Source of the DNA: a bacterium
Lineage (GTDB): Bacteria; Patescibacteriota; Saccharimonadia; Saccharimonadales; UBA4665
Reading direction: 5' to 3'
NCBI GenBank assembly: GCA_021799575.1
Contig: JAJZAD010000005.1
Coordinates: 1 to 64,000, forward strand
DNA length: 64,000 bases
Below are positions 1 to 64,000 of the stretch, piece by piece. The stretch's first letter is position 1. The number at the start of each line of letters is the position of its first letter. The translations under genes were made by a program, and so were the position numbers. The notes beneath the pieces are model-generated. The model was not told the origin of the DNA, did not search any database, and was given only the letters and a program-made list of their open reading frames with translations.

Positions 1-69
1 TGCTTTACGAGCATAACCCGTCACAAAGCCATACATAAAGACTGTTCTATCTACACCCTCATGAGACAT
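1..69 (-). CDS. 5' end of a CDS truncated by the window edge (MSHEGVDRTVFMYGFVTGYARKA...)
   Basis: ATG on the minus strand at 69..67, open to the window edge, preceded by AGGAGGT about 6 nt upstream. Confidence 0.5.
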   Translation of the reverse strand, partial: MSHEGVDRTVFMYGFVTGYARKA

Positions 70-230
70 TAATACCTCCTAACTATTTAGTAGCTAGGAG
101 TCCAATATGTTTCTGAACTTATGCATTAATGATCTATATTTATGTGGCGGTACTCAAATAGATCGTAGACACATCCATCTCGTAGAATAGTTTTGTAACA
201 CTAACTAATTTACGAAGGGAGAGACATACT

Positions 231-1253
231 ATGTCTAACCGTATTGGATCGTCTACGATCTATGGAACAATATTACCAAATAATCTGGCGCTTAGCCGTG
301 TAGCTAGCGTTAAGCTAAGTAAGGAGGCTAAGCAGCGTCTTCGGATCATCGAGTACTACTTAGGTTGTTCTAACGTTAGCCTGACTTGCCGGCACTATGG
401 CATTACTAGAAGCTACTTCTACAAATGGTATAGGCGGTTTAACCCCAGGCACCTGGCATCCTTGGAAAACCTGAGCACTAGACCCCTTAAAACCCGTCGA
501 GCTACTTATGACACTAGTTTTGTTAGCTTAATACGTAAGTTAAGGACAGATTATCCCAGCTACTCTTCTAAGAAACTAGCTAGGATAGTATTTAGGGATT
601 ACGGACTAAGCTACTCAGCTGCTACCATTGGTCGCATCATTAAGAAGTTTGGACTGTATTTCTCTAAGGTCATTAGATTAGCTAAGAACCGTAAGAGAGC
701 CCTAAAGTCTTGGATTAAACGAAAACCCTATGATCTCAAGGCCACTGGACCCCATCAGGTCATTGAGTTCGACATGAAGCATATCTACGCCTTAAACCAA
801 AGGCAGTACGCCTTTGTGGCGGTAGATATTTTCACTAAAGAAGCCGTCATACATATTGGTAGTACCTCATCCTCCTTGCAAGCTAAATTAGCTCTGGAGC
901 AAGTATTGGCTAGGTTTGGCAAGGATATCTGTATTGTTAATGACAATGGATCCGAGAATTTTAAGTATGCCCTTGCATACCTTAGTGAGCAAGATATTAC
1001 CCAATATTTTGCTAGACCAAGAACCCCTAAAGACAAACCACACGTTGAAAACCTGATAGGCAAGTTGCAACAGGAGTGCTTAGACGAAGACCGAACCATA
1101 AAGACGGTCGAAGGCCGTCAATACCAAGTTAACCGTTGGTTAAATGACTACCACTTCTTTAGACCACATCAAGCCCTAGATTATCTCACTCCTGATGAGT
1201 TTTGTGATACATTAGACATAACTATTCCACGAGCCAAAGTGTCCACGATGTAG
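231..1253 (+). mobile_element. IS transposase (IS481/IS3-like: N-terminal HTH plus rve DDE integrase core)
   Basis: HTH region plus DDE-type motifs EFDMKH, VNDNGSEN, KPHVENLIGKLQQE; terminal inverted repeats not resolved by eye. Confidence 0.85.
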
Positions 1254-1320
1254 TGAGTAAGTGCATTTATGTAGACGCTTTAGCATTATATATGTTAAGA
1301 TTCACGAGTCATAACAGGGA

Positions 1321-1397
1321 GGCCCCTTCGTCTAGCGGTCTAGGACTCCGGGTTCTCAGTCCGGCAATCGCGGGTTCGAATCCCGCAGGGGTCACCA
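1321..1397 (+). tRNA. tRNA-Glu (anticodon CTC), CCA encoded
   Basis: Acceptor GGCCCCT/AGGGGTC, anticodon stem CCGGG-TTCTCAG-TCCGG, TpsiC GGGTTCGAATCCC, terminal CCA. Confidence 0.95.
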
Positions 1398-1488
1398 CTT
1401 CATCTGTACATATATCATGTGATTATCCAATATCCTTATTTGACTTTTAGTGCTAAAATTTCAGTATAAACACAAGGAGGTGTTGGTT

Positions 1489-2334
1489 ATGGTTCGCAAC
1501 ATTCTTTATAAACAAAGATTGAAATTTGAACGTCACAAGAAAAATATTAGGAATTTATCCAGGATAAAACGACTTGCAATTATGCTTACAGTGAGTAGTG
1601 GCTTAGCTGCGGGATTTGCGCTGCCAGCTTTTGCTGCTTTTGATGCATACATGCAAAAGCCTGTGTGCACAACAGTATCAACCTCGAAAGGAAGTATGAC
1701 TGCAGCTGTTGTTGACCCGGGAAATGTATCGAGCGGTACACTCCGTGTATCTAATTGCCAGATAGGGGTGTATTACGACCAAAATGGAAGCCTTTCAAAC
1801 GTTAATATATCCGGCGCTACGTACTATGGTGTTTTTGTTGACAAGGGAGCATCAGTTAATATAACAGACAGTACGATTACTGACATCGGCGACCAACCGA
1901 GTTTTACCGGAGCCCAGCATGGTGTCGATGTCTATTACACTGATGGATCTTCGGGTACGGTTAGTGGAAACACCCTTTCCGATTACCAAAAGAACGGGTT
2001 TGCAGCGACCGAGACAGGTACTAATGTTGCTGTCCTGAACAATATCGTTGACGGCAACGGGATAATCCCCTATATAGCCCAAAACGGAATTGAGTTTGCT
2101 TATGGTGCTAGCGGTTCCGCACGGGGTAACGATATTAACGGGAACTGGTACTCTGGTGCTACCTGGTCGTCAACCGGTCTATTGTTATTCGACGTCAACG
2201 CCAACCAAGTAAAAACCTCAAATAACAAATTTACCGGAGATCAACATAACCTGGCACTAGTTACGGCACAAGCTTGTCCACATGAATATGATGGATTCTA
2301 TGAGCAGTATGGTCTCTGCACTTACAATCCCTGA
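1489..2334 (+). CDS. Secreted right-handed parallel beta-helix repeat protein
   Basis: SD AAGGAGGT 7 nt before ATG 1489 (preferred over 1450); signal peptide-like N-terminus; repeated beta-helix rungs (SGATYYGVFVDKGASVNITDSTI, GTVSGNTLSDYQKNG). Confidence 0.75.
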   Translation: MVRNILYKQRLKFERHKKNIRNLSRIKRLAIMLTVSSGLAAGFALPAFAAFDAYMQKPVCTTVSTSKGSMTAAVVDPGNVSSGTLRVSNCQIGVYYDQNGSLSNVNISGATYYGVFVDKGASVNITDSTITDIGDQPSFTGAQHGVDVYYTDGSSGTVSGNTLSDYQKNGFAATETGTNVAVLNNIVDGNGIIPYIAQNGIEFAYGASGSARGNDINGNWYSGATWSSTGLLLFDVNANQVKTSNNKFTGDQHNLALVTAQACPHEYDGFYEQYGLCTYNP

Positions 2335-2410
2335 CATTAGGTTTTAGATTACTGTTTTAAGTATTTAGCCAGCTCCTATAAGTTGTTAGTTACTAAAAAG
2401 AATAAATAAA

Positions 2411-2428
2411 AGTCCAGGAAACTGGACT
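2411..2428 (-). terminator. Candidate Rho-independent terminator for the minus-strand methyltransferase
   Basis: Minus strand AGTCCAG-TTTC-CTGGACT followed by TTTATTTATT. Confidence 0.5.
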
Positions 2429-2608
2429 CTTAAGGTTGGAATTAGATCTAAGTTGAAGAAAAGCTAGTGAAACCAAAGATCTAGTTAAGCAAGTCATATT
2501 GATATATTTCTTTCATACCTACTGATATCGAACTAGATTATTTTAATTGTACTTTAAAGGCTGTTAGAGAAGTATCAATGTAGCCGGTATTTAATAATCT
2601 TAAGGAGG

Positions 2609-3247
2609 TTATTTATAGACAATAGCTAGGTTATTGCGGTGTTCTATCTTTACATCGGATCCGATAAAGAAATCGCTAATTGCCCTCGTGACACCCGGTA
2701 AGTTACTGCTCATAAAGTCATCAACAACCAATTGACCGCCCACACTTAATCGCGGCCATACCAGCTCTAAACTATCAACAATCGAGTTATAAAAATCTCC
2801 GTCTATAAAGCCGAATGCTATAACATCGGGTAAATCTTTGGGTTTTAGATCACGGAACCAGCTTTTATGTATTTTAGGAATCCTTAACCCGGCTTTTTTA
2901 AAGTTGCGTATCAAACTGCGCTTACTGGCTTTTAGCTCCCCTGCTTTGAATTCCGATCCGGCAACCGATGCGTCTTCAATCGTTTTATCGGGTAGTCCAA
3001 CAAAAGAATCATACACGTGCAGCGTTTTTGAGCTGTTAAGTTCATCGAGCATGCGTCGTAAAAATAAAGAGGTAGTACCGATGAAACAACCAAATTCAAC
3101 TACATCACCTTCAATATCGTTGTCGATGACGGCCTCAAGACTTTTAAGCAGAATGTTGAGCCGGCGTTTATCCATTTGCTCACTGATTAGATTGTAGCTT
3201 CTGACTAATTTGGTAGCCGTATTGATTTGTTTCAAAGAACTGCTCAA
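2609..3247 (-). CDS. TylF/MycF-family class I SAM methyltransferase
   Basis: DVVEFGCFIGTTSLFLRRML, HVYDSFVGLPD, FGFIDGDFYNSIVDSLELVWPRLSVGGQLVVDDF. Confidence 0.7.
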   Translation of the reverse strand: MSSSLKQINTATKLVRSYNLISEQMDKRRLNILLKSLEAVIDNDIEGDVVEFGCFIGTTSLFLRRMLDELNSSKTLHVYDSFVGLPDKTIEDASVAGSEFKAGELKASKRSLIRNFKKAGLRIPKIHKSWFRDLKPKDLPDVIAFGFIDGDFYNSIVDSLELVWPRLSVGGQLVVDDFMSSNLPGVTRAISDFFIGSDVKIEHRNNLAIVYK

Positions 3248-3272
3248 AGAGATAAGTCCTCTACTCTATTGA

Positions 3273-3734
3273 CTAATCGATGTTGTTTATAAACTCAACC
3301 AGTTCATTTGGCGTGAACTCGGCCTTAACTAAGTATCCATCGGCTAGTTTTTCAATATTCTTCTTTATGTCTTCTCTTTGCTCAAGATTAGTGGTCACGA
3401 TAATCTTGGCCTTTAAATGCGGCGTTTTATTTGGGTCGCGTAAGATTTCCAGTAACTCAATGCCGGTTAGGTTTGGAAGCATAAGGTCCAACAGGATTAT
3501 ATCGTATTGATCAGTTTGGGCCAGAGATAGACCCTTAACCCCGTCTACTTCCAGAGTTACATCATAACCGCTCTTGCTTAAAGCGCGTTTATAGAGTTCT
3601 CCTATAAAACGTTCGTCTTCTATACAAAGTACTTTTTTGGCAGTATTAGGTGAACTTACCGATTCGTTATGGTTATCCACTGTATGCTCATCTCCTGTAG
3701 AGCGAATGATTTTTAATCCACCCGTGAGTTCCAC
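3273..3734 (-). CDS. Single-domain response regulator (receiver)
   Basis: VLCIEDERFIGELY, DIILLDLMLPNLTG, KIIVTTN; GTG start at 3734 overlaps the upstream kinase by 47 bp. Confidence 0.85.
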   Translation of the reverse strand: MELTGGLKIIRSTGDEHTVDNHNESVSSPNTAKKVLCIEDERFIGELYKRALSKSGYDVTLEVDGVKGLSLAQTDQYDIILLDLMLPNLTGIELLEILRDPNKTPHLKAKIIVTTNLEQREDIKKNIEKLADGYLVKAEFTPNELVEFINNID

Positions 3735-5241
3735 GGATGACTTCTTTATTATCGCTGTTTTTTATTTCGTCGGCAAGTTGGGCATATGGTACTACCGTAA
3801 AACTAAAGATACTGCCCTTACCAAGTTCCGAACTGACCCAGATATTACCTCCGTGCGCGGAAATAATGGCTTTACTTAGATAAAGTCCTAAGCCGGTACC
3901 GCCGATTTGAGACCGGTTTCTGTGATCACGATAGAACTTAGTGAACAAATTCTGCATTATGCTCGGGTTAATACCCAGGCCGAAGTCTTGAATACTGGTT
4001 TCTACCAAACCTTCTTGTGAAAGATGGGCATTAACTTTTATAAGCTTACTATCAGCACTGTATTTAATAGCATTGTCCAGTAGATTGTTGATTACTTCAT
4101 ATATACTGAGACGGTCCACCCCTACCGTCGGTAAATCTGGCGCTATGTTGACTTCAATCGTAATTCCTCTGACTTTTGCCCTAAGATTAATATCATTAAC
4201 TGCGGATACTAATATATCTCCCCAGTTTTCTTCATGAAGTTTAAGATACAACTGATCATTATCTATTCTCGCCACGTTTAAGATATTGTTAACAAATGAA
4301 GTAAGCTGCTGGGCGGTTGCACTCATTTTTTGCATAAAGTCTTGCATCTCGGGATTACTGGTGTCCATCTCGTCTTCTAGAGCTTCGATATAACCTCGTA
4401 ACAAGGTCAATGGCGTTCTGAGTTCGTGTACGCTTAAGGCGACAAAACTGACTGCCTGGTCATCTTGTGAATATTGTTTGGTATGATCAAATAAAACTAA
4501 AATGGTTTCGTAATGTTCCGGATTGTCACGGTTGTAAAATGCAGCCAGGTCAAACATTAGTGTAGGGTGGTTGTCCAAAACATTCAAACGGACTCGTTCC
4601 CAGCTCGTGTTGGCTGTAGCACTGCTGGCTTTAACCTGTTTAAGCCAACTTTCAAATGTGTTGTCGCTGGGAAATGACATATCCATGATCATGTAAAAGT
4701 TTTTACCGTTCATTTCAGTTTGACCTAACCCTATATACTCAGCCGCCTGTTTGTTGGCGAAGACGATAGTTTCTTGTGAGTCGAGTATAAACAAAGGAAG
4801 CGGCAAATTATTGGCGATGAAATCTCGGCTTAAAGTTGCAGTTGACTCCGACTTTAGTTTTGCAGATAGGCTGTTGTTTAACTGCAAAATCTGAGTATAA
4901 AGATTTGCCACTAATTCCCGTCCGACCCTAAGCGAGTCGATATTGGGAGCTGCGACATTGCTGGAGGGTGTCATGCGGATAATTAGTTCCCAGATAGCCC
5001 GTAATGGAGTAATCAAATTGTTGGCAAGAATAAAAGCTCCAATCAAGCTAATAATGATTGCCGCGCCCAGCAGAATTAACGCATATTCTGCTTTAAGGTT
5101 GGATAACCAATGCTCGTGGAGAGTGGTGCTTAAAACATACCACAGGCTTATCAGGATAACATTGGAAACCAATAAAGTTATAAGCAATCTTCGGACATAC
5201 TGCTTTTTGGCTCGGCTTAAATAATCTGATTTTTTCGCCAT
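3688..5241 (-). CDS. Membrane sensor histidine kinase (two TM, PAS, HisKA, HATPase_c)
   Basis: VALSVHELRTPLTLLRGYIEAL H-box, NNLLDNAIKYS N-box, GTGLGLYLSK G-box. Confidence 0.9.
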   Translation of the reverse strand: MAKKSDYLSRAKKQYVRRLLITLLVSNVILISLWYVLSTTLHEHWLSNLKAEYALILLGAAIIISLIGAFILANNLITPLRAIWELIIRMTPSSNVAAPNIDSLRVGRELVANLYTQILQLNNSLSAKLKSESTATLSRDFIANNLPLPLFILDSQETIVFANKQAAEYIGLGQTEMNGKNFYMIMDMSFPSDNTFESWLKQVKASSATANTSWERVRLNVLDNHPTLMFDLAAFYNRDNPEHYETILVLFDHTKQYSQDDQAVSFVALSVHELRTPLTLLRGYIEALEDEMDTSNPEMQDFMQKMSATAQQLTSFVNNILNVARIDNDQLYLKLHEENWGDILVSAVNDINLRAKVRGITIEVNIAPDLPTVGVDRLSIYEVINNLLDNAIKYSADSKLIKVNAHLSQEGLVETSIQDFGLGINPSIMQNLFTKFYRDHRNRSQIGGTGLGLYLSKAIISAHGGNIWVSSELGKGSIFSFTVVPYAQLADEIKNSDNKEVIRGTHGWIKNHSLYRR

Positions 5242-5256
5242 GCGGGGTAATATGTG

Positions 5257-6534
5257 TTAGTTATAAGATATTTCATTGGTTGAAGCCAGGGCAGTTATCC
5301 AGGTTTGACCTGCGTCTAACTTGAGCGGCTGACCGCTGGATGTAGTAAATGTCAGAGGCGAGCTTTGCGTCGGTTTATTCCATTCCCCGATAGTCAGTGT
5401 ACCATCTTGAAACACATAAGCCTGACCGCTGCCAACGTCTTGGTATACGGAATAATATGCGTCAGAACTGTCAAGTGAACCTTGACTCCATGGTACGATC
5501 ATACCGATTACTACTTTAGGACTCAATTGCAAACCGGTATTGGCATCGATTTGGGCTTCTCCGCCCTCGCTTCGATTGTAGGTGTTGGTTTTGGCATCGT
5601 AACTGTAGTTGACGTTATACGTCGAATAGGAAAGATTAAAGTTTATATTGGTTGCATTAGGGTTCTTTGATGGTGAGTCCAGTTTGCGGGGCCACCCGCT
5701 AAACTTACTGGAAGTCCAGCCCAGTTTAGCCTCAAGGGTAAGCAAATTATTAATATTCGTATACAGGTTATGAGGTGCTGCCCGACTGGAAATTCGCGTG
5801 TAATAATCCGGGTAGTACATATAGTCTAAGTTCTTGACGTTAAGTGCTTGGATTTCACTTAAAGCTTGCGGACTACCACCAGCGTGAGCATAAGGAGCAT
5901 CGAAACCTAAATCCCAGTCCACAAAATAGGGTCGTGCTGATCGTACCGGACCGACAAAATTAGGAAGTTGGTCCTGGAAAAGTGCCATAAAACGAGTAAT
6001 CCCTCCTTCCGTTAAGGCTTCAAACACTACACCGGCCTGACTTAGGCCGGCCTGAGGCCGCGCAAACGGAGTATTCTCGATCATAACAGCTGTAATCGGC
6101 CGGTTATTATCCGCTGGCGGAACAGGTAAACCGGTTAGTATCGATGCCACGGTGTTACTAACCGGTCGTGGTTTGGGCTTGGGTGCTAGTACGACTTTAG
6201 GTGTACTTGAGGTAATAGGTTTATGATGGATGGCCATATATGACAATCCTCCGCTAACCACCAAAACGACAACGGCTGTTATGCTGCCGATTAATAGTTG
6301 CTTTTTAGTCGGCGGCCAAAATTTATGACGTTTATTTTGTTTTATCGGTACTCCAAGCGGGCTATTGCTACGGGGTAAACCAACACTATTACCAGGCGTA
6401 TTAATTGATGCTTGGGTTGTGGTCTGGGGTTTAACTTCTTCTCTGGTGTCTTTGACAGCAGCCTCTTCAGGTGTTAAAAAAGTTGTCCTTCCCCTTGGTG
6501 ATACCGGCATTACAGGCCGTATGTCATCATGCAT
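5257..6534 (-). CDS. DUF3048 (YerB-like) membrane-anchored protein
   Basis: RPITAVMIENTPFARPQAGLSQAGVVFEALTEGGITRFMALFQ...VGPVRSARPYFVDW. Confidence 0.85.
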   Translation of the reverse strand: MHDDIRPVMPVSPRGRTTFLTPEEAAVKDTREEVKPQTTTQASINTPGNSVGLPRSNSPLGVPIKQNKRHKFWPPTKKQLLIGSITAVVVLVVSGGLSYMAIHHKPITSSTPKVVLAPKPKPRPVSNTVASILTGLPVPPADNNRPITAVMIENTPFARPQAGLSQAGVVFEALTEGGITRFMALFQDQLPNFVGPVRSARPYFVDWDLGFDAPYAHAGGSPQALSEIQALNVKNLDYMYYPDYYTRISSRAAPHNLYTNINNLLTLEAKLGWTSSKFSGWPRKLDSPSKNPNATNINFNLSYSTYNVNYSYDAKTNTYNRSEGGEAQIDANTGLQLSPKVVIGMIVPWSQGSLDSSDAYYSVYQDVGSGQAYVFQDGTLTIGEWNKPTQSSPLTFTTSSGQPLKLDAGQTWITALASTNEISYN

Positions 6535-6550
6535 ATGCTTAGTTTAGCAC

Positions 6551-7981
6551 TTAAAGCGCGCCTATTTGTTGTTTTATCCGCTTCAAAGTCCGTTCTTTGC
6601 CCAACAGCTTTAAACTTTCTGCTAAAGGTGGGCTGGCAGGTGCTTGAGTGCTGGCGATCCGAATTAGGCTAAACAATATCCCCGGAGGCTGACCTGTTAC
6701 GTCTAGAAGCGAGTTTAAATTAGATTGTAAATCACCTAAGCTGAAATCACTTTGCGCTAAACTGTCTAGAGCTATTCCAAGCAACTTTTTTAATTCAGGT
6801 TTTCCTATGGCAGACAACTTCGGGTTATTATCGATTAAAGAGGGGTCTAGAGGCAAATCGACAAAGAAAAAGCGGGTTAAAGACGGGATTTCCGCTAAGA
6901 ATTTAAGCCTCTCTTGTACTAAACTTAAAACACGTATTTTATATTCTTCCGGGTAACCTATCGCTTCCTTTGGCCAAAAAGACTTGGCGCGTTTAGTTAG
7001 TTCTTCCGTGCTGAGCATTCTAATATGTGCTCCGCTCATCCATAGCAGTCTACGTTCGTCAAAACGGGCACCGCTTTTGACGATACGCTTTAGTGAGAAT
7101 GACTTTATCAATTCGTCTACGGTGTAAATTTCTTGGGTTGTTCCATCATTCCATCCTAGCGAAGCGATGAAGTTAAGCAATGCAGCTTCCAAATAACCTT
7201 GCTTTATGTATTCAAGTACGTCTTTCGCCCCATCGCGTTTACTGAGTTTTTTATTGCCGGATGGGCCGAGTACCGGTGGCGGGGTTACGAAGAGGGGCCT
7301 GGTAATATTTAATGCTTCATATAAGTTCAAGTAGTTGGGTGTAGAAGCAATAAATTCCTGCCCCCTTATAATATGGGTTATCTTCATTTCATAGTCGTCC
7401 ACAATATGCGCGAAGTTGTATGTCGGAAAGCCGTCGGACTTGATAAGGATAAAATCATCGATTGCTTCCTCGCCAGCTGACAGGTTACCCATTACTTCAT
7501 CTTGCCATCTATAAGCTTTTGGATCGGACTTAAAGCGCAGCGGCAAAGACCCATACTTCCAATCCGGAGGGCTACTCGGCCTATGGTTACGGTACAAAAA
7601 TGGGCTGCCCTGTTTAGCTGCCTGACGACGAAAATTAGCCAATTCGGCTTTGGAGTACGGATCGGCATAGGCCCGCCCTAGCTTAATTAGGGTTTCGGCA
7701 TAACTTCGGTAAATGCTCAATCTCTCACTTTGACGGTACGGCCCGTACGGTCCGGGCTGATTCGGTCCTTCGTCATAATCCAACCCCAAACTGATTAAAC
7801 ACTTGATTATATGTTGAGTGCTGCCTTCTACTTCTCGATCTTTATCAGTGTCCTCGATGCGCAAAATAAACTTGCCGTTTTGTTGTCTGGCCAGTAACCA
7901 GGCGAATAACGCCGTACGGATACCGCCGACGTGCAAATATCCTGTCGGGCTGGGTGCGAATCTGGTGCGCAAAGAATTCAT
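6551..7981 (-). CDS. gltX: Glutamate--tRNA ligase
   Basis: RFAPSPTGYLHVGGIRTALFAWL (HIGH) and KLSKRDG (KMSKS). Confidence 0.95.
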   Translation of the reverse strand: MNSLRTRFAPSPTGYLHVGGIRTALFAWLLARQQNGKFILRIEDTDKDREVEGSTQHIIKCLISLGLDYDEGPNQPGPYGPYRQSERLSIYRSYAETLIKLGRAYADPYSKAELANFRRQAAKQGSPFLYRNHRPSSPPDWKYGSLPLRFKSDPKAYRWQDEVMGNLSAGEEAIDDFILIKSDGFPTYNFAHIVDDYEMKITHIIRGQEFIASTPNYLNLYEALNITRPLFVTPPPVLGPSGNKKLSKRDGAKDVLEYIKQGYLEAALLNFIASLGWNDGTTQEIYTVDELIKSFSLKRIVKSGARFDERRLLWMSGAHIRMLSTEELTKRAKSFWPKEAIGYPEEYKIRVLSLVQERLKFLAEIPSLTRFFFVDLPLDPSLIDNNPKLSAIGKPELKKLLGIALDSLAQSDFSLGDLQSNLNSLLDVTGQPPGILFSLIRIASTQAPASPPLAESLKLLGKERTLKRIKQQIGAL

Positions 7982-8019
7982 ATTAACACTAGTAAATACT
8001 AAATGGATAATCTAAACAA

Positions 8020-9045
8020 CTAAAGCCGTCTCGCCAGTTGAACTAACTGGGAGCTATCCAAGTTTCCATTACCGTTTACGCGAAACCAAATACCTTTAGC
8101 TACCCAAGCGGCCTGGTCGTTTCCATATAAATATATTCCCTGTCCGTTAATAACCAGTTTTTGGTAATTACTACCCTGGAAAGGCCGGATAATACTGTTA
8201 ACCAACACGGCACTGTCCCAATTTGAACTTTGTTCAGTTAAACTGTACCGTTTAGTATTAGGGTTGCCTTCGAACTGCATAGTAATCAGGCCGGGGCGGT
8301 AGGAAACGGCTGTGAGTGTGTACCCGGTCGGTTTATAACTAGGTAATACGGCGCTGAATCCGGCTCTGACGCTTGCGAATTTGACCATGAAGTTCGGTAT
8401 GTTGACATAAACAGCGTAACCGATAACTACCAGTCCCATAAAAATACTCGCCATAAGAGCGGTCTTACGTTTGTGCCTGCCCCGCCAGGCTATCTGCTTA
8501 ATTTCTTTCCGGCTTAATTTAGGTTGTTCGTGTGCTCTTGCGTTTTTTACCGCTTCATCCAGTAGTTTGTCTAAAGGTGTTTTAGTAGACGGTTTGACAT
8601 TATTGGGTCTAATGTCTGAGTTGGCGATTGTGGCTTGATTCAGCTTAACAGATCGGTTGCTTTTTACCGCCGCTCCGAAACGCGAGATCCGTTTGCTTTT
8701 AGCGATTGTCCTGGCGCGTTTTAAGATTAACGGATCAGGTTTACCGGCTATCACTGGATGATTAATTAACTGTCCGTTCGGCATTAAATCGGCGGGTGAA
8801 CTGACAGCGGCAATGCGACTAAGCTTTACTCTCGGTTTGCTAACCGCATGCCGCATTAGGGTCTTGGTGTGTTCAGTGTGTATCTTTAGAATGTTCTGGG
8901 TTCTGGTTTTTAAAACCCCGATATCTTGAGATGAAGGCTGCCCGGCGATTGAGGAGTCATTGTTAATAAGGGTTAATCGTTGTCCGGAGCTAGCATCAAA
9001 CTCATCGCCTTTGATTTTAATAATACTTTGAGTTTTTTTATGCAC
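8020..9045 (-). CDS. Hypothetical single-TM protein with C-terminal DUF4367-like domain
   Basis: Basic cytoplasmic N-terminus, TM ALMASIFMGLVVIGYAVYV, C-terminal KPTGYTLTAVSYRPGLITMQF...WVAKGIWFRVNG. Confidence 0.5.
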   Translation of the reverse strand: MHKKTQSIIKIKGDEFDASSGQRLTLINNDSSIAGQPSSQDIGVLKTRTQNILKIHTEHTKTLMRHAVSKPRVKLSRIAAVSSPADLMPNGQLINHPVIAGKPDPLILKRARTIAKSKRISRFGAAVKSNRSVKLNQATIANSDIRPNNVKPSTKTPLDKLLDEAVKNARAHEQPKLSRKEIKQIAWRGRHKRKTALMASIFMGLVVIGYAVYVNIPNFMVKFASVRAGFSAVLPSYKPTGYTLTAVSYRPGLITMQFEGNPNTKRYSLTEQSSNWDSAVLVNSIIRPFQGSNYQKLVINGQGIYLYGNDQAAWVAKGIWFRVNGNGNLDSSQLVQLARRL

Positions 9046-9262
9046 TTGATTTCCGTTTTAGTTAGCTCATCTGTTTTTTTAACATAACTTTTTAATTCCT
9101 TAAGTCTCATCTTAGTACTACTTGTACTTGCTAGCAAGGGTACTTAGAATAATGAATGAGAGTATTACTTGCGTCTGATTGAAGTCGGTGTTGCACCTTT
9201 GCTTACGCTTACTTGCTTTAGTTATGCAAATACTCGTTTTTTAAATACGGGGATTATTCATT

Positions 9263-10720
9263 ATGGAATATCTTGATCCGGAAAAACGTAAACGCTACCG
9301 CGTCAGCCTGTTTACAGGTTACTTTTTAGTGACTATCGGTATAGCGGTCGGTATACTGATCCTAGTCTGGCAAGCGTTTGGCTACAGCGTGCAAGACGGT
9401 CAGGTTGTCCAGGACGGGATGGTTTTTATATCATCACAACCTAATCCGGCATCCATTTATATTAACGGAGTGTTAAATTCCGCTACTACTAATACCCGTT
9501 TAACTATTCCCGAAGGTGTTTACAGATTTGAATTGACGGCACCGGGATACCGTCCGTGGCAACACGTTATATCCGTATTCGGAGACCAAGTGGTGCATTA
9601 TGATTATCCTTTGCTAGTACCTACGAAATTAGTGAGTCGAAAGATTGCCACATTTCCAGCCTCCCCGGCTTTTGCAACTCAAAGTCCTTCTCAACGTTAT
9701 CTTGTGATGTCGTCTCCAAACAGCTTCACGACCTTTTATATGTATGACCTGACAAACCCGAGCGCCGCTCCGGTAGTACTGAATCTGCCGGCAGGACTGA
9801 TTACCACTGCCAGTGTTTCGCAAAGCTGGAAAGTAATTGGTTGGGCCGATGACAACCAGCATTTGCTACTTGAACACCTATATGACGGCACCCAAGAGTT
9901 TATAGAGGTTGATACAGCAAATCCGTCTCAGTCTCTTAACCTGAATCGGACTTTTAATGTGACACCGACCGCAGTGACCTTTAACAATTTAAAGTTTAAC
10001 CAGTTTTATTTTTATGATGCCACCAGTGAAACCCTTTCTGCCGCTACCATCGGTTCGCCTCTAACTCAAGTGGCAACGTCGGTAGTGGCTTACAAAAGCT
10101 ATCAAAACAACACCTTGATTTATGCGACTACCGCCGGTGCTCCAAGTGGAGATGTAGCAGTTGATCTGTCTAATTCGGGCAGTACTTATTTCGTCAGGGA
10201 TTTACCCTTGGCCCAGACTTACCTGCTCGACATGGCCGGGTATAACGGTAACGACTATGCCGTTGTAGGCGATAGTTCGACCGAGTTTGTCTATATTTAC
10301 CAAAATCCGCTGGGACAAGTTACTGGCGGGACTAATGCTAAAATTCTGCCCTTTAGAGCATTGCAAATTAATGCGCCTGATTTTGAGCAGTTTGCACCGA
10401 CTGCTCAGTTTATTTTGGTCGAGAACGGATCTTCGGTAGCTATTTATGACATTCTGAACGATACTATGTACCACTACACTTTATCCAAACCGCTGGATGC
10501 CCCTCAGCAGCACGTTTATTGGATGGATGGCGATCGTCTGGATTATGTTAGTAGTTCGAGTGTCAATATCATTGATTATGACAATACCAACCGCCAAGTC
10601 CTGACCTCTGCCCTGCCGCAATATCCGGCTTTCTTTGCACCGAACTATCAATCGTATTTCACTTTAAGTTTAAAGAACGGACAAGTGGAGCTAGAACAGA
10701 CATCTTTGATCGCTTCTTAG
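9263..10720 (+). CDS. PEGA-domain membrane-anchored protein with beta-propeller-like body
   Basis: N-terminal TM, PEGA-type SSQPNPASIYINGVLNSATTNTRLTIPEGVYRFELTAPGYRPWQ. Confidence 0.7.
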   Translation: MEYLDPEKRKRYRVSLFTGYFLVTIGIAVGILILVWQAFGYSVQDGQVVQDGMVFISSQPNPASIYINGVLNSATTNTRLTIPEGVYRFELTAPGYRPWQHVISVFGDQVVHYDYPLLVPTKLVSRKIATFPASPAFATQSPSQRYLVMSSPNSFTTFYMYDLTNPSAAPVVLNLPAGLITTASVSQSWKVIGWADDNQHLLLEHLYDGTQEFIEVDTANPSQSLNLNRTFNVTPTAVTFNNLKFNQFYFYDATSETLSAATIGSPLTQVATSVVAYKSYQNNTLIYATTAGAPSGDVAVDLSNSGSTYFVRDLPLAQTYLLDMAGYNGNDYAVVGDSSTEFVYIYQNPLGQVTGGTNAKILPFRALQINAPDFEQFAPTAQFILVENGSSVAIYDILNDTMYHYTLSKPLDAPQQHVYWMDGDRLDYVSSSSVNIIDYDNTNRQVLTSALPQYPAFFAPNYQSYFTLSLKNGQVELEQTSLIAS

Positions 10721-12030
10721 TACCATTTCGGTTCGCGAGTTGACCAACGCCAAACTAGATAAATTAAACCTACTGCTACCAATCCGGTAATCACTTTGCC
10801 CCAGACAGTTGAAATGTACCTGTCCCACAACGAAGGTCCGTTGCTTGGCAGCTGTTTAACCGAACCGGCTGTAACCAAAGGAGTAGCAGGTGTGTCGCCG
10901 CTAGGAGAAGGACTAATTTGATCCCCTACTACTATTAACCGGTTTATGCTGGTTCCAGGCGGATCGCAAGTAATAAGTGTTGCGGTTGCTATATGACCGG
11001 GAATAGGATTTAAAACACTGACATCGTTAGGACTGACTATAGACGTTGAAAAAACTTTATAGGCGTAGATCTTTGAATTATAGGTCAGGTAGAAAACGTC
11101 ACCGTCTACCAAATCATGCAGCAGCACAAAAGCAAACTTGTACTTCCCCGGGTTAAAAATATTGTTCGATGAATGTCCAAAAAAGGCGGCATTCCCTGTT
11201 TGGCCCGGGAAAGAAGTGGTCGGATAGTGGATTACTCCGCCTTCTAAGTCATTTTCGATCACATTTTCATTAGTGGTATTAACCGAATAATCAACCGGTA
11301 TCTCGACATTGATTTTTGGAATGATGACCTCCGGTGTTGATGATGGTGCAACAGACTCGGTACTTAAAATAATTGGTGTAGCCGTATCATTCCTACTGGG
11401 CTGTATAAATGGTGCGATAATCACCTCGTTAAAAAAACCGAACAACACCACAATCACCGCTACCACTCCTAAAGATAAACCGAACAGGAGTGACTGGAAA
11501 TGTTGTTTGAGTGTTATCTTTGCTAACGGTTTTACGTCGGAGCGTTTAATTTTAGATGCTGACTTAAGTTGCTTGTGTAGATTCTCAGTCCTCGAAGCGA
11601 TCCGACGGTTGGCTTGTTGAGTTAGTTGCTGAGGTGTGTTGACTGAAACCACCTTTTTATCAGGTTCGGTTGTACTTATTACCTGCATAGAAGCGGCATT
11701 TTGATTACTGTCGTAAAATTCTTGCCAAACCTGACGCTTTTCCGCATCGCTTAATGATTGGTAATAGTTGTGCCATTGAGTTTGAATCTGTACCAGATCC
11801 TTACCGGAGGTTGTCAGTTCATACATGAACTGTTGGTGTTTACTGCGTACGGGAGTAGCTAGTACTTCTTTTTCTTCTGCTATGGCATCGGGTTCGTTAT
11901 TATAAATGTCGTCCAGTTTAGCCCGGATCAAATTAATAGCTTGGCTCCTCTTGACCTGATTATCCTTGTCGGTTTGGGGAGTTTGTTCGTTGGGCTGAAA
12001 AGCCGAATTAGTGTCCGTTTTTGTTGCCAT
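10717..12030 (-). CDS. Sortase family protein with internal and C-terminal TM segments
   Basis: FFGHSS (His) ... ATLITCDPPGTSINRLIVVG (TLxTC...R); C-terminal TM followed by RWSTREPKWY. Confidence 0.85.
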   Translation of the reverse strand: MATKTDTNSAFQPNEQTPQTDKDNQVKRSQAINLIRAKLDDIYNNEPDAIAEEKEVLATPVRSKHQQFMYELTTSGKDLVQIQTQWHNYYQSLSDAEKRQVWQEFYDSNQNAASMQVISTTEPDKKVVSVNTPQQLTQQANRRIASRTENLHKQLKSASKIKRSDVKPLAKITLKQHFQSLLFGLSLGVVAVIVVLFGFFNEVIIAPFIQPSRNDTATPIILSTESVAPSSTPEVIIPKINVEIPVDYSVNTTNENVIENDLEGGVIHYPTTSFPGQTGNAAFFGHSSNNIFNPGKYKFAFVLLHDLVDGDVFYLTYNSKIYAYKVFSTSIVSPNDVSVLNPIPGHIATATLITCDPPGTSINRLIVVGDQISPSPSGDTPATPLVTAGSVKQLPSNGPSLWDRYISTVWGKVITGLVAVGLIYLVWRWSTREPKWY

Positions 12031-12096
12031 GCTGCTTAAAAAACTAAGGTTATCGCTTTAACACCTTATCAGTATAGTACAATTAAGTTAGCTCTT

Positions 12097-12182
12097 GCCG
12101 GAATGGCGGAATTGGTATACGCGCACGACTCAAAATCGTGTTCCTTTTTGGATTGAGGGTTCGAGTCCCTCTTCCGGCACCA
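12097..12182 (+). tRNA. tRNA-Leu (anticodon CAA), CCA encoded
   Basis: GCCGGAA/TTCCGGC acceptor, CACGA-CTCAAAA-TCGTG anticodon arm, variable arm, GGGTTCGAGTCCC. Confidence 0.95.
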
Positions 12183-12326
12183 GCTTAAGTTTTTCAAAAT
12201 CGATAAATAATAAAAGTCAGTTGCTCCCGTGCACACAGCAGCTTAAATATCCGTTTGCATATTTATCATAAGTGTTTTATTGTTTTATTAGGGGTGAAAC
12301 AAAAAATATGAAAGCGGGTAGGTAGC

Positions 12327-13127
12327 GTGGCTCAGGCTTTAGATAAAACTCCGATTGATTCTAGTATTACTAACTTGCTGCCGCTACCAGTACTCATGCA
12401 GAGCTCGGATTTTAATTTAGGGATAGCCGATTTCCATCATCATTTTCATCCCGAGAAGAGCGAGCAACTAGGTTTTGATACTGAAAACTCCAGGCTATAC
12501 AGGGATTACGCTAAGAGATTAGGAGGACTAGCTGTACGACACAGTCGGGGACAATTAATTCCCCGCTGGCTGCATGACCGTTACCACGATACATTTTCAG
12601 GTCCGTTGTTACCGACTACTGATGAAGATCAATTTAAAACGGTGGTCCTGGCCTGTGCCGGTATTGTCCCCAGGCAGGCGATCGAACTCTATGTCCCTGG
12701 TGAGGCTAGGATTGTTGAAATGAGCGACCGTCAATATAATTTTGTACGCCTAAGAACTTTTTATGAAGGTGCCGATCAATTCAAGCATTCTAAACGTAAT
12801 AAGATCGGAAGTTTTCTAGTTAACTACGTGATCAATAATTCACTTGACGAGTTGGCATTTAGGGCAGAAGTTGAGCAAAAGGTTGCTGAATTTCTCAGAC
12901 CGAAAAACGAAGAACAGCGGCGTAATGCCGGTAGGGATATTTTAGCTTATGCGATTGAGTCTTCTGTAGCCGAATTGATACCGATTCACCAGGAGGCGAA
13001 AAAAGAACGTCTGGTTAAGCCAACTAATAGGAGTTTAACTGAGGTAATCTTACGTTTTGTAACCACTAATAAATTATTAAAATACTATGATTCAATAGAA
13101 GACCAACTAGGTTTCGTATTGATCTAA
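12327..13127 (+). CDS. Hypothetical protein
   Basis: GTG start, 266 aa uninterrupted, isolated transcription unit; no recognised family. Confidence 0.6.
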   Translation: MAQALDKTPIDSSITNLLPLPVLMQSSDFNLGIADFHHHFHPEKSEQLGFDTENSRLYRDYAKRLGGLAVRHSRGQLIPRWLHDRYHDTFSGPLLPTTDEDQFKTVVLACAGIVPRQAIELYVPGEARIVEMSDRQYNFVRLRTFYEGADQFKHSKRNKIGSFLVNYVINNSLDELAFRAEVEQKVAEFLRPKNEEQRRNAGRDILAYAIESSVAELIPIHQEAKKERLVKPTNRSLTEVILRFVTTNKLLKYYDSIEDQLGFVLI

Positions 13128-13146
13128 GCTTGACAGACTTTATTTT

Positions 13147-13941
13147 TTATTGAGTGAGTTCATAGATACCACAAGTAATCGCTTCGAAGACTTTAGTTGG
13201 TTGCTGCATACGCCAAACCGACGCAAATGCTGCGGCGTCAGTTAATGAACCATCGATTGCCTGAGTAGTTGATACGTTGCCAAGATAGGCGGCGTAAAAG
13301 AAATTTTCGTGCCAAGTAACGATTGCCCAAGGGTAATTTAAGGTCAATGCATGAAGCGAGGCGGCGAGTTGGAACATAGTGCCGTCTTGGCGCACTGTCA
13401 TCGGATAGCGGATAGCAACCAATAACCGTTGAAGTTGGGGTATGGTTAACACCAGTAGAATCCGGTTGTTTTCCATAATTGGTAAAGGGGAACCGATCAG
13501 AATACTTATACTATCCCCGGTTAAAGTAATATGGTTGGTGCTATGAACCAGGTAACGTTCCATAAGTATGGCTGTCTGACTACTCTTCCCTAAATCCCCG
13601 GGTAACAAGACGGCATCAGACCATTGATCCAATTCTAACCACTCGGCTAAAGCGTCATCGGCAAATTCGCCAGTCTTAGAACTGGAGGCGAACTCGCACT
13701 CAGGCCAGATTTTAGCTAAAGTCCGTTTTAGAGCGTTTGGCAAAAGTAAACGAACAGCTCCGGCACCGGCTTTACCTGCAGCGTTATAGGAACGGGATAT
13801 ATTGCTAAAGCCATGAGCGCTGCCTCCGATTATGGCTATCTTCCCGGCCATGGTTTTTTGCTCGGGACGGCTCCAAAGCACATCGGAAAACAACGGGTTA
13901 TTATCCGTTTGTCGTTTTAAGTATGTATCTTCCCCGTTCAT
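13147..13941 (-). CDS. Degenerate NAD(P)HX-dehydratase (YjeF C-domain)-like protein
   Basis: KIAIIGGSAHGFSNISRSYNAAGKAGAGAVRLLLPN typical of the fold; canonical HPGE and GxGD motifs not visible. Confidence 0.55.
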   Translation of the reverse strand: MNGEDTYLKRQTDNNPLFSDVLWSRPEQKTMAGKIAIIGGSAHGFSNISRSYNAAGKAGAGAVRLLLPNALKRTLAKIWPECEFASSSKTGEFADDALAEWLELDQWSDAVLLPGDLGKSSQTAILMERYLVHSTNHITLTGDSISILIGSPLPIMENNRILLVLTIPQLQRLLVAIRYPMTVRQDGTMFQLAASLHALTLNYPWAIVTWHENFFYAAYLGNVSTTQAIDGSLTDAAAFASVWRMQQPTKVFEAITCGIYELTQ

Positions 13942-14632
13942 CTTCTAACCTGTAAACTACATTTTTACGTTCAATTATTATTTCCCACTTGCGCTTTATT
14001 GCATGATCTAACAGTTCGCGCGTCGGATTGAAGGCAATCGCTTTCTCAGCCAGCTCAAGCATGCCGATATCTCCGGCTGAGTCTCCTACAGCTATACTGC
14101 CGCTGGTTTGAGCTTGGTATTTATTGATCAATTCAATCAGTTTTTTAGGTTTGGCGGGCCCGAACATAGTTGGTCCGCGGTTTTTAAACCGATTAGCTTC
14201 AAACACATACCTAGTGCCTACGTAATCGTCAAATCCGTAATACTCTGCTACTCTGCCCACTAACTCTTCAGGAGAACCAGAGATTGCAAATAACAGGTAA
14301 TCTTGGCGCTTCAAATCGGCTATAAGATCACGCGTAAAAGTGTATACCTGGTCACGATAGCGGTCCACTACGTTTATACAGGCGTTAACAAACAGCTTAT
14401 GGTCGATGGACGGCAAAGCCCGGTCAATTAACGTTATCAGAGACTGCTCATAATCTTCGAACGAATTAATCGATTGGCGGTTTTTCCAATTCATTCTAGC
14501 CGATAAAACTTCCGTATATTCGTCCTTCTGAATTGCGCCAAGCTTTACGAGCGTATCCGCCATGGCGTGGTATAGCTGCCAGCGTATCAGCGTTCCGTCT
14601 ATGTCAAATACGGCGTATCGATGCTGTTGCAT
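13901..14632 (-). CDS. HAD-superfamily hydrolase (SerB-like)
   Basis: AVFDIDGTLIRW, FAISGSPEELV, AVGDSAGDIGMLELAEKAIAFNP. Confidence 0.85.
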   Translation of the reverse strand: MQQHRYAVFDIDGTLIRWQLYHAMADTLVKLGAIQKDEYTEVLSARMNWKNRQSINSFEDYEQSLITLIDRALPSIDHKLFVNACINVVDRYRDQVYTFTRDLIADLKRQDYLLFAISGSPEELVGRVAEYYGFDDYVGTRYVFEANRFKNRGPTMFGPAKPKKLIELINKYQAQTSGSIAVGDSAGDIGMLELAEKAIAFNPTRELLDHAIKRKWEIIIERKNVVYRLEDERGRYILKTTNG

Positions 14633-14637
14633 AACCG

Positions 14638-15438
14638 TTAGAAATTCAAAGTTAAACTGATCGGGCAGTGATCGGAACCCATAACGTTAGGATAAATTTC
14701 CGCTGAGCTAACCATTGATTTTAAGGCCGCAGAAACCAGAAAATAATCAATCCGCCAACCTATGTTCCTGCTTCTAGCATTAGCAAAATGGCTCCACCAG
14801 GTGTAGTAACCGTTTCCCTGCTTAAACAAACGGAACGTATCAACAAAACCGGCACGGATAAAAGCCTCGAAACCCGTGCGCTCTTCTTGAGTAAAGCCTT
14901 TTTTACCCTCGTTGGGTTTAGGGTTGGCCAAGTCTTCCGGAGTGTGAGCGACATTAAAATCACCGCATGTCGCTACCGGTTTGGTTTTCTCAAGGCGTTT
15001 TAGATAGGCCAAAAAGGCCGGATCCCAATGCTTAAATCTTAATTCCAAGCGGCTTAAATCCTCTTTGGCGTTCGGAGTGTATACACTGACCAAGAAGTAG
15101 TTTTTAAACTCTGCGGTAATTACTCTACCTTCTTGATTAGGGTCTCCATATAAATCTCCTTTTAGCTGATATTGTTTAATGATGTCTTCTGGTAGACCGA
15201 AGTTGATACTGAGCGGTTCGATTTTAGTCAGAACGGCTACGCCTGAATATCCGGGTTTTTCTGCCGGATACCAATACGCCTTATAGCCATTATCCGTCAT
15301 AATAATTTGATCGGGTTTGGCTTTAATCTCCTGCAAGGCTAAAACATCGGGCTGGTATTTGTCTAAAAACGAATCCCATGCACCCTTGTTTATTACCGCT
15401 CGCAATCCGTTAACATTCCAAGAAAACAACGTTGTCAT
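14638..15438 (-). CDS. xth: Exodeoxyribonuclease III
   Basis: SWNVNGLRAV, ALQEIKAKPDQ, CGDFNVAHTPEDLANPK, GSDHCPISL. Confidence 0.95.
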   Translation of the reverse strand: MTTLFSWNVNGLRAVINKGAWDSFLDKYQPDVLALQEIKAKPDQIIMTDNGYKAYWYPAEKPGYSGVAVLTKIEPLSINFGLPEDIIKQYQLKGDLYGDPNQEGRVITAEFKNYFLVSVYTPNAKEDLSRLELRFKHWDPAFLAYLKRLEKTKPVATCGDFNVAHTPEDLANPKPNEGKKGFTQEERTGFEAFIRAGFVDTFRLFKQGNGYYTWWSHFANARSRNIGWRIDYFLVSAALKSMVSSAEIYPNVMGSDHCPISLTLNF

Positions 15439-15495
15439 CTACTCTAGGAAGTATAGTCACTGTCCGGTCAATTTGCTAGACTAGATCTGCAGACA

Positions 15496-16206
15496 ATGGC
15501 ATATAAACGGATACTTCTCAAACTTTCAGGTGAGCAACTGGCCGGAAAATATGACGGCGGCATTGATAGTGAACTTGGTGCCTGGCTAGCCGACGAGGTT
15601 AAACTGGTTGAGGCTGAGGGTATACAAGTGGTAATTATGGTTGGAGGCGGAAATTTTGCTCGGGGAGCCCAATTGGCAGGTCATGGGATAAGACGAGTAA
15701 CTGCCGATCAGATCGGTATGCTAGGTACAATGATGAATGCTTTGGCACTTAATGACATATTTGAATACCGAGGTTTGCAATCACGTTGCCTGAGCAATAT
15801 TTTTGCCGATCAGGTTGCCGAACCATTTATTCACCGGCTGGCGGAAAAGCATCTGGAAAAAGGACGGGTGGTAATTGTAGCCGGCGGCATTGGACGCCCG
15901 TATTTAACCACTGACACGGCTGCCGTAAGTCTGGCACTGGAGTTATCTTGCGACGTAGTATTAAAAGCCACTAAAGTCGACGGTGTTTTCAGTGCTGATC
16001 CCGTTGCCGACCCTAAAGCGATAAAACTGGAAAATCTAACCGGCGAAGAAGCGGTGTCTAATCCGGCAATTCGGGTGATGGATAAAGCGGCATTAGGTTT
16101 AGCCGTTGAACATCATTTGCCGATTATAGTTTTCGATGCCTTAAAAGCCGGCAGTGTACGCTCGGCCGCCTTAGGCCAATCTACTGGCACGTTAATTAGA
16201 TCTTAA
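15496..16206 (+). CDS. pyrH: Uridylate kinase
   Basis: RILLKLSGEQLAG, GGGNFARG, DQIGMLGTMMNALAL, KATKVDGVFSADP. Confidence 0.95.
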   Translation: MAYKRILLKLSGEQLAGKYDGGIDSELGAWLADEVKLVEAEGIQVVIMVGGGNFARGAQLAGHGIRRVTADQIGMLGTMMNALALNDIFEYRGLQSRCLSNIFADQVAEPFIHRLAEKHLEKGRVVIVAGGIGRPYLTTDTAAVSLALELSCDVVLKATKVDGVFSADPVADPKAIKLENLTGEEAVSNPAIRVMDKAALGLAVEHHLPIIVFDALKAGSVRSAALGQSTGTLIRS

Positions 16207-16308
16207 CTTAAAACGAAGATTACCTTTTAGCTCGAGCAACCAATTTTAATATAACCTACTACTCACCTACCAAACCGACTTAATCCCCTAAAAACTCTTG
16301 ACTAAACT

Positions 16309-16397
16309 TGGCGGAGGGAGAGGGATTCGAACCCTCGAGGGTTAATAACCCAACACGCTCTCCAAGCGTGCGCCATAGACCGCTAGGCGACCCCTCC
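16309..16397 (-). tRNA. tRNA-Ser (anticodon GGA), CCA encoded
   Basis: Minus strand GGAGGGG...TCCCTCC, CACGC-TTGGAGA-GCGTG, long variable arm, GGGTTCGAATCCC. Confidence 0.95.
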
Positions 16398-16490
16398 TTA
16401 ATGTAGGTATTATACATAATCCGGTCAGGACTAAATTACTACAATAATCATTGCTAAAAAGCAAACTACAGAAGTAAAATTAATAAAGCA

Positions 16491-17378
16491 ATGCCCCTGA
16501 TTAAATTAGAAGACGTATCCAAATTGTACGGCTTCGGTGATGCCACTACTCTGGCATTAGACGAGGTCAGCTTAAGTATTGATAAAGGTGAGTTTGTTGC
16601 TGTTATGGGTCCGAGCGGTAGTGGTAAGAGTACGTTACTTAATGTTCTGGGTCTGTTAGATCGTCCAACTAACGGAACGTACAGACTACAGAACCGGCTG
16701 GTAGACCGTTTGAGCCAGAGCCGGGCGGCTAAGCTAAGACGGGATACTATCGGTTTTATTTTTCAGTCATATAATTTGCTGCCAAAACTTACGGTATTGG
16801 AGAATGTTGCCCTACCTCTAACTTATAAAGGAATCGGCGCGACCAAGAGGTTTAAACAGGCCAGTCAGATTTTAGAACGTGTCGGCATGCAGAACCGTGA
16901 ATACTATTACCCATATCAATTATCTGGAGGTCAAATTCAATGTGCGGCAATTGCCAGAGCCTTGGTTAATGACCCGTCAATAATTATTGCTGACGAGCCA
17001 ACTGGTAACCTGGATAGTGCGGGCAGTAGATTGGTCATGGAGCTGTTGAGTGAGATTCATAAAATGGGTAACACCATAATATTTGTTACACACAATCCCG
17101 AACTGACTAAATATGCTACAAGAGTAGTTTATATGCGTGACGGTATGATCATAGAGGATGAACCGACTATGATCGGTGAAGTCGCCAAAACGGTTAGACG
17201 GCGTCTGTATACTCAACCGAGAATGACGGCAGAGGATGACTTGATGGGAGTGTCGCTGCTTATGAAGGCGGTGCCAGATAAAGCCGTTAGCAAGTCTTCA
17301 TCATCAAAACGTACAAAATCTAAGAAAGGTACCACCTCAAGGCGTAAAAGGCGTTACCAGAAAGTAAAGAGTACTTAG
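16491..17378 (+). CDS. ABC transporter ATP-binding protein (MacB/LolD type)
   Basis: GPSGSGKSTLLN, QLSGGQIQCAAIARAL, IIADEPTGNLD; basic Ser/Lys-rich C-terminal tail. Confidence 0.9.
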   Translation: MPLIKLEDVSKLYGFGDATTLALDEVSLSIDKGEFVAVMGPSGSGKSTLLNVLGLLDRPTNGTYRLQNRLVDRLSQSRAAKLRRDTIGFIFQSYNLLPKLTVLENVALPLTYKGIGATKRFKQASQILERVGMQNREYYYPYQLSGGQIQCAAIARALVNDPSIIIADEPTGNLDSAGSRLVMELLSEIHKMGNTIIFVTHNPELTKYATRVVYMRDGMIIEDEPTMIGEVAKTVRRRLYTQPRMTAEDDLMGVSLLMKAVPDKAVSKSSSSKRTKSKKGTTSRRKRRYQKVKST

Positions 17379-17381
17379 GAT

Positions 17382-18590
17382 ATGAGTCTTAGAAGCGGAT
17401 ATATTCATACTGCAGTTGCTACCATGCGGACAAATCGCTGGCGTAGTTTACTTACAATGTTCGGCATTACGGTTGGAGTTGCCAGCGTGATCGTAATCAT
17501 AGGTATCAGTCAAGGAGTGAAAAATGAAATTACCAATCAGGTGTATGCTTATTCTAAGAATGTCATTACGGTTACATCTAAGGCTGCGAACCTAAGTAAT
17601 TTCGGCGTTCCGCAGATACCGACCGTGTCAACGCTTACTAACCAGGATGTGTCGTCCATCAGTAAAATTAAAGGTGTTAAGGCCAGCGTACCCATGATCG
17701 TTGAATCCGGTTTGGTTACCGGTGAAAAAACTTTTCGCGGCGGCGTGGTGATTGCCACCAGTCCTGACTTGCCGAGTGTAATAAACCAGTCGCTTGCTTA
17801 CGGGTCTTTCTTCAGTTCGGCAGATACCAGCTCCGATCCGGCAGTACTAGGATATAACGCTTCATCGGGCTTGTTTAAGGAAAACGTGCCGCTTGGCTTT
17901 AGTTTCACTTGGCGCGGACAAACCTTCATTGTTGACGGGGTATTAAATAGTTTCAGGGCTACGCCTTTTTCTAATAATACCCTGTATAATAACGCCATTT
18001 TCATTCCTGTAGCCTCAGCTAAGCAATTGATTCCAGGAGGTGGTTCGCTGTTTCAAATTTTGGTCAGAGTCGACAATTCCAAAGATCTATCTCAAGTAGC
18101 TGCTCGGATCTCCGCCGCATTGTTAAGAAACCATGGAGGTCAGTCCAATTTTTCCGTTCTGCTCCCATCTCAGGTGGCTCAGAATAATACCGGGATACTT
18201 AACCTGCTTACCGAGTTGACTATCGGTATTGCTCTAATTTCCCTGTTCGTTGGGGGTGTAGGTATTATGAACGTCATGCTGGTGTCGGTAGCTGAGCGGA
18301 TACATGAAATCGGTATCAGAAAAGCCATTGGAGCCAGTAATCGGCAAGTTATGTCACAGTTTTTAGTGGAGTCTACCACTGTTAGTATCACCGGAGGTCT
18401 AATTGGTATCGGACTAGCTTTAATTGCAGATTTAGTCCTTAAACTGTCAACTAATCTTTCGCCTTCTATTAACTGGGAAATTATTGTTATCGGAGCAGCT
18501 GTTTCAATGCTGATAGGTATTGTGTTCGGATCAATTCCGGCGATCAGGGCTGCGGGTAAAGAACCGATCGAAGCGTTAAGAAACGAATAA
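17382..18590 (+). CDS. MacB-family ABC transporter permease (FtsX-like)
   Basis: TMRTNRWRSLLTMFGITVGVASVIVIIGISQG; IHEIGIRKAIGAS; 3 bp downstream of the ATPase. Confidence 0.9.
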   Translation: MSLRSGYIHTAVATMRTNRWRSLLTMFGITVGVASVIVIIGISQGVKNEITNQVYAYSKNVITVTSKAANLSNFGVPQIPTVSTLTNQDVSSISKIKGVKASVPMIVESGLVTGEKTFRGGVVIATSPDLPSVINQSLAYGSFFSSADTSSDPAVLGYNASSGLFKENVPLGFSFTWRGQTFIVDGVLNSFRATPFSNNTLYNNAIFIPVASAKQLIPGGGSLFQILVRVDNSKDLSQVAARISAALLRNHGGQSNFSVLLPSQVAQNNTGILNLLTELTIGIALISLFVGGVGIMNVMLVSVAERIHEIGIRKAIGASNRQVMSQFLVESTTVSITGGLIGIGLALIADLVLKLSTNLSPSINWEIIVIGAAVSMLIGIVFGSIPAIRAAGKEPIEALRNE

Positions 18591-18598
18591 TATATTTT

Positions 18599-19765
18599 TT
18601 ATTCGGCACAGGTACCCGTACTAACCGCGTGACTGTTTGGTGATGTCTGGTGTATGATGCGCGCCACTGGAGTAGTTACTAACGCATAACCAATATTGTT
18701 ATATTCGGTGGATTGGGCAAATACCACACCTACCACCGTGCCACTGGTGTTGATTAAGGGTCCGCCAGAGTTACCGGGTATGATAGTGGCTTCTACTTCG
18801 TAGACTTGTCGTACGGTTGATCCTTGGGCATAAATATTACTGCCTATGGCAGAAAACTCCTGTAGTACCTCCGCCATTCTAGCCTTAAAACTACCACCAC
18901 CAGGGTAGCCAAGTACGGCTGCGGGAGTGCCGTTGGCAACCGTGCCAGGGTCAACATTCAGAGCGGACTCGTTGAGGCCGTTAACTCTTAACAACGCCAG
19001 GTCAAGGTTGGGGTTAAAGTAAATTACCGTTCCGATATGATTGCCTTTAGTGTCTTCGACGTATGGCTGATTGATTCCGGCTACGACGTGAGCATTCGTT
19101 GCCACCACGTTGTTGCCGACTACGAATCCTGAGCCTTCCACCACACCGCCACAACCGTTGCCGACTATTTTTACTACCGAATCACGATCACTGTTAACGG
19201 CTGCAGCGAGTTCGCTAGTTGCTGGCAGTTTGGCCGAACCGGGAGGAGCCGGCTCCCCGCCGTTGAACACCCTAGGGAATCCATTGGGGTCGACTAAGTG
19301 GCTAAGATCGGCTATCACATTCGGGGCCGGCGGCAGATGGCGGTCCAAAGCCGACACGATCCTGGATGACTTTAGTTCGTTTTGCAACGATACATAAGGC
19401 AAACTTCTTAACACCGCCGCTCCTAGCCAGACACCGATCAGCACTGAAATAACTGACAATAATGAACCCAAGATGTTATCAAAACGATTAATCTTGGCTA
19501 AAACCAATTTGTGTTTTAAGAATATGCCGACATACTCTCCCACTACCAAAAAGATAATTGCCATGCCCAGAGTTGTCGCCAGGGTTATTAACGATCTACT
19601 AAGCTCGGTATGAGCTAACTTGACGGTATATGGCTCGATCAATACCCCAAGCAGTAAACCACCAAAAAAACCGATCGTAGAAAAAGCTTGTTGAACAAAG
19701 CCGATTTCCTTACCCCGGATAACGGCGCTAATAATCAACACAATAATGATTATGTCGACGATCAT
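18599..19765 (-). CDS. CvpA membrane domain fused to trypsin-like serine protease (MarP-like)
   Basis: N-terminal four-TM CvpA-like region; VATNAHVV, NLDLALLRV, IIPGNSGGPLI catalytic motifs. Confidence 0.85.
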   Translation of the reverse strand: MIVDIIIIVLIISAVIRGKEIGFVQQAFSTIGFFGGLLLGVLIEPYTVKLAHTELSRSLITLATTLGMAIIFLVVGEYVGIFLKHKLVLAKINRFDNILGSLLSVISVLIGVWLGAAVLRSLPYVSLQNELKSSRIVSALDRHLPPAPNVIADLSHLVDPNGFPRVFNGGEPAPPGSAKLPATSELAAAVNSDRDSVVKIVGNGCGGVVEGSGFVVGNNVVATNAHVVAGINQPYVEDTKGNHIGTVIYFNPNLDLALLRVNGLNESALNVDPGTVANGTPAAVLGYPGGGSFKARMAEVLQEFSAIGSNIYAQGSTVRQVYEVEATIIPGNSGGPLINTSGTVVGVVFAQSTEYNNIGYALVTTPVARIIHQTSPNSHAVSTGTCAE

Positions 19766-19777
19766 AAGCGTAAGTTG

Positions 19778-21205
19778 TTACACCGACTCTAGTTTAACAG
19801 AATCAAGGCGGCTGAGTCTGGAAATATCCGGTCCCTCGCTGCCGTTATGGTAATTAACTAGATCGTTACTATCCGTTTGCCAGTAATCGAGTATCGGTTG
19901 TAGCAAATGCCAAGACGCCATGACTTCTTCTCTGGTAGCAAATAATAAACGGTCACCGCGTATAGCATCGATCAGCACGCGCTCATAGGCATCGTGGGTA
20001 TCGGTTTCATAATATTCACTGTAACTGAAATTCATTTTGACTTTGCGCAGATTATGGGTAAATCCGGGCTCCTCGATCATCAGATCGATATCTATACCTT
20101 CATCTGGCTGGATGCGGAACCTTAAAACGTTAGGATCTTTATCGCCGAAATATACCAGAATCGCGGTTAACTTTTCATTCAACGACTTACCAGTAGTCAG
20201 TTGCAATTCGGTGTTCGACCAATTAGGGTCTTTTGACCTTAATACCAGCGATATAAAAGTTTCCGTGTTTGAGTGAGGATTGTTCACTTCTTGTTTGTAA
20301 GACGTATACTGGCCGCGGACAGCTAAAGGATGTCCCGATTTGCTATCACTCGGTAAGTATAAGTTGGATATAAAAGCGTGTTTCGCTGCATGTACTTCGT
20401 CACTGGTTAATTCTGTAGGTATATTCATAGCTGTCAGCGATAACAGCTGCAGCAAATGGCTTTGGGCCAAATCACGCAAAGCACCGGTTTGTTCGTAAAA
20501 CCGGACCCGGCCTTCAATACCTATCTTCTCTTTGGCTATTACGTGTATCCGGCTGATGTGCCTGCAATCCCATTGGCTGGAAAAGACCGGATTGTGCCTT
20601 CGGAATTTGAGGATATTCTGAGCGGTTTCTTTGGCAAGATAGTGGTCAATCCGGAAAGTCTGGCTTTCGGAAAATACTTTTTCAGTATTTTCGATTAGTT
20701 GTTGAGCACTTTCTACATCAAAACCGAACGGTTTTTCGACGAGTAATTTGGCTGTAGCACGATGGTGCCTACAAGTACCGTTTAAGCCGTTAAGACCCAG
20801 CTTTTCGATAATCGGATGGTAGGCTTGCGGCGGAATAGACAGGTAGTAAAGACGATCCAGGCATAATCCGGCCCGTTCTTCCAGGCGGTCCAGATAGTCT
20901 TTAAAGCGTACATAGTCATCATTGTTTAACGGATCCAGCTTAAACATGTCTAACTGTTCTCCGATACGTCTGACCACCTCCGGGTCGCAGCTGCCTTCTT
21001 TTTCGTAAACACAGAGATCGACGGTTTTTAGGATTTCCATAGGTTTTACTTCCCGCCTACTGATGCCGATAATCTTGGTTGCCGGGGGCAGCAAGTTGTA
21101 CTTCACCAGGTTGTATAGCGCCGGCAGAATCTTATGTTTAGCCAGATCTCCGGTAATCCCGAAAATTACCAGAACCGAAGGATTAAGTTTCGGTGCATTC
21201 TCCAC
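19778..21205 (-). CDS. zwf: Glucose-6-phosphate 1-dehydrogenase
   Basis: VIFGITGDLAKHKILPALYNL, LVEKPFGFD, RIDHYLAKE. Confidence 0.95.
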   Translation of the reverse strand: MENAPKLNPSVLVIFGITGDLAKHKILPALYNLVKYNLLPPATKIIGISRREVKPMEILKTVDLCVYEKEGSCDPEVVRRIGEQLDMFKLDPLNNDDYVRFKDYLDRLEERAGLCLDRLYYLSIPPQAYHPIIEKLGLNGLNGTCRHHRATAKLLVEKPFGFDVESAQQLIENTEKVFSESQTFRIDHYLAKETAQNILKFRRHNPVFSSQWDCRHISRIHVIAKEKIGIEGRVRFYEQTGALRDLAQSHLLQLLSLTAMNIPTELTSDEVHAAKHAFISNLYLPSDSKSGHPLAVRGQYTSYKQEVNNPHSNTETFISLVLRSKDPNWSNTELQLTTGKSLNEKLTAILVYFGDKDPNVLRFRIQPDEGIDIDLMIEEPGFTHNLRKVKMNFSYSEYYETDTHDAYERVLIDAIRGDRLLFATREEVMASWHLLQPILDYWQTDSNDLVNYHNGSEGPDISRLSRLDSVKLESV

Positions 21206-21209
21206 TTAC

Positions 21210-22121
21210 TTAATCATCCTTATTGAATGCGTGCCCGCCAAAACGGTTGCGCATAGCTGCCAGCAACTGTGTAGCAAAGCTAACATTTCCCTTTTGAGAT
21301 GCCAAGCGGACATCAAGTGCGGTTTGAATTGCAGGCATCGGGATATTTAACTCTTTAGCGGTCTCCAGAGTCCAACGCGCTTCGCCGTTTTCAGCAACAT
21401 AACCGTCAATGCCGCTTAATTCGGGGTTTTCTTTTAGGGCATCTCGACAAAGAGAGTTTAACCATGAAGTAATGACACTGTGGTGCTGCCAAACTTCTCC
21501 TGCTGCCGCTAAGTCTAAGTTCGGATAAGGACCGGCTTTAAGTATATGATAGCCTTCGGCCAGGCTTTCCATCATTCCATACTCGATGGCGTTATGAACC
21601 ATTTTCACGAAATGTCCGCTACCGCTTGCACCGAAGTAAGCATAACCTCCTTCTGGGAGAGCCAGGCTTTTGAGCGCCGGTTCGATTGCTTCGAAGGCGG
21701 TCTTATCATCGCCTCCGGACATCATGGAGAAGCCGTTTTGATAACCCCATACGCCACCGCTTACACCTACGTCCACTAACCTATAACCTGAATTTTTGAG
21801 TTTGGTATTTAAGATTTTAGTTAAGCGGAAGTCCGAGTTGCCACCGTCAATTATAATGCTGTTTTTAGGCAGGAGTTTGGTCCATTCATCAACCTGTTCG
21901 TCGACTGCGACTGCCGGTATCATCAGCCAAATTACGGGTGTTGCACTGCCGAATTTACTAATTACCTCTGTTTTAGTTTCGGCCCGAATCGCACCGAAAC
22001 TTTCGGCTTCATCGATTTTGTCCACTGAACGGTTATGGGCTATAACCTCGTGTCCGTCGTCAACTAATTTGTGTGCAATTTGCATTCCCATTCTGCCCAG
22101 ACCGTGAATGGCGATTTTCAT
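21210..22121 (-). CDS. gnd: 6-phosphogluconate dehydrogenase (short, YqeC/GndA type)
   Basis: GLGRMGMQIAHKL, IIDGGNSDFR, VGVSGGVWG, GASGSGHFVKMVHNAIEYGMM. Confidence 0.9.
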   Translation of the reverse strand: MKIAIHGLGRMGMQIAHKLVDDGHEVIAHNRSVDKIDEAESFGAIRAETKTEVISKFGSATPVIWLMIPAVAVDEQVDEWTKLLPKNSIIIDGGNSDFRLTKILNTKLKNSGYRLVDVGVSGGVWGYQNGFSMMSGGDDKTAFEAIEPALKSLALPEGGYAYFGASGSGHFVKMVHNAIEYGMMESLAEGYHILKAGPYPNLDLAAAGEVWQHHSVITSWLNSLCRDALKENPELSGIDGYVAENGEARWTLETAKELNIPMPAIQTALDVRLASQKGNVSFATQLLAAMRNRFGGHAFNKDD

Positions 22122-22795
22122 CTACTTTCTCCTTCCATTTGGTCGTTATATACGTATGCTTCGGTTAATTGTTTTAAAATTTGCGCCGGTTGTTCCCGAA
22201 GAGACAAATCCTGATGAATAAGTCTGTCTAACGCGTTACGCTTGGATTCCCCGGCTGCAATCAGGAATGCGGTACTTAACCGTCTAATACCGGCAAACGT
22301 AAGAGTAATCCGGTTGAAAGGAGCGCTTTCATAACCCGTGACCAGAGTATTTAATTCGTTTGCTGCAGGTGAATTAGGTAGAATTCCCGCAATATGACCG
22401 TCTTCTCCCATGCCGAACAGACCGATAACGCTACTAACCAATTCCAGTTCCGCCTCTAACTCTAGATTGTATGTGGAAACAGTAGCGTTTAAGTCCCTAT
22501 TGTCGGGTTTTAAAACGCTAATAAGTTTAGCTTTTTTAGGGTAAAAACCGGCTTGGTTTAATTGGGTCCAGTTCGAATCCGGATGATCATACTGACCGAA
22601 ACGTTCGTCAGTTAGGGCGATAGTTAGGTTAGTCGATAGTTCGTCATCGATATTGGCCATCGTAGCGATGGTAATCGGGATATTACTGCCGCCCGGCACT
22701 AACCATAAGGTTGGCCCGAGATACAACGCACTCTTGATACTGCTTGAAAGCGGAGCAATGGCAATTTCTGGAGAACCGACTTTGTATACTTGCAT
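22118..22795 (-). CDS. pgl: 6-phosphogluconolactonase
   Basis: LVPGGSNIP, ALTDERFGQYDHPDSNWTQL, GLFGMGEDGHIAGILP; 4-bp overlap with gnd. Confidence 0.9.
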   Translation of the reverse strand: MQVYKVGSPEIAIAPLSSSIKSALYLGPTLWLVPGGSNIPITIATMANIDDELSTNLTIALTDERFGQYDHPDSNWTQLNQAGFYPKKAKLISVLKPDNRDLNATVSTYNLELEAELELVSSVIGLFGMGEDGHIAGILPNSPAANELNTLVTGYESAPFNRITLTFAGIRRLSTAFLIAAGESKRNALDRLIHQDLSLREQPAQILKQLTEAYVYNDQMEGESR

Positions 22796-22851
22796 ATTAT
22801 TTATCTACTATACCCTGCTTAGCAGCTTTATTTTAACAATTTATAGCATTA

Positions 22852-22887
22852 AAAGAACCCTTAAATCTTATGATCTTAGGGTTCTTT
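22852..22887 (-). terminator. Intrinsic terminator downstream of the RRM gene
   Basis: Near-perfect inverted repeat AAAGAACCCTTAA...CTTAGGGTTCTTT; on the minus strand ends GGGTTCTTTT. Confidence 0.65.
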
Positions 22888-22889
22888 AG

Positions 22890-22911
22890 CCTGCTCTTTA
22901 AGTTTAGCAGG
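22890..22911. repeat. Second hairpin CCTGCT-CTTTAAGTTT-AGCAGG adjacent to the terminator
   Basis: 6-bp perfect inverted repeat, followed by GTTTTTT-like tract on the plus strand. Confidence 0.5.
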
Positions 22912-22917
22912 AGTTTT

Positions 22918-23175
22918 TTAACGGGCCACTTGTGGGCGAGCTTCGCTCACCACTATTTGGCGACCGTTTAACTCTTGACCATTCAGTTTGTCAATAGCCG
23001 CTTTAGCCTCTTCCTCGCTGCTCATTTCTACGAAACCGTAACCTTTGCTGCGGTTCGTTTCTCGCTCAACTATTACTTTGGCGGAAACGACTGTTCCGGC
23101 GCTTGAGAAGAAATTCTTCAGGTCGTCATCTGTGGCAGACCAAGCCAATGAGCCGACAAATAGTTTATTTGTCAT
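22918..23175 (-). CDS. RRM-domain RNA-binding protein
   Basis: KLFVGSLAWSATDDDLKNFF (RNP2) and SKGYGFVEM (RNP1). Confidence 0.95.
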   Translation of the reverse strand: MTNKLFVGSLAWSATDDDLKNFFSSAGTVVSAKVIVERETNRSKGYGFVEMSSEEEAKAAIDKLNGQELNGRQIVVSEARPQVAR

Positions 23176-23450
23176 AACTATCTTTAATTACCTCTTTCTT
23201 CGCGTGTTGAGGTAAGTCGTACTTACGCTTAGCTGCACCTCATTAACTCGAACTTAAATTTACTACACTATTCTAGAACTTCTCTTTGATAACAAGATTT
23301 ACTAGCAGCATCTTCTAGTGTGCGCATATCTTTACACAAACGTAAGTCAAAAACAAGTATGTATTTAATCTGACATAGCCAGAAGGAGCCTATAAGCCCG
23401 TTAGCAGCACTCATTACTGGTTAAATAATAAAAGGTGTTATTAAACTTGA

Positions 23451-24527
23451 TCAGTGGGTTACATCGGGATAATGCCGGTGTATGTTTTCAATTTCGTCAA
23501 GTATTTCCCGGGATAGATGAATCTCGGCACTATCGATATCGGACTTTAATTGGTCAACTGATGTTGCTCCGATAATGACCGAAGTTACGAACTCTCTGCT
23601 TATGACGAATGCCAATGCCAGGTGTTCCGGCCTTAGTCCGTGTCGCTGGGCTAATTGTACGTATTGTCTGATTGCTTCTTGAGCATGTTCGGGGTTGTAG
23701 CGAGCCTGGTTGCGCTCATAGATAGTGAACCTGGCTCCAGGCGGTCTTGCCCCGTCCAGATATTTACCGGTTAAAACCCCCATGTTTAAGGCAGAGTAAG
23801 CTAGTAAGCCTACATGCTCTTTTACCGAGATCTCCGCCAAACCGATTTCAAAGGTTCTATTTAGCAGACTGTACTGGTTCTGTATCGATATGATTGACGG
23901 TAACGATTTTTCTTTAGCTATACTTAGGTACTTATTAACACCCCAGGGAGTCTCGTTAGATACACCTATGTATCTAACCTTGCCTTCTTTAACGAGTTCC
24001 CCAAGGGCTTCCAGGGTTTCTGCTATGGGCGTTGATGAATCGTCTGGGCTGTGCATATATCCCCGGACACCAAAGAAGTTGGTTTTCCTTTCGGGAAAAT
24101 GAACTTGATACAAGTCAACGTAATCTGTTTGCAGCCGCTTTAATGATCCGTCGATTGCTTCCCGGATGCTTTTTTTATCATACTTAGGGATCGGCCCGGT
24201 ATCCCTGGTTCTAATTAGATCACTGGCGGCGACCTTGGTGGCTATCACCAGATCATCACGTTTGCCTCTACGCTTTAACCAATTGCCGATATATCTTTCA
24301 GTTCTTCCCTGTTTTTCCGGTTCGGGAGGAATGGGATATATTTCCGCAGTATCGATAAAATATAACCCCCTTTGAGTAACTGCATAATCCAGTTGCCGGT
24401 GGGCCTCTTCTTCCGAATTTTGCTGTCCCCAGTTCATAGTTCCTAGGCAAATAACCGGAACCTTGAGCTCGGAGGTACCTAATCTTCTGGTTTGCACTTG
24501 TCTATGATACCAAATAACCGGATACAT
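23451..24527 (-). CDS. Aldo/keto reductase (Tas/YghZ-like)
   Basis: RRLGTSELKVPVICLGTMNWG, FIDTAEIYP, YVDLYQVHFPER, VRYIGVSNETPWG. Confidence 0.9.
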   Translation of the reverse strand: MYPVIWYHRQVQTRRLGTSELKVPVICLGTMNWGQQNSEEEAHRQLDYAVTQRGLYFIDTAEIYPIPPEPEKQGRTERYIGNWLKRRGKRDDLVIATKVAASDLIRTRDTGPIPKYDKKSIREAIDGSLKRLQTDYVDLYQVHFPERKTNFFGVRGYMHSPDDSSTPIAETLEALGELVKEGKVRYIGVSNETPWGVNKYLSIAKEKSLPSIISIQNQYSLLNRTFEIGLAEISVKEHVGLLAYSALNMGVLTGKYLDGARPPGARFTIYERNQARYNPEHAQEAIRQYVQLAQRHGLRPEHLALAFVISREFVTSVIIGATSVDQLKSDIDSAEIHLSREILDEIENIHRHYPDVTH

Positions 24528-24587
24528 AAATCAACAGCTTAGCTTTACTTCGTGTCTTTAGTATCGGCTGGGTCAAGTTAACAGCTT

Positions 24588-25217
24588 CTAAAGTTGATTT
24601 TTGAGATTAGAAACTGTGTAACTCATTGCCGCCTCTCCTAAATTAACAACAGCAACTTTGTACTTATCCATTACTACTGCGACTTGGTCATAACTCGGCG
24701 CGGGAATGGGAGTTCGAGTTTTGCTAAGTACCTTAATTAACGAACCGGTGGCGATTTCTGTTTCACTATAGTCGGGTACTCCACGGGAGCGAATTCTATC
24801 TACCAGTTGCCATAAGTTATCAGGGAGGCCTTCCTGACTAAGTCTGTCAGTCGATGAAAGTACCTGATCGAAAGTATTCATTAATTTATTAACTTTTTGG
24901 GAGTCGACAAATTGGGTACCGTCAAATAATAAGTCTTTGCCGGCTCTTGCCGCCTGGGTTGCTTCTCGCCAAGGAAGAAACCATTTAAAAGATGCTATCA
25001 TTTCTTCCTCCAGCTGTTTGATGGGAGGATAATTATCGAAAACTTTGTTCGTTAGCCTATGGATTATATTGCCGGCTGCCAGTTGTGGATTAGTTATTTC
25101 ATGTAAGGCTCTGCGTGACCCGCACATTCTGGCTAGATCCGCGACTACTGACCCAAACAAAAAATCCGGTTGGTCGGATAAATGCGCAGCGACTTCGTGA
25201 TGTGCAAGATAGTTCAT
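24588..25217 (-). CDS. AcpH-like (ACP phosphodiesterase family-like) protein
   Basis: N-terminal MNYLAHHEVAAHLSDQPDFLFGSVVADL...NIIHRLTNKVFDNYP resembles AcpH MNFLAH...GNLLADF...HRRID.FTD.HP. Confidence 0.5.
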   Translation of the reverse strand: MNYLAHHEVAAHLSDQPDFLFGSVVADLARMCGSRRALHEITNPQLAAGNIIHRLTNKVFDNYPPIKQLEEEMIASFKWFLPWREATQAARAGKDLLFDGTQFVDSQKVNKLMNTFDQVLSSTDRLSQEGLPDNLWQLVDRIRSRGVPDYSETEIATGSLIKVLSKTRTPIPAPSYDQVAVVMDKYKVAVVNLGEAAMSYTVSNLKNQL

Positions 25218-25299
25218 TGATTCATCATACCAATCTCTAATTTAGCGGCAGCTCAATGCGTACAAAGCCTTCGCGGTGGTGTATTCATATCCGGCTTGT

Positions 25300-25977
25300 T
25301 TACCCAGAGAGAGGAGGACAGCTAGAGCCGTAAAGCGGTTTTTTATTGCCATGAAATCCTTTATTTGACTGGTGAGCCTTAAGTGCTAGCCATTTTTTAG
25401 CCACAGTTTCGGTAACGTCTATATCGGAATTGAGATATTCAAAATTGGTAAGTAGTAAGGTTTTAACTTTATGTGGCTCCGAGCCGGTTTTTAGTCGATC
25501 GGGAAAAGTCAGATGATCTCCAGCCAGTGGAAATACGGCATCGATCGTAGCCTGCCCGGCAGCCCGATGATCGGAGCGGTTAATAAATCCTCTTCTGGCG
25601 GAGTAGACGAAAGTCGGATCATTAGTGATGACAAGATCAGGTTTAAGTCTGCGGATCTCTTTTACTATGTCTCTTTTAAGATCCATAGTTACCTGAAGTT
25701 TAGAATCGGGATAACTGAGAAAAGTTGCCTCTTTCCCGCCTATGGCTCTAAGCGAGGCTAGTTGTTCCCGGACGCGTATTTTAACCAGTTGTTCCGAAGT
25801 CATTGATCGATCGTCACTACCTTTACTGCCATCTGTTAATATTAGGTAGTAGACGCTAACTCCTTCCATGGTGGACTTGGCCATTGATGCGGGAGTGCTG
25901 AAATCGAGATCATCAGGATGCGCAGCGATCCCTAATACCACTGCCGGCTTTAACGGTTCAAATACCTGTTCGTGCAT
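25300..25977 (-). CDS. PIG-L/LmbE-family N-deacetylase
   Basis: LGIAAHPDDLDFS, TDGSKGSDDR, RSDHRAAGQA. Confidence 0.9.
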   Translation of the reverse strand: MHEQVFEPLKPAVVLGIAAHPDDLDFSTPASMAKSTMEGVSVYYLILTDGSKGSDDRSMTSEQLVKIRVREQLASLRAIGGKEATFLSYPDSKLQVTMDLKRDIVKEIRRLKPDLVITNDPTFVYSARRGFINRSDHRAAGQATIDAVFPLAGDHLTFPDRLKTGSEPHKVKTLLLTNFEYLNSDIDVTETVAKKWLALKAHQSNKGFHGNKKPLYGSSCPPLSG

Positions 25978-26080
25978 ACAGTTATTATTTTACAGCACAG
26001 GCTGCCTTACTCTTATCGGAAAGCTCATAGGTTACCTTTGTTTAAAAAGATGTATTATTAGGCTAAAGCGGGGCGATAGG

Positions 26081-26872
26081 ATGGCAGTTAAACATATTAT
26101 TAATCGGCTTAATCGGACAGATCGAAGTTCAATTATTAGCTTAGCGGTTTTAATGTTAACCCTGGCGGTCACATTGGTTCTTTTGGTTTTTACGCGCCTG
26201 CATTATAGTAGTGCAATTGTTGACTTGTCCTGGCCTAACTGTTCTCATTTACCAAGAACGTACTTTTCCAAAGCTGTAGTCGGAGTAACTGGCGGATTGG
26301 ATTTCCATGTTAACAAGTGCTCGGGTAATGAGGCGTCGTTGGCAGAAACGTATGAAATATACGCCAATACCGGAAATCCGGGTTTACCCAGAATTAAACG
26401 CTTTGAAAACAGCCCGTTTGTTTGTACCAGTCAAGATGCGCTGGTTTGCTATTCCTTCAATTACGGCTATAACGCCGGTATCTACGCCCTTAATCAGGCT
26501 AATTTAGCCAATTTGCACTCTGCATTCTGGTGGTTGGATGTTGAGACGGATAACAGCTGGACCGTGTTTCGGTATGCTAACCGGGCAGATATTTACGGTA
26601 TGCTCGAGGCCTTAGCCTCAGTCAGGTTCTTGCACCCGAAACTGGGTATTTATACGACGACTAACCAATGGCGAGCTATTGTAGGTAATTGGAGCCTGGG
26701 TCTGCCGTTATGGCTTGGCACCGGTAGTACTTCCATCGTAGCAGCTCGTCAAGCTTGTTCAGTGCAATCAGTAACCGGTTCGCCCGTGTCTATGACCCAG
26801 TACATTTCCAGTGACGGCATGCAAGATTATGACTATAACTGCCACGTATTAGCACCCGATTCCTATTTCTAG
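26081..26872 (+). CDS. Secreted GH25/DUF1906-like putative glycoside hydrolase
   Basis: ATG 26081 with SD GATAGG (preferred over 25868); TM; IVDLSWPNC, AFWWLDVETDNSW, PKLGIYTTTNQW, LPLWLGTG. Confidence 0.5.
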   Translation: MAVKHIINRLNRTDRSSIISLAVLMLTLAVTLVLLVFTRLHYSSAIVDLSWPNCSHLPRTYFSKAVVGVTGGLDFHVNKCSGNEASLAETYEIYANTGNPGLPRIKRFENSPFVCTSQDALVCYSFNYGYNAGIYALNQANLANLHSAFWWLDVETDNSWTVFRYANRADIYGMLEALASVRFLHPKLGIYTTTNQWRAIVGNWSLGLPLWLGTGSTSIVAARQACSVQSVTGSPVSMTQYISSDGMQDYDYNCHVLAPDSYF

Positions 26873-26889
26873 CAACATAGGCCTTCTTT

Positions 26890-28122
26890 TTAAAAACTGT
26901 GTTGACCAAAAGCTACACGCTTAATAATCGTGTCATCCATATTTGCCATTAAGGCCGGAGTGAGCGTGAACTCGCCGTAGCAGTTATTGACCTTGTCGAT
27001 AGCGGCAGCCAGTTGGTATTTGTCCAACCGCCCGTTAAATAACCCCAGCTGGTATGGTGTAGTCGGTATTAGTCCGTAGACCGTTACTCCAATATGAGTT
27101 ACAGGAAACGGAACTGTAGCGGTTCTCAGTAAATGTTCTGAAGCCATGAAAATATCTTGCGTGGTGTAAAGCGGCATATGTACACGTTGGCGCTTTGACC
27201 AGTACGAGCGGTCCATAAAGGTCATCCAAAGGTGAATGCCGTGAGCCTGATACCCCGCAGCTCTTAATCTGCGGCCGGTCTTTTCGCATAGCTTCATAAG
27301 CAATCTGGACAGCTCCTGTTCATTGGCGGTTTTATGCCCTAAGGCGTACTGTTGCCCGAAACTTTTGCGCTTAAAATCAATAGCATCTATCTCGTGACCT
27401 CTTAGTCTTAGGTACCAATAAAAACCGTTGATACCGGCAAAAACCTCTCTTTGTAGCTTTGGCAGCGAAGCATCTAAAAACTCCAAAGGAGAGTGGATAC
27501 CGGCTAGGTTAAGCCTAGCGGCATAACGATAACTGATACCGGGCAGGTCTATCAGTTTTAGGTTTCCATATATGTTCCTTAAATCGGCGGCGGTTATTTT
27601 ATCCAGGCCGTCCGGTTTATGTAACCCGGCGGCAAGCTTGGCTAGGAAACGGTTTGCGCCGATGCCGACGTTAATAGTCACGTACTCTCCCAGCGAATTC
27701 TTGACGTCTCGCTTGATTCTATTGCCTATCTCTTCAAGTGGTATTTGGTTCTTAAAGGCGGTAGAGCCGTTAAAGTTGATGACAAATTCGTCTACGCTCT
27801 TGGGGGTTATTTCATTCGTATACTTAAGCAGTACTTTTTTAAAACGGTTATGAGCATCGAAATATTTGTCCGGATCAGGTTTTAAAATAATAATTCCCGG
27901 ACATAGCTGTCTGGCTTCCTGGACACTGACACCTACCGTTACTCCTTTAGCCTTGGCATCATAACTGGCGGCTAGGATGATACCTTTAGGCGTATCGTAA
28001 GCTGCGACACCTACCGGGCAGTTTCTGATCAGTGGGTTAGCCTGCTGTTCAATACTGGCAAAGCACGAGTTGAGATCGACGTGCATAATTAGCGGTTCGG
28101 CACGGTTAAGTTCTAAATCCAT
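26890..28122 (-). CDS. Y-family DNA polymerase (DinB/UmuC superfamily)
   Basis: MHVDLNSCFASIEQQANP, ASYDAKAKGVTVGVSVQEARQLCP, PKSVDEFVINF, GIGANRFLAKLAAGLHKPDG. Confidence 0.9.
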   Translation of the reverse strand: MDLELNRAEPLIMHVDLNSCFASIEQQANPLIRNCPVGVAAYDTPKGIILAASYDAKAKGVTVGVSVQEARQLCPGIIILKPDPDKYFDAHNRFKKVLLKYTNEITPKSVDEFVINFNGSTAFKNQIPLEEIGNRIKRDVKNSLGEYVTINVGIGANRFLAKLAAGLHKPDGLDKITAADLRNIYGNLKLIDLPGISYRYAARLNLAGIHSPLEFLDASLPKLQREVFAGINGFYWYLRLRGHEIDAIDFKRKSFGQQYALGHKTANEQELSRLLMKLCEKTGRRLRAAGYQAHGIHLWMTFMDRSYWSKRQRVHMPLYTTQDIFMASEHLLRTATVPFPVTHIGVTVYGLIPTTPYQLGLFNGRLDKYQLAAAIDKVNNCYGEFTLTPALMANMDDTIIKRVAFGQHSF

Positions 28123-28138
28123 GATCTGTTTATACTGT

Positions 28139-28411
28139 TTATCCCGGTTGGCCGTCGCTTACGGCATCCAGCTTCCAGTGCAGGTTTGAGGTATTAAAGT
28201 CTAACCTAAACCAAAGCGACCTGGTGTCGTCAATAAGCTCGAATATGTGGTGCACGGTAAGACCTTGTTTGATGCTGTGGTGGTAACCGATCTTGCCTAC
28301 CTTGTAGTCATGATTTTGCCAGCGGATTATATGCGGCAGTGCTAGCCGGCTTTTGGCGCTAAAAATCATGACCACACTTACTTCTTTACCTATAGTCTCT
28401 CGCATGTTCAT
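28139..28411 (-). CDS. Small protein upstream of the Y-family polymerase (possibly DUF6504-like)
   Basis: ATG 28411 has SD AAGGAGTT; same strand, 16 nt before the polymerase start; IRWQNHDYKVGKIGYHH...LWFRLDFNTSNLHWKLDAV. Confidence 0.55.
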   Translation of the reverse strand: MNMRETIGKEVSVVMIFSAKSRLALPHIIRWQNHDYKVGKIGYHHSIKQGLTVHHIFELIDDTRSLWFRLDFNTSNLHWKLDAVSDGQPG

Positions 28412-28709
28412 AACTCCTTGTTGCCAGTAAAAAATACGGGCATTAATTAATAAAAGTAGAGATCCTGGTATCAATCCCTATTAGAGTTTTTAAGAGGCCT
28501 TAATAATAATCCAAAAGAGATATTTAGATTGGTGCCTGCTCCTCAAAAGGCCTTAAAAGACGGAGAAGGTTTTTAAAAGCGAATCATTGCAGGGTTCGTA
28601 CTCGAAACCGGCAATTGGTTTCACTAATTGCAATATATAAAAAATAACAGAGGTTCAAGCAGGGACCGTAGTATGCTTGCCTAAGTAAAAGTATATACCG
28701 ATCCGGTAT

Positions 28710-29543
28710 TTGTTGGAAGCGGAATTTTATTCTAAGCTTAAGAGGGTTAATTATAAACAAATGTCCTTACGTAAAGTGGCTATCATCGGGTTCGTCTGTT
28801 TGGTGATTATCGGTGCGGGAACTTACGTTCTGATAACAAAAATGCACCGTAGTAGTAGAAAGGCGATACCGACCGTGTCATCAAAAACGGTACAGGCTAA
28901 GCCCTTGCCTCATCCTAATATCGGCCCGATTTCCCAGCCGTTAAATAAAAATGTGGTAGTGTTGTTCGATCAGTACGGCTTTGAACCCAACCAATTCCAG
29001 GTACCGATAGGAGTTACGGTAGAAGTGACTAACGCCAGTACGGCTCCGCTGCTATTTATGGCTTTACCGGGCCAGGCCGATCAGCTTTACGTATTAGACT
29101 TGGGAATGATCGCACCGGGTAGCAGTAAATCATTTACGGTTAATCGCTTGGGCAGCTGGCAGTTTCAAGCCAACAATAATCCCGCATTACGTGGTGAAAT
29201 AAGTACCATAGCAGCAAATCCCGACTGGAACGGACTGAGTGCATTACAACTACCTAGGTACAACTCGGCTACCCATAGCTTGTTAATAAATTACACCGAT
29301 TACGGTTTTGTGCCCAATATATCCAGCGTGCCGGTGGGAACTAAAGTTACGATCTTGAATTCAACCGACGAGGGGGGTATGTACTTTAGGCAACTGACAA
29401 GCGACAGCGAACAAAATCCCGCACTTGATCTGGGGATTTTGGAGATGGGTCAGAGCAAATCTTTTACTTTAAATGTCAAGGGGGTTTGGCATTTTGTTAA
29501 TGCGTGGGAAACGACAGATAAGGGTCAGATCACATCACTGTAA
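28710..29543 (+). CDS. Membrane-anchored protein with two tandem cupredoxin-like domains
   Basis: Two homologous repeats (YGFEPNQFQVPIGVTVEVTN / YGFVPNISSVPVGTKVTILN); ATG alternative start at 28761. Confidence 0.7.
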   Translation: MLEAEFYSKLKRVNYKQMSLRKVAIIGFVCLVIIGAGTYVLITKMHRSSRKAIPTVSSKTVQAKPLPHPNIGPISQPLNKNVVVLFDQYGFEPNQFQVPIGVTVEVTNASTAPLLFMALPGQADQLYVLDLGMIAPGSSKSFTVNRLGSWQFQANNNPALRGEISTIAANPDWNGLSALQLPRYNSATHSLLINYTDYGFVPNISSVPVGTKVTILNSTDEGGMYFRQLTSDSEQNPALDLGILEMGQSKSFTLNVKGVWHFVNAWETTDKGQITSL

Positions 29544-29589
29544 GGATCTTTAAGCTTGTTCTTACAAATGTCAGATAGACTAATAAACT

Positions 29590-30402
29590 ATGAATAGGCG
29601 TATAAAACAGTTAGTCTTAATACTTGTAGTCCTCGGTACCGGTATAGGAGGAGGTTTGCTTGGCGCCTATTGGTATAGGACGGATAATCCCTACGGCGGT
29701 ACAATCGTTAAGAATCTAGGATCCGCGCCCAAGATTGTAGAAGCTACCAATTCCAGCAATATGACGATTCCGGAACTGGTAGCTGAAAATGCACCGGCAG
29801 TTGTGACTATTACTACACAGAGTACTGCTTATAGCTTTTTCGGTGGACCTGTTACCTCCGAGGGTGAAGGCACCGGCATGATACTGACACCGAACGGCTA
29901 TATTTTGACCAATAATCACGTAGTACCTCAGGGCACCAGTGACATTAGCGTAACTTTAACTAACCAGCAACAATACAAAGCCACTATTGTTGCGTCTGAT
30001 CCGACAAATGATCTGGCACTGTTAAAAATTAATGCCAAAGGCCTTCCGACTGTCAAATTAGGCAACTCCGACGATGTTCAGGTTGGGGATGGTGTTATTG
30101 CTATCGGTAATGCCTTGGGTCAGTTTCAGAATACGGTAACCAACGGGATTATTTCGGCTACCAATCGATCGATTACCGCTTCCGACAGTTCTTCTGCTGC
30201 CGGCAGCGAGAGTTTAAGCGGACTGTTCCAGACTGATGCCGCAATTAACTTAGGTAACTCGGGAGGCCCCTTAATTGCTACCGACAGTGGTCTAGTAATC
30301 GGAATTAACACCGCTACCAGTCAACAAGGACAAGACCTAGGCTTTTCAATACCGATAAACGTGGCAAAAAGTTTTATTACCCCTTATGTGGGTTCACTTT
30401 AA
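29590..30402 (+). CDS. S1C (HtrA/DegP-like) serine protease without PDZ domain
   Basis: GYILTNNHVV, TNDLALLKI, LGNSGGPLI. Confidence 0.9.
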   Translation: MNRRIKQLVLILVVLGTGIGGGLLGAYWYRTDNPYGGTIVKNLGSAPKIVEATNSSNMTIPELVAENAPAVVTITTQSTAYSFFGGPVTSEGEGTGMILTPNGYILTNNHVVPQGTSDISVTLTNQQQYKATIVASDPTNDLALLKINAKGLPTVKLGNSDDVQVGDGVIAIGNALGQFQNTVTNGIISATNRSITASDSSSAAGSESLSGLFQTDAAINLGNSGGPLIATDSGLVIGINTATSQQGQDLGFSIPINVAKSFITPYVGSL

Positions 30403-30866
30403 ATATCTTCAAGTTTGTCACTGTTTTCAGTCATACCGGTAGTGCGTTTTAACAGCCCTATGCCTGCTGCCTGGCCGAAACCGAACAGGAACGCTATAAC
30501 GTCGTATGCTGCCGAATTGTGATCGAATTTATTATTGATCGTAACGGCGTTAATTAACACCACTACCAGTAAATAACTGATCAGTCCGAAGATCGTACCA
30601 AGCATACCGCCAAATACATTCTCCAAACTTAGCGGTTTGGTCCACTCCCGGCGGGCGACAATCCTATATAGACTGACCAGCAACCCCCCTAGTAGGCCGA
30701 ACCACAAGACGGATAGCGGCATATTGTGGAACGGATATAGAATATAATGCGGCAAACTGTGAGCGAATGCATTTCTAAATATCGGCAGCGCTACTAACAT
30801 GACCGCATATAGAAATGGAAAAATTAATATTGTCCAATTAAATTTTGAATTGTTTGGTGTAGCCAT
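30399..30866 (-). CDS. Hypothetical integral membrane protein
   Basis: Four hydrophobic segments, no recognised family. Confidence 0.65.
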   Translation of the reverse strand: MATPNNSKFNWTILIFPFLYAVMLVALPIFRNAFAHSLPHYILYPFHNMPLSVLWFGLLGGLLVSLYRIVARREWTKPLSLENVFGGMLGTIFGLISYLLVVVLINAVTINNKFDHNSAAYDVIAFLFGFGQAAGIGLLKRTTGMTENSDKLEDI

Positions 30867-31111
30867 ATAATACCCTCTTCTCCCACCCTATTATGTATAA
30901 GTAAATTATTAATGTTTATTAGCATTACTGTCAATGGGATGCTGTTTTAGTCTCCAAACTGATCTGTTTTGCAGACTGCGGAAATCCACACTCACGATTT
31001 ATACTCGTCAGGTTTAGGAAAGTGATAAGCATAATGGTCTAAAAATATAATGGACGGGGTGCTAAAAATATAATATAGTAAAGGTATAACCGTCAGCAAG
31101 GAAGTCTTTTT

Positions 31112-31510
31112 ATGGGAGAAATATCAGACAATGATGACGTGGGCTTACGGAAATGGTCTATAAGCCGTATAGCATCAGCCATTTTATTAGCCCTGATAGT
31201 TTTAGGCGGTGCAGCTTACGGTATTTATAGTCTTGTTTCTTCTGGACCCAGCAAACCGTCTGTGACCCACCATGTTGCAACTAACCAGTCGGCTAAGTCG
31301 CCAAAGGCGGCCACCACCACACCTCCGTCGACCAAATCGACTACGGGCGAAAGTTCAAGCCCTAATACTAACAGTAATGTTGCGCCCAGTAGCGGTAATT
31401 TGACCAATACCGGGCCCGGCGAAGATGCGCTGATATGGTTTGGGGCCGCAACCGCTATAGGTACTGCCGGCCATTACTTGCTGCGCAGATTTACTTCGCG
31501 TAGGATGTAG
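31112..31510 (+). CDS. Short surface protein with C-terminal sorting-signal-like region
   Basis: N-terminal TM, Ser/Thr/Pro/Asn-rich linker, LTNTGPG then hydrophobic stretch and RRFTSRRM tail. Confidence 0.65.
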   Translation: MGEISDNDDVGLRKWSISRIASAILLALIVLGGAAYGIYSLVSSGPSKPSVTHHVATNQSAKSPKAATTTPPSTKSTTGESSSPNTNSNVAPSSGNLTNTGPGEDALIWFGAATAIGTAGHYLLRRFTSRRM

Positions 31511-31513
31511 GAT

Positions 31514-31975
31514 TTAGTGGCCGCCGAGATTAATTTCTTTAATGATCTTGCGGTAATTACCTTCAGTTTTAACTACCATATGTACCTTATTAACCGATAT
31601 GGACTTGGGGATCATCGAACCGTGTTTATTATGAGTAATATGCGGGCGGTAATGATTAGCTGTATATTTAGACGCCTCCAGGTTGACATGGAACCGGTCC
31701 AGTAGTTTTAAGAGTTTATTGTGCAGTCTAAACAAAGAGTCGTCATTGTTAATAAGGGTAACCTTTACCCTATCATGACTGAAATAGGCTACGCCACGGG
31801 TATCTAGTTTTAACGGTCCTATTACTTTTCCGACTCTAGCAAGTTCATCTAAAAAAGAGCTCAGCTTATCGTCTTTAAGTTCGAACCAGGGTACCAAAGT
31901 TATATGCAGCGGCCAGTTCATGAAGCTTTGACCGGAATTGACCTCTTCAGTAAATAAACATAATAAGGCAGTCAT
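31514..31975 (-). CDS. 2'-5' RNA ligase/cyclic phosphodiesterase superfamily protein
   Basis: HITLVPWF and HYRPHIT (two HxT motifs). Confidence 0.75.
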   Translation of the reverse strand: MTALLCLFTEEVNSGQSFMNWPLHITLVPWFELKDDKLSSFLDELARVGKVIGPLKLDTRGVAYFSHDRVKVTLINNDDSLFRLHNKLLKLLDRFHVNLEASKYTANHYRPHITHNKHGSMIPKSISVNKVHMVVKTEGNYRKIIKEINLGGH

Positions 31976-32111
31976 TGTATAACTCGGCTTTTATAATCCG
32001 CTATCCAGACATGAAAATGAAGTAAGTTATTTTATAGTCCTTGCCCTAAAGACTAACATATATTGGTTTAACCATTATTTTCTGTAACGGTCTTTTGGGA
32101 GGGCTAAGAGC

Positions 32112-32474
32112 GTGAGGTACAGTGATTTAATCGAGAAAGTTAAAATTTACTCTGGATTCTCCGATGACGAGAGCAAAGATGCCATTGATTGTCTCGTAGA
32201 GACCTTGGCAGTCAGACTTAGTGAGCCTGAACGCAAGGATTTCGCTGAACATCTACCGGATGAACTTAAGGGTATGGCGTTATCGGTGTATCCGAGCGAT
32301 GAAAATTCCCGACCGGATATATTGCGTCAGTTTATGGTTTTCCAGCACGTTAACGCAGGAAGAGCCAGAAAACAATTCCTGTCTGCTTGGCAGGCGCTTA
32401 AAGATACGGTTAGCGTAAAAGAGATTGAGCGTATTAGAACTCAGCTGCCAAAGCTAAATCATTTGCTGCGTTAA
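32112..32474 (+). CDS. DUF2267 protein
   Basis: DDESKDAIDCLVETLAVRLSEPERKDFAEHLPDEL. Confidence 0.75.
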   Translation: MRYSDLIEKVKIYSGFSDDESKDAIDCLVETLAVRLSEPERKDFAEHLPDELKGMALSVYPSDENSRPDILRQFMVFQHVNAGRARKQFLSAWQALKDTVSVKEIERIRTQLPKLNHLLR

Positions 32475-32499
32475 AAATAACATATTTGAGGCTGATAAC

Positions 32500-32778
32500 T
32501 TACGGTAGCGTGATCTTAGGCTGTGAGTTTTTGATAGTCGTATTGATTAAGTTTAAATTATGGTTTATTTTGCCGATCTGAGAATTCAGAACGTTAATTT
32601 TAGTATCCAGTTTTCGATTCAAAGTAGTCACTCCTCGGTTGACCCTTATTCCTGCCAGGACCATCAGTAATAAAACTGCTATCAGAGCTAAAAAATTGAG
32701 AGTTAGAATAATGCTTAAATAGATGGGAGATTTTCTACTGTCTTTTAAAGCTATGCCCTCCACAGGTGTTTTACCCAT
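32500..32778 (-). CDS. Small single-TM coiled-coil hypothetical
   Basis: TM plus heptad-like C-terminus; abuts next gene. Confidence 0.55.
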   Translation of the reverse strand: MGKTPVEGIALKDSRKSPIYLSIILTLNFLALIAVLLLMVLAGIRVNRGVTTLNRKLDTKINVLNSQIGKINHNLNLINTTIKNSQPKITLP

Positions 32779-32779
32779 G

Positions 32780-33250
32780 CTATTCCTTAATAATTTTTCC
32801 CAATAAATCTTCCGCCTGTTCGTAAAGAGACGGACGACGTTTATCTCGTTCCTGTTTTATGGATTTATGCAGTTTGTGCATTGCGCTAGGCTTTTCTAAA
32901 TTAGTTAACAGTTCCTGAAACTGTTTATCTAACTCTTCCAGTTCCTCATCGGTCATCTCTTCGAGGCCCACGAACGAATCTCTGGCTTTTTGGTTGGCGG
33001 TAATTAATTCGTTAAGTTTAAGCTGGATAGATTTGCTGTTACGGTTTTCACTTCCTTGCAAAGAAAAAATCATTAAGAAGATAATTACATCGGTTATAGT
33101 AGCAATCGAGACTAGCCAGGTATTTGAGAATTTAAAATAGGGTCCGGTTATAAGCCAAACCAGAACTCCGATAATCGCTAAGGTAAACGCGATAGTTGAA
33201 CCGGTAAATCTGGATAACCAATGCGAAAAGCGGTGTATCAATTGATTCAT
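32780..33250 (-). CDS. Low-affinity iron permease family-like membrane protein
   Basis: IAFTLAIIGVLVWLITGPYFKFSNTWLVSIATITDVIIFLMIFSLQGSENRNSKSIQLKLNELI. Confidence 0.8.
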   Translation of the reverse strand: MNQLIHRFSHWLSRFTGSTIAFTLAIIGVLVWLITGPYFKFSNTWLVSIATITDVIIFLMIFSLQGSENRNSKSIQLKLNELITANQKARDSFVGLEEMTDEELEELDKQFQELLTNLEKPSAMHKLHKSIKQERDKRRPSLYEQAEDLLGKIIKE

Positions 33251-33326
33251 AGGGTTTTTAGCTGTTATATCCAGTTAGTAAGTTAATTATACTGCTAATA
33301 TTAAGATTAGTCGTATAATAAAACTA

Positions 33327-33788
33327 ATGAAACAGGCACCTGATTTCAAGTTACAAGATCAGAACGGCAAATGGCACCAACTTCGAGACTATAAAGGCCG
33401 CTGGTTAGTTCTGTACTTTTATCCCAAAGACGATACTCCAGGTTGTACGGTTGAAGCCTGTAGCTTCAGGGACGAGAGGTCGGATATTGAGGACTTAGGA
33501 AATGTCGATGTGGTAGGAGTAAGTAGCGACAACGTCAATTCTCATAAAAAATTTGCCGACAAACACAGTCTGAACTTTACCCTATTGGCCGATCCCGATC
33601 ATCAGGTCATTGAAGCCTATGGCTCGTGGAAGCCCAAGTCTTTTATGGGAAAATCTTTCCTGGGTACGCAGCGGAATACGTTTATCATTTCTCCGGATGG
33701 ATCAATCGTAAAAGAATATATAGGGGTAAATCCTAAAGATCACGCCAAAGTGATCATTGCAGACCTTAAACAGCTGATGACAGCTTAA
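33327..33788 (+). CDS. bcp: Peroxiredoxin, BCP/PrxQ type
   Basis: FYPKDDTPGCTVEACSFRD. Confidence 0.95.
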   Translation: MKQAPDFKLQDQNGKWHQLRDYKGRWLVLYFYPKDDTPGCTVEACSFRDERSDIEDLGNVDVVGVSSDNVNSHKKFADKHSLNFTLLADPDHQVIEAYGSWKPKSFMGKSFLGTQRNTFIISPDGSIVKEYIGVNPKDHAKVIIADLKQLMTA

Positions 33789-33835
33789 ATAATATTATTA
33801 GAGTCAGACACTCAATTTTTAACTTAGGTGTAGCT

Positions 33836-34532
33836 TCAAGCAAACAGTGTATTCGATTGACCATACGGTTTGCTCTCGATGTCTAGTTGATGTTTAAGCG
33901 GATAAACCAATGCCTCTTTAAGATCAAACGTTTTGTCAGCTCCGGACGGATTAACAATGGATTCGGCAATGTCTTTCGGAATCAATGGCTTGAATGTCCT
34001 TACCGTGGGTTGTCATCTTATAGGACAAGGATTGTGATCGGGTATTGTTTTTAGGAGAATATTCATGTCTGAGAGTTTTAAAACATAGACATTAGCCGGT
34101 TCGGCCACCCGATAGGTACCGTTGTTAATTATCACTATCGCGTTTGTTGAGGACACGATATTAAATATTTCAGCACGTGCAAAATTTGTGATCAATCTTT
34201 GTGTCGTATGCGGAAGTAAAAAATTGCCTGGTTTTAACCGTATAATCTTCCGGCTTAAACTGCCACCTATGTATCCGCGGGTATTATTAATCAGGTAACC
34301 GGACCCATTTTTTAAAAAGTCTCGCTTAAAGCCGTCAGCGAATTTTGTTACATTCCAAAGGATTTTGAGTTGTCAAATTGGATGTACTTGATCTTTAGCG
34401 CTAATTGATTAGGCTTGCCGGAAATTACGGTAGTACTGTAATTTCCCGGTTGTTAGCTGATAAGGTATTTGCTCTAAAACCAACTCAAAAAAAAGATTTC
34501 TGCTCGGCTACTTTAATAGAAATAACTGAAAC
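33836..34532 (-). pseudogene. Decayed gene, family not recognised
   Basis: Three reading frames concatenate into one coherent protein broken by an in-frame TGA (34013..34015) and at least two frameshifts. Confidence 0.6.
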
Positions 34533-35129
34533 TTATAAATGTTTGCCGTAATAATACCAAAAATGCTTAAGGATGAATGCGATAACTACTATAAACCATA
34601 ACAGCAGAATATCCAGGTGGTGTTTTCTGGCCCATAGATAAGCTTTTTTAGCCTTAAGTTTCTTGAAGGCTCCGTGGTCGATGTTATATAAGGAGGTGTA
34701 CCAAAATAGAGTTGTAATTACTACGTCCACTGAAAGACAAAACGGACAAAGCGCATGTATCTCGTACATACTCTTAAGCAGTAGGTAGTATGCACCGATT
34801 ATGCCGAGACCTACACCTGCCCAGAGGGTATTATGAAACCATTTTTTAAATACACCGCCGGCAAGCATACCTACTCCTATGGTAGTGAGTACGGCAAATG
34901 CGGCGATGCCGTAAAAAGGATACGGCAAACCGAAAATCGAATCACCCTTAAAGGTGATAACATCGCCACAGCTAACTACCGGGTTCAAATTGCAGTCAGG
35001 GACGTAATTGGGATTTTTAGCTATGGCCAGAGTATCGTGAGCCAGAATCAGCGAGGCTACCAAAGCGATAACTCCGCCGACCACTAACAGCCATGGGTAA
35101 ACTTTTTCTAAACTCAGTCCGAATTTCAC
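34533..35129 (-). CDS. Vitamin K epoxide reductase (VKOR) family protein
   Basis: DCNLNPVVSCGDV and ALCPFCLSVDVV cysteine pairs in four/five-TM context; GTG start. Confidence 0.9.
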   Translation of the reverse strand: MKFGLSLEKVYPWLLVVGGVIALVASLILAHDTLAIAKNPNYVPDCNLNPVVSCGDVITFKGDSIFGLPYPFYGIAAFAVLTTIGVGMLAGGVFKKWFHNTLWAGVGLGIIGAYYLLLKSMYEIHALCPFCLSVDVVITTLFWYTSLYNIDHGAFKKLKAKKAYLWARKHHLDILLLWFIVVIAFILKHFWYYYGKHL

Positions 35130-35288
35130 GCTAGTATATTATACCGGCTTAAATTTGATTCCCCAATTACATAAGCTAAAATTCTCCGAATAGCTGATAT
35201 GAAAAGTAGTCAGTAACTTATAAACTTTGCTTGTAACATTAAACATTATTCGTTAAAAATGCGGCTGCACATTTATAAGTATGGCTAA

Positions 35289-36518
35289 TTATTCCCAGCG
35301 AAATACCCTAAATGCAATTGCGTAGACTATTACCAGCCATACACCCATGACTGCCAGTTGGGGCCCAAGATCGAGTAAACTTTTCCCTTCGGTTAATATC
35401 ATCCGTGCACCGTCAATAACGGGAGTCAAAGGCATATAGTTAGTGATGGTCTGTAACCACTGAGGCATTAAATAGCGCGGAAAGAATACACCGGTTAAGA
35501 ACATCATCGGGAACACGATAATGTTACCTAGCGGAGCCACTTGGCGTTCGTTTTTTGCCCACCCGCCCAAGGCTAGTCCGATACCGAGGATTAGGATAAT
35601 CCCTAAAATTAAAAACGCAGTCAGGGTTATGAAATCTCCGACAACTTTTAAGTTATAAATGCCTATAGCCACTGCTATCATGACTGCCAGTGATAACAAG
35701 CCGGTTACGGCTTGACCCAGCATATTGGATAGAAAGAATTGCCATACCCTTAACGGCGTGGTATGTAGTCGTCTCAGGATACCCATTTTCTTTAACTCCG
35801 GAAAAACATTCATCGGCCCGAAGATACCAGCACCTAAAACCGCGAATCCGAGTAAACCGGTGAAAGTATAGTCAAACGCAGTGAGACTATATTGATTGGT
35901 AGGTTTGGTGACTACTTTTAGGGGGGTGTCTACTTTTACAAAACGGCTGTTTATTAACGCTAATTGAGATTGCATGATCGATTTAAGCGCTTCGGCTTCT
36001 TGAGCATTGCTTTGACTGTAGCTTATAACCGCACTGCCGCTCGGAATACCGTTACGGTTATTCTTGCCGAAACCTGGCGGCAACTGGATAATAACATCGA
36101 TTTCTCCCCGGTTCATGCTTTGGTTAGCTTCTGCCAGGGTGGTTACGCTTGCGGATATATTGAACGTCTTGTCTTTCTTTAAGATGGCGGCATACTGGCT
36201 TGCCAGCGTCGTATGGGCGTCGTTGATTAATGCGACTCTGAACGACACACTGCCGCTATGCGATAGACTGCCGAATACAAATAAAAAAATCAGGGGAAAA
36301 AGAAAAGTAAAAAACAGCGCCACCCGGTCTCTAAAAACCCGTTTTAGGTTTACCACAAAAAATACCCAGACCGTATAAAGCTTAATTAACTTAGGCGGTA
36401 GTTTGAGCCTGGTATCCTCTCCTTTGACATTTTGACTATTATTGCGACGTTTGATTACTACCCGAACGATTCGGATCGCCACTAGCACTATGACCAGAAC
36501 AATCAGGTATTTCATCAA
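35289..36518 (-). CDS. ABC-2 type transporter permease
   Basis: VFRDRVALFFTFLFPLIFLFVFG; C-terminal six-TM ABC-2 region. Confidence 0.9.
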   Translation of the reverse strand: MMKYLIVLVIVLVAIRIVRVVIKRRNNSQNVKGEDTRLKLPPKLIKLYTVWVFFVVNLKRVFRDRVALFFTFLFPLIFLFVFGSLSHSGSVSFRVALINDAHTTLASQYAAILKKDKTFNISASVTTLAEANQSMNRGEIDVIIQLPPGFGKNNRNGIPSGSAVISYSQSNAQEAEALKSIMQSQLALINSRFVKVDTPLKVVTKPTNQYSLTAFDYTFTGLLGFAVLGAGIFGPMNVFPELKKMGILRRLHTTPLRVWQFFLSNMLGQAVTGLLSLAVMIAVAIGIYNLKVVGDFITLTAFLILGIILILGIGLALGGWAKNERQVAPLGNIIVFPMMFLTGVFFPRYLMPQWLQTITNYMPLTPVIDGARMILTEGKSLLDLGPQLAVMGVWLVIVYAIAFRVFRWE

Positions 36519-37279
36519 CTGTCTCTCCCTAACTCTTTGCCGGTGAGATCGATAAACACATCCTCAAGATTGGCTTGTTCAACCTCTTGTTTCTTGGTAA
36601 AGCCACGACTAAGCAATGCCTTAATTAACGCTTTAGGCGTATCCAGGGCTATGATCCTACCGCTATCCATAATTGCCACCCGGTCGCAGAGCATTTGTGC
36701 TTCTTCCATGTAGTGCGTGGTTAGGATTACGGTAATATCGCGGTTGCTAACCTCTTTAATCAATTCCCATAAATTGCGTCTGGCTTGAGGGTCTAGTCCC
36801 GTCGTCGGTTCATCTAAAAAGAAGACTTTAGGGCTATGCACCAGAGCCGTGACGATTGAGAAGCGCTGCATTTGGCCACCTGATAACTGTTCGACGTAAG
36901 AATTAGCTTTGTCTCCTAAATTTACCTCATCTAAAAAGCGTTTAGGGTTAACCCTCTCACCATAAACCGAGGCAAACATTTGAATTATTTCCGTCAGTTT
37001 TGTCCGATCTTGAAAACCTGGTGACTGTGGCTGTACACCGATTATTCCCCTAATAGCATAAGGGTTACTTGCAACGTCAATCCCGTCAATGCTGGCTTTG
37101 CCGCCGTCAATAGTGCGCAGCGTTTCAAGCATTTCAAGCGTGGTTGTTTTTCCGGCACCGTTTGGCCCCAGAATACCGAAGACCTCACCTTTTTTGACCT
37201 CGAAACTTATCCCCTTTACGGCAACGGTGTCACCGTAAGTTTTAGAGAGGTTTTTAACTTTCAGGATAATTTCTGACAT
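36515..37279 (-). CDS. ABC-2 type transporter ATP-binding protein
   Basis: GPNGAGKTTTLEML, QLSGGQMQRFSIVTALVHSPKVFFLDEPTTGLD. Confidence 0.95.
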   Translation of the reverse strand: MSEIILKVKNLSKTYGDTVAVKGISFEVKKGEVFGILGPNGAGKTTTLEMLETLRTIDGGKASIDGIDVASNPYAIRGIIGVQPQSPGFQDRTKLTEIIQMFASVYGERVNPKRFLDEVNLGDKANSYVEQLSGGQMQRFSIVTALVHSPKVFFLDEPTTGLDPQARRNLWELIKEVSNRDITVILTTHYMEEAQMLCDRVAIMDSGRIIALDTPKALIKALLSRGFTKKQEVEQANLEDVFIDLTGKELGRDS

Positions 37280-38131
37280 TTATATTGAATAGTAAAAACG
37301 TTTAATCTAAATAAAAAAAGCCTCTTCATCATAACAAATTTAACGGTTACTTAAAGCAAGAGAATGTGTAAAGTGACAACGTGTCGGGAACCGGTCGATA
37401 AGTACTCATTAAAACCGTTTTTAACCTAACGGCTCGGGTCCAAACCTCTTTCTAGAACAGACTGAACTTTTGCTTTATCCGGTGGCTAGGCTGTCAGGAT
37501 TGAAACAGACGTTGAGCTATGGGGATATGTGTCCGTTGGTAAAGTCTATGAACACTCGCTGAACTTTCTTTAACTCTCAGCAAATTATACTTAGAGAGTT
37601 AAACTTATTTGGATTGTAGTTGAAGGGGTTTTGTCTGATCTGACTTCGGGCAGGATCGTGTTACTGATTACCGGAGAATATAGCCACGATTGTTCTAATT
37701 CTTTTGGTAACCGTTGCTTTAACATGGAGCGTAAGAATTTGTTATGTATGGGGTTCGCGCGGCGCAATGAGTGACACGAAAACCGAGCTTACTGATTCTT
37801 ATCCGCTAGATTGGAAGTATATTCTTTTAAGTCATCCACAACGAGTATGTCTTCTACTATCACTGAGCTTTATGCAATTTGGTACAGTATTAACCACCTA
37901 TCTCTGCTCGAGGAGCAAGATCAATCTTTGCCGGTGTTCGTTATAAGCAGATAATAAACATGATCACCAGTACATGGGGCAATTGGTTAATAATCAAACA
38001 ATGGTATCGATTGTTAATTCTCACTTCAAAAATGATGGGTTTGCTAAAACTATATGAAGCCATGTAGACTGGACTTTGTGTATTTTTACTTCTCTTAAAT
38101 TTAGCCTGATTAGAAGGAATAACTTAGTCGA

Positions 38132-40495
38132 ATGGTTTTAAGGAGTCGCGACAACGGACACAACCAAAGGAATAATACTGATCCCCGGCAGGAACATCGG
38201 GGTTTTCGTATCTTCGGAGCGATAGGCAATTTCTCGGTTCGTTTTCGCTGGTTGGTAGTCTTAGTCTGGATTATTGGCGTAGTTTTATGCGTCCATTTCC
38301 TACCGTCCTTATCCAGTGTGACCCAGTCTAATAATGCCAATTTTCTTCCCGCCAGCGCTCCGAGCGAAAAAGCCAGCAAGTTGGCAGCGGTATTTGGCAA
38401 CAATAATATCGAACCTATACCGGTTGTAATTGCTAGGAATAACGGTCAATTGACAGCTAATGACCAGCATACAATAACTCAGATCGAAGTGGCTTTAGCC
38501 GGTACCGGCGATGTTACGCGCGTGGAAGATCGAGGGCATTCTCCAGACGGTCAGGCAGACGAACTGGTCGTACTGGCTAAACCCCAGATTAGCAATACTG
38601 CGGATCAGTTAATTAGTGCGCTTAGAGTAGCTATACGCAAAGTTGCCTTACCTGACGGCTTGCAAGTACATTTGGCCGGTGATGTTGCCACCATGGTAGA
38701 TAATAGCAAAAGCTCCAATAACTCCAATAGCCAGATTGAATTATTCTCCGCGCTTTTTATTATTGTGCTCCTGGTTTTAATTTTTAGAGCTCCTCTGGCG
38801 CCGATTATTACGCTTATCCCCCCGCTGATAGTAGTTACGGCTTCCGGACCGCTAATTGCCGAAGCCAGTAAAGCCGGGCTTAAAGTGTCCTCGATTGCCC
38901 AGCTGCTGTTAACGGTGCTGATTATCGGTGCGGGGACCGATTACGGTTTGTTTTTAATATTTAGAACCAAAGAAGAGCTGCGCGGTGGGTTAGAAGGCCG
39001 TGAAGCGGTGGTAAAAGCTCTTAGCCGGGTAGGAGAATCGATAACCTTTTCTGCCGCAACCGTCATCGCGGCCCTTTTATCACTACTGCTGGCGACTTTT
39101 GAGATTTATTCCGATCTAGGTGTACCGCTAGCTATAGGTATCGGATTGATGTTAATCGCCGGCACCACGTTATTGCCGGCGTTGGTGGCTATTTTCGGCC
39201 GGGCAGTTTTTTGGCCAAGTAATATCCAAGCCGGGACTAATAAGTCCGGGCTTTGGGGTCGCGTCTCAGCCAGAGTAGTACAACATCCTTGGCCTACGCT
39301 ATTAACAGGACTTGTCGTGTTCGGGGGACTGGCTTTAGCTATCGGAGGGTATAAATCCGGCGGTTTTGCAGGCAACGTGACCGCGCCAGCCGGTTCAGAT
39401 TCGGCTGCCGGTAACGCGCTGCTAGCAAAGCATTTTCCTCAGACTTCAGCTAATCCTACAGCTTTATTGTATGTTTTATCCTCACCAGTTTGGCAAAACC
39501 CGGCTCCTTTGCTGACAGCTTCGCAAGTACTGGCGCATGAGTCAGATTTTATTAAAGTAACCGGGCCGCTTAACCCTAACGGCTATAAGTTGAGTGAATC
39601 TGAGTTACTCGGTTTATATGAGCGGCTAGGTCCGCCCAGTAGCAATCTGCCGGTTACTCCGTCTTCTGGATTGCATATTCCGATTACACTCTACGAAGCC
39701 TACAGATCGATTAGTAATTATGTTAGTAGCAACGGAAAGACCATTGAGTTTATCACTGGGCTAAAGGTGGGGGATCCGGGAGGTACAGCGGCACTGCAAG
39801 CAGTACCGAGCATACGTGCCCAGGCAGCTCAAGTAGCCAAGGCCATCGGAGCAAAAGATTATGGGGTAGCCGGTGAAGCCCCTGCTCTGTTTGATATCAG
39901 CAACATTTCTAACAGTGACTTGATGAGAGTAATTCCGGTGGCAATCATAGTCATCGGGCTATTATTGGCCTTGTTAATGCGCAGTCTGGTAGCGCCGATG
40001 TATCTGATAGCGTCTGTGGCTTTATCTTATCTGGCAGCACTGGGCCTGGTCACGTTGATCTTTTTGGACATCGGTGGCGGTAGCGGGATCGTCTTCCTAT
40101 TGCCGTTTTTGATGTTTATTTTCCTGTTGGCGTTAGGCGAAGACTATAACATCCTGGTTATGACGCGGATTAGAGAGGAAGCTCACGGTTTGCCCCTTAA
40201 GCAAGCGGTCGCTAAAGCGCTCACTACAACCGGCACTACCGTTACCAGCGCCGGTCTGGTACTAGCCGGTACTTTTGCGATTTTAGCGATTATCGGCGGT
40301 AAAGCGGGAGGCAGTGAAATAGTAGATATCGGCTGGGGATTGGCCCTGGGAATTTTAATGGATACGTTCCTGGTCAGAACCCTGTTGGTCCCCTCCGTAG
40401 TAGTATTATTGGACCGCTGGAACTGGTGGCCCAGCAAGCACGGCAGCTGGCTTAGAGAAAACGATATACCGTCTTCACCACGAAACGAGCGTTAA
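38132..40495 (+). CDS. MMPL/RND-family transporter
   Basis: Two six-TM halves; ADTGTDYGLFLIFRTKEEL-like GAGTDYGLFLIFR and GEDYNILVMTRIREE. Confidence 0.9.
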   Translation: MVLRSRDNGHNQRNNTDPRQEHRGFRIFGAIGNFSVRFRWLVVLVWIIGVVLCVHFLPSLSSVTQSNNANFLPASAPSEKASKLAAVFGNNNIEPIPVVIARNNGQLTANDQHTITQIEVALAGTGDVTRVEDRGHSPDGQADELVVLAKPQISNTADQLISALRVAIRKVALPDGLQVHLAGDVATMVDNSKSSNNSNSQIELFSALFIIVLLVLIFRAPLAPIITLIPPLIVVTASGPLIAEASKAGLKVSSIAQLLLTVLIIGAGTDYGLFLIFRTKEELRGGLEGREAVVKALSRVGESITFSAATVIAALLSLLLATFEIYSDLGVPLAIGIGLMLIAGTTLLPALVAIFGRAVFWPSNIQAGTNKSGLWGRVSARVVQHPWPTLLTGLVVFGGLALAIGGYKSGGFAGNVTAPAGSDSAAGNALLAKHFPQTSANPTALLYVLSSPVWQNPAPLLTASQVLAHESDFIKVTGPLNPNGYKLSESELLGLYERLGPPSSNLPVTPSSGLHIPITLYEAYRSISNYVSSNGKTIEFITGLKVGDPGGTAALQAVPSIRAQAAQVAKAIGAKDYGVAGEAPALFDISNISNSDLMRVIPVAIIVIGLLLALLMRSLVAPMYLIASVALSYLAALGLVTLIFLDIGGGSGIVFLLPFLMFIFLLALGEDYNILVMTRIREEAHGLPLKQAVAKALTTTGTTVTSAGLVLAGTFAILAIIGGKAGGSEIVDIGWGLALGILMDTFLVRTLLVPSVVVLLDRWNWWPSKHGSWLRENDIPSSPRNER

Positions 40496-40639
40496 CTTGG
40501 TCAGGTGTTATTTATAACCAACCTGTCTTTTGAACAGGCAAAAATGTCTCGGCCTCGGTTTATGATCGGGAAAATGTCAGTATTGACATCGAACGGGTTT
40601 AATAGACAAACCAAAAGCTTAAGCAGTTAATTTTGTTTA

Positions 40640-41530
40640 TTAAGACCTGGCCGCACGCTGTGGTATCAGCCTGGTAGCCAGATAAACGGCAAAAGCGGCA
40701 CTGACTATGAAAAAGCTTACCGGGTAAGCAACATAGTATGAGACGAACAGTCCAATCCAGGAAACGACCAGGGAAATAATTACCGATATGGTAATTCCCT
40801 GTAAAGGTCGGCCGGATATACGCTGCGCCGCGGCTGCGGGAGTTACCATTAAAGCGAAAATCAACAGCACGCCTACTACTTGAATCGCGATTGAAGTAGC
40901 AACCGCGATTAGCAGCATAAAGCAGATACTCATGCCCAGTATCGAAATGCCCCTCGCTTCTGCGACATCCTCATCTAACGAGGTAAATAATAGGCGTCTG
41001 TATAACAGTAAAGTTGCAATCAGGATTAGAATGCCGGCTATTAGCGTGATGTAAACATCTGTCGAACTGATACCGAGTATTTCACCGAATAATAGCGAAT
41101 AAGCCTCGGTCGCATAGCCTTTGTACAAGCTGATAAACAACACACCTAACCCGAGCATAAAGGCCAAGACGGTGCCGATCTGCACGTCACGGCTTGCCGC
41201 CTTACGTCCTAGCGCCGCCATCGCCAGCCCCCCACCGGAGGTAAATGCCAGCAAGCCGTAAATGGGGTTAACGCCGATTAAAGCCGCTCCTGCAGCCCCG
41301 GCAAAACCGACATGGCTTAAAGCGTGAGCGGCAAACGACAGACGGCGTATAACTACAAAGTAACCGACTACCCCGGCAACAATGGCAACAATAGTTCCGG
41401 CTTCAAAAGCATGCTGCATGAAAGCGTATTGCCACATTGATCTTAAATCTTGAGCTATATTCCAACTGAAAGCCGTATTGGATATTACGGCAAGACTACG
41501 AAGCATGGTGCATAGCCTCCTCAACTCCAA
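40640..41530 (-). CDS. Zn/Mn ABC transporter permease (ZnuB/TroC family)
   Basis: FAAHALSHVGFAGAAGAALIGVNP, VQVVGVLLIFALMVTPAAAA. Confidence 0.9.
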   Translation of the reverse strand: MELRRLCTMLRSLAVISNTAFSWNIAQDLRSMWQYAFMQHAFEAGTIVAIVAGVVGYFVVIRRLSFAAHALSHVGFAGAAGAALIGVNPIYGLLAFTSGGGLAMAALGRKAASRDVQIGTVLAFMLGLGVLFISLYKGYATEAYSLLFGEILGISSTDVYITLIAGILILIATLLLYRRLLFTSLDEDVAEARGISILGMSICFMLLIAVATSIAIQVVGVLLIFALMVTPAAAAQRISGRPLQGITISVIISLVVSWIGLFVSYYVAYPVSFFIVSAAFAVYLATRLIPQRAARS

Positions 41531-42287
41531 GTACCGCTAAACGACCGCGACTATCACGCAATACCTCTATCGGCGCGTCATAGAGGGCCGACAATGAAGA
41601 GCTGGTGACGACCTCATCCACTTTACCGCTGGCTATTTTGCCGTTGGCGATATAAATAATGCGTTCAACTACCGGCAGCAGCGGATTAATATCGTGAGCA
41701 ATCAATATGACTGCCATGTTATGAAGTTTAGCGACACTTTGGACAAGTTTAATCAGTTCGCTTTCGCGGCGAATGTCCAAATTGGCCAACGGCTCGTCCA
41801 GTAGCAGCAGATCCGGTTTACCTGCCAGAGCTTGGGCTAAAAATATTCGTTGTTGTTCTCCTCCGGATAATTCATTGAGTGGTTTATACGCCAAGTTTAG
41901 TGCGTCAACTTGTTCAAGCGACTTTAAGGCTTGATGCCGTTCTCTGGTAGCCTTCGCGGGGGAGCTAAACCCCCAGTTGTTGCCATAAGTCCCTAAGCGT
42001 ACGTATTCTAAAGCTTGAATTTTGGTTTCGCTGTCAATTGAACGCCGCTGCGGCACATAACCGATTCGCGGGTTGCCGCGTTCAGGAGGTTTGGAAAATA
42101 CTAACAGACTACCCGAAAAGGGTTGTTCTATACCGAGTAGTAATCTGAAAAGCGTCGTTTTGCCTGCCCCGTTTGCACCCAGTAAGCCGATAAATTCGCC
42201 GGGTTCAACTACAAAATTGGCATTATGCCAGATGGTCTTAAATTTAAACCCGGCTGATAAGTTTTCTGCTCTGATTAGTTCTGACAT
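41496..42287 (-). CDS. Zn/Mn ABC transporter ATP-binding protein
   Basis: GANGAGKTTLFRLL, ELSGGEQQRIFLAQALAGKPDLLLLDEPLANLD. Confidence 0.9.
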   Translation of the reverse strand: MSELIRAENLSAGFKFKTIWHNANFVVEPGEFIGLLGANGAGKTTLFRLLLGIEQPFSGSLLVFSKPPERGNPRIGYVPQRRSIDSETKIQALEYVRLGTYGNNWGFSSPAKATRERHQALKSLEQVDALNLAYKPLNELSGGEQQRIFLAQALAGKPDLLLLDEPLANLDIRRESELIKLVQSVAKLHNMAVILIAHDINPLLPVVERIIYIANGKIASGKVDEVVTSSSLSALYDAPIEVLRDSRGRLAVLGVEEAMHHAS

Positions 42288-42297
42288 TGCCTGTTTT

Positions 42298-43230
42298 TTA
42301 GGGACTCCTTTTGACGCTCATATTCAACGCATTCTCGATATTAATTATTTCTCCATTCATCCAGTTTTGAAAGCTGGTATTAGGCGGTTCGATGATTTCG
42401 CTAACGCCGACAATCGGTATATTGTTCGTTAGCGCTAAATCTTTCATATTGCTAGTTAACGGCGTGACGGTTTGAGTGTTATACACTAATAACTTAACTT
42501 GTCCGCTTTCAAGCTGCTGCTCGAATGTTACTACGCTACCGGCCGGGGGATCATTGCCTTCGGCTACGGCTTCGGTGAAAGCGGGAGGAGACACCAGGTT
42601 CAATCCGCTGGCTTGGGCCAGATAATAAAATATGTCTTCGGTAGCTGCTACCTTAACGCCCGAGAAATGCCGTTTGATATCTGCAATTCGATTTTGATAC
42701 GTTTTAAGTGATGTCATCAGTTTCTGATAATTTCCACTGAAGTAACTCTTGTTGTTAGGTTCAAGCCGGATAAGGTCCTGTAGGATTTGGTAGGTAACTT
42801 TATTCACATACATCGGACTGTACCAAAAATGCGGGTTATCCCCGTTTTTCTTACCCAGTAAACTGGCAACATCCAGTACTTGACGGGTGCTGCTAGGACT
42901 GGCGCTTAGTAGTTTATTGGCCCAGGAGTCATAACCGGCGCCGTTAATTATTACAAAGTTAGCAGTGGCGATTGCCCGGGCATCTGCGGTGTTGCTTTCA
43001 TATTCGTGTGGATCGGCATTAGGATCGGTAATAATGGATTTAACTTGAACTTGACTGCCGCCGATTTGCGAAGCCAGACTGCCCCAAAAATTCTCGGCAG
43101 CTACGATTTGCAACCGTCCGTTAGGATTAACAGTGGGAGTATTATTGTGGGTTGATGTGAAAAACGCAAATACAATTAATGCTACTACGATTATGATGCC
43201 TGATGCCCAGGCCATTTTTAATTTATTCAT
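42298..43230 (-). CDS. Zn/Mn ABC transporter substrate-binding protein (ZnuA/TroA family)
   Basis: AAENFWGSLASQIGG, DPNADPHEYESNTADARAIATANFVIINGAGYDSW, NPHFWYSP. Confidence 0.9.
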   Translation of the reverse strand: MNKLKMAWASGIIIVVALIVFAFFTSTHNNTPTVNPNGRLQIVAAENFWGSLASQIGGSQVQVKSIITDPNADPHEYESNTADARAIATANFVIINGAGYDSWANKLLSASPSSTRQVLDVASLLGKKNGDNPHFWYSPMYVNKVTYQILQDLIRLEPNNKSYFSGNYQKLMTSLKTYQNRIADIKRHFSGVKVAATEDIFYYLAQASGLNLVSPPAFTEAVAEGNDPPAGSVVTFEQQLESGQVKLLVYNTQTVTPLTSNMKDLALTNNIPIVGVSEIIEPPNTSFQNWMNGEIINIENALNMSVKRSP

Positions 43231-43273
43231 GGGCGTATGTTAGTGCAAAGTCGTATTTATTTGCAAATTTGTT

Positions 43274-43294
43274 GCAATTTTATATTATAATTGC
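43274..43294. promoter_or_regulatory. Candidate Fur/Zur-type operator GCAATTTTATATTATAATTGC
   Basis: 21-bp imperfect inverted repeat, 3 bp before the fur ATG and overlapping its TATAAT. Confidence 0.55.
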
Positions 43295-43297
43295 CAC

Positions 43298-43741
43298 ATG
43301 AATTACGATAGTTATGAATTGCTTGAAAATACGCTTCGGCTTGGCGGCTATAGCGTTACTAAGCAGCGGCGATTAGTCTTCGAATTGCTGCTTAAGCATG
43401 AACCGCAAGCGATGCACGAATTATATGAACGTAGTATAGGACGTCTCGACAGAGCGAGCCTATATAGGATTATCGCGCTGTTTGAACGGTTGGGTATCGT
43501 CCAGAAACTGTCCATGGGTTGGAAGTATAAGCTGGAACTGTCGGATATGTTTACCGGCCATCATCACCATATCACCTGTCTTAAATGCGGACGGGTTATA
43601 CCTATAAAAGAAGACCTCTCAATTGAACGGTTTATAACCAGTATCGCGCAGAAACATCGCGTAAGTGCCGTTAAGCATCAATTGGAAATCCAGGGATATT
43701 GTAATTCTTGCCGAGAACATGATCACCCGCTAACTGTCTAA
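43298..43741 (+). CDS. Fur-family metalloregulator (Fur/Zur)
   Basis: GHHHHITCLKCGRVI and CNSCREHDH; winged helix N-terminus. Confidence 0.9.
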   Translation: MNYDSYELLENTLRLGGYSVTKQRRLVFELLLKHEPQAMHELYERSIGRLDRASLYRIIALFERLGIVQKLSMGWKYKLELSDMFTGHHHHITCLKCGRVIPIKEDLSIERFITSIAQKHRVSAVKHQLEIQGYCNSCREHDHPLTV

Positions 43742-43846
43742 ACGAGACAAAAAATATCTAATCCGATAACCTTTGTTCGTTTAACCCTTAAAGAATCAGC
43801 CGATTAAATGGCATTATTTTTTCAGAAAGCGTAAAAATAGTTGGCG

Positions 43847-44944
43847 TCAAAGATCTTTAGATAGACCGTTATTGAGCCAACGATGCCCTAGAACCGTGTA
43901 GCCGAAGGCTTCACCCAGAGCTAATTGGTTTAAAGACGAACTATCCAGGTCTCCTCGCGAGCGTATAGACGCAAGCTGTGCCAGTAAAACATTAGCTATC
44001 CCGAAATCGGTTTCGGCTAATTTAAAGTCTGAATAGTTTTCATGCGCCACTGTTGAATCACTTAGATGATCTTGTTTTCTCTCTGCAGTCAGGCGTACGC
44101 TTATACCAAATGAGTAGATAGCTTTGGCTGCGTCGGCGAGAATGCTATTGCTTGAGGCCACTTCGGTAAAGAAAATCGCTGCCCAATCATGGTATTCAAT
44201 TTTATTTGCAGAAGGCACTGTCTTAAAACCCATTGAGTGCACAAACTTATTGATCACAATTGGCCAGTCCACTTCCGGGTAGCTATTAGTCATGCTCTGT
44301 AAATTCTCTGGCCTGGAATTAAATTTACTATAGATGGCAACGGCTCCGATTCTCTCAATACTGGTCTGTAGTATTTTGGCAAAAACATGCATTTCTTTAC
44401 CGAGCGTAGATGGCGAGTCGATGGCTTCAGGTGTCCTAATGATTACCGGCAGGTCGGTTTGCTCTAGGTTTTTAGCTTCCAAATTAGATCCTATTTGTTT
44501 GAGCTCGGGTATGATCACCTGATCCCTGATATCCCTAATCTGCATAGCATAGGCAAGATCGTTTATATCTTCGCCGGTGACGCCAAAATTGATAATTTCT
44601 AGGTATGGTGCCAGTGGTTCATATTGCATCAGTTTAGTCTGCAGCCAGTTCCTTATCGCTTTAGAGTTATGTTTGGTTTTTTTCTCTATAACTTTGATTT
44701 GTTCGCTATCGGACACACTGAAGTTTTCGGCTAGCGAATTTAAAAAATCAATCATGTTGTCGCTGAAGCGCTCTATGTCCGGCAGAATCCCGCCACCCAG
44801 AGTGGCCAACCACCCTATTTCTATCTCAACCTGTCGTTTAATTAGTCCGTGCTCTGAAACGATAGCTGGTAGCATACCTAATTCATCAGCATAACGCCCA
44901 TCTAAAGACGTTATTGCCAATATCCGTTCCTGGGCCGTTCCCAT
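43847..44944 (-). CDS. PurB (adenylosuccinate lyase)-like protein with lost catalytic motifs; probable pseudoenzyme
   Basis: Aligns by eye with E. coli PurB (LDGRYAD, HGLIKRQVEIE, FGVTGEDINDLAYA, SPSTLGKEM, YPEVDW) but TH/GSSTMPHKVNP motifs replaced; 365 aa. Confidence 0.75.
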   Translation of the reverse strand: MGTAQERILAITSLDGRYADELGMLPAIVSEHGLIKRQVEIEIGWLATLGGGILPDIERFSDNMIDFLNSLAENFSVSDSEQIKVIEKKTKHNSKAIRNWLQTKLMQYEPLAPYLEIINFGVTGEDINDLAYAMQIRDIRDQVIIPELKQIGSNLEAKNLEQTDLPVIIRTPEAIDSPSTLGKEMHVFAKILQTSIERIGAVAIYSKFNSRPENLQSMTNSYPEVDWPIVINKFVHSMGFKTVPSANKIEYHDWAAIFFTEVASSNSILADAAKAIYSFGISVRLTAERKQDHLSDSTVAHENYSDFKLAETDFGIANVLLAQLASIRSRGDLDSSSLNQLALGEAFGYTVLGHRWLNNGLSKDL

Positions 44945-45052
44945 AATGTAGTGCCTAGTGTAGTATGCTTATAATTTGTCAGTCAACCGCACATGACACA
45001 GTTTAACGTTGTCTTTCGGTTATTTGTTCTGGTAAGTAGTTTCTAGTTTTTT

Positions 45053-46741
45053 TTATTCTTGGTGGATATATTTCCCTCCCCTCATCCAAGAAGCTACCGC
45101 TGCGACTACACAGGCAATGATCGCGAAACTAAGTACAATTACCAGCCCGTGTTTAAAGGGATTGCCGATAATTTGCGGAAAATACTCTTTAGACGTTAAG
45201 TGTGCGGCTGCACTTGGTTTCAGTTTAGATAAAACGCTAGGACCAAGCAGGCTTTTTAGTGGATTGTAGCCCAAGAAAGCTGCAAACAGGTAGCTGACGG
45301 CGGGTAGGTGCGAAAGATGGGAGGCTACGGTTGTAGAAACTCCACTGGTAGTCAGGGCGCGGTAAATACTTCCGGGCACAGAGGCTGTCAGCCCGATAAT
45401 CATGAGGGAGAAAAATATGCCGATAGATAACGGCATACCGACGTTTTGAAATGTCGCCCGCATACCTGACGCTGCGCCACGATGTTCAGACGGAACTGAG
45501 TTCATAATGCCTGCCGTATTTGGTGAGCTGAACATTCCGAATGAAAGTCCGTTAATGAGTAGGATAATTGCAAACAGCCAATATGGAAAATTAACCGGCA
45601 GTGTCATCATTAAGCCGAAACTGATTGCTGCCAGCACCATTCCTCCGGTGGCAAAAGGCCGGGCCCCGTATTTATCTGACAGAAAACCCGACAGCGGTCC
45701 GGCGATTAGAAATCCGGCCGTAGTCGGTAACATGTATATTCCTGCCCAGAGCGGTGTTTGAGCAAAAGCATAACCGTGTAGAGGCAGCCAGATACCCTGT
45801 AGCCACATGATTAACATAAACTGTAGTCCTCCTCTTCCGACGGCGGCAAGCAATCCGGCTATGTTACCGGCGGTAAATGCCCGAATACCAAACAGTTTCA
45901 AGTTGAACATGGGTTGCTTAACCTTGCTTTCTAACAGGATGAAGATTAAAAGTGCCACTAATCCGCCGCTAATTAGGCCGATGACCAGCGGATTGCCCCA
46001 ACCCATCGCCGAGGTGCCGTAAGGTTTAATGCCGTAAGTAATTCCGGTTAATAGCATAGCCAAACCAACGGCGAAAGTCGCGTTTCCGATCCAGTCGATT
46101 TTAGCCGGATGAAAAACGTCAATTTCTTTTAGTGCGACATACGACCAAACGATACCGATAATCCCGATAGGCACGTTGAATAAAAACACCCAGCGCCAGG
46201 AGAATTGAGCTAAAAAGCCTCCGACTAATATTCCGAGAAACGAGCCGGCCAGCATAGATATCTGATTAATACCTAAAGCCATGCCGCGTTGATCTTGCGG
46301 AAAAGCATCAGTTAAGATAGCGGCTGAATTTGCCATCAGCATTGCTCCGCCGACCGCTTGGACCATTCGGAAAATAATTAACTCGATAGCTCCGGCCGAG
46401 CCGTGACTCCAAGCTAAAGCTGCCCCAAGAGCGCCCAGAGTGAAAATAATAAACCCCAGGTTATACATTTTAACCCGACCGAACATATCCCCTAACCGGC
46501 CCAAGGTTACTACTAGAACCGCGGTTACCAGCATGTATCCCAGTAGTATCCATAACAGATATGAAAAGCTGCTGGCATTCAAGGGATTGATATGTATTCC
46601 CCGGAAGATAACTGGCAGGGCGATTATAAGACTGGTTGCATTTAAGGATGCCATTAGCATACCCAGCGTCGTATTAGACAGAGCTATCCACTTATAATGC
46701 GGACTTTGACGATCGGCGTGGCGCAAAATGTTACTGAGCAT
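45053..46741 (-). CDS. MFS transporter, DHA2/EmrB-QacA type (about 14 TM)
   Basis: LGRLGDMFGRVKMYN, QAVGGAMLMANSAAILTDAFP, GILVGGFLAQFSWRWVFLFNVPIG. Confidence 0.95.
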   Translation of the reverse strand: MLSNILRHADRQSPHYKWIALSNTTLGMLMASLNATSLIIALPVIFRGIHINPLNASSFSYLLWILLGYMLVTAVLVVTLGRLGDMFGRVKMYNLGFIIFTLGALGAALAWSHGSAGAIELIIFRMVQAVGGAMLMANSAAILTDAFPQDQRGMALGINQISMLAGSFLGILVGGFLAQFSWRWVFLFNVPIGIIGIVWSYVALKEIDVFHPAKIDWIGNATFAVGLAMLLTGITYGIKPYGTSAMGWGNPLVIGLISGGLVALLIFILLESKVKQPMFNLKLFGIRAFTAGNIAGLLAAVGRGGLQFMLIMWLQGIWLPLHGYAFAQTPLWAGIYMLPTTAGFLIAGPLSGFLSDKYGARPFATGGMVLAAISFGLMMTLPVNFPYWLFAIILLINGLSFGMFSSPNTAGIMNSVPSEHRGAASGMRATFQNVGMPLSIGIFFSLMIIGLTASVPGSIYRALTTSGVSTTVASHLSHLPAVSYLFAAFLGYNPLKSLLGPSVLSKLKPSAAAHLTSKEYFPQIIGNPFKHGLVIVLSFAIIACVVAAVASWMRGGKYIHQE

Positions 46742-47288
46742 TACTTATCCACTCCGATAGACTAATGACATTCGCTTGCCGCGGAAACACCTTTTCGAAT
46801 AGTATCCGGTTAACTTCCGGCTCGGGATCGGCGCATAAGTCGCTAATTACAGTTAAGGCGTAATCTTTATCTGCCGCTTCGCGCACGGTTGACAACACAA
46901 CCCCGCTGGTAGAAATTCCTCCTAAAACTAAACTTGAGATATTTTGGGCTCGTAGGACCAGCTCCAGGTCGCTGCCACTAAAGGCGCTGAAACGTTTTTT
47001 GACAATCAATATATCCTTAGCTTGAGGCTTAATTGCCGGCGAAGGGTTTATCATGCCGCTTATTTGGCCTGAAGTCTTAAACGCCGCAAAGGACTGATTG
47101 TTTGGGCTTATTTCCGGCAGTCCTTCACGAAAACCCACTACTACGAACAAAACCGGATAATGTTGTTGATGTGCGAAGTCCAGTGCTTGCTCAACCTTGG
47201 CCATATACTCGGCTTTATTAGAAAGCCTATCTACTATACCCGGCTGCACATCCATTATTAGTAAAGCTGTATTGTCTTTCTTGGGCAT
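46731..47288 (-). CDS. Isochorismatase-like hydrolase family protein
   Basis: ALLIMDVQPGIVDRL, VKKRFSAFSGSDLELVLRAQNISSLVLGGISTSGVVLSTVREAADKDY. Confidence 0.85.
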   Translation of the reverse strand: MPKKDNTALLIMDVQPGIVDRLSNKAEYMAKVEQALDFAHQQHYPVLFVVVGFREGLPEISPNNQSFAAFKTSGQISGMINPSPAIKPQAKDILIVKKRFSAFSGSDLELVLRAQNISSLVLGGISTSGVVLSTVREAADKDYALTVISDLCADPEPEVNRILFEKVFPRQANVISLSEWISNAQ

Positions 47289-47293
47289 TGGTT

Positions 47294-47731
47294 TTAGTCC
47301 TCCCGTTTTAAATTGTCGATTAGTTTTTGTAATAGTTGTTCCAATGTTTTTGCTTCATCCTTAGTTAAGTAGTGCATAAGTGACTTCTGGACATTATGCA
47401 GCGGATCGGGCAATTGACTAAAAAAGGACTTACCCGACGCAGTGAGTTCCAACCGCTTGACCCGTTTATCCGAGGGATCAATTTGACGGGTTAGCAAGCC
47501 TTTATGCTGTAGAGTGTTCAGGATAGAGGTCAGAGTTGAACCTTTTACCCCCAACATGGTTAACAGTTCTTTTTGAGTCGGCTGCTTCCGACTGAACACA
47601 TAGTATAGTACCCTATATTGGCTTCGGGCCAAATGATGTTGCTTAAGCAGTTGGTCGATGCGTTGGTCGATTAACCTGCCTGAACGTTTGATCACTAACG
47701 GCAGTGATGACTTTTTCGATTGCTCTAACAC
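47294..47731 (-). CDS. MarR-family transcriptional regulator
   Basis: Winged helix; LGVKGSTLTSILNTLQHKGLLTRQIDPSDKRVKRLELTASG. Confidence 0.9.
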   Translation of the reverse strand: MLEQSKKSSLPLVIKRSGRLIDQRIDQLLKQHHLARSQYRVLYYVFSRKQPTQKELLTMLGVKGSTLTSILNTLQHKGLLTRQIDPSDKRVKRLELTASGKSFFSQLPDPLHNVQKSLMHYLTKDEAKTLEQLLQKLIDNLKRED

Positions 47732-47838
47732 GGCTTTTAATATTAATTAGGTACCTAACTAATTATTATATATTTATATACCACGCTTTGCTACCGATGT
47801 AAACGTGTTTTTAAACTAGTAAATTATGTAAATCTTGC

Positions 47839-48429
47839 TTAGGCTCGGTCCAACCTTGGCAAGGAATCCGGCTCTAACAATACGCCGTTTTTAGAAACCG
47901 TTGGTTCGCTTGAGAGATTGCGGTTCCAGCAACAGGGCCGTCTTTTACCTGCTTCAAGTTTTGCAATTGCCACTTCTATCCGGCGTTGCCGGGTTGCCTT
48001 GCTGCCGGTCGACCGAATCCATCTAATCCATTCCCAGCGAGCCATGGTAGTTATTTGTTTCCATAACAGATATGCCGCAGGGTTTGACTTAAGCGCGCTG
48101 TTCATATCTATAGGGACTTCTGGTTCAGACCATTCTTTGCTTGGTTCAATGTCCAACTTAAGTGTGTCCCCCAGTCTGAAAGTAATGGACCTTTGTAATT
48201 TATTATCGATCCGGAACCAATGACTCATTTTACCGTCGGGTTCCAACGGTGTCTTAAAGTATCGGTTGTTAATAGTTCCTTCAATCATAACCTGACCTCT
48301 AGACGGTAGTTTGGAACTGGCGGCCTCAGGCAATCTTAAAACTATCCAGTTATTAACCCTGTAGGGTTTAGAGCTGAAACTAATTATTGACTTTGGTCTT
48401 TTAGCGTCTTGCCTATAGAGTGTTTCCAC
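47839..48429 (-). CDS. YdeI/OmpD-associated-type protein (DUF1905 plus C-terminal basic region)
   Basis: LPSRGQVMIEGTINNRYFKTPLEPDGKMSHWFRID; EWIRWIRSTGSKATRQRRIEVAIAKLEAGKRRPCCWNR. Confidence 0.75.
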   Translation of the reverse strand: METLYRQDAKRPKSIISFSSKPYRVNNWIVLRLPEAASSKLPSRGQVMIEGTINNRYFKTPLEPDGKMSHWFRIDNKLQRSITFRLGDTLKLDIEPSKEWSEPEVPIDMNSALKSNPAAYLLWKQITTMARWEWIRWIRSTGSKATRQRRIEVAIAKLEAGKRRPCCWNRNLSSEPTVSKNGVLLEPDSLPRLDRA

Positions 48430-48625
48430 GGTTAAAGTTTAGCACCTTGCGCTTCTGTATCTCAATCTACCCGAAGGTATTACCTAAATTTAAAGATCTC
48501 TAAAAAGTCCGGCGCGGGCATGCTTTTTACCAATACATCTGAATGTAAGTATTCTGCTAGAGCCGAGAAGGCTTTGAAAAATCATCTGGAAAAAAAGTGT
48601 TTACTGATTTAAGTACCTGAATGTA

Positions 48626-51600
48626 TTATACCGCAATCGCGTTGCCGCTTTGATTTGACAAGGTGTTAGTAGGCGTCATGGTTTGCTGTTGCTTAACGGA
48701 CGTACTCTGATTAAGGGCGATAGGTAATGAGAAGTAGAAAGTCGTACCTTGTCCGTGTACCGAATCGAACCAAATGCTACCGTTCATTGCTTCAACGAAT
48801 CGTTTAGTTATATACATGCCGAGGCCGGTACCAGGTACATTTGCTCTGTCTTCATGCTTAACTCGGTAAAATTTCTCAAAGATATGTTCTTTCTGATCGT
48901 CGGGTATGCCTAAGCCGGTGTCCGACACCGAGGTTATGAGCCGGTTATCTATTATTTCGTGACTAACGGTTACACTGCCGCCGTTATGGTTATATTTAAT
49001 CGCATTGGATATGAAGTTGGTCATGATGATTTCCAGTTTACCTTTGTCTGCAGTAACTTTCGGCAGGTTTTCTAACCCTTTATAGGTAATGGTTATATTA
49101 GCCTCTTGAGCGATAATTTCCTGGGATTCAATAATTTGATTAACTACTAATCCCAAGTCCACGGCTTCAAGCTTAAATTCTGCTCTACCTGATTCCAATC
49201 TGGCTACGTCAAGCATGTCCGATACCAGATTTCTTAAGCGAACGGTACCGTTATATGCCTGGTCAATGAGCTTTTGTGCAGTTTGATCGACTTGACCCAT
49301 GTGGTCTTCAGTGATCATAGATAGGTTGCCGATAATCGCCGTCATGGGTGCTTTAAGCTCGTGGGTGGCAATACTAATAAATTCCCGGTCTTTTTCGATT
49401 AAAGCGGATTGAGCCGTCTTGATATCCGAAGCCATGCTGTTCATGGTTTCAGCTAGGACTTTTAATTCGTCATGTGTCTTTAAACCGATACGAAAGTCCA
49501 GTTCACCCTTAGCGAACTTCAAGGCTCCGTCAAACAAGGCTTGAATTTCGGTTGCGATCGATGAAACGAAAAAGATGCCTAGGAGTAGAGACAGCAACAG
49601 AAAACCGGCAATAGCCAGAAGGGCTACGCGTTGAATGCCGGCGATCGGAGCCAGAATAGTTGAAGGTGGCGCACCTACGGCTACAGACCAGTCGGTTCCG
49701 CTTACCGCACTGACACGGAAGGCCATTGAACGGCGATTCGATAAGGTTATCTCCGCCAGAGTTCCGGCGTCGGTTGAGAATAGCTTTTTAACCAATGACG
49801 GGCTTAGCGCCCGCTTATCCGGAAAGATTTGCTGACCGGCTGAATCTATAAAGTATACCTGGTCTTGTACGTATGGCTTAGGTGTTGTTTGCCAGATTGC
49901 GGGAATAAAGGAATTGGTGTTGATATTAAATGCCACTACAGCATCGCCCATGTTATTTTGAGATCCGCTATTGATCGGGTAAGTAACAATTAAATCGTGT
50001 TGCCTGCTATCAAATAACATGGCAGGTTTTGAGCTTAAGGATTTAAGCAGATACGGGAAATCCTGACTGATAGGATTTAGGTTGTTGATCGGGGGTAGCG
50101 AAGCAACGGCGTAGGCGTTTTGACCCAACACATACAATTCGGTAGTTTCCGGAAAGACCTCTCTAATGTTAGCCAGGTATGAGTTAATGCGTTCTGCCTC
50201 GTCGGCTTTCATACTTGCAAGAGAATTGTTATACCCGGCGGTTAAAGCCTGTTCGAAAGCCGCTAAGTTCGAAGGGCTGGTATTGGTTACCTGAGCAATC
50301 GACGCTAGAAACGGTAAGCAGTTAGGATTTGACACTATGGACGAATATCTGCCTGAAGGTATGGCTGATTTAATCAGGCTTAAACAGGCGCTGTCCTGAC
50401 TGGCAAGCGTGGAGAAATTGTTTTTGTATTGGTTGTTTATCTGCAGCACGTCATTGCCGCTGATAGTAATGATATTTTGTCGGATGGCAAATTCACGGGA
50501 CAGTTTAATCGAAGCAGTTTCAGCTGCTCTGGCCAGTTCTTGCGACAGGGAGCTTTTCAGACTATGGCTGAGTTGTTGGTATGCCAAAAACCCCAGTCCA
50601 AACAAAGGTAATAAGGACGGCAGAGTTACGATTAGAATTACCTTACGCCTAAGCCCGGAATTACTCCTGTCAAGTCTTAAAAATACCGGTCGGAAACGCC
50701 ATATCACAAATCCTGTCGCAAGCAGCAATAAAATAATCACCGCTACCATCCCGAAGTAGACAGAAGACGAAACCGACGGGAAACCACTCTCGGCTAGTAC
50801 TACGTTAGGATTACTAGGTGCATTTTGATCCGAGTTGTTGTTTATAGATATAAGTCCGTTATTACCAAAAAGGATATTATTAGTCTGGCTGGTTAGTGGA
50901 GCAGTATTTGTCGAGGAGGTTTTTGTAGGAGTAGTTGTGGCTTTACTTCCACTTGAGGAACTGCTGCTTTGAGTGCTGCCGCCGCTTGTTCCTCCACCGG
51001 ATTCGGTGCCATAGGTTATATCGATAGTATTGGATTTAGCTTCATGGCCTACAAAGTCGTATGCGATTGCCTGAATAGAATTGGTTCCTTGGCCCAAAGA
51101 AATGTTAGCATTCCAAGTACCACCTGATAGGCTGGCTGACGGCCCAGCCTGCCCGTTTATGAAAAGCTGGACCGATTTAACTCCGGATTCCTGGTCGGTT
51201 GCGGTGCCGCTTACCGAATATGAACTTGAGGAACTATCGATGTTGCCCGACGGACTGGTAATACTAACCGCCGGCGGTTCGGCATCCAGATAGATGGGAT
51301 CCGGTTGGGTCTGGGTCATATTGATCGGATTTTGCGGGTAGTTTCCACCGGTTGAAATGCCGACTGAGCAATTAGTAGTTAATTCTTGTGGATAGCTAGG
51401 GCTGTATGCATTACCCTGACTGGAGGTATATAGCCACAGATTGCCGTACTGATCCTGCATAAACAGGTACGACCAGATACCATCCAAACCAGGACTGTAG
51501 TTATAGTTATAAGCAGCCCCGTCTGCGCAGGTGTATTCAATCGGTATGGTAATTGAATCCTTGTACCAATTGTCATATACCGGCTGGTTTGCCACCGGAT

Positions 51601-51691
51601 TCACCGTAAGAGTCGGACCGATCGCAAATGCCGTGCCCACAAAGTTCAGGCAGATAACAACGGCCACCGCCACCGAGATAAGCTTTTTCAT
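48626..51691 (-). CDS. Large sensor histidine kinase: signal peptide, Ig-like domain, TM, Cache-like sensor, HAMP, HisKA, HATPase
   Basis: VSITSPSGNIDSSSSSYSVSGTATDQESGVKSVQLFING; FISIATHELKAPMTAIIGNL; GTGLGMYITKRFVEAM. Confidence 0.85.
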   Translation of the reverse strand: MKKLISVAVAVVICLNFVGTAFAIGPTLTVNPVANQPVYDNWYKDSITIPIEYTCADGAAYNYNYSPGLDGIWSYLFMQDQYGNLWLYTSSQGNAYSPSYPQELTTNCSVGISTGGNYPQNPINMTQTQPDPIYLDAEPPAVSITSPSGNIDSSSSSYSVSGTATDQESGVKSVQLFINGQAGPSASLSGGTWNANISLGQGTNSIQAIAYDFVGHEAKSNTIDITYGTESGGGTSGGSTQSSSSSSGSKATTTPTKTSSTNTAPLTSQTNNILFGNNGLISINNNSDQNAPSNPNVVLAESGFPSVSSSVYFGMVAVIILLLLATGFVIWRFRPVFLRLDRSNSGLRRKVILIVTLPSLLPLFGLGFLAYQQLSHSLKSSLSQELARAAETASIKLSREFAIRQNIITISGNDVLQINNQYKNNFSTLASQDSACLSLIKSAIPSGRYSSIVSNPNCLPFLASIAQVTNTSPSNLAAFEQALTAGYNNSLASMKADEAERINSYLANIREVFPETTELYVLGQNAYAVASLPPINNLNPISQDFPYLLKSLSSKPAMLFDSRQHDLIVTYPINSGSQNNMGDAVVAFNINTNSFIPAIWQTTPKPYVQDQVYFIDSAGQQIFPDKRALSPSLVKKLFSTDAGTLAEITLSNRRSMAFRVSAVSGTDWSVAVGAPPSTILAPIAGIQRVALLAIAGFLLLSLLLGIFFVSSIATEIQALFDGALKFAKGELDFRIGLKTHDELKVLAETMNSMASDIKTAQSALIEKDREFISIATHELKAPMTAIIGNLSMITEDHMGQVDQTAQKLIDQAYNGTVRLRNLVSDMLDVARLESGRAEFKLEAVDLGLVVNQIIESQEIIAQEANITITYKGLENLPKVTADKGKLEIIMTNFISNAIKYNHNGGSVTVSHEIIDNRLITSVSDTGLGIPDDQKEHIFEKFYRVKHEDRANVPGTGLGMYITKRFVEAMNGSIWFDSVHGQGTTFYFSLPIALNQSTSVKQQQTMTPTNTLSNQSGNAIAV

Positions 51692-51788
51692 TTTTTAGTG
51701 TTAAAGAAAGCCTTACTGTCTTTAAGCTTATGCTATCAACCGACTCGTGGTCAATAAGCACTAGCATTAATAAACCCAACGTCTGGCG

Positions 51789-52190
51789 CTATTTTATGCT
51801 CAGTCCTAAGATGAAAGAGCCGATAAGTACGAGTAAGACTATAAGAGTAACCGTCATCATCGGTCTGTCGCGGTTGCGCAAAAACAGCAAGATGGAGCTC
51901 GCCACCCTAAGAATAGGTGTAAGAATCAGTGCTAAGACACCAAGTTCGATAAAGCCTGCTCCGTCACCTTGCCGGATAGAAATTTTAAGACTAGATAGAC
52001 TATGCGGAAATGAGTAGTTAGCCGCCGTAAACCGATGAAACGTATCGTTGAGGGAGTTGTTTTGGTGCCCGTGAACAAAAAACAGAACAATACCGGTTAA
52101 GATAATCGCCGAACTTAGAATTACGCCTATTTGGAGCACACTGCTCACAACAAGTTCCATAGCTAAAGCGGAAGATTTAGACTTGCTCAT
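51789..52190 (-). CDS. DUF1634 membrane protein
   Basis: Three TM, start overlaps TSUP stop, gene pairing typical of DUF1634. Confidence 0.75.
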   Translation of the reverse strand: MSKSKSSALAMELVVSSVLQIGVILSSAIILTGIVLFFVHGHQNNSLNDTFHRFTAANYSFPHSLSSLKISIRQGDGAGFIELGVLALILTPILRVASSILLFLRNRDRPMMTVTLIVLLVLIGSFILGLSIK

Positions 52191-53023
52191 GACAATCCTC
52201 TTTGCAGCATCTCAGCCGCTACAATTACCAAAACTATGATAAATAAGACTTTAACGTAACGGGGCGCTACTTTGTTAAGTAGCCGTGACCCCATTACCGA
52301 GCCAATTAAGACACCGATCGCTATAGGAGCAGCAATTACGGGATTGATTTGGCCACGCGCGAAATATGCTCCAGCACTGGCGGCTGCCGTTACACCGATC
52401 ATAAAATCACTGGTAGCTGCCGATGCCTTAATCGGCATGTGCATAGCTATATCCATCGCCGGAACTTTTAAAGCCCCCGACCCTACTCCTAGTAATGCGG
52501 AAATCATGCCGGCGATGTACATTAGAGCCAGACCTACTTTAGTACCGGCAACTTTATAGGTAATTGTTTGGTGCTTGTTTTGATCGTAATATGAACCGTG
52601 TAAATTGAAGTAGTTTGCTAAGCGGTCGTTTGATGAGCTTAACACCGCCCGCTCGCGCCGGTTACGGGACATAGCCAAGGCGGAATAGATTAGCACTAAA
52701 GCGAACAATATATACAGTCCGTTGCCGGAAATTAAGGTTGTGATGTAAGCACCGGTAAGCGCTCCGATAGTAGTGGCTATTTCCAGAAACATCCCGGCGC
52801 GCAAATTAGTTAGTTTCTCGCGCACATATGCTACCGCAGCCCCGGAAGAGGTGGCTATAACCGATAATATCGAAGCACCGATTGCCAGGCGGATATCTAC
52901 ATGGTAAACCAGAGTTAAAACCGGTACGATAATCACCCCCCCTCCTAATCCGACCAACGAGCCCAACATTCCGGCTGCAACAGATATTAGCGCTAGTGAA
53001 AAGACAAAATCGGTTACAGACAT
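52187..53023 (-). CDS. TSUP/TauE-SafE family transporter
   Basis: GMLGSLVGLGGGVIIVPVLTL and GVGSGALKVPAMDIAM repeats. Confidence 0.9.
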   Translation of the reverse strand: MSVTDFVFSLALISVAAGMLGSLVGLGGGVIIVPVLTLVYHVDIRLAIGASILSVIATSSGAAVAYVREKLTNLRAGMFLEIATTIGALTGAYITTLISGNGLYILFALVLIYSALAMSRNRRERAVLSSSNDRLANYFNLHGSYYDQNKHQTITYKVAGTKVGLALMYIAGMISALLGVGSGALKVPAMDIAMHMPIKASAATSDFMIGVTAAASAGAYFARGQINPVIAAPIAIGVLIGSVMGSRLLNKVAPRYVKVLFIIVLVIVAAEMLQRGLS

Positions 53024-53202
53024 AAGCTTATTGTATGTTTGCTTGGGCCTAAGAACAAACGTTTAAGTCGTGGGAGTTTACGCTTACTGGCTATTTTAAG
53101 TTGAGAGAAAACCCGCCCCCTAATTAAGATACCTTACGAGACAAACAATGTTTATTGCCCGATTTAAAACAAATACGTGAAGTGTATTTTGCCAACTGGT
53201 CT

Positions 53203-53955
53203 TTAACCGTTTGTATTAGCCTCGGGGTTGGGCACTAGTCTGACACCAACATTATCCGATATGTATTGGGCTATATAACCCCTACTGGCATCATTAATTA
53301 TCCATAGTGGTTGAACTAATATTTCATCCAGCATTTTAATCTGTGCACTATTATGGTTGCCTAGCGAGCTAAAACTGTAGTTGGGAGGTAAATCAGGGTT
53401 ACCGGTAGGATTGCCTTCCTGCTTACTGACTATCCAGTTGTCGCTGCGGCTCCGATACATTAGAAACGTATAGTATGGTTCTCCAACCGGAGGCAATAAC
53501 GGAGAACCTTCGTTACCTTGCGTAACGGTTACGGACATTTCACTCCTATTGGCTGTGTATTCAAAAGAATAAATGGTTTGCGGATATGGAGTAGTAGCAA
53601 CAATAGTTCTTTCAACGGTAGCCTGACCCAAGAAGACTATATGTTTTGGCGGTAACTGGGAAATTGCTATTTCAGTGTGCGAACGATCTGGGAATTTCGC
53701 TATGTCTTCGCTTAACTTCTGAGCATATTTGTCTAATTTCCCGTTCAGCGTATTAGGTACCGGGTTGCTGGTAGTGATAGTAGCAGCCGAAGCATACCGG
53801 TCAGGATTATATGCTTGTTCAGTACTCAAAACACCTGCGGCAACCAATGCAGCAAGTCCGAGAGCCAATACGGGGTATGCACCTTTTTGATGCTGTATTT
53901 CCCGTTTATCGGCTGCCGACAAACCTTCGGATCTAAAGCCAGATAACCTAAACAT
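53203..53955 (-). CDS. Hypothetical single-TM exported protein
   Basis: TM LALGLAALVAAGV, 250 aa, no recognised domain. Confidence 0.6.
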   Translation of the reverse strand: MFRLSGFRSEGLSAADKREIQHQKGAYPVLALGLAALVAAGVLSTEQAYNPDRYASAATITTSNPVPNTLNGKLDKYAQKLSEDIAKFPDRSHTEIAISQLPPKHIVFLGQATVERTIVATTPYPQTIYSFEYTANRSEMSVTVTQGNEGSPLLPPVGEPYYTFLMYRSRSDNWIVSKQEGNPTGNPDLPPNYSFSSLGNHNSAQIKMLDEILVQPLWIINDASRGYIAQYISDNVGVRLVPNPEANTNG

Positions 53956-55034
53956 TAAGGCCTCCCCTGAATTCAGTTATAACTATACCACAATACCAAT
54001 GGTTTGACTAGAGAAAAAGTAGGCGACTATACCCTCAATGCAAGAATATAAGGGATACGAAATGAGCTCTGGAATCTATCGAAAGTTATTCTTTCCACAA
54101 TCGAAGATACTGTATGGCATTTGAAACCAGTGGTATAGGCTCAAACAATAATACCTTTGCAGTTTTCGATAGTCTTAAAGTTAAGAATATGAAGTGGCTA
54201 AAAAAACTGGTAAAAAAACTTTAAGATGGTGTTCGAAATATTATGAACTAGGGTTGGGTTAATGCCGTAATATCCTTAGCGAGTAAAAAAGAGATTTTAA
54301 GATACGAGGCTCATAGTACTTCTTAGAAGTCCGTTGGTCTGGTAGTAACTGTTCCTTATAAAACTAGGATTTATACCCATAGTGAACTGACCCTTCAGCA
54401 CTTAAGGAGCTTGTTTTCAAACTTAAAAAAACTCGATATGGATTCCGTCTTAATAAGGATTAGCCTGTGTTTTTGGTGTTTAAACTTTTTAGAAAAGACC
54501 CAAAAAGCTTCTACGGACTATTGGGTTTTAACCGACTAATACTTTACAGCTTATCCCGCCTGTTACAGGTAATGCTATAAATTAACCGTAAGCCAGGGAT
54601 ATACAGAATGGCAAGCAAGTCGATTTAAAACGATAAATGAGTGCATACTAAAAAATTCATTATTAACTTACGTTTTAACAACCACGCTACTTGTAAGCGT
54701 AATAGGCATTAGATCAGTCATGAACACGAGCGGCATGGGTAGGGTTGACTCTAAAGCTGTCAGTTATTTAAAAAATTATCAGTAAGTGACCAATATCGCT
54801 CGAGCTAATGTCCTTTTGGCTTTGACTGGTTGTTAGGCTTAGACAGGAAATAATGGTGGGTTCTAGTGTTAGTTTATCTGCTCATGCAGCCTTAAATAGA
54901 ACCAGTAATTAACCCTACTTACCCAAAGGATAAAGTTGCTATAAATAAAACTTGTAAAAAAGCAAATTAATTGTTAAAATAAACAAAACTTTAAACTGTT
55001 TTGGTGGGCGTATTTAAATAAGTGAGATTAATTA

Positions 55035-57311
55035 ATGTCGGCCAAGCGCCAAAACCGGTTACATATTAAGCGTCAATGGGGTGCTGAGAAGAGACTCGAT
55101 CCGTTGCCTATAGTGCATGATATTCCCTCTACCAAGAAAATCAGCTTCAGCCGGATCGCAATCGTAGCAACTGTTTTGCTGTGGGTAGTTTACTTTGTCT
55201 ATACCGTAATTCGCCAGTTCTTCGAGGGTTCCACTACTTTTAGTTTTATTATGCAGGCCATGATTTATCTAGCCATCGTGACCTTCTTAACCTTTTCTTC
55301 TTTAATGTATTTAATTACCCGTCAAGGAGCTTTCCAACGTTTTAAAAAGCATTTGCGCGTGCCCAGAGCGGAGCTTGATCGCTATTTCGATAAAAAAAGA
55401 CCTTCGGTAACCGTTTTGATACCTTCTTATGAGGAGGAGCCATCGGTGATCAGGAAAACTCTCATTTCCGCCGCATTACAAGAGTACCCAGCACTTAGGG
55501 TCGTATTACTTTTAGATAATAATCCTAATCCCAAGAATCCGGACCAAGCAGCCAAACTTAATGCCAGTCGACAGTTAATTGAAGAGGTTAAGGAACTATT
55601 TAAAGAACCACGGGAGTTGTTAAGCGAGGCTTATGAACGGTTTGAGGCCAAAAATTCCAACCGGTCTTACGTCGATCCCGAACAGGTTAAAGTGTTAAGT
55701 GGACACTATGCATGGGCAGCCAGTTGGCTAAATAATCTGGCAAATCAAGAAGTCATAGATGACCATGTGGATGTTTTCTTTAGTGATCAAGTATTAAGAG
55801 AACTGGCCAAGGATTTGGATTTAGTCGGCCGAGCGCTTCAGACTTCTTCTCTGGAAAGCGCTAAACTACCTAAAAGCCGGGTCAGACAACTTTATCTGCG
55901 ACTTAAATGGATATTTGATTTCGATATCGCCTTGTTCGAGCGTAAAATGTATGCCTCGTTATCTAAGGAGCCGAATAAGGCTATGAACCTTAATTCGTAT
56001 ATCGGATTGATGGGCGGAGCTTATCGATATTTGTTAACTCCCGACGGTCCTATACTAGTTCCTACTAAACATCCCAAGAAATACGATCTGGTAGTTCCGG
56101 ACAGCGATTTTGTTTTGACCCTAGACGCTGATTCGATACTACTTAGGGAATATTGTTTAAGGTTGGTGTATTTCTTGGAGCAACCGGATAACGCTCGAGT
56201 TGCGGTTACCCAGACTCCATACTCTTCCTTTAGGGGTGCCTCTAGCCGTATTGAACGACTGGCCGGTGCCACAACCGACGTGCAGCATATTCTGCACCAA
56301 GGTATGAGTTATTATGGGGCTACTTTTTGGGTCGGCGCCAACGCTATAATTCGCAAAAAAGCGCTTGAAGATATCTGTGAAAGCGAATGGGTCGGAGGTT
56401 TTGAGATCAAACGATATATCCAGGACAGAACGGTTATTGAAGACACCGAGTCGAGTATTGATTTGACTCTGCATGGCTGGACGCTGGTTAATTACCCCGA
56501 ACGGCTGAGTTACAGCGCTACTCCGCCGGATTTTGGCTCGTTGGTTGTCCAGCGCCGGCGTTGGGCTAATGGCGGGTTGCTGATTATTCCTAAATTGTGG
56601 TCACATACTCGTGCCCGTCAGCGCAGAAACGAAGCCGTGTTAATGGCTGAGCTGATGCTAAGACTGAATTACATGGCTTCCATCGCTTGGGCCAGTTTTG
56701 GATTGATTTTGCTTCTTGCCTATCCATACAACGGACGTTTGCTTAGCCCGTTTGTAATCCTGGCAGCTTTACCTTATTTTCTAGCCATGGCCAGCGATTT
56801 AAAGTATTGCGGTTATAAGCGCAGCGACGTATTAAGAATATACGGGTTTAACCTGATGCTGTTACCAGTTAATATTGCAGGGGTTATAAAATCCATTCAA
56901 CAATCATTGACCGGTAAGAAAATTCCTTTCGCCCGCACTCCGAAAGTTAAAAACCGCACTCTTACACCTGCGCTATATATTATAGCTCCGTTATTAATCA
57001 TCGGATTTTCGATGTTCACATTTTACCGTGATGAGCAGGTTCATAATTGGGGAAATGCCGCTTTTGCCGGGATCAATGCCTTGCTTACATTCTGGGCGGT
57101 GATCGCATACATAGGGATTAAAAACGCAATCGTTGATTTATGGCGGTCATTTGTGAACTGGCTGTATGTAGAAGTTCCAGTCAAACATGAAGCGGACAGT
57201 GGTGAAATGCAGGCCATTAACTGGCGATCGGTTTTGTATCACGGAAGTAATTCTAACGCTGGGCAGAAAAATGGCTATATACCCGACGAGGAGGCCTATG
57301 GAAAAGTCTAA
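55035..57311 (+). CDS. Processive family 2 glycosyltransferase (cellulose/hyaluronan/chitin synthase-like)
   Basis: VTVLIPSYEEE, LTLDADSILL, VIEDTESSIDL, VVQRRRWANGG (QxxRW), flanking TM segments. Confidence 0.9.
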   Translation: MSAKRQNRLHIKRQWGAEKRLDPLPIVHDIPSTKKISFSRIAIVATVLLWVVYFVYTVIRQFFEGSTTFSFIMQAMIYLAIVTFLTFSSLMYLITRQGAFQRFKKHLRVPRAELDRYFDKKRPSVTVLIPSYEEEPSVIRKTLISAALQEYPALRVVLLLDNNPNPKNPDQAAKLNASRQLIEEVKELFKEPRELLSEAYERFEAKNSNRSYVDPEQVKVLSGHYAWAASWLNNLANQEVIDDHVDVFFSDQVLRELAKDLDLVGRALQTSSLESAKLPKSRVRQLYLRLKWIFDFDIALFERKMYASLSKEPNKAMNLNSYIGLMGGAYRYLLTPDGPILVPTKHPKKYDLVVPDSDFVLTLDADSILLREYCLRLVYFLEQPDNARVAVTQTPYSSFRGASSRIERLAGATTDVQHILHQGMSYYGATFWVGANAIIRKKALEDICESEWVGGFEIKRYIQDRTVIEDTESSIDLTLHGWTLVNYPERLSYSATPPDFGSLVVQRRRWANGGLLIIPKLWSHTRARQRRNEAVLMAELMLRLNYMASIAWASFGLILLLAYPYNGRLLSPFVILAALPYFLAMASDLKYCGYKRSDVLRIYGFNLMLLPVNIAGVIKSIQQSLTGKKIPFARTPKVKNRTLTPALYIIAPLLIIGFSMFTFYRDEQVHNWGNAAFAGINALLTFWAVIAYIGIKNAIVDLWRSFVNWLYVEVPVKHEADSGEMQAINWRSVLYHGSNSNAGQKNGYIPDEEAYGKV

Positions 57312-58869
57312 CCAGACCACCAGAAGAAAATTATCACTGCCTAGATTGTTATTTGCAGTTTTAGTGTTTATAACTTTCGGGGGCGGAGTGGCTTACGGGA
57401 TCCGTAAATGGAATGAGGACCGGATAATCGGCCCGCACAACCCTTGGTTTGCCGCTTATGTAGATGTTACCGCCACGCCCTTGTATCAATTTGAAAACTT
57501 GGGCTCAACCGCGCATAAGGATGCCGTACTGTCTTTTATTGTTTCAATGCCCGGTAAACCGTGTACGCCGTCGTGGGGCGGTGCTTATACACTGAACCAG
57601 GCATCCTCTTCACTTGATCTGGATCGACGAATTGCCCGCTTACAAGAACAAGGCGGTAGTATAGCGGTTTCTTTCGGTGGTAAACTAAACCAAGAGCTGG
57701 CTGATAAGTGTACCAATCAACAGGCTCTTTATAGCGCTTATCAAAGTGTGATTGAGCGCTATAAAGTTGATACTATCGATCTTGATCTCGAGGGGTCGAC
57801 GCTTGATAACTATAGCGCTATGGTCCGCAGAGCCGAGGTTATAGCTAAACTCCAGTCTAGCAGACGATCCAGTGGGCAAAAACTGGCAGTTTGGCTAACC
57901 TTGCCGGTTACCACTCAAGGACTCAGTTTGGCTGGCACTAATGCGGTTGCGACGATGTTAAGTCACGGTGTGGATTTAGCCGGTGTAAATATTATGGTTA
58001 TGGACTTCGGTCAAAGTCTGGCACCTGGTCAGAACATGCTTAACGGATCAGAAAGCGCGGCGATTCAGACCGTTAGACAACTCGGTATTCTCTATAAACA
58101 AGCAGGCATTTATTTAAATAATGGTACCTTGTGGTCTAAACTCGGCCTTACGCCAATGATTGGGGTAAATGATGATAGTAACGAGATTTTTTCTCTTGCC
58201 GACGCCAAATCGTTAAACGCCTTTGCCTTATCCAATCACGTCGGACGGATGTCAATGTGGTCGGCTAACCGAGACCTAACCTGTGGCAGTAACTATGTAA
58301 CCTTAAGTATCGTTTCTGATTCATGCAGTGGCATTAACGAAGGAGCGGCGGGTACTTTTGCCGACTTATTAGGCAATGGCTTTAAGGGTTCGATCGAACT
58401 GAGCGCCGGACTTATAACCAAGGCGGACATCGAGGCCAGCTATCTTAACACGCCGGATAACCCGGCTACCAGTCCCTACCCTATTTGGTCGCCTAACTCA
58501 GCCTACCTGGAAGGTACGAAAGTCGTCTGGCACCATAATGTATATGAGGCAAAATGGTGGACTCAAGGTGACGTACCGGACGACCCGGTGCTGCAGACCT
58601 GGCAAACTCCATGGGAACTGATTGGTCCAGTACTTCCCGGTGAAAAACCCGTTCCCCAGGCCACCTTGCCAGCCGGTACTTATCCTAATTGGTCGGGGAC
58701 CACGATTTATAATACAGGCGACAGGGTTCTATTTAACGGGGTTCCTTATCAGGCCAAGTGGTGGAATGAAGGTCAAAGTCCCGCTGCTGCCTCTTCCGAT
58801 CCTGGCGGCTCGCCATGGGCTCCTTTAACCCAGGCGCAAATAAACGCTATTGAAAATAAAACCAGCTAA
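57298..58869 (+). CDS. Membrane-anchored GH18 chitinase-like protein with two C-terminal CBM5/12-like modules
   Basis: ATG 57298 overlaps the GT2 stop by 14 nt, SD GACGAGGAGG; catalytic DTIDLDLE (DxxDxDxE); WSPNSAYLEGTKVVWHHNVYEAKWWTQGDVP and WSGTTIYNTGDRVLFNGVPYQAKWWNEGQSP. Confidence 0.9.
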   Translation: MEKSNQTTRRKLSLPRLLFAVLVFITFGGGVAYGIRKWNEDRIIGPHNPWFAAYVDVTATPLYQFENLGSTAHKDAVLSFIVSMPGKPCTPSWGGAYTLNQASSSLDLDRRIARLQEQGGSIAVSFGGKLNQELADKCTNQQALYSAYQSVIERYKVDTIDLDLEGSTLDNYSAMVRRAEVIAKLQSSRRSSGQKLAVWLTLPVTTQGLSLAGTNAVATMLSHGVDLAGVNIMVMDFGQSLAPGQNMLNGSESAAIQTVRQLGILYKQAGIYLNNGTLWSKLGLTPMIGVNDDSNEIFSLADAKSLNAFALSNHVGRMSMWSANRDLTCGSNYVTLSIVSDSCSGINEGAAGTFADLLGNGFKGSIELSAGLITKADIEASYLNTPDNPATSPYPIWSPNSAYLEGTKVVWHHNVYEAKWWTQGDVPDDPVLQTWQTPWELIGPVLPGEKPVPQATLPAGTYPNWSGTTIYNTGDRVLFNGVPYQAKWWNEGQSPAAASSDPGGSPWAPLTQAQINAIENKTS

Positions 58870-59066
58870 CTCAAGGGCAGCCGGGATTCGAAAAGGCAGT
58901 TATTCAACCGATCTAGAGTTGTAAGTATCTACTCGAAAAAACTTGATTGGTAAGGAAACACCAAACAACAAACCGGCTGTTGTTTTAAAACAGTCAAACG
59001 CTTTAGTAGGTGATTGGATTAACGTATAATGCTTGTGTTGGTATGACTTAAATAAAAACGATAAGT

Positions 59067-59630
59067 ATGAAAAGCCTAGTAGCAATTGCGGTCGGTATTA
59101 TCCTTGTGGGGTTATTGGTATTGTTCGCAGCCCACCCTTTTCAGTCTCAGGCTCAAAACGGTAAAAATCATGATTCTAAATCCTCGTCCTCCTCAGTACT
59201 TAAAAAGAATAAGCCTATAAGCTCCACTAGCCCACTAAGCCTTTATCCTCCGGTTAGGGTTAATTGCAATACCAACGCGTCATGGGTTCCTTATACCGTA
59301 GACTATACGGTTACCGGTATGGGTTGTGTCGCGCCCAGTCTTAGTAGTGGAAATACGTTCATGTTTTGTAACGGCTCAATTATGCAGCACGCTACGGATG
59401 TGACGTTTAATTGCTACCGCTCAGGGTATTATTCTTTAAACGACCTGCTTGCCTGTAGAGGATCTACCAATGCCGATTCGAATCCTCAAAATCTAGCGCT
59501 AAATTATACCTGTTTACTTCCCGACGTAGCCGGAAGTAATAACAATCCGGTTTATTCTTGTAGCGGAGATCTTGTCAATTATAGTTCGATGGCGATCAAC
59601 CTACCGTTGGCGGTTAGTTGTGGCGCTTGA
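59067..59630 (+). CDS. Secreted cysteine-rich hypothetical protein
   Basis: N-terminal TM/signal, Ser linker, eight Cys in the mature region; upstream TATAAT near 59027. Confidence 0.65.
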   Translation: MKSLVAIAVGIILVGLLVLFAAHPFQSQAQNGKNHDSKSSSSSVLKKNKPISSTSPLSLYPPVRVNCNTNASWVPYTVDYTVTGMGCVAPSLSSGNTFMFCNGSIMQHATDVTFNCYRSGYYSLNDLLACRGSTNADSNPQNLALNYTCLLPDVAGSNNNPVYSCSGDLVNYSSMAINLPLAVSCGA

Positions 59631-59655
59631 AAAAACTAAATGATCCAAGTCTGGT

Positions 59656-59976
59656 TTATGACAGCTTATTATTATGTTGGTAGCAAATATTTCTGGCGTA
59701 GCGCGAGCGCAAATCATAGCAATTGAACTGTACCGATCCACTAGTGCTAGTAATCAGTTGCTTAACGTCATAGCGCATTTTGGCTAATTCCGATTGGGCT
59801 GCACTGGATTGAGAATTAGCTTGTAGTAAAAACCTGGTATAGTACAAATTATTAAAAAAATTAACCAGTAATCCTGTTGCTAATGAACAAATTATAATCA
59901 GCACCGTAAGGGTCCAGATAAGTTTACTCCTGGCTTTGGTAGTTGGTTTGGTTTCCGGCTTTGCTTTTATTGGCAT
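59656..59976 (-). CDS. Small single-TM hypothetical protein
   Basis: TM LIWTLTVLIIICSLATGLLVNFF, 106 aa. Confidence 0.5.
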   Translation of the reverse strand: MPIKAKPETKPTTKARSKLIWTLTVLIIICSLATGLLVNFFNNLYYTRFLLQANSQSSAAQSELAKMRYDVKQLITSTSGSVQFNCYDLRSRYARNICYQHNNKLS

Positions 59977-60226
59977 GATTAAATCCCAGTTAAAACAGTC
60001 CGCTTGCTTTAAATTATTCCAATTTTAATATTACTCTTTAAAAGTATCCGGGGTATAGCAGCCATTTTACTAATCGTCTAACTACTCTTGCCAGGTTGCC
60101 AATAGCCGGTTTTAAAACCAGGACTATTTTAAAAAGATAAAGCAAATTGCGAACCTGGATATTTTTAAAGTGCTGCCCTTAATTTTCCCCACCTCGAGTG
60201 AAAGCGTAATCAACTTTTTAGATCGG

Positions 60227-62623
60227 TTACTGCGACTTACACTCGACACAAAAGTCTTGATTTTCCCAGACATCTGAGTGGTGCCAATAAAAGGTAAATT
60301 TGATAGTAGAATGTTCGGGCAACGGTTTGTCGGGTTTTAAGTCTACAAAGTGTAAACCCAGTCCTGAGTCAATAGTGGAGCTGTCATGTATGGTGTGCCA
60401 ATCATCCGTTGTCCAGTGCAGTGTTGCCGGCGCCAAGGTTTCGATACGCAAAGTTTTTCCCGGCTGCAAAGAGCGAATCTTATGGTTAAACCGCCAGGCT
60501 TTTAAGTTCGATACGGTACGGTCTTTTAAATAACGTTTTACAGTCTGGGTGGGAAGATCAAAAATGCGGCCTTCTTGAAGTGAGCGTAGTAGTTTGAGGT
60601 ATTCCCCGTGAGCCCAAGCTAAAGGCATGGCCGATCCGGTCGGACGACCGAACTCCAGTTCATATTCGGGAATCGGTTGACTATCCCAAACTTGCTCAGG
60701 TAATAGTCCGCCTTTGCCAGCGAAGTTTTCCATGTCTGTTTTCAACTTCTCCGCGTAATCCCGATTGCCAAGTACTAATTCGAAATGCGCCCGTTCTCCG
60801 GTCAACAAGGGCCACCCGCGACCAATTCCGGTACCATCAAAAGCCGATCCGTCTGCGTGCTCACCATAACCGTCATCATTATACCGATGCCAGGTAATAC
60901 CGCTAGAGGTGTCGATTTTTAACAGTTCGTCGATAACCTTTACCGTATCGGTTATCCGAGGGTCATTAGCTTCGCGTAGACCGAACCTGACTAAAGCTAA
61001 GGCGTCAGGACTGATTAGATGTACCGACCGCATTAGTGTCTCGTCGGCAGGAACATTTTTAATATGCACATAATTTTGGAAACGACTGATCTGATCCTGA
61101 TTAACCGATGCCACCCGTTCATAATATCCGGTTACGCCGAAACGGCTGCACCAGTCGGTGCCTGTTGCATATAACCAGCTGTCGATACTGTCATGCCAGA
61201 TATCGGCGGTATCGCGCATCAGACTGGCGGCGGTAGATTCTCCTACGTAGTCCGCGATATCTGCGGCGGCGAGCAATGCCGCGATTTCAGCCGAGACTGT
61301 AAATGGAGTGTAGCCTGGGTCTTCTTCCCAGCGGTCTTGTTGAGTTACCGGCCCGTTCCTTAATAAGTATCCGGCAGCTGATCGCACCATGGGCCAAATC
61401 TCGTAGATCTCGTCATTATTGAGTATATCCTCACTATGGCATAGGTTAACAAGCAGTATTGGCAACGCCGTTTCATCCATCTGGATACCGTTCCAATAAG
61501 GGGTTCCGTCAATCCACATGTTTTGCGGCCAGTGCCCGTCTCGTTGCTGAGTATTCTTCAGCTGCCTAATGATACTTTTGACCGACTGATGATCTCCAGC
61601 CGCCAGCAAACCGCCCGCAGACTCGACTAAGTCCCGAGTCCAGATGGCATGATACCCTATCTTATCTTCATCTCCTTTGGCATAACCCCAAGGCGTGGCT
61701 AATCCGGCTATCAGTCCTCCGCTCGGGTTTTTCGACTCATGAGTCTTAATCGTAGTCAGGCTGACACGCATCAACTCCGGGGTGCTGTCCGGTGGAAGTT
61801 TAGTTATCGAGTCCGCCAACCAGGACTGCCAGCCTTGCTGATATTGGTTGACAATTTCGTCAAATGGCCTATTTAGACTCTCCAGGGCATTATCTATGGC
61901 TTCATCTAGTGTATGTGCGAATCCCAGTGCCAGCACGAATTCGCCGCTGCTATAATCTATCTCCGCTGTTAATGCGGTATTACCCCCTCTAGCCTGCTCA
62001 TATTGCCAGGTTAATTGTTTATGGGAACTTAAGTCTTGCCAGCCGTCACTGATGCCTACGAATCCGGCCGACAGCTTGGACAATCTCGCAGATGAAGACA
62101 ACGCCAGAAAACAACCGTCGCGCTCCGCCAACAGTAACGGTATCCCGTTCCGTTCACCTACCCAGGCGTTGTTGTTTCCGCCCATATCTCCAAGGTGCGG
62201 TGCCAGTAGTACGTAGAGATGGTAGTCTTTTGTTTCCTTGGGCTGAGGGGTAAAAACTATACTTTGTAATACCACCGGTCGTTGTGGGTCGCTAATGATC
62301 CGTTTCTTAATCACATAGCGGCCATCCTTGGAGGTGTTTGTCAGTTCAAACGCCGGTATGCCTGGGCTTAAACGGTCCAGTTTCGATACGGTTTTGGCTT
62401 CTTCGGAAAAGTAGTCTTGTTCGTCGGTAACAATCAGTCCGAGATCGCGGATAGACGGAGTGTCCACTTGAGGATAAAACACTTCGTTTAAGATTCCGTG
62501 GCTGATAGTAAACCATACGTTACTTGCTTCACTAAGAGCGGTACCGACTCCGTCTTTAGCTCCTACCGACCAACGGGCTTCCATACCTGGTGCGCCCGGC
62601 GCGGATCTTGGATCGTTTTGCAA
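60227..62623 (-). CDS. GH15 family glucoamylase/glucodextranase-like
   Basis: GYAKGDEDKIGYHAIWTRDLVESAGGLLAAGD; WPQNMWIDGTPYWNGIQMDETALPILL; RGWPLLTGERAHFEL; LLPEQVWD. Confidence 0.9.
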   Translation of the reverse strand: MQNDPRSAPGAPGMEARWSVGAKDGVGTALSEASNVWFTISHGILNEVFYPQVDTPSIRDLGLIVTDEQDYFSEEAKTVSKLDRLSPGIPAFELTNTSKDGRYVIKKRIISDPQRPVVLQSIVFTPQPKETKDYHLYVLLAPHLGDMGGNNNAWVGERNGIPLLLAERDGCFLALSSSARLSKLSAGFVGISDGWQDLSSHKQLTWQYEQARGGNTALTAEIDYSSGEFVLALGFAHTLDEAIDNALESLNRPFDEIVNQYQQGWQSWLADSITKLPPDSTPELMRVSLTTIKTHESKNPSGGLIAGLATPWGYAKGDEDKIGYHAIWTRDLVESAGGLLAAGDHQSVKSIIRQLKNTQQRDGHWPQNMWIDGTPYWNGIQMDETALPILLVNLCHSEDILNNDEIYEIWPMVRSAAGYLLRNGPVTQQDRWEEDPGYTPFTVSAEIAALLAAADIADYVGESTAASLMRDTADIWHDSIDSWLYATGTDWCSRFGVTGYYERVASVNQDQISRFQNYVHIKNVPADETLMRSVHLISPDALALVRFGLREANDPRITDTVKVIDELLKIDTSSGITWHRYNDDGYGEHADGSAFDGTGIGRGWPLLTGERAHFELVLGNRDYAEKLKTDMENFAGKGGLLPEQVWDSQPIPEYELEFGRPTGSAMPLAWAHGEYLKLLRSLQEGRIFDLPTQTVKRYLKDRTVSNLKAWRFNHKIRSLQPGKTLRIETLAPATLHWTTDDWHTIHDSSTIDSGLGLHFVDLKPDKPLPEHSTIKFTFYWHHSDVWENQDFCVECKSQ

Positions 62624-62654
62624 CTTGGTTTACCCCCTTACCCTCTGAATCAAG

Positions 62655-63437
62655 TCAACCGCCGTGGGCAAAATCCGGATAATCGGTCATGCCTCCGTCG
62701 ACGAAAATCGTCCTCCCGGTGACATAAGAAGCCACATCGCTAACTAAAACTACGGCCATTTTTGCGACCTCCGATGGTTCTCCTATGCGTTTAAGCGGTA
62801 TCTTATCCAACAGATCGTCTAAACCGGCTTGGTTATTCCAGACATCCTGGTTGATGGTAGTTTTAATAGCTCCCGGAGCTAGAGCTAAAACCCGGATTCC
62901 ATAAGGTGCTGCTTCTTGGGCTAAGGTTTTAGTCAACATACTCAGCCCGGCTTTTGAAGTCGTATAGGCGCTGTGTCCGGTCCAAGCTATGAGCTCGTGC
63001 ACCGAAGAAGTACTTAAAATGACGCCGTTTTTTTGAGGTACCATGCGTTTTAGTGCCTGACGGGCGCAATAAAAACTGCCGATTAGGTTGATATTAATCA
63101 CTTTTTGCCATTCGTCCAGTTCGGATTCCCAGGTATCGGACTTAACTCCGTCAATCCCGGCGTTATTAATTAAAATATCGATCCCGCCCCATTCGTCATC
63201 TAACCGGCTAAACATTTGCTCAACCTGGACATGGTCAGATATGTCGGCCATAACCGCGATGGCCTCCTTACCCTGGTTTTTAAGATCGGCAACCATTTGT
63301 TCGGCAGTTTCCGGGTGGCTGATGTAATTAACTGCAACTTTGGCACCGACCGAGGCGAGTTCCTTAGCAATGGCTGCGCCAATTCCGGAATTGGCACCGG
63401 TTATAAGGGCTCGTTTACCGTCTAGACGTATTTCCAT
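62655..63437 (-). CDS. SDR dehydrogenase, glucose 1-dehydrogenase-like
   Basis: TGANSGIG, LINNAGIDG, STSSVHELIAWTGHSAYTTSKAG, APGAIKTTIN, VDGGMTDYPDF resemble Bacillus glucose 1-dehydrogenase. Confidence 0.8.
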   Translation of the reverse strand: MEIRLDGKRALITGANSGIGAAIAKELASVGAKVAVNYISHPETAEQMVADLKNQGKEAIAVMADISDHVQVEQMFSRLDDEWGGIDILINNAGIDGVKSDTWESELDEWQKVININLIGSFYCARQALKRMVPQKNGVILSTSSVHELIAWTGHSAYTTSKAGLSMLTKTLAQEAAPYGIRVLALAPGAIKTTINQDVWNNQAGLDDLLDKIPLKRIGEPSEVAKMAVVLVSDVASYVTGRTIFVDGGMTDYPDFAHGG

Positions 63438-63501
63438 TATTTATTTAGCATAACCCGCTTTCGAGTATAAGTACAAGCACTTTAAGATATACTGTACTTA
63501 T

Positions 63502-63774
63502 ATGCATTGGCAAGAAACCGTCCTCGCGATTGGTCAGATTATATTTATTATTGCCTTACTCCCATCGGTTTTCAGCCGAGATAAACCGGAGATATGGACT
63601 TCTGTCATTACCGGGTCGGTCGCGCTGAGCATTGCTATAACCTACCTGACGATGAAACTGCCGTTTGCGGCCGTATCCGCGTTTTTCAACTTTGTTTTTT
63701 GGAGTATCCTCGCCGTCCAAAAGCGTAGACAGGATAGACAGAAAAAAGCTTTAGTGCGTAGAAATAAAGCTTGA
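63502..63774 (+). CDS. Small membrane hypothetical protein
   Basis: Three hydrophobic segments; TATACT 8 nt before ATG. Confidence 0.6.
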   Translation: MHWQETVLAIGQIIFIIALLPSVFSRDKPEIWTSVITGSVALSIAITYLTMKLPFAAVSAFFNFVFWSILAVQKRRQDRQKKALVRRNKA

Positions 63775-63929
63775 AGCCGGTTGGTCTACATGGATACTCA
63801 GGAATTTTCTATTTGTACTACTCTCGACTATATAAAGTTTTTTCGCTTGGGTTAGAGCAGTTTGCTATGATTGAACCTCAAAGGCATATAGCAAATGGCT
63901 TAGCAACGGTAAGAAAGTAAGGCGTAATT

Positions 63930-64000
63930 TTGAACCCGCAGCAAAAAGACCAATGGTTATCCAAAGACGCGTTGTTGCTGTCGTTATCCGCATTCTTTGC
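63930..64000 (+). CDS. Possible 5' end of a CDS truncated by the window edge
   Basis: Open frame LNPQQKDQWLSKDALLLSLSAFF with TTG start and SD-like AAGTAAGG upstream. Confidence 0.3.
   Translation, partial: MNPQQKDQWLSKDALLLSLSAFF

Follow-up and report, generated by a model that had tools for sequence, protein, structure and literature searches.

A candidate pseudoenzyme derived from adenylosuccinate lyase in a Saccharibacteria-like genome without a detected purine pathway

Introduction

Pseudoenzymes are usually recognised alongside an active paralogue. A precedent within the superfamily to which adenylosuccinate lyase (PurB) belongs is the delta-1 delta-crystallin of the bird lens, an inactive homologue of argininosuccinate lyase that is kept as a folded oligomer. 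It is a close duplicate of the active enzyme, with few changes and with all of the domains present. Enzymes of this aspartase/fumarase superfamily form tetramers in which three subunits contribute to each active site, and the PurB subunit has three domains, of which domain III is the carboxy-terminal one.

For PurB itself, structures have assigned roles to individual residues: His171 probably serves as the acid, with Ser295 proposed as a base; a lysine contacts the succinyl group; N6 is positioned by a glutamine together with the GAVG loop; and the phosphate is held by arginine, serine and tyrosine residues (PMC2917274). In the S. aureus enzyme, domain II is made up of residues 94–349 and domain III of residues 350–431 (PMC2917274). 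In a survey of the Saccharimonadia, de novo nucleotide synthesis was found to be lacking (PMC12592800).

The gene described here is located in a stretch of 64,000 nucleotides (the window; contig JAJZAD010000005.1, positions 1 to 64,000) of a Saccharibacteria-like genome, available as a single draft assembly (GCA_021799575.1) of 805 kb in 16 contigs that is about 92% complete. The source organism is probably host-dependent. The gene encodes a PurB homologue in which catalytic residues and a whole domain are missing; the features of the locus are listed in Table 1.

Table 1. Position and description of the PurB-derived gene, its altered active-site segments and neighbouring features of the window.
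Feature	Coordinates	Strand	Description
PurB-derived open reading frame	43847..44944	(-)	365 aa, domains I and II only, catalytic residues lost
TPEAIDSP, residues 171–178	44411..44434	(-)	equivalent of E. coli Thr170–Pro177 (THGQPATP); His171 replaced by Pro172
SRPEN, residues 210–214	44303..44317	(-)	equivalent of the conserved GATGN/GAVGN loop, E. coli 209–213
SDSTVAHENYSDF, residues 295–307	44024..44062	(-)	equivalent of the signature loop GSSTMPHKVNPIDF; Ser295 replaced by Asp296, Lys301 by Glu302; one-residue deletion
IRSRGDLDSSS, residues 327–337	43934..43966	(-)	equivalent of SRLQRDLSDSS; preceded by a four-residue deletion; Arg335 replaced by Gly331
Possible promoter TTGACT-18-TACACT	44957..44986	(-)	12 bases before the ATG; weak match to the consensus
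MFS transporter	45053..46741	(-)	same strand, upstream, 108 bases before the PurB-like gene
FUR-family regulator	43298..43741	(+)	convergent to the PurB-like gene, divergent from znuABC
znuABC zinc-uptake operon	40640..43230		divergent from the FUR-family regulator
Serine-protease-like homologue	18602..19714		35% identical to the protease of the gene trio found in relatives

Results

Family assignment and predicted fold

The open reading frame starts with ATG and continues for 365 amino acids with no internal stop codon. It matches the NCBIfam profile NF006764 with an E-value of 4e-74 (profile positions 4–366 of 456), the Pfam family Lyase_1 with 1e-13 and, in a phmmer comparison, E. coli PurB (PDB entry 2pts) with 8e-55. 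Homology to the PurB family spans most of its length, and the intact purB-like frame reported in a preliminary description of this DNA is borne out. By these matches, the predicted protein is a homologue of the E. coli-type adenylosuccinate lyase, although its score on NF006764 (249.6 bits) is below the curated equivalog cut-off of 446 bits. It can be aligned to the E. coli-type enzymes (NF006764; PDB entries 2pts, 2ptr, 4nsl and 7t24) over domains I and II, and shares the DGRY start motif with them.

The alignment stops at the equivalent of residue 366, approximately, of the 456 of E. coli PurB. When the 247 bases past the stop codon were searched with a frameshift-tolerant alignment, no remnant of domain III was present. 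About 90 carboxy-terminal residues are absent, as had been claimed. According to the domain limits of S. aureus PurB and an AlphaFold2 model, the end of the reading frame coincides with the boundary between domains II and III. The model, built with an alignment of 36 relatives, has a mean pLDDT of 85 and a pTM of 0.86, with the eroded loops reaching a pLDDT of 54–67. It contains the central helical bundle of domain II that is the fold of the aspartase/fumarase superfamily, and its best structural matches are E. coli PurB (2pts, TM 0.86) and Salmonella PurB (TM 0.85). The alignment with intact relatives aided the prediction, and the model accordingly shows that the sequence is compatible with the PurB fold without proving it. 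Salmonella PurB entry 5e3v is a crystal structure of a truncated chain, which matches our protein as far as the equivalent of our residue 363. The entry is described as the truncation of an otherwise intact enzyme and does not represent a natural short form; its existence shows that a PurB chain of similar extent can fold.

Erosion of the active site

When aligned with intact PurB sequences, the protein shows three changed motifs. RTHGQPATPST reads RTPEAIDSPST; GSSTMPHKVNP reads SDSTVAHE-NYS, with one residue deleted; and SRLQRDLSDSS reads IRSRGDLDSSS, downstream of a deletion of four residues. The motif readings of the preliminary description, including the change of the catalytic histidine to proline (His171 to Pro172), are correct. 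For the signature loop, the loss of the motif stands, but the second serine of GSS and the histidine of PHK are retained. The reported loss of a catalytic serine also stands, with the precision that the residue in question is Ser295 in E. coli numbering, the equivalent of which is Asp296.

The erosion extends further than these motifs. Nine sites that are invariant in 48 of the 48 homologues of a second set are all replaced: His171 by Pro, Ser295 by Asp, Lys301 by Glu, Gln247 by Lys, Asp92 by Asn, Ser123 by Gly, Glu308 by Lys, Arg335 by Gly and Arg344 by Gln. The last seven of these replacements, and that of the likewise invariant Asn309 by Leu, come in addition to those described before. If a family-invariant column is defined as one at least 97% conserved among 41 intact homologues and E. 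coli PurB, there are 81 such columns. The protein retains the family residue in 36 of them; for intact sequences, each omitted in turn, the retained share is at least 91%. Equivalents of E. coli Arg15, Tyr16, His91, Thr122, Thr170, Ser296, His300, Asn303 and Ser340 are still present, as Arg17, Tyr18, His92, Thr123, Thr171, Ser297, His301, Asn303 and Ser336, respectively. As judged from the alignment, the phosphate-binding side is partly preserved (Arg17, Tyr18 and Ser336) while the chemistry is lost.

Gone are the proposed acid and base, the substrate lysine, the N6-binding glutamine and the GATG loop, as well as domain III. These losses, and the genome content described below, give good support to the earlier conclusion that the protein cannot act as a normal lyase. 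From the sequence, it is close to certain that the PurB chemistry has been lost from this protein, and calling the gene a working PurB would be wrong.

The missing pathway

No other protein of the Lyase_1 superfamily, and with it no canonical PurB, was detected in the genome, using a search that was positive in 14 of 14 reference genomes. Adenylosuccinate synthetase (PurA) was not detected either (control positive in 14 of 14), nor was PurH (control positive in 12 of 14). In a genome that is 92% complete, a single gene may be missing because of a gap, but here both PurA and PurH are absent. PurA also went undetected in the eight other genomes of the genus tested. With neither PurA nor PurH detected, the substrate of the lyase, be it adenylosuccinate or SAICAR, should be absent.

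Relatives and position in the tree

Orthologues were searched for in 18 other genomes of the genus, in the rest of the family and in wider draws from the order, class and phylum, and none was found. Scans of genome collections and viral sequences for orthologues returned intact PurBs alone, with an identity of 42% at best. The nearest sequence, with this 42% identity, is the PurB of a groundwater Candidatus Saccharibacteria metagenome-assembled genome (JACOWW010000002.1; L034, the same as L014, genome G159). It comes from the same order as the source genome, but from another Saccharibacteria family. In a tree of 48 sequences, our protein joins at this PurB, and its terminal branch, at 3.26 changes per column, is about nine times as long as the median of 0.38. 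Its tree neighbour, in contrast, retains the entire active site as well as domain III, is encoded near purH, and sits on a branch of 0.21 (versus 3.3). Given so long a branch, we are unsure of the position of our protein in the tree. It appears to be a rapidly evolving relative of a Saccharibacteria PurB whose function was probably in purine synthesis.

Two other readings were considered and rejected. For a phage origin, three phage records contain a PurB with 32–33% identity to our protein, and there is a match to a PHROG of unassigned function, but the intact Saccharibacteria sequence is nearer. A reading as part of a defence system was based on a weak model match (E=0.0014).

The Saccharimonadales have at least two types of PurB, with a patchy distribution: the E. 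coli type (L014, L003, L015, L016, L017 and L018) and a second type with the signature GSSTMAHKRNP, which is present in the family of the window (L005–L013). Saccharibacteria also contain PurB-HAD fusions of about 730 amino acids, which belong to the same superfamily and order as our protein and its source; one is from a genome of the same genus. They are located at L004:499-2688 (G008), L019:1123-3324 (G100) and L020:1105-3321 (G181), and the lyase signature is followed by an apparent HAD-type phosphatase domain (DAVLFDLDGTLHFGDKDEL). The fusions have the canonical GSSTMSHKIN, are about 26% identical to our protein and represent a separate PurB type. Genome G008 has its lyase-phosphatase fusion without a detected PurA.

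Genomic context

The genes flanking the locus are shared with relatives. The MFS transporter is 79–88% identical in 13 of the 18 other genomes of the genus, and znuABC is 63–74% identical in relatives. What lies between them differs: in genomes G004 and G015, the stretch from znuA to the MFS gene contains a sigma-factor-like gene, a gene for a 105-residue protein and a serine-protease-like gene, where the source genome has the FUR-family gene and the PurB-like gene. In genome G009 this trio comes after the MFS gene, and other members of the genus have still different genes beyond it. With neighbours differing in this way among relatives, the PurB-like gene occupies a variable spot and is lineage-specific in the present data. 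The preliminary description had named an intact orthologue in this position as evidence against its proposal; none was seen when we looked for one, and close relatives hold other genes there.

Genomes G004 and G015 retain znuABC at the equivalent place, without the FUR-family regulator, homologues of which in the genus are merely 41–55% identical. In two relatives the conserved trio occupies this same position, at L122:7903-10929 and L125:9829-12826, and its protease is a membrane serine-protease-like protein. The sigma-factor-like gene and the 105-residue gene were not found in the 64-kb window, where the protease has the homologue listed in Table 1. Promoter-like matches in the region are not clearly more numerous than in shuffled sequence, and no riboswitch or other RNA was found.

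Decay or retention

The preliminary description left two explanations for the intact frame, retention for another role or very recent decay. If the gene is a decaying remnant, a PurB useless without its pathway has drifted, and its frame is open by luck or because the decay is recent and partly adaptive. The lack of a detected purine pathway, the occurrence in one genome only, at a spot variable between relatives, the very long branch and the missing domain III are all consistent with this. However, in simulations of neutral drift to an equal loss of residues, a mean of 10.6–11.3 stop codons accumulated and none of the 120 runs remained free of stops, while the gene has none. Its in-frame coding score is 0.162 bits per codon, against 0.007 ± 0.034 expected after such drift, and both composition and coding score are like those of the neighbouring genes. 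Simple decay fits poorly, because drift predicts about ten stops and a coding bias near zero, neither of which is seen. The three insertions or deletions relative to homologues are all in frame. Core positions have stayed hydrophobic more often than drift would leave them, although this signal is weak (retention of 0.85 versus 0.73–0.75; z about 2).

Identity to the nearest relative was also compared by class of column. In invariant columns it is 0.49 for our protein, versus 0.91–0.99 for intact homologues; in intermediate columns it is 0.50 (versus 0.40–0.54) and in variable columns 0.27 (versus 0.15–0.32). We do not take this profile as a decisive sign of erosion confined to the active site, as uniform relaxation from an ancestor closer to the Saccharibacteria PurB gives a similar one. 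A compensated frameshift over the catalytic loop was likewise rejected. Read in a shifted frame, PEAIDS becomes HLKPST, to be compared with HGQPAT (p of 0.014 gene-wide and 0.002 for the block, which is suggestive only). This would mean past damage to the frame and would speak for a remnant. Compared as nucleotides, however, the shifted and the real frame are equally near to the Saccharibacteria PurB (8 of 21 each), which gives the shift no backing.

The part of the earlier statement that invoked decay therefore fits poorly, given the absence of stop codons and the preserved coding bias, and we moderately favour retention over decay. Late decay of the gene is possible, but overall we regard a decaying remnant as unlikely, if the most serious of the alternatives.

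Discussion

The protein is, in our opinion, a retained pseudoenzyme, folded and catalytically dead, with a role in binding or as a scaffold; we hold this to be somewhat better than an even bet. In the sequence of events we propose, an E. coli-type PurB, related to the one encoded beside purH in another Saccharibacteria family, came to sit in a genome without a detected purine pathway. It would have lost catalysis and domain III, with domains I and II staying as a folded helical bundle, as the model predicts. The gene is presumably expressed, and its product would most likely act by binding and not by chemistry. One option is an oligomeric scaffold for a partner protein, which supposes both that oligomers form and that such a partner exists. 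Another is a putative sensor of a purine nucleotide, which would be bound through the remaining phosphate site. We propose such roles because Arg17, Tyr18 and Ser336 of that site, and also His92, survive.

Delta-crystallin offers a precedent for such a retention. Common to both would be an inactive member of the superfamily that is kept folded. Unlike the crystallin, our protein has a widely eroded active site, lacks domain III and has no active paralogue present in the genome. A more specific version of the proposal, in which the protein serves a purine-dependent episymbiont as a regulator or partner without catalysis, for instance as a sensor of purine nucleotides from the host or a modifier of the host PurB tetramer, we consider rather improbable as it stands.

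A new enzyme, with its active site rebuilt by adaptive changes for a different chemistry on the PurB scaffold, is slightly less probable again. Replacements at invariant sites that are milder than those produced by simulated drift (z about 2.5), the maintained frame and the preservation of His92, Thr123, Thr171, Ser297, His301 and Asn303 would be expected of it. All three active-site regions of the superfamily, including the loop of the catalytic serine, are altered together and domain III is missing, which makes an altered enzyme less likely than a dead binder; a single sequence also reveals no conserved new motif. That the gene is an artefact of assembly or binning, on a chimeric or error-laden contig, is highly improbable even for a single draft genome in 16 contigs with no orthologue found, as the flanks are typical of the genus, gene composition and coding score match the neighbours, and dozens of scattered in-frame replacements are unlike sequencing errors.

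A text search of the open-access literature found no study linking adenylosuccinate lyase with Saccharibacteria and no relevant earlier report of a bacterial PurB pseudoenzyme. The one lyase-superfamily protein detected in this reduced genome is dead, and the organism gives no indication of possessing the purine pathway in which the enzyme would work. If expressed, the retained pseudoenzyme would be a clean example of an enzyme fold outliving its reaction. Pathway predictions for Saccharibacteria rest on the presence of genes, and a PurB call at this locus would mislead them.
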